From: a virus
Strand: one strand, 5' to 3'
DNA: 34,719 nucleotides
Virus record (IMG/VR): IMGVR_UViG_3300036892_000016
Span: 1 to 34,719 of that record
Shown here: piece by piece, positions 1 through 34,719 of the stretch
How positions within the stretch are numbered: position 1 is the first letter of the stretch
Layout: every line of letters begins with the position of its first letter
Notes under the pieces: model-generated
Told to the model about the DNA's origin: nothing
Database searches by the model: none
What the model saw: only the letters and a program-made list of their open reading frames with translations
Made by a program: the position numbers and the translations under genes

Positions 1-941
1 TTTGACGGAAGAATCGAGAGCGCTGATCCAGTTGGATTGATTGTTGCAAGGCCGTTGACCGTGAAAGCTCCGCTATCTACGATGCTGCTCGGCGTGATCG
101 CACCTAGGGTGAAAGTAGCGGCGGGTGCTGTTGTAGGATTCGCGACGCTTGCCGATACCCCATTGGCTGACACCACCGAAAAGGTGGAGACTGTACCGCC
201 CGATGAAGTGATTCTCACTTCCCAAATTCCCGCAGCCGCCTGGCTCAGTGTAGCGAACTGACCGTTGCTCAAAATGAAGCTAGTCGCGCCGATCGTAGCC
301 GTAGCCCCGTTGTACACGCTGAAGGTGTCTGGACTTGTGCGGCTAAAAGTCAGCGTTCCTGTTTCATCCATCACAGAGGTTACGAGGTTCTGGCATCCCG
401 ATGCCGAACTGAGCGGCACGGTGATAGCGCTGGCCCCGGATTTAAATCGCAAAGAGGCTGTGCGGTCAATAATAGTCGTGGCGCTGTCGCACTGAATCGT
501 GTACGGCGTGGTAGACACGGGAGAGGCTGTGCTGTCAGCAATCCCCGGCGAAGTGACGATAGGCGCAGCACCGTGCTGCATGACTGGAACTTGCCCGGTA
601 ATGGTGCTTCCCACGCTGCCTAACGTAGTAGTCGTAGCCCAATAGGGGAAGAAGTACTGCGTCCCAGTGCCGGGGCCGCCTCCTGATCCGGTAGGTCCAG
701 CGACTGCTGTATATACTCCCGAAGCGGCTCGACACAAAGAGAGGTACGCTCCGCCACCGACCGTACAATCGCCTCCCGAAACTCCGTCAATCACTAAAAA
801 AATCCGATGCACGTTTGATGTGGCTGCGGGCAAAGTGCCGACTGTTTTAGGAACAAGATCAATACTGTTGGCAGCGATGTTCTGCCCGTGGGCGAACGAG
901 GATAAAAGAACGAGGATCGCGAGTGGGAAGATTTTTTTCAT
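1..941 (-). CDS. Exported tail-fibre-like protein, partial (C-terminus beyond left edge)
   Basis: The reading frame opens with ATG at 941 and stays open to base 1, so only the first 313 or so residues are seen. It starts MKKIFPLAILVLLSSFAHGQ, a clear Sec signal peptide with probable cleavage after Ala-His-Gly. After that come low-complexity Ser/Thr/Gly/Ala beta-type stretches with motifs such as TFTLGAITPSS and LATINPTGSALSI, typical of phage fibre and spike proteins. The start codon directly follows the TAA of the upstream fibre gene (TAAATG), so translation is probably coupled; no Shine-Dalgarno sequence is visible. The segment after the signal peptide (VGTLPAATSN...) resembles that of the giant exported protein at 5577-9629 (VNTLPATCKGG...), so the two may share an N-terminal domain. 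Exact function is not recognised. Confidence 0.75.
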   Translation of the reverse strand, partial: MKKIFPLAILVLLSSFAHGQNIAANSIDLVPKTVGTLPAATSNVHRIFLVIDGVSGGDCTVGGGAYLSLCRAASGVYTAVAGPTGSGGGPGTGTQYFFPYWATTTTLGSVGSTITGQVPVMQHGAAPIVTSPGIADSTASPVSTTPYTIQCDSATTIIDRTASLRFKSGASAITVPLSSASGCQNLVTSVMDETGTLTFSRTSPDTFSVYNGATATIGATSFILSNGQFATLSQAAAGIWEVRITSSGGTVSTFSVVSANGVSASVANPTTAPAATFTLGAITPSSIVDSGAFTVNGLATINPTGSALSILPS

Positions 942-2606
942 TTATGGATATACCAGACCGGGACTGATTGCGTAGGCGTTGGTTCCGTCACAGAAAAACA
1001 TTTGGGTTGACACTTCGCTAGCGCCGCCCGCTTGTCCGGCAATACTCATCGCATTCAAAACGTTGGTAGGCCAGACAAATGTTCGTCCTCCGGTTCCGTC
1101 TTGAACAATCTTCATTACGAAGGTTTGCCCGGCGGTTCCGCCCGACAGCGTAGAACTTGTTACATTCCCGGTCAGAGTAATTTGGAAACTGCTGCCCGAA
1201 GACAGGTTGAATGTGGGCGTTGCGGAAAACGAAACTGTTACTAGAGAAAATAAGGCGTTGGCGACAAACGCGGTAGTGGCAATTTGGGTAGAAGCTGTCC
1301 CCACCGCCGCTGTTGGAGCGGTGGCGGTTCCAGTAAGAGCCGGAGAAGCCAGCGGGGCCGCGCCCGTTACCTGTGAAACGGTGTAATCGCCAGAAGTCGG
1401 TACAACCGCGCCCGTGCGCGTGTTAAAGGAAGTAACTCCGCCGCCACCCGTTGCACTTTGGACAAAGGCCGTGGTTGCAATCTGTGTGGTATTCGTTCCG
1501 CTGGTTGCGGTCGGAGCCGTTGGGGTTCCGCTGAGAGCGGGCGAGGCGGCAAACACTACATTGCCCGAGCCAGTTGTTCCGCTAACAACCGTCCCTTGGA
1601 TTTTTGCAACCGTTGCGGCGAGTGTTCCTGCTGTAGTTACATCGCCTGACAAATTGCCGTTTGTAACGGACGTAGTGCCGGAAAATTCGGCTAAGTTTCC
1701 ACTGGCGGGCGACCCTGTAGTAGTTACCGTTCCACTGCCCGCCGCCCCTCCGTCCTGAATGTCAATCCCGTTCGCGGCGAGTACCGCTACGTGTCCCGAG
1801 GTTCCGGCAGTGGCAATACCGACAACGTTTAACCCGCCTGCATTGTTCGGATTAAAGGCTGGACGGTGAGAAGAAGAAAGCCCGTAGAAAGTATCGGAAC
1901 CAGATACGCCGCTAGGAGCGGTACTTTCCGTAAGAACAAGAGATTTTACCGTGGTCGGACTGCCGGTGAGGGCAATTCCGCCCGAAGCGGTAACGGTAGC
2001 CTGGCCGTTTGTCGCTGCCTTAAACCCACCGGCATAGGAATAACTAAGATTGCCAGCGGCAACAGATAATTCGCTCCCCGGATCAGTTAAATCCAACCCG
2101 AAAGCCCCCGATACTTCTTGGCTGGCTGTAGGGTTGAGCGATACAAACGGGCTCGTTCCAATAGAGGTTCCGTTTATTTCATAGGTTTGCCCGGAAGGCA
2201 GGTTTATGGTCCCTGCCGAAGTTACGGTAGCCGCTGATCCGCCAAACGCTCCGCCGTTGTTGTATTGAATATCGCCAGTAGAACCGCCGGGAGCGCTGCC
2301 TCCCCCGCCGCCCGGACCCGCCGCAGGTACATCAGACCGCCAGTCGGTCAGGGCGATAATGCCCGTAGAGTGAGTGACGACAATTGCTATCGGGTAATTG
2401 CCCGAAGTAAAACCCGTGGTATTAACTTGTACGAGCCCAGAAGAGAGATTCAGGAGTACGTAGTTCGTTGCTTTGGCGGTTAAGGAGACCTGCTGTCCGC
2501 CGATTATCGTGGGCGTCGTTCCGATCAGAGCTACGCCCGCGTCAACTCCAAGAGTTAGACCCCCGCCGTCAACATAAGGCGCGAATGCGTTGGTTCCAGA
2601 AATCAT
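942..2606 (-). CDS. Tail fibre protein with lambda-like repeats
   Basis: This 554-aa protein begins MISGTNAFAPYVDGGGLTLG. A Gly/Pro-rich linker near residues 95-110 is followed by GSTGDIQYNNGGAFGGSA, a segment seen at the head of many phage fibre repeats. The middle and end contain two copies of a repeat of the form SPALTGT-x-TAPTA-x-GT-x-TTQIATTAFV, as in lambdoid side-tail-fibre proteins. The C-terminal part (VTFSATPTF...LTGNVTSSTLSGG) is a beta-rich fibre tip of a kind often found at phage distal ends. The probable role is host recognition on the virion surface. Its ATG overlaps the stop of the upstream gene by one base (TAATG), and its TAA abuts the next start, which points to translational coupling. 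Confidence 0.85.
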   Translation of the reverse strand: MISGTNAFAPYVDGGGLTLGVDAGVALIGTTPTIIGGQQVSLTAKATNYVLLNLSSGLVQVNTTGFTSGNYPIAIVVTHSTGIIALTDWRSDVPAAGPGGGGGSAPGGSTGDIQYNNGGAFGGSAATVTSAGTINLPSGQTYEINGTSIGTSPFVSLNPTASQEVSGAFGLDLTDPGSELSVAAGNLSYSYAGGFKAATNGQATVTASGGIALTGSPTTVKSLVLTESTAPSGVSGSDTFYGLSSSHRPAFNPNNAGGLNVVGIATAGTSGHVAVLAANGIDIQDGGAAGSGTVTTTGSPASGNLAEFSGTTSVTNGNLSGDVTTAGTLAATVAKIQGTVVSGTTGSGNVVFAASPALSGTPTAPTATSGTNTTQIATTAFVQSATGGGGVTSFNTRTGAVVPTSGDYTVSQVTGAAPLASPALTGTATAPTAAVGTASTQIATTAFVANALFSLVTVSFSATPTFNLSSGSSFQITLTGNVTSSTLSGGTAGQTFVMKIVQDGTGGRTFVWPTNVLNAMSIAGQAGGASEVSTQMFFCDGTNAYAISPGLVYP

Positions 2607-3004
2607 TATTTCATCATCTCTGCAAAGACAGGATCGTTACGTTTGCGAACGGCTACTTTGCGGGCAAATTCTCCGCCTGCCGTTGTACGGATACGTACAA
2701 GATTTGCGGCGGCTGCCCGTATGTCCCTTGAGTACACCGACACTGCAACCACAATGTCTAACAACCTGTCGGTCGGAAACTTTCCAAGCATCGCAATAGT
2801 TTCTGTTGGGTCTGGCGGCGGGACGGGGATAGGGGGGCCGTACTGTCGGGTTGCCCGATAAACAACAGGAACGGGGTCAAATTTCTTGGCGACAGAAGGA
2901 GCGATTGCCCGCAGGCGAGAGAGGACCGCTTGTCTGCATATACACGCTGGGTTGCCCGCAAGGGCGAAAAGCTGGTCGGGCGCGAGTTCTTCTAGGTCGA
3001 TCAC
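2606..3004 (-). CDS. Hypothetical structural-region protein
   Basis: This 132-aa protein starts with GTG at 3004, overlapping the stop of the upstream gene by four bases (GTGA). No domain is recognised with confidence. The N-terminal pattern (DQLFALAGNPACICRQAVLSRL) resembles the pattern in the 118-aa protein at 20695-21051 (AVLFSLARNPSASLDFRKAA), so the two may share a small helical domain. A proline-rich segment (PPIPVPPPDP) near residue 60 separates two helical parts. A perfect inverted repeat of the dispersed palindrome family lies inside its 3' half at 2683-2700. Confidence 0.65.
   Translation of the reverse strand: MIDLEELAPDQLFALAGNPACICRQAVLSRLRAIAPSVAKKFDPVPVVYRATRQYGPPIPVPPPDPTETIAMLGKFPTDRLLDIVVAVSVYSRDIRAAAANLVRIRTTAGGEFARKVAVRKRNDPVFAEMMK
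2683..2700. repeat. Dispersed palindrome copy (in-gene)
   Basis: TTGTACGGATACGTACAA has perfect 7-bp arms (TTGTACG/CGTACAA) around 4 bases. It lies inside the 132-aa gene, where it encodes part of LVRIRTT. It fits the family consensus TGTACGG-NN-CCGTACA except for one half-site base. Confidence 0.6.
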
Positions 3005-3192
3005 TTTGTCTTGTCTGTCTCAGACTTCACGCCCTGTGCAAACTTTGCTTCGCCCGTCAACTTAAGAAGTTGATCCATGCGGGAGTTGATATGCACCTTC
3101 AAATCAATCACGGCGTTGCGCGTCCACACGACTGCTCCGAACGCCAGCAGCCCGGCGAAGTATGGCGCGATCAAGGTGGCCCATTCTTTCAT
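3001..3192 (-). CDS. Small membrane protein, holin/spanin-like
   Basis: This 63-aa protein has one hydrophobic segment near residues 6-22 (TLIAPYFAGLLAFGAVVW). A charged, probably helical tail follows (DLKVHINSRMDQLLKLTGEAKF). That layout fits small single-span phage proteins, but no specific family is recognised. Its stop overlaps the GTG start of the next gene by four bases. It lies 2 bases after the adaptor-like gene at 3195-4271. A lysis role is only a guess, because the lysozyme with its own holin-like partner sits 24 kb away. Confidence 0.6.
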   Translation of the reverse strand: MKEWATLIAPYFAGLLAFGAVVWTRNAVIDLKVHINSRMDQLLKLTGEAKFAQGVKSETDKTK

Positions 3193-3194
3193 TT

Positions 3195-4271
3195 TTAGTA
3201 ATATCCGCCGTAGTTGTACGGATTACTCGGACCGATTGGAAAGCCCGTTCTCACGCTTCCACCCGTCAGTCCCTCACTCGGATAAAACGTCGTTTCGTCT
3301 CTCTCTCGGTCCCCGCTCCGCAAATACCCCATCAAATCTGCGGCCCATTCCTTGTATGAGTCTCCGTACTTCGAGTGGTCGATTGCATCCCGGCATCCGG
3401 CAAGAAACCCGTCATTAAAGATGTACACATATTCGTCGGGCGTTTGGAGGATGCTTGAAAGGCTTGTCAGTAGTGCTGGCTTTTTCTGGTAGACGGGAAT
3501 AATCAACCACGCCAATCCTGAGTATGCCGCGAGTGGCGTCACGCGGATAGCGTAGCCATTTGGGTCAGCAACCGTCCACGTTACGGTTCCATCGGTTACT
3601 TGTGTTCCAGGCGAAGAATTTGCGGGCAAAACAGGCTGTACGCTGCCCGATGTTCCGTAGGGGTTCGGCGTGGGCAGAACAATCGGAGTTTGCGCGAAGC
3701 CCGGAGAACTAATGCTTAGGTTCAGCGGGCGAGAATCCAAGTACAGAATGTTTCCGTTGGCGTCTATAAATTGCTGAATGGGGGTAATTGGCACTTGCGC
3801 GACGCCGTATCCACATCCGTACACGGTGTTTGCCTGCCAGATTCCCATGAAAGCAATGCTGTTTGGAATGAAGGACAGGTTGAACGGATTTGCCTGATAA
3901 GAAGTTTGTGCGGAATCGCGAATCGTTTCGCAGGCAAAGATGGGCTTCGGGGCCATGTTTCCGTTGTTTGTGGAGTTGTTAATGTCGATGCGCCAGCCTT
4001 GTTCGAGCCACGCAAGGTCAGTAACCTGAGTTACATAATCTTGCTGGAGGGCGCTCGTAAGTATCCCGCCCGTACCGTTTGGATTGAGATTTACGTATCC
4101 ACGGTTCCATTTCCAATTTAAGCCGTACGAAAATATGCGCTGATTGACGTAGTTGGCTATGCCAATTACGGTCGCAGCCGTGGGCGCGTTACCCGAAAAG
4201 AGCAGACTGTTAATCTCGGGGTATCCCCGTAACGAGTTGCAAACGGATTGGAGGCTCGTTGTATTCGCCAT
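3195..4271 (-). CDS. Adaptor-like tail/connector protein (paralogue of next gene upstream)
   Basis: This 358-aa protein shares its opening architecture with the 241-aa product of 4271-4996. Both have an N-terminal helix, then a segment with a W-x-W-N-R motif (LNWKWNRGYV here, FAWRWNRATT there), then a D-Y...WLE stretch. Such proteins in short-tailed phages are usually head-tail adaptors or tail-tube components; that assignment rests on position and layout only. An insertion near residues 205-250, rich in Pro/Ser/Gly and with a VTWTVADPNGYAIRV strand, makes it longer than its neighbour. The C-terminus is Tyr/Gly-rich (NPYNYGGYY). The start ATG overlaps the upstream stop by one base. Confidence 0.7.
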   Translation of the reverse strand: MANTTSLQSVCNSLRGYPEINSLLFSGNAPTAATVIGIANYVNQRIFSYGLNWKWNRGYVNLNPNGTGGILTSALQQDYVTQVTDLAWLEQGWRIDINNSTNNGNMAPKPIFACETIRDSAQTSYQANPFNLSFIPNSIAFMGIWQANTVYGCGYGVAQVPITPIQQFIDANGNILYLDSRPLNLSISSPGFAQTPIVLPTPNPYGTSGSVQPVLPANSSPGTQVTDGTVTWTVADPNGYAIRVTPLAAYSGLAWLIIPVYQKKPALLTSLSSILQTPDEYVYIFNDGFLAGCRDAIDHSKYGDSYKEWAADLMGYLRSGDRERDETTFYPSEGLTGGSVRTGFPIGPSNPYNYGGYY

Positions 4272-4996
4272 TACATTAGGTTCCGGCTCTGATTAGACGA
4301 TTGTGCATTTTGAGCCATGTTCTGTGTCGTCAATGGAGTGATGGCAAATTCGGCGCTGAAAATATTCACCTGTGTCTCGGTCAATCCACCGTTTGCCGCT
4401 ACGAGCGACCGAATGAACATTTGGAGCGTCGGAGCATACCTCTCGTCGCCAGTAAATTCGTATGCCTTTGCGAGCATTCCCATTTGGTAGATATTCGAGA
4501 AGTAATCGGGTATCGGTGCCCATGTGTCCGACATATTTACGAACTTGGGCGACGCATTCTGATACGTAAGATTAGCAACAGTAAAATTAGCCGTGGGAGG
4601 AGGAGTGACGCGAAATGTAATGTTCCCGTTTCCATCGTCTAATCGGGCAGCGATACGGCTTGGCTGGCTTTCGGCAATCTCCGTTTCGTCGTTGAGGGAT
4701 ATTTGCATTTTCACAGCTAGGTTCGGAGTATCGACAGTATCAATCGCGGTCGCAGATTCGAGCCATCCGAAGGTTGGAAGGTTTTTTTGGTAGTCTTGGG
4801 TGCCCGCAATCAAGGTAATTGTGGTTGTTGCCCGATTCCAGCGCCACGCGAAAGGAGGTTGTAGAATAGTATTGCGTACCCAATTTGCCATATTTCGGGC
4901 AGGGTCGTTAGTTCCCGAATAAATCAGCGGGTTGTTGAAAACAAACCGTCTGACGTAACGGGTCATGTCATCGAGGGTTAGAGAGCTAGAGGCCAA
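4271..4996 (-). CDS. Adaptor-like tail/connector protein
   Basis: This 241-aa protein begins at TTG (4996), preceded at good spacing by AAGGA. The next in-frame ATG would remove the first ten residues (MASSSLTLDD). Its fold is probably helical at both ends with a central beta part, as expected of a phage adaptor or tail-tube subunit. It is a paralogue of the following gene (shared W-x-W-N-R and WLE motifs). It begins a transcription unit diverging from the plus-strand gene at 5055; the roughly 58-base divergent region holds a promoter and palindrome. Confidence 0.7.
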   Translation of the reverse strand: MASSSLTLDDMTRYVRRFVFNNPLIYSGTNDPARNMANWVRNTILQPPFAWRWNRATTTITLIAGTQDYQKNLPTFGWLESATAIDTVDTPNLAVKMQISLNDETEIAESQPSRIAARLDDGNGNITFRVTPPPTANFTVANLTYQNASPKFVNMSDTWAPIPDYFSNIYQMGMLAKAYEFTGDERYAPTLQMFIRSLVAANGGLTETQVNIFSAEFAITPLTTQNMAQNAQSSNQSRNLM

Positions 4997-5005
4997 AAAT
5001 TATCC

Positions 5006-5034
5006 TTGACAAACTTTGTACGGATGTGTACAAA
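5006..5034 (+). promoter_or_regulatory. Sigma70-like promoter for the collagen-like gene, with operator in its spacer
   Basis: A perfect -35 box TTGACA (5006-5011) is followed by a 17-base spacer and the -10-like TACAAA (5029-5034). The palindrome TTTGTACGGATGTGTACAAA (5015-5034) fills most of the spacer and covers the -10. A protein bound there would block RNA polymerase. A further half-site GTACGGA occurs at 5039-5045, merging into the ribosome-binding site GGAGG. Confidence 0.7.
5015..5034. repeat. Dispersed palindrome copy (divergent intergenic region)
   Basis: 7-bp arms TTTGTAC/GTACAAA flank GGATGT. The 16-base core TGTACGGATGTGTACA is identical to the copies at 25086-25101 and, in reverse orientation, 15960-15975. 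Confidence 0.8.
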
Positions 5035-5054
5035 TGATGTACGGAGGAAAAACA

Positions 5055-5573
5055 ATGAAAAAACTGTGCATTCTTGCGGGCGCTCTTTGGATTATCGGGT
5101 TTTCAATGACCTGTTGCGGCGGGATTCCTACAACTCATCTAGCCGCCCAATCTAGTGGCGTTCAAGGGCCGCCTGGTCCACAAGGTCCGCCGGGGCCGCC
5201 TGGGCCTCCAGGGACGACGGCAGTCATGGCCTACGGCTTTAATCCGCAACAAACTACAGTCCTGACTTCGATTTTTACGCCCGTTTCAAAACTCGCTATT
5301 CCCACAGGAAACACCGAGTTTATCCAGGTTGCAGCACAAGCTTACAGCACAGAACCCGCCCCGTTGATTTGCCAACTCAACGATGACGCGAATTTGGTAA
5401 ACGTTTACACCTCGACGGAGATCAACGGCCAAATAGCGGGCGGGCAAATAGTGGCCCAAACCGAGGCAACGTTACCCCCAAACGACGTGATACACTTCGC
5501 GTGTTATTCGGAATCTGGCAACGTTACGATGGTCGTGGGTCCAGTAACCATGAGTGCGCTAGAGGTCCAGTAG
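5055..5573 (+). CDS. Exported collagen-like protein (moron candidate)
   Basis: This is the only plus-strand gene. The start chosen is ATG at 5055, 7 bases after GGAGG, giving 172 aa; an upstream TTG at 5016 would put coding sequence over the promoter and is rejected. The N-terminus MKKLCILAGALWIIGFSM is a Sec signal; the following CC does not form a canonical lipobox. Residues 35-55 or so hold a short run of Gly-Pro-Pro type triplets (GPPGPQGPPGPPGPPG). The remainder is a beta-rich domain of about 115 residues. It has its own promoter and an operator-like palindrome, and ends 3 bases from the convergent gene at 5577. This is the layout of a moron expressed independently of the late genes. Cell-surface modification or superinfection exclusion are possible roles, not shown. 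Confidence 0.8.
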   Translation: MKKLCILAGALWIIGFSMTCCGGIPTTHLAAQSSGVQGPPGPQGPPGPPGPPGTTAVMAYGFNPQQTTVLTSIFTPVSKLAIPTGNTEFIQVAAQAYSTEPAPLICQLNDDANLVNVYTSTEINGQIAGGQIVAQTEATLPPNDVIHFACYSESGNVTMVVGPVTMSALEVQ

Positions 5574-5576
5574 GAG

Positions 5577-8500
5577 TTACGGGCAAGCTCCTTGGGACGC
5601 GCTCATTCCTGCCATTAATCTCGCCTCGCAAGGATCAAGAATGTGCAAATGATGCCCGGTGATTAGCCCCGGCATCTGCATGAAGTAGCCGATTACCTCT
5701 GCCGAAGTGGATGCGCTAGTCTCGTAGACTTCAAGTCCGTTTTGCCCGCCCAGCGCATACCCTGTACAAGTTTTCGGGTATCCACCGCCCGGACATGTCA
5801 GTGTAGAATTGGCAATGATCCAATTGTTAAAGTATCCGTCATTCACTCCGGCCAATTGGTGGGCCATGCCACCCTCAAAAGGCTCGACATAAAGAGGGGG
5901 GCCGTTCCCTCCTTGGGTCGCGTGAATATAGCCACCATAAGTTTGCATAACCACGCAAACTGGTTGTTGGAACAATGGGAGGGTTGAGCAGTTATAGCCA
6001 GAATCAATAGCGAAGAGGTTTCCGTTTAATGGCCGCAAGTTGTCGATGAATCCACAGCCACCTGCATTGCCGCTTGCAGGAAATACCGGGGCATTAGGCG
6101 CTGTCGTGCTGCCCGTGCTTGACCAGAGACAAGCTGTATCCAGTCCGATAGCGTGATTGATCGCGCCATCCATAATCTCCTCTTCTCGTACTTGCGATAT
6201 ACCAGCATTGCCATCACTTGAAAGTCCATCTCCGATGCCGCCGAAAGGATCAGCAAACGGGAAATTCACCGCGTTGTAATAGAGCGTTAATTGGCATTGC
6301 GACTGTGCGTCGGCCTGCGCGGGCGTTGTGGCCGTGCAATTCGTCGGCAAAGCTCTGAGTCCATTTCCGCAGAAGTAGCTGCTTAAAAACCTGCCGCCTA
6401 TGGTTGAATCAATGTCCGAACTCTGATCCCACACGAGAAGACCTTGATCTCTGCAACTTCCCGCCGGTGGAATTGAATCCCACTGTGCTCCGCTCGGCAA
6501 GTGGAAGTATTTACCAGCGGCACAATTATTTGCGGTCGCGTTGGGGCCGCTCGGGCAGGGGCCGCTCCCAGTGTTAACTCGGAAAACCGGATCGCTCTGT
6601 GACGAGTAGTAGAAGGCGTTGGCGTAAGAAACGGAGCAGTTAGAGGAATTCAAACATTGTAACGAGAAGGCTTCATAGCTGATGCTGTCAGAACCCCCGA
6701 AAATATTCTGAATCACCGCCTGATCCGGAGAACTTGAGGAGCAGCTTACTGGAGAGCCTCCCGCCGGTACGGCGGTGTTCCAACAATGCGAGAAAGCGTC
6801 GGCGGGCAGTGGAGTAGTCCAAAGCGAGCTGGGATAAAAGGGCGTAGTGACAGGTTGCTGGTTGCTGACCGTATAGACGCTCGGAACGCTGTTTGAAACC
6901 GTGCCGGTCGCTGTCCCCAAGGCTACCGTCTTGAATGCGACGGTGTTCATCAGCCAGGGTCCGCCAACGGAAAGCACTGCTGAGTCCGAGGTCAGGCCGG
7001 TCGCGAACAGATCGACATATTGTAAAATCCCGTTGCCGGAGTGTCCCGCTTGTGAGTTGGCTGGAATCGGAGGGCTAGAAGCGACCACCGCCGAGAGCAT
7101 CATGTCGGGACCAGTTGTAGTGATCGTATTGGCGGGGGCTAGATTGTTCCCTGTGGCCACGTGCTGCACATCAACACCGCCAATCAATCCGTTTGCATCG
7201 GTGGCAATAAGGTTGGGGTTGGTAGCACCACCGCCCGTAAAGGTTTCGGTTACAGTGTTGCTGCCGCACCCGGTAACGCCTTGGGAGTAGTAAATTGCCT
7301 GAGAAGTTCCTGTGCCCCGCGAAGGCGGAGAACTCGCGGGCGAAGCGAGAGCGTAAGTATTGCCGCAACTGTCGGTGGGTGTGCCATACGTCGAAGCGGT
7401 ATCCTGCGATGATACTGCGACGACAATAGTGTCTTGACTCTGGTTCGGTTGCGGGAAGGTCGCAGAGATGGATGTTACTCCCGAAGTTCCTATACTGGCC
7501 GTTGCCGTGTTGACCGTAGGATACCCAGTTAGCGCACCAGCGTTCACGTCCACGGTGCAAGTGCCGGGATTCAATCCGGTTACTATACCGAAGGCATTGA
7601 TGCCACAAACCGCCTGCGTGGTGCCGCTGAGCAGCGTGAGGGCATAGGCTTGCCATGTAGTCGTACTCGCGGAATCTGTGGCAGTGCCCGCATAGGTTCC
7701 CGCCGCCACGCCCGACCGCGCTTCAATGGTGACCGGGCAAGCTGAATAAGCACCAACCGTGAACAGCAGAAAATAATTTGTTCCTGCTGTGTAAAAGGGG
7801 GAAACCCCGCAGTTTTGGACTCCGTAATCAGAGATTCCGACCAGAATCAGGTCGGAGGAGCCTGTGGTAGTAAAGTTTCCGGTGGTGATCGCGGTCGAGG
7901 CCGCGCCGCTATTGTTGCCGTGCTTCACCACGTCTATAACCGTGCCACCGGATTCTTCCACGCACGCTAGCGACATGGTGGTGGTGGCAGTCGAGTGCAG
8001 CGTGATGGTATCCCCGCTGCCGCCTTTGCCGGTCGCGGTGAACCACGCAGTAATTTCCACGCCGCCGTTGTCGGTCCCGGTAGCTGTTGGGGTATAGGAG
8101 TTGCCCAGTAAGTCCGTAACCGTCATCGTGCCCGAAAGAACCTGACCGTAGCACGCTAGCGTCGCCCCGGCGGTTGTAGTCCAAGAACCGGACGTGGGCA
8201 CCGTGATAGAGGTAGCGCTGGTGGTCGGTTCTTTGATGGCGGCATTCAGTTGAGTCCACGGGCCGCCGGAGGTTGCGCCCGAAACTCCATAGCCGACTCC
8301 TGCGGAAGTCACATTCTGCGTGCTGCCATCCGAGAAGGTTTCAGTCGCGGCCTCAGACTCGCTATTGGTCGGCGGGTTTGTAGTAATCGTCCAACCTGTC
8401 GGCGCTATGGCGATTGAGGAAAGCGTTGGACCGGTAACTGTCTGCCCAGTGCCAGCCAAAGGTACAGCTAGGATTGAGCTAGGAATCGAAATGGTCAAAG

Positions 8501-9629
8501 TACCGGATTTCGCGCCAGAGGACTGTGGGGCGAACTTGGTCACCACTACGCAGGTTTGCCCCGACAACAAGACCGCACCGCAACTGTTGCTCTGAATAGC
8601 AAAATCGGTGGGGTCAAGTGTAATGTTTGCACCTGAGATAGTGACGTTTGCCCCCGGCTGGTTACAGATGCCGCTTTGCTGATTTATCGTTCCCGCGCAG
8701 AGTGTTACTGTTCCGGTCGCCGAACCGCCAACAGAGACGGTGCCAAAACTAAGGCTTGTCGGGTTTACTGTCAGAATAGCGTTGTTGTATCCCGTTCCAG
8801 TTAGAGTTACGGTCTGCGACCCCGAGGGCGACGTTTCGCTTACTGTTAGGGTCGCCGTTTCCGCGCCAACAATTGAAGCCGTAAATTGCACTTGATACAC
8901 ACAAGTTGCCGTAGATATTAAACTTGTGCCACAAGTCGAACTAGGAATTACAGAAAAATCAGTCGCATTTGTTCCGCTAATTGCTTGACTGATCCCTGTT
9001 ACGGTGCTGCCAGAATTATTGGCCAAGGTGACGGGAAGCGGGGCGCTAGGAACACCGACAGCTTGATTGTTAAAAGGAAGGTTGTTAGGCGTAACCGAGA
9101 AAACGCCCGAAGGGGGAAGTCCGCCAACAAACACAACCCAATTTGTTCCGTTACAGGCAACGGAAGCGAATAAAGAGCCGCCCCCTGCATATGTCGCTCC
9201 CAAAGTTTGCGTGGCGGAATCGCTCGCGTTGGTAAATTGACCCAATTTAGCGCTGGAACAAGAGCCGATTTGCGAAAACGTTCTCGGTGGAATGGAAAGT
9301 ATAACCGAAGCCGCTAATGTAGTAAAGGCTCCCGTATTCGGAGTGGTCGATCCTATGGTTCCGGGCACGGCCCAATTTGGAATAGGCTTCCAAGTGTTTG
9401 TGGATACACATTGCTCAAGCTGTCCCACGCCACCCGTTATCAATATCACAACGTCGCTAGAGGTAACAGCACTCCCGCCTTTGCAGGTTGCGGGCAGCGT
9501 ATTTACCGAACGGATTGGAGTCGCAACTTGGGCAAACGCGGGCGAAACGCTAACCAGCAGCAGCAACAATACGCCAGTTAGCGTTGTTAGACTCCACCGT
9601 GATCGTTTGCCATTGGTTCGTAAGTTCAT
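5577..9629 (-). CDS. Giant exported multidomain protein (ASPM-SPD2-Hydin-like repeats plus C-terminal domain)
   Basis: The chosen ATG at 9629 gives 1350 aa and puts a Sec signal at the N-terminus: basic MNLRTNGKRSRW, a Leu/Val core, then PAFAQ. Upstream in-frame non-ATG starts would bury this signal. Around residues 150-390 are two repeats of the choice-of-anchor D / ASPM-SPD2-Hydin type (for example LTVNPTSLSFGTVSVGGSAT, ending in TGTG). The next 500 residues are beta-rich, Ser/Thr/Gly-dominated domains. The last 400 residues form a Cys-rich domain with motifs such as LVWDQSSD, MDGAINHAIGLDT and VVMQTYGGYI. This recalls secreted carbohydrate-active proteins, but the family is not identified. 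The first 80 coding bases overlap the end of the upstream fibre gene in another frame. It may be a tail spike or a secreted factor. Confidence 0.8.
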   Translation of the reverse strand: MNLRTNGKRSRWSLTTLTGVLLLLLVSVSPAFAQVATPIRSVNTLPATCKGGSAVTSSDVVILITGGVGQLEQCVSTNTWKPIPNWAVPGTIGSTTPNTGAFTTLAASVILSIPPRTFSQIGSCSSAKLGQFTNASDSATQTLGATYAGGGSLFASVACNGTNWVVFVGGLPPSGVFSVTPNNLPFNNQAVGVPSAPLPVTLANNSGSTVTGISQAISGTNATDFSVIPSSTCGTSLISTATCVYQVQFTASIVGAETATLTVSETSPSGSQTVTLTGTGYNNAILTVNPTSLSFGTVSVGGSATGTVTLCAGTINQQSGICNQPGANVTISGANITLDPTDFAIQSNSCGAVLLSGQTCVVVTKFAPQSSGAKSGTLTISIPSSILAVPLAGTGQTVTGPTLSSIAIAPTGWTITTNPPTNSESEAATETFSDGSTQNVTSAGVGYGVSGATSGGPWTQLNAAIKEPTTSATSITVPTSGSWTTTAGATLACYGQVLSGTMTVTDLLGNSYTPTATGTDNGGVEITAWFTATGKGGSGDTITLHSTATTTMSLACVEESGGTVIDVVKHGNNSGAASTAITTGNFTTTGSSDLILVGISDYGVQNCGVSPFYTAGTNYFLLFTVGAYSACPVTIEARSGVAAGTYAGTATDSASTTTWQAYALTLLSGTTQAVCGINAFGIVTGLNPGTCTVDVNAGALTGYPTVNTATASIGTSGVTSISATFPQPNQSQDTIVVAVSSQDTASTYGTPTDSCGNTYALASPASSPPSRGTGTSQAIYYSQGVTGCGSNTVTETFTGGGATNPNLIATDANGLIGGVDVQHVATGNNLAPANTITTTGPDMMLSAVVASSPPIPANSQAGHSGNGILQYVDLFATGLTSDSAVLSVGGPWLMNTVAFKTVALGTATGTVSNSVPSVYTVSNQQPVTTPFYPSSLWTTPLPADAFSHCWNTAVPAGGSPVSCSSSSPDQAVIQNIFGGSDSISYEAFSLQCLNSSNCSVSYANAFYYSSQSDPVFRVNTGSGPCPSGPNATANNCAAGKYFHLPSGAQWDSIPPAGSCRDQGLLVWDQSSDIDSTIGGRFLSSYFCGNGLRALPTNCTATTPAQADAQSQCQLTLYYNAVNFPFADPFGGIGDGLSSDGNAGISQVREEEIMDGAINHAIGLDTACLWSSTGSTTAPNAPVFPASGNAGGCGFIDNLRPLNGNLFAIDSGYNCSTLPLFQQPVCVVMQTYGGYIHATQGGNGPPLYVEPFEGGMAHQLAGVNDGYFNNWIIANSTLTCPGGGYPKTCTGYALGGQNGLEVYETSASTSAEVIGYFMQMPGLITGHHLHILDPCEARLMAGMSASQGACP

Positions 9630-10368
9630 AATTTGATGCACCGTTGATTGTCTGAGAACTTGTGGTAGCGATGGTGACGCCACCCGCGCCTGTGTCAATT
9701 TGAATAATGGCAGCTTTTAGGCCGCTGAGACCGACTGCCGTTGGAAGCGTCAGCGTAATCCCGCCTACGCCTGCTGTGGCGTCCACAAACAAGCCACCCG
9801 ACACGGGGAAGCTTAGGGTTTGGGAAAAAGTGGCAGCTAAAAATGTATCGTTACCTGTACCGCCGCCGCCCGCAGCCGTGATCGTCGTCACGCCCGCGAC
9901 GTTTGTAAGGGTTACGTTCGCCCCAGCGGTCAAGTCAAGGAGTGTTTGGTCGGAATTGTTTGTCCCGTTGGTCTGTAAGAGGATGAAATCTACGGGCGTT
10001 CCACCTAACCCGCTTGTCGGGGGATTCAACGGGGCGGCGGCACTTAAATTGTACGGATTCGGAGCACTTGGGATTGTCCAATATTGCGGATACTTCCACG
10101 CAAGGACGCCAGAATTTGTGTACGCTTTAACGATGTAAAATGACCCCGCAGGGTTCATCACATCATTCGACCAAATACCCGTATTAGTTACGACGTTTCC
10201 GCTGTTGTCGAGAAAAACTTTTTTCTTTAGTCCGGCGACTACTTGCCCATTAGGGGTAGTCGAAGTTTCTACTTCATCGTGGGAAAGTTCAAAAGTCAGA
10301 AACCCATTCGCTAGGACGTTTCCTTCACAATCGGTAAATGCTCCGCCGCTTAGGGTTTGGTTGGGCAT
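9550..10368 (-). CDS. Receptor-binding/tail fibre protein, short paralogue
   Basis: This 272-aa protein begins MPNQTLSGGAFTDCEGNVLA. Its first 100 residues closely match the start of the next gene upstream (10369-11646). Both have GG-x-FTD-x-EG, LSHDE, QVVAGL-[KR]-KK-[VI]-FLDN and WKYPQYV/W in the same order. The C-terminal part is different: a glycine hinge (AAGGGGTGNDTF), then a beta-rich head ending in NNANWRIVAAAG. A shared virion-anchoring domain with variable tips is the usual plan of receptor-binding proteins. ATG directly follows the upstream TAA (TAAATG). Confidence 0.8.
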   Translation of the reverse strand: MPNQTLSGGAFTDCEGNVLANGFLTFELSHDEVETSTTPNGQVVAGLKKKVFLDNSGNVVTNTGIWSNDVMNPAGSFYIVKAYTNSGVLAWKYPQYWTIPSAPNPYNLSAAAPLNPPTSGLGGTPVDFILLQTNGTNNSDQTLLDLTAGANVTLTNVAGVTTITAAGGGGTGNDTFLAATFSQTLSFPVSGGLFVDATAGVGGITLTLPTAVGLSGLKAAIIQIDTGAGGVTIATTSSQTINGASNYELTNQWQTITVESNNANWRIVAAAG

Positions 10369-11646
10369 TTATTTCAGCGTCTCAATCATGTGGTAGAACG
10401 TGCCCGAAATTGCGGTCGCCGTATCTTTGTTATCGCCGCTCCAGAAACCGAGCGTACCAACGACCGTAGCCAAGGGCAGAGTCGTGCTGATCGTGGCGAC
10501 AACCGTACCGTCAATCAGGAACACGTACTCGCCCAACACCCCGTTCCAGCAAAACTCGAAGTTGTGGATGTTTGTATCTGGGGCTATACCTGTACTGGTG
10601 GTCGTTTGTGTACTCGTGTGGCCAGCGACGTTACCGTTACTCGTAACCGCTTGCCAGTCAGTATCTGTACCTGCGGAAAATCGAAAACCGACGAACGAAC
10701 GCTCTAACGCATCAGTCGCAAAAGTCGCATTGCTGAGAGGGGTTACGTTGTCGTTCGCCCCTGCTCCGTCATTCCAATAGCACAGGCCCAGATAATATCG
10801 AACGTTTGCGGTGTTACCCGCCGCAAAGCGTAACGTCCAGCGATACATGGCCTGGAAACCGAAGCAACCATTGTTGCCCGCTCCGCCCATGTAATTCCCG
10901 ATAACAGTACTGGTTGAGGGAGTTGCAACCACAGAATAAGTAAAGGCGGGATTATCGGTAGCGGTACAAGCTGTAGGCGTAAGCGAACCCGCCGCATTAC
11001 CTATGCTTGTGGTGAACCCGCCAGTAACGAGTCCCGTACCTGTTTGACAACCCATCCAGATTGCTTTGGGGAGAGCCTGTACCGCGTCCCATTTACTGTC
11101 CCCAAGGACGTTGTAGCGGATCGTGTCGCCAATTTGTCCAGTGGGCAATCCGCCGCCAGCGGCGTTTATCGTGGTCGTACCCGCCACGTTCGTAATCGTT
11201 ATGTTCGACCCCTGCTGAATATTCAGGAGGTTTTGGTCGCTGTTGTTAACCCCGTTGGTCTGGAGGAGTAACCCTCCTTCGCCCAGATTGCTTTCGCCCG
11301 CAGGCGGGTTGGTCGGAATAATTGCGGACAAACTGAAGCACGATAAAGACGTTGTAACAATTACGTACTGCGGGTATTTCCATGCCCGCGTTCCGTCATT
11401 CTTGTAAGCCATTACTTCGTAATAGCTTCCAGTCGGGTTCATCGCGTCGTTCGCGAAAAGTTGCGACCCGGTTACTGCGTTTCCGTTGTTATCGAGGAAT
11501 ATCTTCTTGCGGAGGCCCGCTACGACTTGTGACGGGCCGCTGGTGTTTTGCTCATCGTGCGAAAGTAAGCAGTCCAGGAATCCGGACGCAAGAGGACTTC
11601 CTTCTTCGTCGGTAAAATTTCCTCCGCAAATAGATTGAAGGGCCAT
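10369..11646 (-). CDS. Receptor-binding/tail fibre protein with lectin-like tip
   Basis: This 425-aa protein has the same roughly 100-residue N-terminal domain as its downstream paralogue. A short Gly hinge (INAAGGGLPTGQIGDTIRYN) then leads into a C-terminal domain of about 240 residues. That domain shows alternating beta strands, aromatic residues and the pattern HNFEFCWNGVLGEYVFLIDG, which is suggestive of a concanavalin-like jelly-roll carbohydrate-binding fold. The start ATG is separated by a single base from the 16-bp palindrome at 11648-11663, and there is no Shine-Dalgarno sequence upstream. Role inferred: host surface binding. Confidence 0.8.
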   Translation of the reverse strand: MALQSICGGNFTDEEGSPLASGFLDCLLSHDEQNTSGPSQVVAGLRKKIFLDNNGNAVTGSQLFANDAMNPTGSYYEVMAYKNDGTRAWKYPQYVIVTTSLSCFSLSAIIPTNPPAGESNLGEGGLLLQTNGVNNSDQNLLNIQQGSNITITNVAGTTTINAAGGGLPTGQIGDTIRYNVLGDSKWDAVQALPKAIWMGCQTGTGLVTGGFTTSIGNAAGSLTPTACTATDNPAFTYSVVATPSTSTVIGNYMGGAGNNGCFGFQAMYRWTLRFAAGNTANVRYYLGLCYWNDGAGANDNVTPLSNATFATDALERSFVGFRFSAGTDTDWQAVTSNGNVAGHTSTQTTTSTGIAPDTNIHNFEFCWNGVLGEYVFLIDGTVVATISTTLPLATVVGTLGFWSGDNKDTATAISGTFYHMIETLK

Positions 11647-11647
11647 T

Positions 11648-11663
11648 TATACGGTTCCGTACA
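11648..11663. repeat. Dispersed palindrome copy, abutting a start codon
   Basis: TATACGGTTCCGTACA (minus strand TGTACGGAACCGTATA) fills nearly all of the 19-base gap between the large tail gene and the fibre gene. One base separates it from the ATG at 11646. Confidence 0.8.
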
Positions 11664-11665
11664 AC

Positions 11666-14600
11666 CTATCTTTCCGCCGCAAACCCGCCGAAAACCGTCA
11701 TGCTGTACAATTCTGAAGCGAAGTTCTCAACAGGCCAAGTCACACTTATTTGGAGGTGTCTGCACTTTGCTGTTTCATCGCCCCTAAGCAGGAAGAAGCG
11801 TTGCGAGTAAAGTGTTCCGCTCGGTTCCAGTTGCGGCGGGTCGTTGGTCGCTTCTTCTAGAAGGTCAAATTCGCCAGAGATTTCATCCAGAAGAACACTG
11901 ATCGTGGGCTTCGTGCCTATAGCCAAGGAATCGGTCGTAATGAAGGCAACTTCCGCCACTTGTCCTGGCTGCGCGAGAACGATGTTTCCAATAGTAAAGA
12001 ACGCCCCGTAAGCGGTGCTGTTGTCAGCGTTCGTCGTCAAGTCCCGCATGAGAATCGGGCCGCTAGATGTCGGGCCTAGAAGCAGCTTCTTGACTCCGGG
12101 CGTGGTTTCGATAGACTTGACGGCGTTAACCCCACCGACAATGCTTGCAAAGGGCGACCAGGTTTGCCCGCTCTCGGGCGCGGGTGTTGGGTTCCCTCGG
12201 AACCATCCTGTAGCACCGTCCGCAACAAACAAGGCTACGTCTTCCCCGTATTCATGCCACGTAAGATAAACGTCGCTCGAAACCCAATTGCTTTTTTGAA
12301 ACTGGTCGCCAATCGCGAAGCCTAAATCGTAGAACCCACCGTTAGGGTCAATCGCCATAACGCTTGATGCAGTCGTGAAAATGTACATCAGCGTACCGTT
12401 GACGGCGACGGCATTGTAGGTAGAAATTCCTTTTCCGGGCAAGTATGGAACGGGGAATAGCGGGTTGGAAGACGTACCATTGCCAGAAATCAGATAAATG
12501 TCGGACACCGTGAAGACAAACAACCCGACACTCGTAGGCACAAGATGCTTTACGAGCGACGGGAAGGTCGCGTTGTTGGTTGCGGGCACGCCCTCAAGCC
12601 CGTTCCCGACCGTAATGTCCGGTCCTGCTGTCCAGTAAACGACGTTTCCGATACTGAAGAAAATCCGGTTAAGATGGTAGGCAAGGTTAATTGCCTGCCC
12701 TTTGAGGTTCTGGAAAGCGCCCGTTAGAGAGCCTGGAGGCGTAGCCGTTCCGGGCAACGGAGACTCAAGTTCTATGTTTAGTCCACTGTCGGGCGTAGTA
12801 TCTGTGTATCCGCTGGCTTCGTATTGCAAAAGCGGAACGGTCCAAACCTGATTGCCCGTACCTGGAATCAAGTAATCGTTGGGCGCGGCACCGCCGTCTT
12901 CTGTACGAAAGATTGCCACGTAGTCTACTTGCGGATCAACGACTGCGGGCAAGCCTCCGGTAATCAGGACACTGTTGAACCCAATATGATTGCCTGTGGC
13001 AACGCTTGCGGGGCCTTCGTTCGACACCGTGTTTGTCAGAGAATTAACGAGGGCAAGATAGTAAATCCACCCGCCGTTGTATGTGGATAAAGTTCCCACA
13101 GCGGGCGCGGAGGCTGGACCCTCGTTGATCCACGTCAGGTTCGGGTTGTCAAGCGTAAGTTGACTTATGCCCGTTGCCCAGACGGGAGCGGTTGCGCCTG
13201 TAACGCCCGCTCGATACGGAGCCTCGGTATTGTTGTTGGCATCCGTAATCGTATTGTTAGCGGTGGTGAAGAAATTAGTATTGGCGTGCCAAACGTAGTC
13301 CGTGGCGGGACCGATATTGTTCCACGACAGAGGGCCGCTGCCGCCCGTACCGGTCGGCCCGGAATTGTTGGTTTCTGAGACGTTTGGGAAGGTAAGAGTT
13401 TTGGTGGAAGGGTTGTAAGCCGCAAACGAAGTAGTCCACGCGGGCCAAATGGGCTGACTGGTTCCTGTTTCAGGCGTTCCGGGGACCGGGGTTTGCCCTT
13501 GGCAATAGAACGCCAATGCTTGATTGTTTTCCCACTGGACGTAATCAATTTCTACTGGGTAGTCGCCCGCGACAGGCACGTTGACGACGTACGCATCATT
13601 GGCATAGCCACTTTGCGGATTGTTTGCCCCAACCCCATTCAATCCGGTAAATTTATACCCATTCAGGGCGGTGATAGTTGCCGCAGGATTGGCGCAATTA
13701 GTCGGGCCACTTATTAGCGAGACAGAATTTGTTCCGCCAGGGCCACCTTGTCCGATAGCCCAAAAAATGCCATCGTCGTGATTGATTGTGAACGTATACT
13801 GACCCGCCGCGGGGAAGGTCAGCGTGAACGTCACAATCATGTTGTAATTCTGGGTTGCACCGCTGTACGGAACTGTATAACCAGTGATTTCGCCCGCACC
13901 ATTGATCGTCGCCCATTCCATCGGCTGAACGTTCGGGTCGGGTGTTCCGTTATATTGTTGTGGATTGAAGAGGACGCTAGTACCGGCAACAGCCGTTAGG
14001 AGAGGGTAAGAACCGGCACCAGGATTGTTTCCGTTGTTTCCTGTCGGGTCACTCGCGTTCCGAAGTTCGCACTGGTTGGCAAAGGCGTGGTTGTGTGTAT
14101 AGAAACTAGCAGTAACGTACGCTCCGCTGACAAGTTTGAAAACTGGATAAGTCGAAGAAACCGCCTGAAACAGGCAGCTTGTGCCCGAAGCACTGGCGAG
14201 AATATACGGCTTGGCTGACGTATAAGTTGTATGCGCCGCCCATGTAAGTTCTGCGGCGGTTTCTAGCTGTGTCCACGTAACCGTGTTGTCGGTCGTGGTG
14301 GTGCCATCCACCGTGGACCAAGCCGGGTGAACCGTACCACTTTTTCCAGCAGTTGTAACTTGTTGCAGATTCCCGTTCGAGTCAACAATCGTTTGGGAAA
14401 GACTATAAAAAGTACCAGCCTGCCACGCGATGCCCGAGGAAGAACCGACAACCACGGTTGGGGCCACCGTTGGCGCGGGAATGCCCCAATTTTCTGTTAC
14501 GATCCCGCGATTCGTCCACTGTGCGGTGTTGTCGTTCGTCGTTCCAAGCAGCGTGGCATTCCACGTTGGTTGGGTTGCGCCCGTAACGGGATTCCCGCCT

Positions 14601-15421
14601 TGCAAAACTGTGAATATGCCCGCATCTGCTGTTGGACCGTAAGAGGCGTGCCCGGTAACCGTGGTACTGAAAGTTATAGTAGCGGACGTGACTGCTGTAA
14701 TCGTCCCAACAACTCCGTTCAGCCAAGTAGCGGTCGTTAGTTCAGAAAAGGTTCCGGTCAGACCGACAGACACGACGGACGTAAGGTTCGTTCCGCTGCT
14801 AGTAACGATAGTTACGTTTTGCGGAACTGAAGCGTCTGTTTGAACGTTTTCAATCGGAATAATCGCGCTGGTAAGTTGCTCGATATTCCCGTTTGAGTCA
14901 ACGAAGTATGTCCCAAGTGGAAAAGCGGTGCTCGCTGACCATGCGGTCAACGACCCAATAATCTTACCTTCGTCTACTCCGTCGCCAAAGTAAAGAACGT
15001 TGCCGACACTCTGGAAGAAGGTTTGCCCGGCACCCGCACTCTTCGTCAGCAATAATGTTTGAGTGTTCGGGCCTGTTCCGTTGTAAAAACCAGTAGCCGT
15101 GTCTACGATTACCTCAATGGATTCGGAGGTGGTATTAAACAGCGGCCAAGAATAAAATGCATCTACATCTGTCCAAGTTGCGCTGTTGTAAATCGAATTT
15201 CCGGGACGGCGGATCGGAGTGAGGCGGTTGGAAATTTCTACGTTCGACCCAGCAATGAAGGCGTCGTAGGTCGGGTAGAAGCGGGCGTATAATTGTGACT
15301 GGCCGCCGCGCAGGGGGTTTCTTTGAGTGTAAAGTCCCTGCGAAAAATACGAGGACCACAGCGGAGCAAATCGAGTTTGCTTCGTTGAGTGTGCGCCAGC
15401 AAGCTCGAATGCGTTCGAGAT
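11666..15421 (-). CDS. Large tail protein (nozzle/hub-like), non-canonical ATC start
   Basis: This is the largest core tail gene of the window. The frame is open from immediately after the glycosyltransferase stop (15422) to 11666, 1251 codons. Coding character is strong from the first codons: ISNAFELAGAHSTKQTRFAP, then LWSSYFSQGLYTQRNPLRGG. This opening resembles tail proteins of short-tailed phages. The first ATG/GTG/TTG in frame is TTG at 15052, which would cut off about 123 conserved-looking residues. The codon in the expected start position is ATC (15421-15419). The centre holds repeated W-x(4)-Y / D-x-N-G-N units (for example FPLGTYFVDSNGNIEQ, TFYSLSQTIVDSNGNLQQ), and the end is a beta-rich domain (LAYHLNRIFFSIGNVVYWT). 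Location: virion tail. Function by layout only. Confidence 0.8.
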   Translation of the reverse strand: MSNAFELAGAHSTKQTRFAPLWSSYFSQGLYTQRNPLRGGQSQLYARFYPTYDAFIAGSNVEISNRLTPIRRPGNSIYNSATWTDVDAFYSWPLFNTTSESIEVIVDTATGFYNGTGPNTQTLLLTKSAGAGQTFFQSVGNVLYFGDGVDEGKIIGSLTAWSASTAFPLGTYFVDSNGNIEQLTSAIIPIENVQTDASVPQNVTIVTSSGTNLTSVVSVGLTGTFSELTTATWLNGVVGTITAVTSATITFSTTVTGHASYGPTADAGIFTVLQGGNPVTGATQPTWNATLLGTTNDNTAQWTNRGIVTENWGIPAPTVAPTVVVGSSSGIAWQAGTFYSLSQTIVDSNGNLQQVTTAGKSGTVHPAWSTVDGTTTTDNTVTWTQLETAAELTWAAHTTYTSAKPYILASASGTSCLFQAVSSTYPVFKLVSGAYVTASFYTHNHAFANQCELRNASDPTGNNGNNPGAGSYPLLTAVAGTSVLFNPQQYNGTPDPNVQPMEWATINGAGEITGYTVPYSGATQNYNMIVTFTLTFPAAGQYTFTINHDDGIFWAIGQGGPGGTNSVSLISGPTNCANPAATITALNGYKFTGLNGVGANNPQSGYANDAYVVNVPVAGDYPVEIDYVQWENNQALAFYCQGQTPVPGTPETGTSQPIWPAWTTSFAAYNPSTKTLTFPNVSETNNSGPTGTGGSGPLSWNNIGPATDYVWHANTNFFTTANNTITDANNNTEAPYRAGVTGATAPVWATGISQLTLDNPNLTWINEGPASAPAVGTLSTYNGGWIYYLALVNSLTNTVSNEGPASVATGNHIGFNSVLITGGLPAVVDPQVDYVAIFRTEDGGAAPNDYLIPGTGNQVWTVPLLQYEASGYTDTTPDSGLNIELESPLPGTATPPGSLTGAFQNLKGQAINLAYHLNRIFFSIGNVVYWTAGPDITVGNGLEGVPATNNATFPSLVKHLVPTSVGLFVFTVSDIYLISGNGTSSNPLFPVPYLPGKGISTYNAVAVNGTLMYIFTTASSVMAIDPNGGFYDLGFAIGDQFQKSNWVSSDVYLTWHEYGEDVALFVADGATGWFRGNPTPAPESGQTWSPFASIVGGVNAVKSIETTPGVKKLLLGPTSSGPILMRDLTTNADNSTAYGAFFTIGNIVLAQPGQVAEVAFITTDSLAIGTKPTISVLLDEISGEFDLLEEATNDPPQLEPSGTLYSQRFFLLRGDETAKCRHLQISVTWPVENFASELYSMTVFGGFAAER

Positions 15422-16423
15422 TTAGCCCCCAAATTCCTGCAACCAAATCTTTTTACTTTTCTTGGAGTAGTCGTACAAATTCTTGTAATTCGACTTGTGG
15501 TTTTTCGCAGGATGGAGGTACTCAAGTTTGTGGATTATCTCGTCCGCGTCGGTTGTGGGCACGACTGACATCTTGCTTGCCCACGGCACTTCTGACGAGC
15601 AAATCAGAGGAACGCCCGCAGCGATAGCATCCGCCGCCGTAATGGAGAAAGTCTCGGAGAACGAGACGGCCATTTCCACATCCATCGTTCCGATAAGATG
15701 AAGAAATTCTTTGTGGTCGCGCCAACTGTCTTCAACAAGTTTGTGGCTGGTGTTCGCAAATAGCGAACGAAGATTCTTGAGGACAAATGCCCCGCCTTGC
15801 TCGCAACGGGTAGCGTTGACGTGGAAGCGCAAGTATTTGCCCGCTTTGTCCGCATAGCGGATAGCCGCGACTGCCTGAAGCAAATGGTTCTTCAGCGGGC
15901 GAATAGCGCCAAAACATCCGACATTAAAATTAAAACAGTAACCGTCATGGCGCGGAGGCTGTACACATCCGTACAACGGGTAATAATTGGGCAGGTACGA
16001 AACCGACCCAGCCCCCGCAAAGTCCTGCGTTGCCCGAAAACTATTGAACGCAACCTCTACGCCGCGCTCCAGATACCCGAAAATCCAACCCATCGCAATG
16101 CCTTCTGTGGCAAGGAATGGAACGTCACTATGTACGCGAACAATCCACCGGATGTCGGGATGGAGTGCCTTCAGAACGTCAAACTTTTCAGGCACAACCC
16201 AAAGTGCTTCGATAACCACAACGTCGGGTTGATACTTGTGAATTTCATGGTCGATAGAATTGTTGTCTACAACCTCAACAAGTTTTGTTTCGACGCCCGC
16301 ATCGTTCAGCATGTCCACAACGAAACGGGCAGAATTGATGAGTCCGCCGGAACCATGATTGTGATAGCAACCGTATTCCGACCCGTAGTCCGAGCCCTCT
16401 TTGATGACAAACAGTAGCTTCAT
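15422..16423 (-). CDS. GT-B glycosyltransferase (GT4-like)
   Basis: This 333-aa protein has two Rossmann-like halves. The N-terminal part starts MKLLFVIKEGSDYG with an HGSGGLINSARFVVDML segment. The C-terminal part carries FSETFSITAADAIAAGVPLI near residues 255-275, the acidic donor-binding motif of GT4-type enzymes (E257, with Asp265 in place of the usual second Glu). A RPLKNH segment near 175-180 matches the phosphate-binding K-N region of the family. It would transfer a sugar from an activated donor; the acceptor is unknown. Its ATG follows AAGGAAAGATAC. Its TAA directly precedes the large tail gene in the same frame. A palindrome copy lies inside the gene at 15960-15975. Confidence 0.82.
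   Translation of the reverse strand: MKLLFVIKEGSDYGSEYGCYHNHGSGGLINSARFVVDMLNDAGVETKLVEVVDNNSIDHEIHKYQPDVVVIEALWVVPEKFDVLKALHPDIRWIVRVHSDVPFLATEGIAMGWIFGYLERGVEVAFNSFRATQDFAGAGSVSYLPNYYPLYGCVQPPRHDGYCFNFNVGCFGAIRPLKNHLLQAVAAIRYADKAGKYLRFHVNATRCEQGGAFVLKNLRSLFANTSHKLVEDSWRDHKEFLHLIGTMDVEMAVSFSETFSITAADAIAAGVPLICSSEVPWASKMSVVPTTDADEIIHKLEYLHPAKNHKSNYKNLYDYSKKSKKIWLQEFGG
15960..15975. repeat. Dispersed palindrome copy inside the GT-B gene
   Basis: TGTACACATCCGTACA, the reverse complement of the core found at 5017-5032 and identical to it. Here it is coding (Tyr-Gly-Cys-Val-Gln region near residue 151), so an identical 16-mer occurs both in coding and non-coding contexts. Confidence 0.6.
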
Positions 16424-16434
16424 GTATCTTTCCT

Positions 16435-17016
16435 TTATTCGGCTGGAACGGTTTCGGGAGTTTCGGGAAACCCGCCAACGGCATCGCCCGCCTCGTTGAC
16501 AAATATTTCCTCTTGTCCGATACCCAAACGCGCTTGCTGCGCTTTGTATGGATTGACGAAGGTGCGCTGCCCGGCAGCCGAGCGGATATTCCCACCCTTC
16601 TTGGCGAACAATCTGGCGTCCTCTTGCTTGAGAGAACTAATGACCTTTTGGCAGTTGGTACAGACGCCGATTACTTCACCCGTATCAAGAACATGGACTG
16701 CAAAGGATGAATCAGGCAACGCCCTAGCGCTGCTTTCGCTTGACCCCATTGTGTGCGGGCAAACATTGTCCTGAAAGTACGTGGTGCGTTTCTTTTCCTC
16801 GTTCTTGGCCGCAATCATTGACTTCCGCATCGCGGCGTCGTTGGCCTTCTGTTTAGGGTCTTCGTATGGGCGTTTGGAATCACGGATGGCATCCGCAAGA
16901 GCAACCGTGTTTTGTGACTGCGACGCTATTGCGGCTTTAACGGCCTCCGAAACAGCCGCGCTTACGATGCCTTGTAGTTCTGTGTAGCTAATTGATGTTC
17001 TTTCGTTTTCCGCCAT
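16435..17016 (-). CDS. Hypothetical protein with CxxC pair
   Basis: This 193-aa protein starts at ATG 17016 after AAAGGAG with 8-base spacing, inside the end of the endonuclease VII gene (55-base overlap in another frame). The N-terminal half is helical and charged, with a KKRTTYFQDNVCPHTMGSSE segment. Around residues 118-121 a VCTNCQ motif, together with the upstream VCPH, could form a zinc site. The C-terminus is acidic (NEAGDAVGGFPETPETVPAE). No family is recognised. Confidence 0.75.
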   Translation of the reverse strand: MAENERTSISYTELQGIVSAAVSEAVKAAIASQSQNTVALADAIRDSKRPYEDPKQKANDAAMRKSMIAAKNEEKKRTTYFQDNVCPHTMGSSESSARALPDSSFAVHVLDTGEVIGVCTNCQKVISSLKQEDARLFAKKGGNIRSAAGQRTFVNPYKAQQARLGIGQEEIFVNEAGDAVGGFPETPETVPAE

Positions 17017-17570
17017 TCACGTTCTCCTTTGACAATCCGGTCAAACGGTGATTTTTGTAGATACTCAATCAAACCCTGAAGACGATCAGTGTCGTCTTGG
17101 ACGAAGCCGAGCGCCAAATTACAGTTCGGACACAAAACGCCTCGAATTTTGTTTGTCTTGTGGCAGTGGTCAACATGCCAATCTCTTGGGCGACCTTCTC
17201 TGCCCTTCGATTGATAGCGTCCGGGATCGGTAGCGCCACATTTCCTGTTGGCGCATTTACCGCCCTGCTGCTTCAGCATTTCATCTCGTTCTTCAAGAGT
17301 AACGCCGAACTTCTTGACTAAACTTTGGTTGCGAACTTTATCGGGATTTTTCTTTGCCCAATTCTTTGCGTTTTGCCGAGCCGCTTCTTGGACATTCGGG
17401 CGAGTGTGACGGTATTCCCGGTTGTAGTCGCAATAACAAGACGTACACCAAGCTCGTCGTCCCGCAAGACCTTCCTGCTGTCCGCGTGGACCACTTCTTC
17501 GTATAAATTCAGACAGAGATTTGGCCTGACTACACTTCGTGCATACTTTTACTTCTTCTACTGTTTCCAT
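16962..17570 (-). CDS. Recombination endonuclease VII-like (HNH/His-Me finger) nuclease
   Basis: The ATG at 17570 is chosen because GGAGG lies 5 bases upstream; a TTG at 17582 is possible. The product has 202 aa. An N-terminal zinc site (VCTKC near residue 9, WCTSC near 42) is followed by a basic helical region. The endonuclease VII signature comes next: GGKCANRKCG, then WHVDHCHKTNKIRGVLCPNC and NLALGFVQDD. The family cleaves branched DNA in T4; in many phages it occurs as stand-alone, often mobile, nuclease genes. It is placed between glycosyltransferase-region genes, not with a replication module. The C-terminal 18 codons overlap the next gene. Confidence 0.88.
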   Translation of the reverse strand: METVEEVKVCTKCSQAKSLSEFIRRSGPRGQQEGLAGRRAWCTSCYCDYNREYRHTRPNVQEAARQNAKNWAKKNPDKVRNQSLVKKFGVTLEERDEMLKQQGGKCANRKCGATDPGRYQSKGREGRPRDWHVDHCHKTNKIRGVLCPNCNLALGFVQDDTDRLQGLIEYLQKSPFDRIVKGEREWRKTKEHQLATQNYKAS

Positions 17571-17608
17571 ATCTGCCTCCAACCGGGTCAGAATTTATAT
17601 TCTCTATT

Positions 17609-18286
17609 TCATCGGGCTGTTTGGTTTCTGTACTTCTGAAGTTCTGAATGCCATCGGTTAGCGGGCAGTCCTTCGGGACGCCCGAACACTCGGTTACAAA
17701 CATCCTCGGTTAACATTCTCGCTTTTACCAATCGCAGCAGGACTGTTCGCCACCCGCGTTTGCTTTCCTTGATTGGTACGTCCGTGACAGGATCGAACAA
17801 GTATTGGGAAAATTCGGGCAAAATTCCCGTTTCGCAGGCGAACATATACTCAAAATCCCTGCCCTCAAGTTTTGATTGTGGACAGGGATATGTCTTAAAT
17901 ATGGCGAGCCATCCTTGGATACGCCCATCCATGATGTATAGGTTAGGAACAAGCTTCTTTACAACACTCAAGAAATCAGCACTCAACATCGGGCGTCCGA
18001 TTCTTGATTTGTCGTCTTTCAACTCGTCTTGGTTTTCCCAGCGCTGGCGTTTATAAACTTCGCTGGACAAGTTCTTTTCCCGCAGCCTCGCCGTATGTTC
18101 TTCGGTAGACATACGGGGAACAGATTCACATTCGTGACACAATACCGCACGCCCGTCGCGTTGCGAAGAATCCCTACGAAAATGAATCCAGTCTAGGTCG
18201 CAGCGACAAGCCGCACAGGTGCGCCCGAATATTTCCGGGCTTGTAGCTTTCGCTAAGTCAAGTTCAGGACGACATTCAGCAAACAT
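17609..18286 (-). CDS. Hypothetical zinc-finger protein
   Basis: This 225-aa protein has four to five N-terminal cysteines (RTCAACRC near residues 22-29 and VLCHEC near 48-53) that suggest a treble-clef or ribbon zinc site. The remainder is helical and charged; near its C-terminus is GWRTVLLRLVKARMLTEDVC, followed by FGRPEGLPANRWHSEL. The function is unknown. The start follows GGGGGAT at 5-base spacing. It precedes the endonuclease VII gene by 38 bases, and both have Cys-pair zinc sites, but no direct link is shown. Confidence 0.75.
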   Translation of the reverse strand: MFAECRPELDLAKATSPEIFGRTCAACRCDLDWIHFRRDSSQRDGRAVLCHECESVPRMSTEEHTARLREKNLSSEVYKRQRWENQDELKDDKSRIGRPMLSADFLSVVKKLVPNLYIMDGRIQGWLAIFKTYPCPQSKLEGRDFEYMFACETGILPEFSQYLFDPVTDVPIKESKRGWRTVLLRLVKARMLTEDVCNRVFGRPEGLPANRWHSELQKYRNQTAR

Positions 18287-18308
18287 TCTTATCCCCCGAA
18301 GCGGGAAT

Positions 18309-18491
18309 TTACTTCTCTACGGGCTGTACTCGTGGATTCTCGACTACGGAGACGATAACCGAAGGAACGAATGAATCCTTTAACGCCTTCTCTAAAAAGG
18401 TCTTCAACGTCTCTTCAGTCGGGAATGTCTGCGTAGGAAAGACATTGACAACGGGAAGAATAAATTCGATATCTACTTTGAAGTTGCTCAT
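18309..18491 (-). CDS. Small hypothetical protein
   Basis: This 60-aa protein begins MSNFKVDIEFILPVVNVFPT. One short helix (EETLKTFLEKALKDSF) is flanked by two hydrophobic strands. A clear ribosome-binding site (GGGAGG, 7 bases) precedes the ATG. The palindrome at 18507-18522 lies 15 bases upstream of the start, so the gene may have its own regulated promoter. Family not recognised. Confidence 0.7.
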   Translation of the reverse strand: MSNFKVDIEFILPVVNVFPTQTFPTEETLKTFLEKALKDSFVPSVIVSVVENPRVQPVEK

Positions 18492-18506
18492 AATTCATCC
18501 TCCCGT

Positions 18507-18522
18507 TATACGTATCCGTACA
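18507..18522. repeat. Dispersed palindrome copy, intergenic
   Basis: TATACGTATCCGTACA (minus strand TGTACGGATACGTATA) lies in the 35-base gap between genes, 15 bases upstream of the ATG at 18491, with the Shine-Dalgarno sequence in between. Confidence 0.75.
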
Positions 18523-18526
18523 GCGC

Positions 18527-19201
18527 CTATGTCTGTTCAACACTAAGCTCAACCATTTGCACGGCGTTGCTTGTGCTAGTGGTTGCGAACGTCCACGTTA
18601 ACCCGAACGAAAGCTGAGTCAAAGCAACGGACGTGATAGCGGCGGCGGTGGTTGCGGTATACACAGACCCGATTTGCGCTTTGTAGTTCCCGATAGCATT
18701 AAGTATCAGAGCGGTCGAATCCCACTGGAACTGTTGCTCAATATACCAAGCCGCCCTAGCCGCTCCTAGAACAGCACCCGAGGCAACAGTGGCCACTTTC
18801 GTGCCGCTGGTTACCGTAGTCACGTTGGTCTGGTTGGCGTACAAACTAATGGTTCCGGCAATGGAGGTAGTAGTAGTTCCGCCGCCGGAAATGAACCCAC
18901 ACGCCCGAACAGTAAAGGCCCGGTCGTTAAACGAAGTACTGGTGAAGAACGGGCGATTCTCGCCAAACCACGCAGCGGCACGACCGCTCTCGCGAAGGAT
19001 GGCAGCATTGGCTCCGGGACTAAATTCCGTCTGTGAGCCGAGAATTTCGGTTCCGGTCGGCATGTAGATAATTGCCTGTGCGCCGTTGCCAAGCAGGAAA
19101 GCCGTTTCCGTAGCGGACGTAGTAGTAATCGACGCAGGCAAGAAGAATGGGTGCCCGCTGGGATAGTTTGCGGAAAAACTTTTGATCGTATTCGCGTTCA
19201 C
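18527..19201 (-). CDS. Structural protein, probable decoration/spike type
   Basis: This 224-aa protein starts with GTG at 19201, overlapping the upstream TGA by four bases (GTGA) and preceded by AAGGAG at 8 bases. Composition is Ser/Thr/Ala/Gly-rich with alternating hydrophobics (TTTTSIAGTISLYANQ, ALILNAIGNYKAQIG), typical of beta-sandwich head-decoration or tail accessory proteins. No specific family is recognised. Confidence 0.72.
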   Translation of the reverse strand: MNANTIKSFSANYPSGHPFFLPASITTTSATETAFLLGNGAQAIIYMPTGTEILGSQTEFSPGANAAILRESGRAAAWFGENRPFFTSTSFNDRAFTVRACGFISGGGTTTTSIAGTISLYANQTNVTTVTSGTKVATVASGAVLGAARAAWYIEQQFQWDSTALILNAIGNYKAQIGSVYTATTAAAITSVALTQLSFGLTWTFATTSTSNAVQMVELSVEQT

Positions 19202-20013
19202 TGGTATATCTCCTTAAAACTTAATCTGTCTGGATTACGCAGCCTCTTCCGCAGGCTTCCCGATTTCTGCGCAGGTTGGTTCTCTGCCTGTTTCTTTTCG
19301 TCTTCCTTGAGGGCTACCATCGGATAGCTGTCTTCGGGCAAGGTGTACATTTTCTGAGTTTTCACGTCGTAATGCCCGCAAAGAACGCCACCGTGGGCAA
19401 TGATGCTGTATCCGGCATCTTTGACTTTCTTGCAGAAGTAAATGTCGTCGGTCATTTTCTGGCAGCCGACTTGTCCGCCATCAAGTTGTACGTAGCCTTC
19501 AACAGTCTTGAAATATGGCTTCTCTAGTTTCTTGAAAACTTCGGTCGCGATCATCATGCAGCCTGTGCCAATGCTTTCTACTTCAAAAACATCGTTGGCT
19601 TTCCAGTCCCACGTAGCGCCCTGTCCGTTCTGTTTGTAGACCACGGGCGTCGAAAGTTCTTCCTTCGACATGTAGATTCCGCCGCAAACAGCGATTTTGC
19701 TGTCAGGGTAAAGTTTTGGGCCTCGGGTATCGAGGGCATATCCGAGACGTTGCGCGGCGTACGGAGGAACAACCACGTCGCTGTCAATGAACCAGATATA
19801 CGTGGCTTTAAGGTTTATGGCGTGTTCCACAATCATATTGCGGGCTTCGCCAACTTCCACGTTCTGTACAACGATGTGCGTGGTGCTCGTATTGAGCGGG
19901 TAAACCTGCGAGGCGAGCGCGACACCCCACAATGGCGTAGTCGGACGATTGTCAAACGGAAGCCCGACAGCTATACCGACAGAATTAAAACCTACTTGCG
20001 GGTCTTCAGACAT
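19198..20013 (-). CDS. GT-A glycosyltransferase
   Basis: This 271-aa protein has a GT-A type nucleotide-sugar binding half. It contains GEARNMIVEHAINLKATYIW, then the metal-binding D-x-D at residues 77-79 (FIDSDVVVPP). Further on are a GIYMSKEE segment, GTGCMMIATEVF and DDIYFCKKVKDAGYSI, which fits the E/D-D catalytic region of GT2-like enzymes. The C-terminal 40 residues are Lys/Gln-rich. It lies beside the histidine phosphatase and 3.6 kb from the GT-B enzyme, so a phage-encoded sugar-modification set is plausible. ATG follows AAAAGGGAG at 4-base spacing. Confidence 0.85.
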   Translation of the reverse strand: MSEDPQVGFNSVGIAVGLPFDNRPTTPLWGVALASQVYPLNTSTTHIVVQNVEVGEARNMIVEHAINLKATYIWFIDSDVVVPPYAAQRLGYALDTRGPKLYPDSKIAVCGGIYMSKEELSTPVVYKQNGQGATWDWKANDVFEVESIGTGCMMIATEVFKKLEKPYFKTVEGYVQLDGGQVGCQKMTDDIYFCKKVKDAGYSIIAHGGVLCGHYDVKTQKMYTLPEDSYPMVALKEDEKKQAENQPAQKSGSLRKRLRNPDRLSFKEIYQ

Positions 20014-20038
20014 TCATTCTCCCTTTTCAGCGGAAAAC

Positions 20039-20680
20039 TTAAGAAATCGTATCAGCCCTGAGTGCGGGCGCTTTCGCAACAGGCCTTAAGAGAGGTTTTG
20101 CCCGCAGACCAAGCGCGCCAAGATTCTCGCCTTCAACATAGATACAAGCAACGCCGCCCGGCTCCACAAGCACGGCAGAATGGCTGCCCGAAACCATAGC
20201 GCCAATTTCGTGTATGACCGACGAGTGAACCACAAATAAAACAGGAGCGCCGGAGCCATTGGCTATCTCCATGCCCTCAATCAAGCATGGCCGGATGCGG
20301 GCTTTGAATTCATTCAAGGACTCGCCGTTTGGGATAGGAATGTCGGGATTCTGAATGTAATGCTCAAGTTTTTGAACATTTTCTGGCGATTTTGGTTGCC
20401 CGGAAAACATGCCTACATTCCAAGCGTGAAGGTTACAAGTCCCAAAACACTTGATTCCAGGTTTGCTGCGGGCAATAATGTTGGCAGTTTCGGTTGAGCG
20501 TTTCTTGTCCGAATAAATGATGGACGAGATTTGAATGTCTTTGAAGTAATCCGCTAGGTTTTCCGCGTCTGCTTTGCCCGTAGCGTCCAAGGGAACGTCA
20601 AGCGCCCCCCTGAACCTGTTCTGCGCGTTGGCTAAAGTTTGACCATGCCTCGCCGCATAAAGTATGACGGTTTTAGACAT
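20039..20680 (-). CDS. Histidine phosphatase (phosphoglycerate mutase-like)
   Basis: This 213-aa protein carries the family signature ARHGQT at residues 10-15 (catalytic His12 in the R-H-G triplet). Arg61 in the DKKRSTETA segment, acidic Glu120 (PNGES) and the second His152 (VVHSSV) follow. All expected phosphate-pocket residues are present, so the enzyme is probably active; the substrate (sugar phosphate, nucleotide or phosphoprotein) cannot be told. The start ATG abuts the palindrome at 20681-20696 and has no Shine-Dalgarno sequence. Confidence 0.9.
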   Translation of the reverse strand: MSKTVILYAARHGQTLANAQNRFRGALDVPLDATGKADAENLADYFKDIQISSIIYSDKKRSTETANIIARSKPGIKCFGTCNLHAWNVGMFSGQPKSPENVQKLEHYIQNPDIPIPNGESLNEFKARIRPCLIEGMEIANGSGAPVLFVVHSSVIHEIGAMVSGSHSAVLVEPGGVACIYVEGENLGALGLRAKPLLRPVAKAPALRADTIS

Positions 20681-20696
20681 TATACGGTTCCGTACT
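20681..20696. repeat. Dispersed palindrome copy, abutting a start codon
   Basis: TATACGGTTCCGTACT (minus strand AGTACGGAACCGTATA) fills the 14 bases between two genes, overlaps the upstream TAG and touches the ATG at 20680. Confidence 0.8.
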
Positions 20697-21051
20697 AATT
20701 TTCGCCCAAGGCGTCAGAGGCCAACTTGCCCGCATTGCGGATAATTTCTGGCTGTTGCATCGTTTTGGTTGTGACGGATGCCCGAAAAGGACCGGGAATT
20801 TCTTCCTCTATCGCAGATTCAACGATAGCTTCAACTTCGCTTCGGGCTTCTTGACTTTGGCGTACTTCATGGACAAGTAGCGCAAGCTCTGGATCGTTTA
20901 CTTGGTAGCAGCCTTTTTCGATCATTAGCTGGATGGCGGCTTTGCGAAAATCAAGGGACGCTGAAGGGTTGCGAGCAAGCGAGAAGAGGACCGCTCCGGG
21001 AAGATGCTGAATTTGTTCCTGAGCCGTTTGAGTGGTTTCGGTAACGCTCAT
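20695..21051 (-). CDS. Hypothetical helical protein
   Basis: This 118-aa protein is predominantly helical (EQIQHLPGAVLFSLARNP, ALLVHEVRQSQEARSEVEAI). No domain is recognised. Its N-terminal third resembles the N-terminus of the 132-aa protein at 2606-3004. A third of the residues are charged, and the C-terminal end is uninformative. The ATG is preceded by AAGGAAAACA, a moderate ribosome-binding site. Confidence 0.7.
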   Translation of the reverse strand: MSVTETTQTAQEQIQHLPGAVLFSLARNPSASLDFRKAAIQLMIEKGCYQVNDPELALLVHEVRQSQEARSEVEAIVESAIEEEIPGPFRASVTTKTMQQPEIIRNAGKLASDALGEN

Positions 21052-21059
21052 TGTTTTCC

Positions 21060-21446
21060 TTAGCCCGCTAAAATCATTTGAACAGGAACAGTCCCGGTCG
21101 CGCCAGTTAGTTTAAGGGATGTTATGCCATTCGTGGTTGTAGTTTCGCAGAGAATCAAAACTCCGCCAGGATCAAGCGCCACAACGCCTGCTACGCTTCC
21201 TCCGTTTTGCGTCCATACTACGTTACAGGCAATCGTTGCGCTGGTGTTTTTGATGTAAACAAACTGAACGGGAGAAATCGGAAGCGTAACTGGACTACCG
21301 CCCGTCAAGGCGCTAAAATTCGGGTAATACTCAGAAACGGACCCAACATAACTAGCAACGACCGACAACGCTTGGGCGATGGAACCAGACTGGTTGTCGG
21401 TTACGGTGATGCTGCCAGAAATTGAGTCCGTGACCTGTACGCTCAA
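21060..21446 (-). CDS. Small beta-rich virion protein
   Basis: This 128-aa protein begins MSVQVTDSISGSITVTDNQS. Its central region (PVQFVYIKNTSATIACNVVW) and the end (LILCETTTTNGITSLKLTG) show short strands and Ser/Thr/Gly-rich loops, common in small head or tail accessory proteins of phages. Nine bases separate it from the next gene. Specific function not identified. Confidence 0.72.
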   Translation of the reverse strand: MSVQVTDSISGSITVTDNQSGSIAQALSVVASYVGSVSEYYPNFSALTGGSPVTLPISPVQFVYIKNTSATIACNVVWTQNGGSVAGVVALDPGGVLILCETTTTNGITSLKLTGATGTVPVQMILAG

Positions 21447-21455
21447 GCCGTTCTC

Positions 21456-21725
21456 CTAAAGAAAGTTTGGAATATACCCGTCATCGCTCTCGCCCGCTTT
21501 GCGGCGTTGCGTGTTATGTTCCCGTTCGACATTCAGATTCTTCCAGTACGGGCTTTCTTCGAGAGTGATGTATAATTGCCAGCAGACGAAGCAGACTCGC
21601 GGGTATTCCGCAGAAAGGTATTTTGCGACGGGCGGAGCAATTTCCGAAGGAACGATGTGTCCGTCAATCGTCCGCTCCAGGCCATACATCCATTGCCTGC
21701 AAGGGCCTTCGCAACGCCAAGCCAT
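21456..21725 (-). CDS. Small cysteine-rich protein (zinc ribbon-like)
   Basis: ATG at 21725 lies one base beyond the TAA of the upstream gene and is preceded by GGAAG, which decides the start; the product is 89 aa. The pattern CEGPC near residue 5 and CFVC near residue 48 suggests one zinc site. The central motif RQWMYGLERTIDGHIVPSEI and the acidic end are not assignable. Confidence 0.75.
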   Translation of the reverse strand: MAWRCEGPCRQWMYGLERTIDGHIVPSEIAPPVAKYLSAEYPRVCFVCWQLYITLEESPYWKNLNVEREHNTQRRKAGESDDGYIPNFL

Positions 21726-21726
21726 G

Positions 21727-21921
21727 TTACTTCTTCCGGCAATGCCCGATACAATGTTTCCGTTGGCAAAACCCGCAATAGTCAAACGGATCGAGTGCCG
21801 GATACTTGCACATGCACCGCATTAACCCTTCCATTTCGTCCGGGTCCAGGATAACCCCTAACCCGTGGGCGACGTACTTGTCGCTCTCTGTCCAGCGAGC
21901 ATAGTCTTTGGTTTCGGGCAT
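21727..21921 (-). CDS. Small cysteine/histidine-rich protein
   Basis: This 64-aa protein starts MPETKDYARWTESDKYVAHG at ATG 21921. The C-terminal half packs six Cys and two His (CMCKYPALDPFDYCGFCQRK, then HCIGHC), suggesting two zinc-binding knuckles. A longer frame start at 21993 exists but would lie across the palindrome and the gene upstream. The ATG touches the palindrome at 21922-21937. The protein is probably co-translated with the following 89-aa gene. Confidence 0.75.
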   Translation of the reverse strand: MPETKDYARWTESDKYVAHGLGVILDPDEMEGLMRCMCKYPALDPFDYCGFCQRKHCIGHCRKK

Positions 21922-21937
21922 TGTGCGGAACCGTACA
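21922..21937. repeat. Dispersed palindrome copy, abutting a start codon
   Basis: TGTGCGGAACCGTACA (minus strand TGTACGGTTCCGCACA) lies directly before the ATG at 21921. Confidence 0.75.
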
Positions 21938-21943
21938 GGAAAG

Positions 21944-22120
21944 CTAAACGCCAGAAAATATTCTTCGCCAATCAGTAACCGCAACGCCCGCAACCCGTGT
22001 TATCTTCGGTTTAGGCTTTGCCGGAAATTCTAAGATTCGCCCGCACTGGCTCGCGGGCAACCATTTCCACTTCTTCGGTACATGCTTGAGTGGAACATAG
22101 AATTCGATTACTTCGGCCAT
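21944..22120 (-). CDS. Small conserved phage-type protein
   Basis: This 58-aa protein opens MAEVIEFYVPLKHVPKKWKW, followed by GRILEFP. Short proteins with MAEVIEFY...KW.P...G.IIEFP occur in soil phages, so the frame is probably real even though it is below 60 residues. The function is unknown. It overlaps the palindrome at 22120-22135 by one base at its start codon (GTACATG) and has no visible ribosome-binding site. Confidence 0.75.
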   Translation of the reverse strand: MAEVIEFYVPLKHVPKKWKWLPASQCGRILEFPAKPKPKITRVAGVAVTDWRRIFSGV

Positions 22121-22135
22121 GTACGGAACAGTACA
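22120..22135. repeat. Dispersed palindrome copy, overlapping a start codon
   Basis: TGTACGGAACAGTACA; on the minus strand it reads TGTACTGTTCCGTACA, and its last base is the A of the ATG at 22120. Confidence 0.75.
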
Positions 22136-22159
22136 AGTAGGGGAATTGTGACGCCCGCC

Positions 22160-22282
22160 TCACGGCCCCGGCGTCCCGGACTCGACACATTTACGGTAGC
22201 GAGCGACCGTCTGCCGAAGCAGAGCTTTTTCAGGCAACCGAATATTCCACGCTGTTGTGGGCCGTAGCCGCCATACCCGCAT
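22160..22282 (-). CDS. Possible small basic protein
   Basis: A 40-codon frame (MRVWRLRPTTAWNIRLPEKA...) lies in an otherwise gene-free stretch (22136-22354). No Shine-Dalgarno sequence is visible and nothing is recognised; the frame could be chance. At its 3' end is an inverted repeat (GACGCC/GGCGTC, 22150-22175) without a T-run. Apart from this I see nothing else in the stretch. Confidence 0.3.
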   Translation of the reverse strand: MRVWRLRPTTAWNIRLPEKALLRQTVARYRKCVESGTPGP

Positions 22283-22354
22283 GTTCGCTTAGGTTGCCCG
22301 AAAATGAATCTGCGAGAATTTACTTCCGGGTCAACGCGGTTGCCGGTAGAACCC

Positions 22355-22762
22355 TCAGTTGCCTGAACTTTGTTTTTCCAGCCAGTCGGCGACGGCACGT
22401 ATTTCTTGCCAAGTCGCGTCCTGTTTAATCTTGTTTGCCCGAAAGGAAATTACGGCCACGTTTCCTTTGACATATCCGAGCGCTGGAATTATACGGTCGA
22501 TGCTTGGAGAATTGTCGTGAAACGGTTTGGAACCATGAATCAGAGGGATTCCAAGAACGGGGCAATGCGCAGGGATCACAATGTCTGATTTTTCTAGGTT
22601 GTACGGAATGTCATCACGGCGGCATCGTTGTCGGCACGCCGCAAGCAAATACGTGACGGGGTTTTTCTTGTAGTAATCCGCCTGTCTGATGCGGGCTTTT
22701 TCAAGATGGTTTTTACGCCAGTTTCGCTGCCAAGCGTTGTAGTTTTCTTTGTCTCTTGCCAT
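22355..22762 (-). CDS. Stand-alone HNH-type endonuclease
   Basis: This 135-aa protein is basic at the N-terminus (AWQRNWRKNHLEKARIRQAD). Its core reads CPVLGIPL, then PSIDRIIPALGYVKGNVAVI, then SFRANKIKQDATW. The S-x-D-R-I...GYV-x-GN-V-x-V-x-S-x-RAN-x-x-K pattern is common in small phage HNH/His-Me-finger nucleases. It lies directly downstream of the intron-split capsid gene and has its own promoter (22864-22893) and a good ribosome-binding site (GGGAGG). This is the arrangement expected of a free-standing homing endonuclease. Target site unknown. Confidence 0.8.
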   Translation of the reverse strand: MARDKENYNAWQRNWRKNHLEKARIRQADYYKKNPVTYLLAACRQRCRRDDIPYNLEKSDIVIPAHCPVLGIPLIHGSKPFHDNSPSIDRIIPALGYVKGNVAVISFRANKIKQDATWQEIRAVADWLEKQSSGN

Positions 22763-22863
22763 ATTCCCTCCCTATAGGGAATGATCGGGGCCAGTGATAG
22801 GGCACCAGCCCCTCTCAAAAGCCGGACCTGTATTCCGCATTCGCGGTCATAGCCCGACAAAAC

Positions 22864-22893
22864 ATTCTACCAAACAACCAATCCGATTGTCAA
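22864..22893 (-). promoter_or_regulatory. Sigma70-like promoter for the HNH gene
   Basis: On the minus strand TTGACA (22893-22888) is followed by an 18-base spacer and TAGAAT (22869-22864). Transcription would begin near 22857, giving a leader of about 95 bases before the ATG at 22762. The leader contains two hairpins: CCGC-GAAT-GCGG, and GGGGC...GCCCC extended by wobble pairs to about 10 bp. The promoter begins only about 20 bases after the capsid stop codon. Confidence 0.75.
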
Positions 22894-22914
22894 GTAGGTA
22901 ATCAAAAACTTCAA

Positions 22915-24563
22915 CTATGAACTGGAAGTCTCTGATTGCAAACGTCTTAACGTCATTGTACTTCCTGGCCTCAAAGTATTTGTGTATCTGCTTCTGTTAC
23001 AATGACTTACAAGCCATTGGGCAAATCATTTCTGTTTGCCTCATACGGTTTTTATTCCCGTATGCTCGGACTATTGCATCGCCCGAAGGCGTCTTCTCGC
23101 TTAGTCTCTCACGCTGGCTTATGCAGCCTTGCGCCTCGTTGCCATTGCAGGGTCCGAGTCAATCAGAGAAGATTTAGACAACGCCAGATTGTTAACGTTG
23201 TAAGAACACCAACCGCCGATCTGTCGTGCTGGATCAGATACAGAACCCTGTGCAGGTGCTTCTTGTATCATAAGCTTCGCGTTGTTACTCGCCTTACGGC
23301 GGGGCGGGTCATTTCTGCTCGCCTCATACGGTCGCCCGTATGTTCGGACTATCTCATCATCCACGAGGGATGCAACGTCTATAGTCTCTACACGTTCCCA
23401 ATGCGGGCTTCGCTCGGTGTTGTCTCGTAGAGGGTTTCACCGAATTAGCGTTGTTTTTCAATGTCGGTCGCCCGACAAAGCTACAAACTTTTATAGTTCT
23501 TCGATCCAGCTTCCGGGTTGGGGCCGAGGAATACGCTGAATATTGCGTCATCGGCAAAGATATAAGTGTTGTAATAAGTATTGCTACTTATCGTAACACT
23601 CGGTGCGGTCGTGGTCTGCCGGAACCTTACTCCCGCGAAGTCCACCACTTCGTCATTGGATAGCGGCTTGATAAGTTGCATGACGGTGGATTCGTTTCGC
23701 TTGAGGATGTCGGTCAGGCCGTTGTTCGACGTGTCGTTGTAAACCAAATTTGTTACTCACTCAATATGAGCGGGCAAACTCATTTCTGGTTTGCTCTGCA
23801 TATTCATTTCCATGCAGTTCAGACTATCGCATCACCCTTGCGGGCGTCCTCTCGCTTAGTCGTTCACGGTCCCCGAAGGGTTCCGCCTTGTTAGCGTCGC
23901 AGCTTCCAAGTCAATCAGAGAAGATTTTACCACGACAATACAACGTCTATCGTGGACAACGAATGGCAATTTGTTATCGTTGTTTATTCATCCACCCAAT
24001 ATTTAATGGATGATCCCACCCATCCGACCGTCTTTTTCAAGGGGTCGGGCGTTTACACCGTAGAGTTGCTGGACCGCAGTGCGAATATTGTTGGCGGTCA
24101 GGTAAGAACCGTTTGCCAACTGAATATTCACCGTTGCATCAACACCAGTGGCCGAATCAGCGGTCAACTGGACGAGGGTGTTCAGAGTCAGAGCCAAACG
24201 GTAGTTAAGTTCGACGCTGAGGTTCTGAAGCAGACTCGGGTCGTCAATGGCAACATCCATCGCCAAATCAGACGTGTTGATAAAGTCGGCATATTGGCCG
24301 ATTGTCGCAACGATCTTGGTGGTTGATTCCGTGATCGGGCTTCCAACCGTTCCTTCCGCAGCCTGGTTGGTGTTAGCCGCCAACAGCGCATACGTGAAGA
24401 ATTGGATTTGGTTGCCTGAACGAAGCGGAAGAGGTTTCTGCTTCGTCATTGCGAGGAAAGGAGTGTTTGCCTTCAGGTTGGGGATTGCCTCGCGCTCGTA
24501 ATAAATTGCTTGGAGGTTGGGCAATGAACCCGAAGTCAAAATGCTAGCCGGAGAATAAGCCAT
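22915..24563 (-). CDS. Major capsid protein, N4-gp56 type, split by three group I introns
   Basis: Inferred join (minus): 24563-24006, 23744-23493, 23277-23195, 22990-22915, giving 322 aa. Exon 1 (186 codons) begins MAYSPASILTSGSLPNLQAI and ends MGGIIH. Exon 2 (84 codons) runs VYNDTSNNGLTDILKR to PNPEAGSKNY. Exon 3 (27 codons plus 2 nt) starts KLMIQEAPAQGSVSDPARQI and ends GGWCSYN-V. Exon 4 (RYTNTLRPGSTMTLRRLQSE) ends at TAG 22915. The parts are in frame only when the introns are removed, and the joined protein reads as one capsid subunit. It would form the procapsid around the scaffold encoded upstream. Junction 1 may shift by one base (CAT|T versus CATT|, V or F) without changing the frame. 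A start at 24563 is supported by the leader and by the distance from the preceding gene. Confidence 0.88.
22991..23194 (-). ncRNA. Group I intron 3 of the capsid gene (204 nt)
   Basis: P1 pairs exon ACAACGT with intron GCGTTGT (T-G at the splice site). P10 pairs the 3' exon start CAGAT with ATCTG directly upstream of that guide, fixing the 3' splice site after G at 22991. P3 is TCTTCTC/GAGAAGA. P7 is GACTA (23106-23102) with TAGTC (within 23069-23074). P8 is the hairpin CGCC-TTCG-GGCG. There is no ORF of note inside, so it is a minimal intron. Its 5' half is nearly the same as in intron 1. Confidence 0.88.
23278..23492 (-). ncRNA. Group I intron 2 of the capsid gene (215 nt)
   Basis: P1 pairs exon CTAT with GTAG; the loop is AAAAGTTT. 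P10 pairs the 3' exon AAGCTT with AAGTTT next to the guide, fixing the ends at 23492 and 23278. The P4-P6 region (CGGTGAAACCCTCTACGAGA, then CAACACCG) closely follows the layout of the T4 td intron. P7 is GACTA (23386-23382) with ATAGTC (23052-type motif at 23347-23352). P3 is CAACG/CGTTG and P8 is CATCC-CTCG-TGGATG. Confidence 0.9.
23745..24005 (-). ncRNA. Group I intron 1 of the capsid gene (261 nt)
   Basis: P1 pairs exon TCATCCAT with GTGGATGA (8 bp, T-G at the splice site). P3 is TCTTCTC with GAGAGGA, P7 is GACTA (23861-23857) with ATAGTC (23822-23827), and P8 is CGCCC-GCAA-GGGTG. It ends in G at 23745. An extra stem near the 5' end (GTTGTCCACGATAGACGTTG, then TATTGTCGTGG) makes it the longest of the three. 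P10 is not clearly visible, so a one-base shift of both ends remains possible. Confidence 0.85.
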
Positions 24564-24859
24564 GCGTTTTGTGCCTCGTGGTTTTCTTTGTCACGTTGAG
24601 GCTGACAGTCCAACCGAAATGCTCGGTACGGGCAAATCTGCTCATCGACTGGCAACGACTTTCGTCCGTTGCCTGATGGGACTTAGGCTTTCGGGCAATG
24701 TGCCCACCACCTAACTCAAAAATCTAAAATTTTAATTGCGGGCAGCACGGTCGGGATAGCGTTTCAATCCCAGCGATTCTCACGCAGGTTCTTCCCCTGT
24801 AGCCTCGGATCAAGTCCGATTAATCCGCGCCTGTGACGAGTTCGGCCCGCAAACCTTTT
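24564..24859 (-). other. Structured leader upstream of the capsid gene (no protein gene)
   Basis: A 296-base gene-free stretch with many inverted repeats. A long-range stem TTGCGGGC/GCCCGCAA (24736-24743 with 24845-24852) encloses several hairpins, such as TCGGA-CTTGA-TCCGA and GGGAT...ATCCC. Nearer the start codon are GGCAAC...GTTGCC (24651-24673, minus-strand loop region GACGAAAGTC) and a compound stem TTAGG...GGGCA-CAT-TGCCC...CCTAA (24683-24714). A hairpin CCGA-GCAT-TTCGG is also present. It lacks the group I P7 motif. It could be a regulatory leader, a processed RNA or an unknown ribozyme; no known family was matched. Confidence 0.6.
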
Positions 24860-25039
24860 CTACTGCAAACCAAGTTTCAGTTTCTTGCTATTTTTACGCG
24901 GGCGCTTCTTTCCTTTTTTGAACTGCGCCTTGCGATACCTTACGGATGGCGGGTATTTCTTCATTACTCTTTCGCGATGTGCTTTTCTCTCCGTCGCCTT
25001 GCGGAGTTTGGTCGCGAGTCTTTGTTCGGGCGTACGCAT
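24860..25039 (-). CDS. Small very basic protein
   Basis: This 59-aa protein starts MRTPEQRLATKLRKATERKA and continues through HRERVMKKYPPSVRYRKAQF to a Lys/Arg-rich tail. About 24 of 59 residues are basic. The strongest ribosome-binding site of the window, AGGAGG, lies 7-9 bases before the ATG. Position between scaffold and capsid genes suggests a nucleic-acid-binding or capsid-assembly role, which is inference. It is too short for usual ORF cut-offs. Confidence 0.72.
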   Translation of the reverse strand: MRTPEQRLATKLRKATERKAHRERVMKKYPPSVRYRKAQFKKGKKRPRKNSKKLKLGLQ

Positions 25040-25052
25040 GACTTTTAACCTC

Positions 25053-25070
25053 CTAATGGTTAACTGTCAT
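25053..25070 (-). promoter_or_regulatory. Five-codon micro-ORF with strong ribosome-binding site
   Basis: ATG ACA GTT AAC CAT TAG (Met-Thr-Val-Asn-His) is preceded by AAAGGAGG with 4-base spacing. Its stop codon overlaps the AGGAGG of the next gene by two bases (TAGGAGG). A ribosome ending here would be delivered to the site for the basic protein, so it may act as a translational coupler. It may also be fortuitous. Confidence 0.4.
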
Positions 25071-25085
25071 GGTGCCTCCTTTGTT

Positions 25086-25101
25086 TGTACGGATGTGTAC
25101 A
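25086..25101. repeat. Dispersed palindrome copy, intergenic
   Basis: TGTACGGATGTGTACA lies between the scaffold gene stop (25127) and the micro-ORF start (25070), 15 bases from the latter. The core is identical to those at 5017-5032 and 15960-15975. Confidence 0.8.
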
Positions 25102-25126
25102 AGTTATCCATCCCAGCCGTCGCGCA

Positions 25127-26155
25127 TTACCGCCTGCCCTCGCGAATCTTGGAGATTGACTCTTTGACGGCGGTTTTTCCAGCGTCTGATCCGTGATACA
25201 TTTCGAGAATCCCGTGGTATAACTTGTTGATTTCTTCTGTGGGCAGTCGGTTAAGTTCCGCTTCGGTCAACGGGCGGTCGGTTTGTTCTGCTGATCGTGT
25301 TTGCATATTTCCTCTTGTTCTTATGCCAAATCCAGCGCGGGGCCGCGTTGTCGTCGGGCGAACGGATTCGGTTTCGGGCGGGGCTTCAGCAAGGATCGCC
25401 TGCCCGTCCTCTTTCAATTCTTCCCAAGCCAAGGTGAGGTAGTCGAGCGTTAGCCAGCCACCTTTGTACAGAGTTTCGAGGGCGGATTCGACATTGTGCG
25501 CTGCCGGGTTTTCCTTCGCCTTGTGGCGCAAAAGCCACGCAAGCATGTTGTCCCGGTTGCGGTCGTCGCGGAAAAAGTCTGGGGTATTGTCCCGCCAGTC
25601 CGTCAGAATGTCAGACACTTGATTGTTTGCAACCGCATCTTTGCCAAGGTCGGCTGTTGCCGATACTTCTTCGGGCAATTTCCCGAAGCGCTTCTTTGCC
25701 CACATTTCTAAGGCTTCGTCGGGATTCTCTTCAAACTTCGCCTTGAAGTCGAAGATGTCGTTAGCCCCGAGACGGTTCGGCTTGGCTGTTACTTCTGTCT
25801 GCGGCGGTCGCGGGCCAGCGTCAAGATTTGCCCGCTTCAATTCGTTAATCTTTCGGGTGGCGTTCAGCTTCCCGACAAGAACGTTCTGTAACAACTCGTC
25901 TTTCGTGTTACCGTAGAAAACTTCGGGCGGCTTGCCCGTACCTGCGTCGGCGACAGCTTTCCACCCACGGTTGGTATTCTCAATGACAACTGAGGAGCCG
26001 TCGTCGTATTCAAAAACCTGCGGAGCGTCGCCAGTAGGTTCTGGTTCAAGTTCGCTTGCGGGAGGATCGGGAGCGCCCGGCTGAGCCCACTCAACTACAG
26101 GCTTCGGGCCTTCTGCTGTTTCTAGGTGAACGTCTTCAACTTGTGTTTCGTCCAT
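25127..26155 (-). CDS. Scaffolding-like protein
   Basis: This 342-aa protein is strongly acidic at the N-terminus (MDETQVEDVHLETAEGPKPV, PASELEPEPTGDAP). It is rich in Glu/Lys/Asp helices in the middle (FDFKAKFEENPDEALEMWAK) and has a basic, helical C-terminus (HGSDAGKTAVKESISKIREG). Size, composition and location just before the capsid gene fit a head scaffolding protein, which guides capsid assembly and leaves the head. The family was not matched directly. A clear GGAGG lies 5 bases before the ATG. The palindrome at 26193-26208 lies 37 bases upstream. Confidence 0.72.
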   Translation of the reverse strand: MDETQVEDVHLETAEGPKPVVEWAQPGAPDPPASELEPEPTGDAPQVFEYDDGSSVVIENTNRGWKAVADAGTGKPPEVFYGNTKDELLQNVLVGKLNATRKINELKRANLDAGPRPPQTEVTAKPNRLGANDIFDFKAKFEENPDEALEMWAKKRFGKLPEEVSATADLGKDAVANNQVSDILTDWRDNTPDFFRDDRNRDNMLAWLLRHKAKENPAAHNVESALETLYKGGWLTLDYLTLAWEELKEDGQAILAEAPPETESVRPTTTRPRAGFGIRTRGNMQTRSAEQTDRPLTEAELNRLPTEEINKLYHGILEMYHGSDAGKTAVKESISKIREGRR

Positions 26156-26191
26156 TCGTTCCTCCTGCGATAATCCAATCGCGGCGAGTTT

Positions 26192-26383
26192 TTATTCGGT
26201 TCCGTACAGCGGATAAAACTCAATTCTTGAAAACTTGTCGAAGTAGAACACAAAAACAATCATCAACCGACAATCCAAACAGGTGCCCGCGAATCTGTCT
26301 AAGGCAGGATCAGACACGTTCGGCTGAAGGTTAGCCTTTAATTGCTTACCGCATTGCGGACAGTACATCCACCGCATCTTCAC
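26192..26383 (-). CDS. Small zinc-ribbon protein
   Basis: This 63-aa protein has MYCPQCGK near residue 6 and GTCLDCR near residue 33, two CxxC pairs that form a classic zinc ribbon. A hydrophobic strand (MIVFVFYF) follows. It starts within the stop of the upstream gene (ATGA overlap). The last five codons and stop (LYGTE) coincide with the palindrome at 26193-26208. Role unknown. Confidence 0.75.
   Translation of the reverse strand: MKMRWMYCPQCGKQLKANLQPNVSDPALDRFAGTCLDCRLMIVFVFYFDKFSRIEFYPLYGTE
26193..26208. repeat. Dispersed palindrome copy at a gene end
   Basis: TATTCGGTTCCGTACA overlaps the TAA of the zinc-ribbon gene and lies 37 bases upstream of the scaffold gene start. Confidence 0.7.
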
Positions 26384-26766
26384 GACGGCATACTCCGCAA
26401 CTCGCCCGCATGTTGCTGAACAACTTCCGGCACTTCTCTGATTCTGTCGGGTGCGTGCTCTACGTCAAAAATGAAACTTGAGATTACTTTGTTCGCGCCG
26501 TACAACTGCGCCTGAATCACGTTAAGTTCTCCGACGGTGGCGGGGTCGGAAACGCCCGCCCGTATCCATTGCCCGTTAAAATCCCCGAGATACGATTCGA
26601 GCATCTCCTTGAACAGTTTCCACTCTTGCGGGAAACCTTCAATGAAATGGGCAAGGTCGAATGACTTACTCCAAACTTCGATGCCCGAACGTTCCTCGTC
26701 GGTCAGCGGACGTTTGACGGTAACTTCAAGCGCCGAGACCATTTGTTCTGTTTTTGAAACTGCCAT
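26380..26766 (-). CDS. Hypothetical helical protein
   Basis: This 128-aa protein has a helical N-terminal part (EERSGIEVWSKSFDLAHFIE, then GFPQEWKLFKEMLESYLGDF) and a helical C-terminal part ending in PEVVQQHAGELRSMPS. No family is recognised. A ribosome-binding site AAAGGGG precedes ATG by 5 bases. It is coupled to the next gene by an ATGA overlap. Confidence 0.72.
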   Translation of the reverse strand: MAVSKTEQMVSALEVTVKRPLTDEERSGIEVWSKSFDLAHFIEGFPQEWKLFKEMLESYLGDFNGQWIRAGVSDPATVGELNVIQAQLYGANKVISSFIFDVEHAPDRIREVPEVVQQHAGELRSMPS

Positions 26767-26787
26767 GTTCCCCTTTCGGCGGAAACG

Positions 26788-26946
26788 TTACTCTTCGTTA
26801 TCGCGTAGGTGATTTTCTTCGGGCACGCGAGCGTTAATAATTGAATTCACAAGGCGAGTCGTAAGCACCGTATTCCAGTTCGGATGTAACCGCCCGACAA
26901 GTTCTATTTCTGGCCCAAGCGTGATTGACTCGTCGTCTAGTTCCAT
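26788..26946 (-). CDS. Small hypothetical protein
   Basis: The 52-aa frame starts MELDDESITLGPEIELVGRL at 26946 and overlaps the end of the upstream gene by 10 bases. The much longer frame up to 27453 is rejected because it overlays the clear lysozyme and Cys-rich genes. The product is acidic with two possible strands and a helix (TTRLVNSIINARV). Role unknown. Confidence 0.6.
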   Translation of the reverse strand: MELDDESITLGPEIELVGRLHPNWNTVLTTRLVNSIINARVPEENHLRDNEE

Positions 26947-27290
26947 GCCTGCAATCCGCCAGAGGCCATAGTAAAATCCGACTGTCCGCAGGTTATGGTT
27001 CCTGTGCCGATTGGACCCCAATACGGCCCAGTGTACGGATACGGATAGGGCGTGTACGGAACCGTATGATATCCGCCTCGTCCACAATGCGGGCAATGTC
27101 CGCAAGCGGGACACGACCCTTGAGTGTGTGAGTTTTGCATTGGGTCGCCCGCCCAACCCTGAGCGGTTTGTTTGCCTTGATCCTGAATAGTCGATTGAGA
27201 TTCTTGTGCAGCCTGTTGGGAATATTGAACGTTTCCATCCAGACCCAAAGACTCTTTGTATTCCTTCAAAGTTTTCAATCCGTTTTCCAT
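26937..27290 (-). CDS. Small Cys/His-, Tyr/Pro-rich protein
   Basis: ATG at 27290 is preferred: AGGAG lies 10 bases upstream, and the ATG overlaps the lysozyme TAA by one base. An ATG at 27299 is only 1 base from that ribosome site. The 117-aa product has a knuckle CPACGHCPHCGRGGYH near residue 60 (three Cys and two His within 20 residues), then the Pro/Tyr-rich run YTPYPYPYTGPYWGPIG. The DNA coding for HTVPYT and PYPYT contains two near-matches to the dispersed palindrome. Function unknown. Confidence 0.72.
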   Translation of the reverse strand: MENGLKTLKEYKESLGLDGNVQYSQQAAQESQSTIQDQGKQTAQGWAGDPMQNSHTQGSCPACGHCPHCGRGGYHTVPYTPYPYPYTGPYWGPIGTGTITCGQSDFTMASGGLQAWN

Positions 27291-27721
27291 TACACCCATA
27301 CTCCTGACTGCATCTGTTGGACAAGCCGCTTGGCTCGATCACCAACCTGCCCATACCACAAACTCTGCTGCATTTCCGTAGCTGCGGCAGTGTATTCGCC
27401 CGAGTGAACATCCGCAAGCATGTGTCTAAATTCCAGAAGTCCGTGGACGCCAAGATCGAACCCCATGTTTGCTAGGACGCCCGCAATCGCATCGGGCAAA
27501 GTTATAATCCAAGGCAACGCGCCATGAAGTTCCGCCCATGTTATAGCAACGTCGGACACTAGAATCTCTTTTGCCCGATACAGAGACATTGGATACGTTT
27601 CGCCGGGCAGCGGGTTGGCGTCAAGATTGTGGCCTATGCCGCAAGTCAGGTGCCCGCGAGTATCCCTGTACGGATACGGACTAAAACCTTCATCGCGGAG
27701 AAGTTGTTCAAAAATGTCCAC
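27290..27721 (-). CDS. Lysozyme/muramidase, T4 gpE-type (GH24)
   Basis: This 143-aa protein begins at GTG 27721 and reads MDIFEQLLRDEGFSPYPYRD, then TRGHLTCGIGHNLD. The catalytic residues Glu11, Asp20 and Thr26 fall at exactly the positions seen in T4 lysozyme. It would cleave the MurNAc-GlcNAc bond in peptidoglycan and so release progeny. No signal peptide is present, so it needs a holin; the gene upstream, with one membrane segment, fits. Start and stop overlap the neighbours by one base (TAGTG and TAATG). Confidence 0.93.
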   Translation of the reverse strand: MDIFEQLLRDEGFSPYPYRDTRGHLTCGIGHNLDANPLPGETYPMSLYRAKEILVSDVAITWAELHGALPWIITLPDAIAGVLANMGFDLGVHGLLEFRHMLADVHSGEYTAAATEMQQSLWYGQVGDRAKRLVQQMQSGVWV

Positions 27722-27936
27722 TAGTACCTAAACAAGAAATGAATCGCAGTGGAAACGGCTGTGGTCAGCCCTAATATCCAACCCCCGAGTGTCCAGCGGG
27801 ATTGTTTAAGGTCTTCCATTTCGTCTTCCAGCGTAGAGATTCTTCCAGGCTGCCCGTTACCCAACAAACTTGTCATTTGCGTATCAAGCTTTGCTAAGGC
27901 TGCGATAACGTGATCCTGAAATTGTTTTGGGTTCAT
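27721..27936 (-). CDS. Holin-like single-span membrane protein
   Basis: The ATG at 27936 gives 71 aa: an N-terminal helical part (NPKQFQDHVIAALAKLDTQM), a charged coiled-coil region (STLEDEMEDLKQS) and one C-terminal membrane segment (TLGGWILGLTTAVSTAIHFL). This is the layout of XhlA-like phage holin-associated proteins. A TTG at 28023, directly after the portal stop, would add 29 residues; neither start has a good ribosome-binding site, so the start is uncertain. It precedes the lysozyme with a one-base overlap, which supports a lysis role. Confidence 0.72.
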   Translation of the reverse strand: MNPKQFQDHVIAALAKLDTQMTSLLGNGQPGRISTLEDEMEDLKQSRWTLGGWILGLTTAVSTAIHFLFRY

Positions 27937-28023
27937 TAGGAGGCTCGGTGGGTTTGACTTACAAAACCTGATTAAAGCCTCGGCCCAACGGGATTTTCTT
28001 CCCGTTCGTGGCGTTTTATCCAA

Positions 28024-30087
28024 TTAGGATGGATTATATTGCCCGCCGGGGTTTCCTGAAAGTACCTCTGGTTCAGAGGCTTTTTCCAAAGCAGCACGAA
28101 GTACCTCACGACCAGCCCGCGCTTGATTCTCAGAATCGATCAAATCCAACTTGTTACTCTGCTGCGTCTGTGCTTGCTGTTGCTGGGCCTGCATTTGCAT
28201 TTGCATCTTAGCGGCGGGCGAATTCTGTTGCGCCCTTTGCTGATCTTGCGGAGTCATGTCCACAATCACGTCGCGCCAGTTCTTCCACTCGCTGCTCTCA
28301 AAAAGCATGTGAGTCAGTTCTAAGAAGTCAACCTTCTTGCCCTGAATCGTAAGTTGCTCGGTCATAGCAGGATTGCCGACAAGTTGGAACAAGATCGGCA
28401 TGGCCTGTGCCATCTTTTGCCGGGCGGCCATTTTAGCGCCCGCGAGGATGGAGAACTTCAGGCGGGCATTGACTAACTTCTCAATGTCCCCGCTTGTCTT
28501 CATGTAATCGTGCTGTAAGTCATCGCTCAAAATGTTCTGCCACGTTCTTTCGGGCAACATTTCGTTGTTCATGTCCTGCATTGCGTACAAGAACGGAAGG
28601 ATAACCTGGTCTGCGAGTTTTTCCACAAAGTCGGGAGCGGATGTCCCGCTGCCCGCAAGCATGTTTGCGCCGGTCGCTGAACGGGCGAGATTGGAGTGAC
28701 CCGCAGCCGCCCCAGTAGTGTTCAGCGCTCCTGCGCCCGCGTATTGATCTACGCGGGACTGCGACATGGAGACGTGCTCGCCCGCTTCAGGAACGGGAGA
28801 CGAACGCTCCATAAACTTCATGTCCGTGATAGCTTCTACGTTAACAACTTTGCCCGGAGACATCCGAATGCTCTGGGTCGGAACAGATTTTCCCTGTACC
28901 CGCAGAACAACCGGATTCAGCCACAGAGCGAGACAGTCCAGCCAACTGTCAACGATGCCCTGCTGGATCATCTGCTCGGAGCCAACGGTTTTGGACAGAC
29001 CCATCGAAAAGAATGCTTCGGGCACGTCCCACCATCCGATTGACAGGTAGGGCAAAACTCCAAATTCGTTGTCGTCGTTCTTGATGACGAATTTCTTTTG
29101 CAGGACGACGATGTTTGTATCGTTGTCCCAACGCCACAAAACTTCCAGCGGCTCGTTGAACGGGTCGGTTGTGGCTTCTTTCCAGCGATCCTCTGCCCGC
29201 ATGTCCCAGACAGGGTTCTTGACCGTTGATTCCCCGATGGCTGTTTCTACTGGCTCTTTCGGGGGCAGGAACGCTTCGAGCAACTTTTCGCGAGACGGAA
29301 TGTCGAATCCCGGTTGGTCGCGAAGTTGGTCAAGTTCATCCCACGTCATGTACATTCGCTCGACAACAAACTTAGCTTTGCGAATGTCAGGAACGGCAAG
29401 TGTCGGGTCTACAAGAAGATACCGAAGATTTGAAAGATGCTGAAAGAATGGGCGTCCAGTCTCTTCCTCGATAACTTCAACATCAAACGGGTCTTCGTTG
29501 TCGTGCAGCCGGATATTCGGACTGCCCGGAATCGCGCCTTTTTCTACTACCTGCGGCTTGCGGCGCTTATAAATCTTCCGCTTGCGTGTGTGGGACTCCC
29601 AGCCCCACTTCCAGATATTTGTTCCAAACAACACCGCGTTGCGGACGCCGAGTCTAAGTTCTTCACGAAACCCGATGTCTTCAAGTTGGTAGGCTTGAAC
29701 CGCGCCGACCGCCCGCGCTTCCTGCGCCGTTGTGCCTGGACGTTCCTGAACCAAGAACGGCGGATTTTCGTAAAACATCCCGTTGATGATTTGCGGAACG
29801 AGACTGTTTACGGCATTGGCGACGGTGTAGAAGGGTATACTTGCGCGGGCAACCATAGTCCCTTCCCAATATCTTGCAGTAAATGGACTTTGGTAAATTG
29901 TTTGCGCTGCGGCCCAGCCGCTTACAAATTGTTTACTCTGTTCGTAACTTTCAGCCTTGACGGTGTCATTAAGAACAAGGCTGAGAGCGGCTCTATCGTC
30001 CCATTTTCCTGTACTTAGTTTGTGCTTTGCTTCATCAAGGGTGATCGGAAGTTGTGACTCGGGAATAGGAGAGTCTAAAGGCGGCAC
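28024..30087 (-). CDS. Portal protein
   Basis: This 687-aa protein starts at GTG 30087 after AAGGAG (9 bases). Features of head-tail connector proteins are visible: NAVNSLVPQIINGMFYENPP, ELRLGVRNAVLFGTNIWKWG, then PYLSIGWWDVPEAFFSMGLS and QGIVDSWLDCLALWLNPVVL. The C-terminal region from about residue 610 is Gln/Met-rich (MQMQMQAQQQQAQTQQ), which is frequent in podovirus portals. It forms the dodecameric ring through which DNA is packaged. The downstream genes are lysis genes, not a prohead protease. Confidence 0.85.
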   Translation of the reverse strand: MPPLDSPIPESQLPITLDEAKHKLSTGKWDDRAALSLVLNDTVKAESYEQSKQFVSGWAAAQTIYQSPFTARYWEGTMVARASIPFYTVANAVNSLVPQIINGMFYENPPFLVQERPGTTAQEARAVGAVQAYQLEDIGFREELRLGVRNAVLFGTNIWKWGWESHTRKRKIYKRRKPQVVEKGAIPGSPNIRLHDNEDPFDVEVIEEETGRPFFQHLSNLRYLLVDPTLAVPDIRKAKFVVERMYMTWDELDQLRDQPGFDIPSREKLLEAFLPPKEPVETAIGESTVKNPVWDMRAEDRWKEATTDPFNEPLEVLWRWDNDTNIVVLQKKFVIKNDDNEFGVLPYLSIGWWDVPEAFFSMGLSKTVGSEQMIQQGIVDSWLDCLALWLNPVVLRVQGKSVPTQSIRMSPGKVVNVEAITDMKFMERSSPVPEAGEHVSMSQSRVDQYAGAGALNTTGAAAGHSNLARSATGANMLAGSGTSAPDFVEKLADQVILPFLYAMQDMNNEMLPERTWQNILSDDLQHDYMKTSGDIEKLVNARLKFSILAGAKMAARQKMAQAMPILFQLVGNPAMTEQLTIQGKKVDFLELTHMLFESSEWKNWRDVIVDMTPQDQQRAQQNSPAAKMQMQMQAQQQQAQTQQSNKLDLIDSENQARAGREVLRAALEKASEPEVLSGNPGGQYNPS

Positions 30088-30163
30088 TGTTTAGAACTCC
30101 TTTTTGTGGCGATGCGCTGGGCGCAAAGTTACTCCCGCTTTTGTGAGTCTGAGAAGAACTAGG

Positions 30164-30182
30164 CGCTTGGTCACACCAAGCG
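30164..30182. terminator. Perfect hairpin after the 37-aa gene
   Basis: CGCTTGG-TCACA-CCAAGCG is a 7-bp perfect stem with a 5-base loop, overlapping the stop codon at 30171. On the minus strand it is followed by CCTAGTTCTTCTC, a weak T-rich stretch, so termination is only possible. It could also be an RNA-processing site ahead of the portal gene. Confidence 0.4.
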
Positions 30183-30284
30183 TCGATGCTTGCCGAAGGT
30201 TACAATATCTTTTTCGGAGTGCATATAATCCGCCTCTATCGTCCGCAAAATCTTTCCACTTTTGTCGCAGTGATTAAATTTCAT
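30171..30284 (-). CDS. Very small protein
   Basis: The 37-aa frame MKFNHCDKSGKILRTIEADY...FGKHRRLV starts one base after the TAA of the 146-aa gene, so it could be translationally coupled. Composition and the strand-helix pattern look like a real small protein; the family is unknown. The stretch between this gene and the portal start (30088-30170) holds only the hairpin and the ribosome-binding site. Confidence 0.55.
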   Translation of the reverse strand: MKFNHCDKSGKILRTIEADYMHSEKDIVTFGKHRRLV

Positions 30285-30285
30285 A

Positions 30286-30726
30286 TTAGTGTTTGCCTAT
30301 TGAAACCGTAGCTTCGGCAACTTCGTCTTTCGGCGTTTTAGAGTATCCCTTGCACGTAATCTGCCCGCCGATAAAGTCCACGCCTTCGGCGATTGATACC
30401 GCCGTGGCGGCCATGTCGCCTTCGCCTTTGTTCTTCTCTACCGAGAATCCCTTGCCTTCTTTACCCCAAACAGAGGGAGTGCCCGCACCAGACGATCCTG
30501 GGCCGTCGTCCGCGTTGTGGCGCGGCATTTCCTGTAGCGAACTTTCGGGCACTAGTTTGTCTTGCTGTTCGAGGCCAGCACCTTGCGATCCGCCAGAACT
30601 ATCTTCTGGCGTCTTGAAAGTAAACGGAAAGTCAGAGCCACGGACCCTGTAAGTGTCCATTTCTGGCGCGGTTAAAGGTACGAGTTCGTCCTGTACGTTA
30701 TGCTGCGGATCGCCTTTGTTAGCCAT
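30286..30726 (-). CDS. Hypothetical Gly/Ser-rich protein
   Basis: This 146-aa protein sits between terminase and portal. It is unusually hydrophilic (TPEDSSGGSQGAGLEQQDKL, DDGPGSSGAGTPSVWGKEGK) and ends with DEVAEATVSIGKH. The middle appears disordered. No domain is recognised. The position would suit a small packaging or connector accessory protein, but this is not supported by sequence. A moderate ribosome-binding site (AAAAGGA) precedes it. Confidence 0.7.
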   Translation of the reverse strand: MANKGDPQHNVQDELVPLTAPEMDTYRVRGSDFPFTFKTPEDSSGGSQGAGLEQQDKLVPESSLQEMPRHNADDGPGSSGAGTPSVWGKEGKGFSVEKNKGEGDMAATAVSIAEGVDFIGGQITCKGYSKTPKDEVAEATVSIGKH

Positions 30727-30756
30727 GTTGTAAGTCCTTTTGAGAAATTGGTAGTA

Positions 30757-32874
30757 CTAGAAATTTCCGCCGATAACGCTCGGCACGCCGGGGTAAAAGT
30801 CATTGTTCGGTACGGGTTCTGGTTCGGGGGTAACAATCGGAATCGGAGGTCCACCCATGCCGGGACGCCCGAAAGCATCTCCGTTTTCAAACAGCATGTT
30901 CCACTCGGCCTGAACCGGATTCGCGAGAAACATTTTGCCGGAAACTTCCGGCTTCAAAACCATGTTCAGGATGCGAGTCGAATAACTAGGCTTGTCTACC
31001 CGGCCAGAAACTTGATATGAAATTACATCAGGAATGTCATTGTGTTTTCCACCGTGCAGACAACGCTCAAACTCGTTGTACAGAACATCCATGCCGCCGC
31101 AAGCAGCCATACAGTGATTCAGGAATTTCAATCGCCCGTCTACAAGCCACGGGTGCATTGCGGACATACGCAGATTCTTGGAGCCCTTGCGATTGTCCTG
31201 CGGAATCCAGTCAATCTTGCGACAAACTTCAACGACGTGCTGGTCGCCAGTCTTCAGCGCTTCCGCTTTGATTGTTTCTTCGAGAAACTTCGCTCCGCCC
31301 GTGTCTTCAATCCCGATAATGAACGGGTGATACTTTTTTGCAAACTCTACAACGGCTTTAGCGAGGTCCGCAGGCTTGAATCGCTTACGGATAACTTCCT
31401 GAATGAAACAAGTTCCTTTTTCGTTCCAGATACCTGCGGACGCCGTACAAAAATCTCGGTCGCCTTTTTTCTCTGCATTGAACGGCCCCGCAAAATCCCA
31501 CGTTTGTGAAACAGGCCCGTTGAACGGGGCTTCCGAAAAAGCAACTGTACTTCTTAGAAGCAGAACGCGGTCAAACGTCGTGTGGCTAAGTGACCGGGGG
31601 TTTTGGTTTATCTGGCTTTCAAATGTCCGCTCATCGTCCGCATACGACCCCATCAGCCACGAGTAGGACATGATGGTGGGCAGAAGAAGGTCGCAACCGT
31701 CTATGCCCGCGTTGATGTACGTTACTTCTTTGGCTTCTTTTTCTAGACGGGCGGCAACTTCTGCCTTGACACGAACGCCCTCAGCAATTAGAATCTTTTG
31801 CTTGAGGGTTTGGTTTTCAGTCAGCATCCACGGGCGAGGCGGAGAATCAACCTGCAAGCCCGAGGTTACTTTCAAATCCCCGACATTCTTTTCAATCAGG
31901 TCGCCGTAGTAATCGTCCTCGTGGTAGCGAGTTCCTACAATATCCAAATACCCGCTATGCATCAGCATTTTCCCGTGGCTGATGGTCAGGCGAATCTTGT
32001 GTGACACATTCTGACAAAGTTCGGAAGATGCTGTGTTTCGGTCGTAAACTGCATCGTCGGCTTTCACTACATCGTAGTGGCGACCGCCCAAACCTGAACC
32101 AACCGAGGACGCCTGAACCGTGGGTTCGCCGCGAAGCAAACATTTGTCCGCCCACACAGGGCAGTTGAATTCAAACTGATTGCCGATCTTCGCTTCCTCG
32201 AAACAAAACTCTGGAAAGAACAAATTCATCAGAGTCGGTTCCGATTTGTTGATTAGGAAGTGGCCTTTGGTTTCACGGACAAACTTAATGGCGAGATCGT
32301 CGTCTCCCGTGAAGTACAGAATGCGTACACCAGGGAAATTCAGTATCCATTGCGTTGCGTCCACAATGTCAATCGTAGACTTACACCCGTTACGCGGCCA
32401 GAGCAGCAAACGCTTCTTGATGCTGTCTTGCTCCCGAAGTTTCTTCGTCGGGTCTTTTTTAACGAAGAAGTCTAGAATGGGAGCGTGCGACTGCTCGCTA
32501 ATCTTGTTTTCCGTAATGGACTGCCCGTCGCTGAACGGGTTTGTTTCCCACGTCAGGTAACAAGCAATCCACGGCAGACTAGTCTGTGTACGGAATCGGA
32601 CAGACGCGATAAACGGATGCGTCTTAAAATCTTCGAGAGCGGCGGCAGCACGCTTACTGAAATGCTCTTGCTGCTCCGCCTTGCTAACCTTTTGCCCGTT
32701 CTCTTTCTTGTCTTCGGCAGAGTTAAACTTTTCTATCCACTCGTTATACGTTGCGCCTAGTTTAACCAGGTCTGCCCGAGTAATGGGCAGGCAAAGTGAT
32801 TCGTACAACTCAAAATGCGGGATGCTGTCATAGCTCCCGTACTTTGCTTTAAGGGCAGAGATTGTTTCGGGCAT
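30757..32874 (-). CDS. Terminase large subunit
   Basis: The 705-aa protein has an N-terminal ATPase and a C-terminal nuclease. Walker A-like LLLWPRNGCKST spans residues 157-167 (R161, K165, S166), with a Walker B DVVKADDAV near residues 268-275. The nuclease domain shows the acidic positions WDFAG (D460), GIEDTGG (E523-D524) and DIPDVIS (D613/D616). It pumps DNA into the prohead and cuts it. No small subunit is obvious in the window; it may lie beyond the right edge or be one of the small genes. The N-terminal 150 residues are a long helical extension. Confidence 0.9.
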   Translation of the reverse strand: MPETISALKAKYGSYDSIPHFELYESLCLPITRADLVKLGATYNEWIEKFNSAEDKKENGQKVSKAEQQEHFSKRAAAALEDFKTHPFIASVRFRTQTSLPWIACYLTWETNPFSDGQSITENKISEQSHAPILDFFVKKDPTKKLREQDSIKKRLLLWPRNGCKSTIDIVDATQWILNFPGVRILYFTGDDDLAIKFVRETKGHFLINKSEPTLMNLFFPEFCFEEAKIGNQFEFNCPVWADKCLLRGEPTVQASSVGSGLGGRHYDVVKADDAVYDRNTASSELCQNVSHKIRLTISHGKMLMHSGYLDIVGTRYHEDDYYGDLIEKNVGDLKVTSGLQVDSPPRPWMLTENQTLKQKILIAEGVRVKAEVAARLEKEAKEVTYINAGIDGCDLLLPTIMSYSWLMGSYADDERTFESQINQNPRSLSHTTFDRVLLLRSTVAFSEAPFNGPVSQTWDFAGPFNAEKKGDRDFCTASAGIWNEKGTCFIQEVIRKRFKPADLAKAVVEFAKKYHPFIIGIEDTGGAKFLEETIKAEALKTGDQHVVEVCRKIDWIPQDNRKGSKNLRMSAMHPWLVDGRLKFLNHCMAACGGMDVLYNEFERCLHGGKHNDIPDVISYQVSGRVDKPSYSTRILNMVLKPEVSGKMFLANPVQAEWNMLFENGDAFGRPGMGGPPIPIVTPEPEPVPNNDFYPGVPSVIGGNF

Positions 32875-32886
32875 TACTCGCCCCGG

Positions 32887-33081
32887 TTACCTATGATGAA
32901 TCTGTGGTACGGGAACATTCACCGCTCCAAACACCCCAAACACATTCAACAGCCAAACCACCACACAGATTACTACGACTATGTTAATGAGGGTTTTGAT
33001 CTTCCCGTCCATTGGAACGTAGGTATTAAGCGCCCAAAGGAGGACCCCGATGACCACGAGCGTAAGAAGAACACTTAACAT
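32887..33081 (-). CDS. Small two-span membrane protein, Thivi_2564-like
   Basis: The ATG at 33081 follows AAAGGA with 5-base spacing; a longer frame from 33171 is rejected because it lies over the preceding gene. The 64-aa product has two hydrophobic helices (MLSVLLTLVVIGVLLWALNT and INIVVVICVVVWLLNVFG) joined by the hydrophilic link YVPMDGKIKTL. Proteins of this pattern (Thivi_2564 family) occur in bacteria and phages, with no known function. A second holin is conceivable. Confidence 0.8.
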   Translation of the reverse strand: MLSVLLTLVVIGVLLWALNTYVPMDGKIKTLINIVVVICVVVWLLNVFGVFGAVNVPVPQIHHR

Positions 33082-33091
33082 TGATTTCCTT

Positions 33092-33250
33092 TCAGGCTGC
33101 TTTTCCCTTAACCCGCTTGAGTCTTGGGTTCTTTCGCTTCGCGGCAGGAGAGGCTTTGCGGGTAGCAGCACCGAGAATTGCGCCTGCCCGCTTCATTCCG
33201 TACTTCTTTGCGATGCCGCTTTGTACAGCTTTGAATCCGGGGTGTTTCAT
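33092..33250 (-). CDS. Small basic protein
   Basis: A 52-aa protein, MKHPGFKAVQSGIAKKYGMK followed by RAGAILGAATRKASPAAKRK. It is short and Lys/Arg-rich. It starts within the stop of the DUF6496-like gene (TAATG) and is probably translated with it. Such small KHPGFKxVQxxIAxKxGxS-type proteins occur in phages; a nucleic-acid-binding role is suggested only by charge. Confidence 0.72.
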   Translation of the reverse strand: MKHPGFKAVQSGIAKKYGMKRAGAILGAATRKASPAAKRKNPRLKRVKGKAA

Positions 33251-33636
33251 TACGCTTTTCTCGCCTGCGATAAAGCAATGGCGACAGCCTGCTTCTGATT
33301 CTTGACTACTGGACCCTTCTTACTGCCACCGTGGAGGGTTCCTTGCCCCCATTCGTGCATCGTCTTTGCGACTTTACTTTTAGCCTTCTTGCCCTTGGGT
33401 GTTGCTTTCTTCTTGGACTTGGACCCAAGAACCGATTTTGTACGGGCAGAAATTACCCGCTCGCCCTTGTGTAGCTTTCCGATACCGCTGCGGGCGACCC
33501 TCCCGCCTTTTTTGAAACTGCCGGGGAACGACCGAACAGGCTGGGCAGGGCCGCCAACAGGTCTCATACCGCCCATGCCGCCACCCGGAGGGCGCGTTGG
33601 CCCCATGCTGGAACCTAATCCGCGAAAGTCTAGCAT
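33250..33636 (-). CDS. DUF6496-like basic protein
   Basis: This 128-aa protein has a Pro/Gly/Met-rich N-terminus (GPTRPPGGGMGGMRPVGGPA). A KKGGRVARSGIGKLHKGERV motif is shared with the gene upstream, followed by a Lys-rich stretch. The C-terminus (MHEWGQGTLHGGSKKGPVVK, then NQKQAVAIALSQARKA) matches the pattern of DUF6496 proteins. The ribosome-binding site GGAGG lies in the end of the upstream gene, 6 bases away, and the ATG overlaps its stop (TAATG). Confidence 0.82.
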   Translation of the reverse strand: MLDFRGLGSSMGPTRPPGGGMGGMRPVGGPAQPVRSFPGSFKKGGRVARSGIGKLHKGERVISARTKSVLGSKSKKKATPKGKKAKSKVAKTMHEWGQGTLHGGSKKGPVVKNQKQAVAIALSQARKA

Positions 33637-34160
33637 TAGACGCCTCCCATATCAGGATCGTCGTCTTGCTGCCCTCCGCCATACGTATTCCGTACATGGC
33701 GAGTAAGATGTTTGGGGTTTGCGGCAGTAAACTTTTCTGGAGGTTGGGTATGTCCTGTATCGGAGGGCTTGTGGAGATGCTCAATTCCGAAGGTATTGTC
33801 ATCCATGTGCTCAATGACCATTTTGTGCGGCTTCTTGCCAGAACCCTTTTTCTTAGGCGGTTTATTGCCACCCAAAGCCGAAGCAGCACGAGCGGGCACT
33901 ACCTTTTCTCCCGCGTGAAGTTGATACATTCCGGTCTTCGGAACCTTGCCACCCTTCTTCATGCTTCCAAGCGGCTTGGTCAAGTTACGCAAGTCTTCTT
34001 TGTCCAACCCTGGTTTCGGTTTAAGTAAGCCGTTCGGTAATGGTTTGTTCGTCGGCTGATGCTCGGAGACGTGTTCCGAAAATGCCCGATGCCCAACGGC
34101 GTTCATTTTTTGGCTAAAATCTTGTGCGGACTTCTTGAGACCGCTTAGTGGGTCGGCCAT
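33636..34160 (-). CDS. Basic protein with KKGGKV-LHAGEKV motif
   Basis: This 174-aa protein shares SMKKGGKVPKTGMYQLHAGE with the following gene; the motif occurs in small phage proteins of unknown function. His/Lys-rich segments around it (KKKGSGKKPHKMVIEHMDDN) and an acidic C-terminus (GGQQDDDPDMGGV) give a bipolar charge. The start follows the TAA of the gene upstream (TAA-A-ATG). Function unknown. Confidence 0.75.
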   Translation of the reverse strand: MADPLSGLKKSAQDFSQKMNAVGHRAFSEHVSEHQPTNKPLPNGLLKPKPGLDKEDLRNLTKPLGSMKKGGKVPKTGMYQLHAGEKVVPARAASALGGNKPPKKKGSGKKPHKMVIEHMDDNTFGIEHLHKPSDTGHTQPPEKFTAANPKHLTRHVRNTYGGGQQDDDPDMGGV

Positions 34161-34161
34161 T

Positions 34162-34521
34162 TTATACTCGATAGGAAACTAGAATCGCGCAGCCCGTCGC
34201 CGTACATCCCGTCACAATGAAGTCTTTCCATGTGGCTGTAACAATAGTGTATGCACTTGGAACAGCGAGAACCGCCGTTGCTGTTGGAACCTGAACTTCA
34301 AACAAAACTGGTCCCGTCCCACCGCCCGTCGAGTTAATCATGTTGACGGTAATCAATCCGGCGGTCGTGGGTCCCAAAGGAATCACGGTAACCGTTTGTG
34401 GACGTATTCCAATTCCGCCCGTGTACTTAGAGCCGCCGCTTGTGCCTTTCCAATTGGTATTGCCCGCATAGGTCGTATCGGTGTCAATATAGAAAGGATT
34501 GGCGTTGTATTGATTAGCCAC
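34162..34521 (-). CDS. Small beta-rich virion-type protein
   Basis: This 119-aa protein begins at GTG 34521 after AAGGCGG (4 bases). It has Thr/Gly-rich strands and loops (GIRPQTVTVIPLGPTTAGLI, TATWKDFIVTGCTATGCAIL), typical of small virion proteins. The family is not recognised. The 102 bases between it and the upstream partial gene hold no further gene. Confidence 0.7.
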   Translation of the reverse strand: MANQYNANPFYIDTDTTYAGNTNWKGTSGGSKYTGGIGIRPQTVTVIPLGPTTAGLITVNMINSTGGGTGPVLFEVQVPTATAVLAVPSAYTIVTATWKDFIVTGCTATGCAILVSYRV

Positions 34522-34614
34522 GGAACCGCCTTACTATGTTTCGGTAAACCACATTGTTGCCTCTCGATTGCCCTTCGGCACAATCTTGTTCTGGTAGTGT
34601 CCTAATTTGAAATC

Positions 34615-34640
34615 GTGTAAAAACTACTCTGGTTTTACAC
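34615..34640. other. AT-rich hairpin near right edge
   Basis: GTGTAAAA...TTTTACAC is an 8-bp stem with a 10-base loop, overlapping the stop of the partial right-edge gene. It is GC-poor and not a convincing terminator on either strand. Confidence 0.35.
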
Positions 34641-34719
34641 TGAGCCGAACCGAAACATGCAAGTCTGTCCTGTCTTTCCGGGACAGTGTGCGAAGCTCGG
34701 TGGCGATTGCCTGTAAACT
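34624..34719 (-). CDS. C-terminal fragment of a protein beyond the right edge
   Basis: An open frame enters from the right edge and ends at TAG 34624, giving SLQAIATELRTLSRKDRTDL followed by HVSVRLSVKPE. The fragment has the amphipathic look of a real C-terminus, but it is too short for any assignment. Confidence 0.5.
   Translation of the reverse strand, partial: SLQAIATELRTLSRKDRTDLHVSVRLSVKPE

Follow-up and report, generated by a model that had tools for sequence, protein, structure and literature searches.

The major capsid gene of the phage studied here probably carries three self-splicing group I introns together with a 39-nt insert that lacks a catalytic core and that would be spliced by the core of its neighbour. 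The window, meaning the whole stretch of 34,719 nt that was analysed (IMG/VR record IMGVR_UViG_3300036892_000016), comes from a soil phage and holds the gene on its minus strand (24563-22915), where the reading frame is interrupted by stops.

The gene was dissected using a DP spliced aligner written here, which sets a profile of uninterrupted capsids against DNA, allows introns in any phase and gives a small bonus for a T before an insert and a G at the insert end. Aligned with about 25 uninterrupted homologues, the window gene displays four inserts of 39, 204, 215 and 204 nt. Removal of all four gives a protein of 328 aa, free of gaps against the homologue profile, with the following anatomy (R1 is the covariance model described below).

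24006..24563, minus strand: capsid exon 1, codons 1-186, ending ...IIH (ORF; uninterrupted homologues; phrog_1357 major head protein)
23967..24005, minus strand: 39-nt core-less mini-insert at codon 186/187, after H186 (DP spliced alignment)
23949..23966, minus strand: 18-nt micro-exon, PFVVHD, codons 187-192 (conserved homologue residues)
23745..23948, minus strand: ORF-less group I intron, 204 nt, after D192 (DP alignment; covariance model)
23493..23744, minus strand: capsid exon, codons 193-276 (DP alignment)
23278..23492, minus strand: ORF-less group I intron, 215 nt (RF00028, 51.5 bits; R1, 73.3 bits)
23195..23277, minus strand: capsid exon, codons 277-304, phase 2 (DP alignment)
22991..23194, minus strand: ORF-less group I intron, 204 nt, P10 CAGAT/ATCTG (DP alignment; R1, 202.8 bits)
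22915..22990, minus strand: final capsid exon and stop codon (homologues; DP alignment)

A sequence-only reading of this DNA had described a broken capsid frame and three group I cores on the minus strand, both of which we also see, and it had placed the second and third introns (215 and 204 nt) correctly, as the homologues carry the C-terminus that it gave, SYNVRYTNTLRPGSTMTLRRLQSETSSS. The same C-terminus of its 322-aa product rules out a third intron of 203 nt, which would keep another frame open (345 aa). Its first intron, of 261 nt with the junction IIH|VYNDTS, was wrong, being in fact two separate inserts that flank an 18-nt coding micro-exon. At this position the uninterrupted homologues read IIHPFVVHDVLNDTS, and the window DNA CCATTCGTTGTCCACGAT, encoding PFVVHD, falls inside the supposed intron; the 322-aa version thus drops six conserved residues. 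Hence part of the claimed intron 1 is coding in homologues, whereas introns 2 and 3 withstand that comparison. The micro-exon differs from that of a related locus, L035, by about three synonymous differences and one amino-acid change. All 16 homologues matched TIGR04387 (N4-gp56 capsid; best E 7.7e-15), the first member reaching 53 bits where the cut-off is 60, and by this similarity the window capsid protein appears N4-gp56-like.

Judged by their predicted structure, the 204-, 215- and 204-nt inserts belong to the group I introns. When the two 204-nt introns are aligned with 22 relatives, the alignment displays P1, P3, P4, P5, P6, P7, P8 and two P9-type helices, with 96.7% of cells paired versus 72.2% in shuffles, and with compensatory double changes in 41 of 50 pairs, including the P7 pseudoknot (P3/P7). 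The covariance model R1, built from this alignment, scored the window introns, in gene order, at 181.6, 73.3 and 202.8 bits; both 204-nt introns are training members, and the 73.3 bits of the 215-nt intron are independent of the training set. In total R1 found 98 matches in 32 sequences. The Rfam group I model (RF00028) agrees in part, with a match at 23503-23325 (51.5 bits; gathering score 50), a weak one at 24015-23801 (20.1 bits) and none to the third window intron (23194-22991); it also matches introns of relatives. P1 of the 204-nt intron at 23948-23745 is CCACGAT/GTCGTGG and is followed by a P3-P9 core, in which P7 is GACTA/TAGTC. The pairing previously proposed as P1 of intron 1, CATCCAT/GTGGATG, is real, but forms part of the 39-nt insert and not of the 204-nt ribozyme. 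A T precedes and a G ends all three full window introns, and among 149 full introns of the family a T precedes 149, with a terminal G in 139 and a wobble G in 131; such T/G counts at insert ends are partly favoured by construction because of the aligner bonus, which leaves the pairing statistics unaffected. Structure, covariation, frame restoration and intron-free homologues all bear out that one phage capsid gene contains three group I introns, none with an ORF, and from their structure the three are predicted to splice themselves out.

The capsid gene of the window phage is a hot spot for group I introns. A first scan of viral contigs gave 74 loci related to it; after further scans the set comprised 81 distinct genes, 72 of them full-length, and about 25 full-length genes are uninterrupted (327-330 aa). 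Full introns number 184 and range from none (25 genes) to ten per gene (L186, L187), at 44 called sites, an approximate figure as a few neighbours may be one site. The highest count, ten full introns of 167-766 nt in one capsid gene, lies at 2712-6559 of L186/L187. Within twelve whole contigs (16-109 kb) the hits of R1 and Rfam are concentrated around the capsid locus; neither model gave a group I match in two phages that are free of introns. Even capsid genes that are close relatives, with coding-sequence identities of 97.5% and 92.5%, do not have all their introns in common; L072 and L074 form the 97.5% pair, yet an intron occupies site 249 in L072 only. ORFs lie in introns of 600-1310 nt, most of them with motifs resembling LAGLIDADG; those that were scanned matched LAGLIDADG families of Pfam, and one ORF, in L035, is HNH-like. 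The family is thus a record of intron invasion in one gene, for which the roughly 25 intron-free full-length relatives supply the empty sites.

Some calls of the aligner were discounted and put down to the alignment or to plain insertions: very long inserts close to codon 320 of L099 and L104 (2,265 and 3,331 nt), 27 nt added in frame at codon 152 of L150 and L218, and a 20-nt insert of L143 that was driven by a gap. The last intron of L123 (= L174) is probably mis-bounded, because the DP path there leaves a stop in frame at about codon 294-302. L021 (1-2044) is an intron-free contig of 2,044 nt whose nearest relatives hold 6-9 inserts; should its sample be a metatranscriptome, it may be a transcript that has been spliced.

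Hosts of the window phage's relatives appear to be Acidobacteriota, as suggested by two capsid homologues, one in a MAG contig of Candidatus Sulfotelmatobacter, the other in an Acidobacteria MAG contig; the isolate Tunturiibacter phage Tunturi_3 (PP885686) has an intact capsid gene at 40% identity. Just 3' of the window capsid gene lies one further feature.

22355..22762, minus strand: free-standing HNH-type endonuclease (phrog_3322, E 1.3e-32)

This ORF shares 40% identity over 105 aa with the HNH within intron 232.1 of L035 and is a possible mobility factor. A similar HNH-type ORF occupies the same position after the capsid gene of L021, which suggests that the free-standing endonuclease may serve the ORF-less introns. 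Elsewhere in the window, a non-coding leader of about 317 nt (24564-24880) stands 5' of the capsid gene and folds strongly (-109 kcal/mol for 346 nt), with no Rfam match and no similarity to related loci, and 16962-17582 encodes a recombination endonuclease VII-like protein (PF02945, E 6e-20). In related phage loci, a permuted tmRNA (RF04321, 77.4 bits) was found 3' of the capsid gene at L001 5262-5505, and a CyVA-1 RNA match at L064 6035-6112 scored 39.6, just under the gathering score of 41.4.

The 39-nt insert of the window begins with an in-frame stop and possesses a P1 with U.G, a P10 and a terminal G. Pairing analysis located its helices as follows.

24006..24013, minus strand: 5' strand of P1, exon TCATCCAT, with U.G at the 5' splice site
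23988..23995, minus strand: internal guide GTGGATGA, 3' strand of P1
23998-23996, minus strand: P10 segment TGG, in the P1 loop and next to the guide, pairing with exon CCA
23977..23983, minus strand: 5' strand of Px, ACAACGA
23956..23962, minus strand: 3' strand of Px, TCGTTGT, within the micro-exon

The P10 is only 3 bp long; P1 and P10 together gave p=0.001, and Px p=0.042. The MFE fold consists of two neat hairpins, P1 and Px (z=-2.63), with the 3' splice site sitting in the Px loop, so that P10 would be a contact between two loops. The catalytic core (P3-P8) is absent from the insert, which has no room for it and contains no model match. For want of a core we do not class the insert as a group I intron, and propose it to be a non-autonomous derivative.

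Such inserts recur across the family. The capsid genes contain 24 short inserts (32-59 nt) and none of 60-159 nt, above which the full introns begin, giving a bimodal distribution; the short inserts occupy codons 29, 32, 40, 92, 186, 269, 298 and 311. All 21 mini-inserts examined have a U at their 5' site, form a U.G pair within P1 and end in G (the T and G at the ends again being subject to the aligner bonus). In P1 the last ~7 exon bases pair with a guide inside the insert, and in P10 the bases adjoining the guide pair with the start of the 3' exon. Compared with shuffled inserts, P1 and P10 gave a combined p of 2e-27, and a third helix, Px, in which the insert tail pairs with the 3' exon just past P10, a combined p of 6e-11; these and the other p-values for the family overstate independence because the loci, all metagenomic, are related by descent. 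Px was sought in the 149 full introns and was not seen (p about 1). At site 298.1 the true pairing of exon and insert ranks top of 720 permutations, and the exon codons vary synonymously there; a swap test at site 298.0, on three sequences only, revealed no own-exon preference. Over the 21 mini-inserts the folding z-score averages just -1.2, with members at site 298 often adopting another fold. Exact spliced junctions were searched for twice in viral contigs and none were found.

Scattered short matches are suggestive of an origin of the mini-inserts by core deletion from full introns: a 10-nt match to the neighbour was significant in L044 alone (p=0.01), and in the window the mini-insert and the neighbouring intron share 9 nt at their 3' ends. 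As separate observations, mini-inserts that occupy different sites have AGCAGCATAATTA in common (L035 at 186, L022 at 298) or AGCAGCAT (L064); in full introns, AAGCAGC is seen in the 5' part in 14 of 363 records, whose loci overlap. L143 has, at codons 264-267, a 14-nt insert, GGT|AAAGAATAATATTG|AAG, which includes a stop codon and has T and G at its ends; its AAGAATA pairs with exon TATTCTT, and it is too short for P1 plus P10. It may possibly be an error or an extreme derivative.

Metagenomic contigs as the only source, and the in-frame stop within the insert, are what would be expected of assembly errors or of a pseudogene with a junk insertion. We regard this as highly improbable, however. 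Identical mini-inserts occur in different samples (L124, L125), which makes an artefact unlikely, and pairs of mini-insert carriers give whole-gene pN/pS values of about 0.06-0.17. Moreover, nearly all loci have full open frames once the inserts are removed, and the pairing statistics given above also speak against junk.

The codons of the micro-exon after site 298 show a pN/pS of 0.064, consistent with purifying selection, which implies that the micro-exon is translated and that the insert must be removed or bypassed. This bears on exon skipping, in which the downstream ribozyme would use the P1 at 24006 and splice to 23745, so that PFVVHD is lost and the 39 nt lie within a 261-nt intron. A P1 does exist at the first site, group I exon skipping is known from phage Twort (title of Landthaler & Shub 1999, cited in PMC11878797), and exon skipping has been engineered in tandem introns (PMC10136302). 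Nevertheless, PFVVHD is conserved in intron-free homologues and its counterpart at site 298 is under the selection just described, and the mini-inserts come with a P10 and terminal G of their own and with a Px matched to the micro-exon; exon skipping is therefore considered unlikely.

Alternatively, ribosomes could hop over the insert, as in T4 gene 60 or the mitochondrial byps. The T4 gene 60 bypass gap is about 50 nt, the mini-inserts are similar in size and form hairpins, and in the window a stop codon directly follows the take-off codon. Set against this, the take-off and landing codons differ at sites 32, 40, 92, 186 and 298.0, and a hop at 298.1 drops W299, invariant in a 16-sequence alignment, which splicing restores. 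Bypassing also gives no reason for the U.G pair and terminal G of all 21 mini-inserts, and we consider it very unlikely.

Splicing of the mini-insert by the neighbouring core is proposed because no mini-insert stands alone or last, none occurs in an intron-free gene, the downstream intron is close, and one whole contig offers a single candidate. Wherever enough sequence follows a mini-insert, the distance to the next full intron downstream is 16-182 nt (18 nt for the 39-nt insert of the window), shorter than under random placement (p 1e-5, 19 mini-inserts). Across 20 genes a mini-insert was never alone and never the last insert, with a chance of about 0.002 under random order, kinship ignored; none was found in any of the 25 intron-free genes. 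In contig G007 (94.9 kb), R1 and Rfam each find one group I match, and this is the intron downstream of the mini-insert. Some introns neighbouring mini-inserts are weak Rfam or R1 matches (e.g. site 90.1).

Removal could also proceed without the neighbour, through a tiny ribozyme of the insert itself, an unlinked ribozyme, or a protein endonuclease and ligase acting on two hairpins. The compact two-hairpin fold with splice sites in or near loops would suit this, and no base-pairing between mini-insert and neighbour core was established; on the other hand, both insert ends have the group I signature and a mini-insert was never seen lacking a downstream full intron. Such removal is a minor possibility. 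An intron of the HAC1/XBP1 type, with hairpin loops of consensus CNG|CNGN, was rejected, as a T precedes the 5' site in 21 of 21 mini-inserts. The P1/Px fold also appears unlike a bulge-helix-bulge intron, with its 4-bp helix between two 3-nt bulges.

In the neighbour-core mechanism that we favour, the mini-insert would supply what a group I intron needs as substrate (P1, P10, terminal G) and not the part that acts as enzyme. The Px hairpin, formed by insert tail and 3' exon, would hold the 3' splice site in its loop, and P10, as a loop-loop contact, would draw both splice sites together. The core of the downstream intron would then dock the P1 of the mini-insert and splice it out, after which the neighbour would remove itself. 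For the 39-nt insert of the window we infer splicing in this manner. The wider proposition, that natural non-autonomous group I introns of 32-59 nt (P1, P10, 3'-exon hairpin, terminal G) are spliced by a neighbour core in the same transcript, seems to us slightly favoured by the balance of evidence. If true, one ribozyme core serves two introns, and a shared core is a step often imagined from self-splicing introns toward shared splicing machinery. With the terms used, no natural core-less group I intron, and no natural group I core serving two introns, was found in the open-licence papers that were searched.

The orf142 of phage Twort is a structural gene. Three introns are reported in it (Landthaler & Shub 1999, cited in PMC11878797); single group I introns lie in the capsid genes of LittleE and Tuc2009 (PMC3706429). 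Some phage structural-gene group I introns have homing endonucleases and some do not (PMC3706429; PMC11878797). In contrast to Twort, LittleE and Tuc2009, one capsid family here has up to ten introns per gene at about 44 sites, with mostly LAGLIDADG endonucleases rather than GIY-YIG or HNH, and core-less mini-inserts in addition. The mini-inserts resemble T4 gene 60 and the mitochondrial byps as short, hairpin-forming inserts of similar length in a coding frame, but differ in having no matching codons and in having group I splice-site pairing. The group III introns of Euglena chloroplasts are shrunken descendants of self-splicing introns that depend on outside catalysis, as the mini-inserts would, although they derive from group II and measure about 100 nt. 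Degenerate group I introns in lichen rDNA (average about 233 nt) have lost self-splicing parts and are still removed, and are said to fold still much like the original (PMC8527467); these keep most of their structure, whereas the mini-inserts have lost the whole core. In an engineered group I spliceozyme, a core excises an internal core-less intron of 64-100 nt via P1 and a 3'-site helix (PMC4094466). The likeness lies in a core-less intron removed through P1 and a 3'-site helix, a removal that we infer for the mini-inserts; the spliceozyme is engineered, acts in trans and has designed pairing to the ribozyme, whereas the inserts described here are natural, 32-59 nt long and cis-adjacent, with P1 and Px pairing to the exons.
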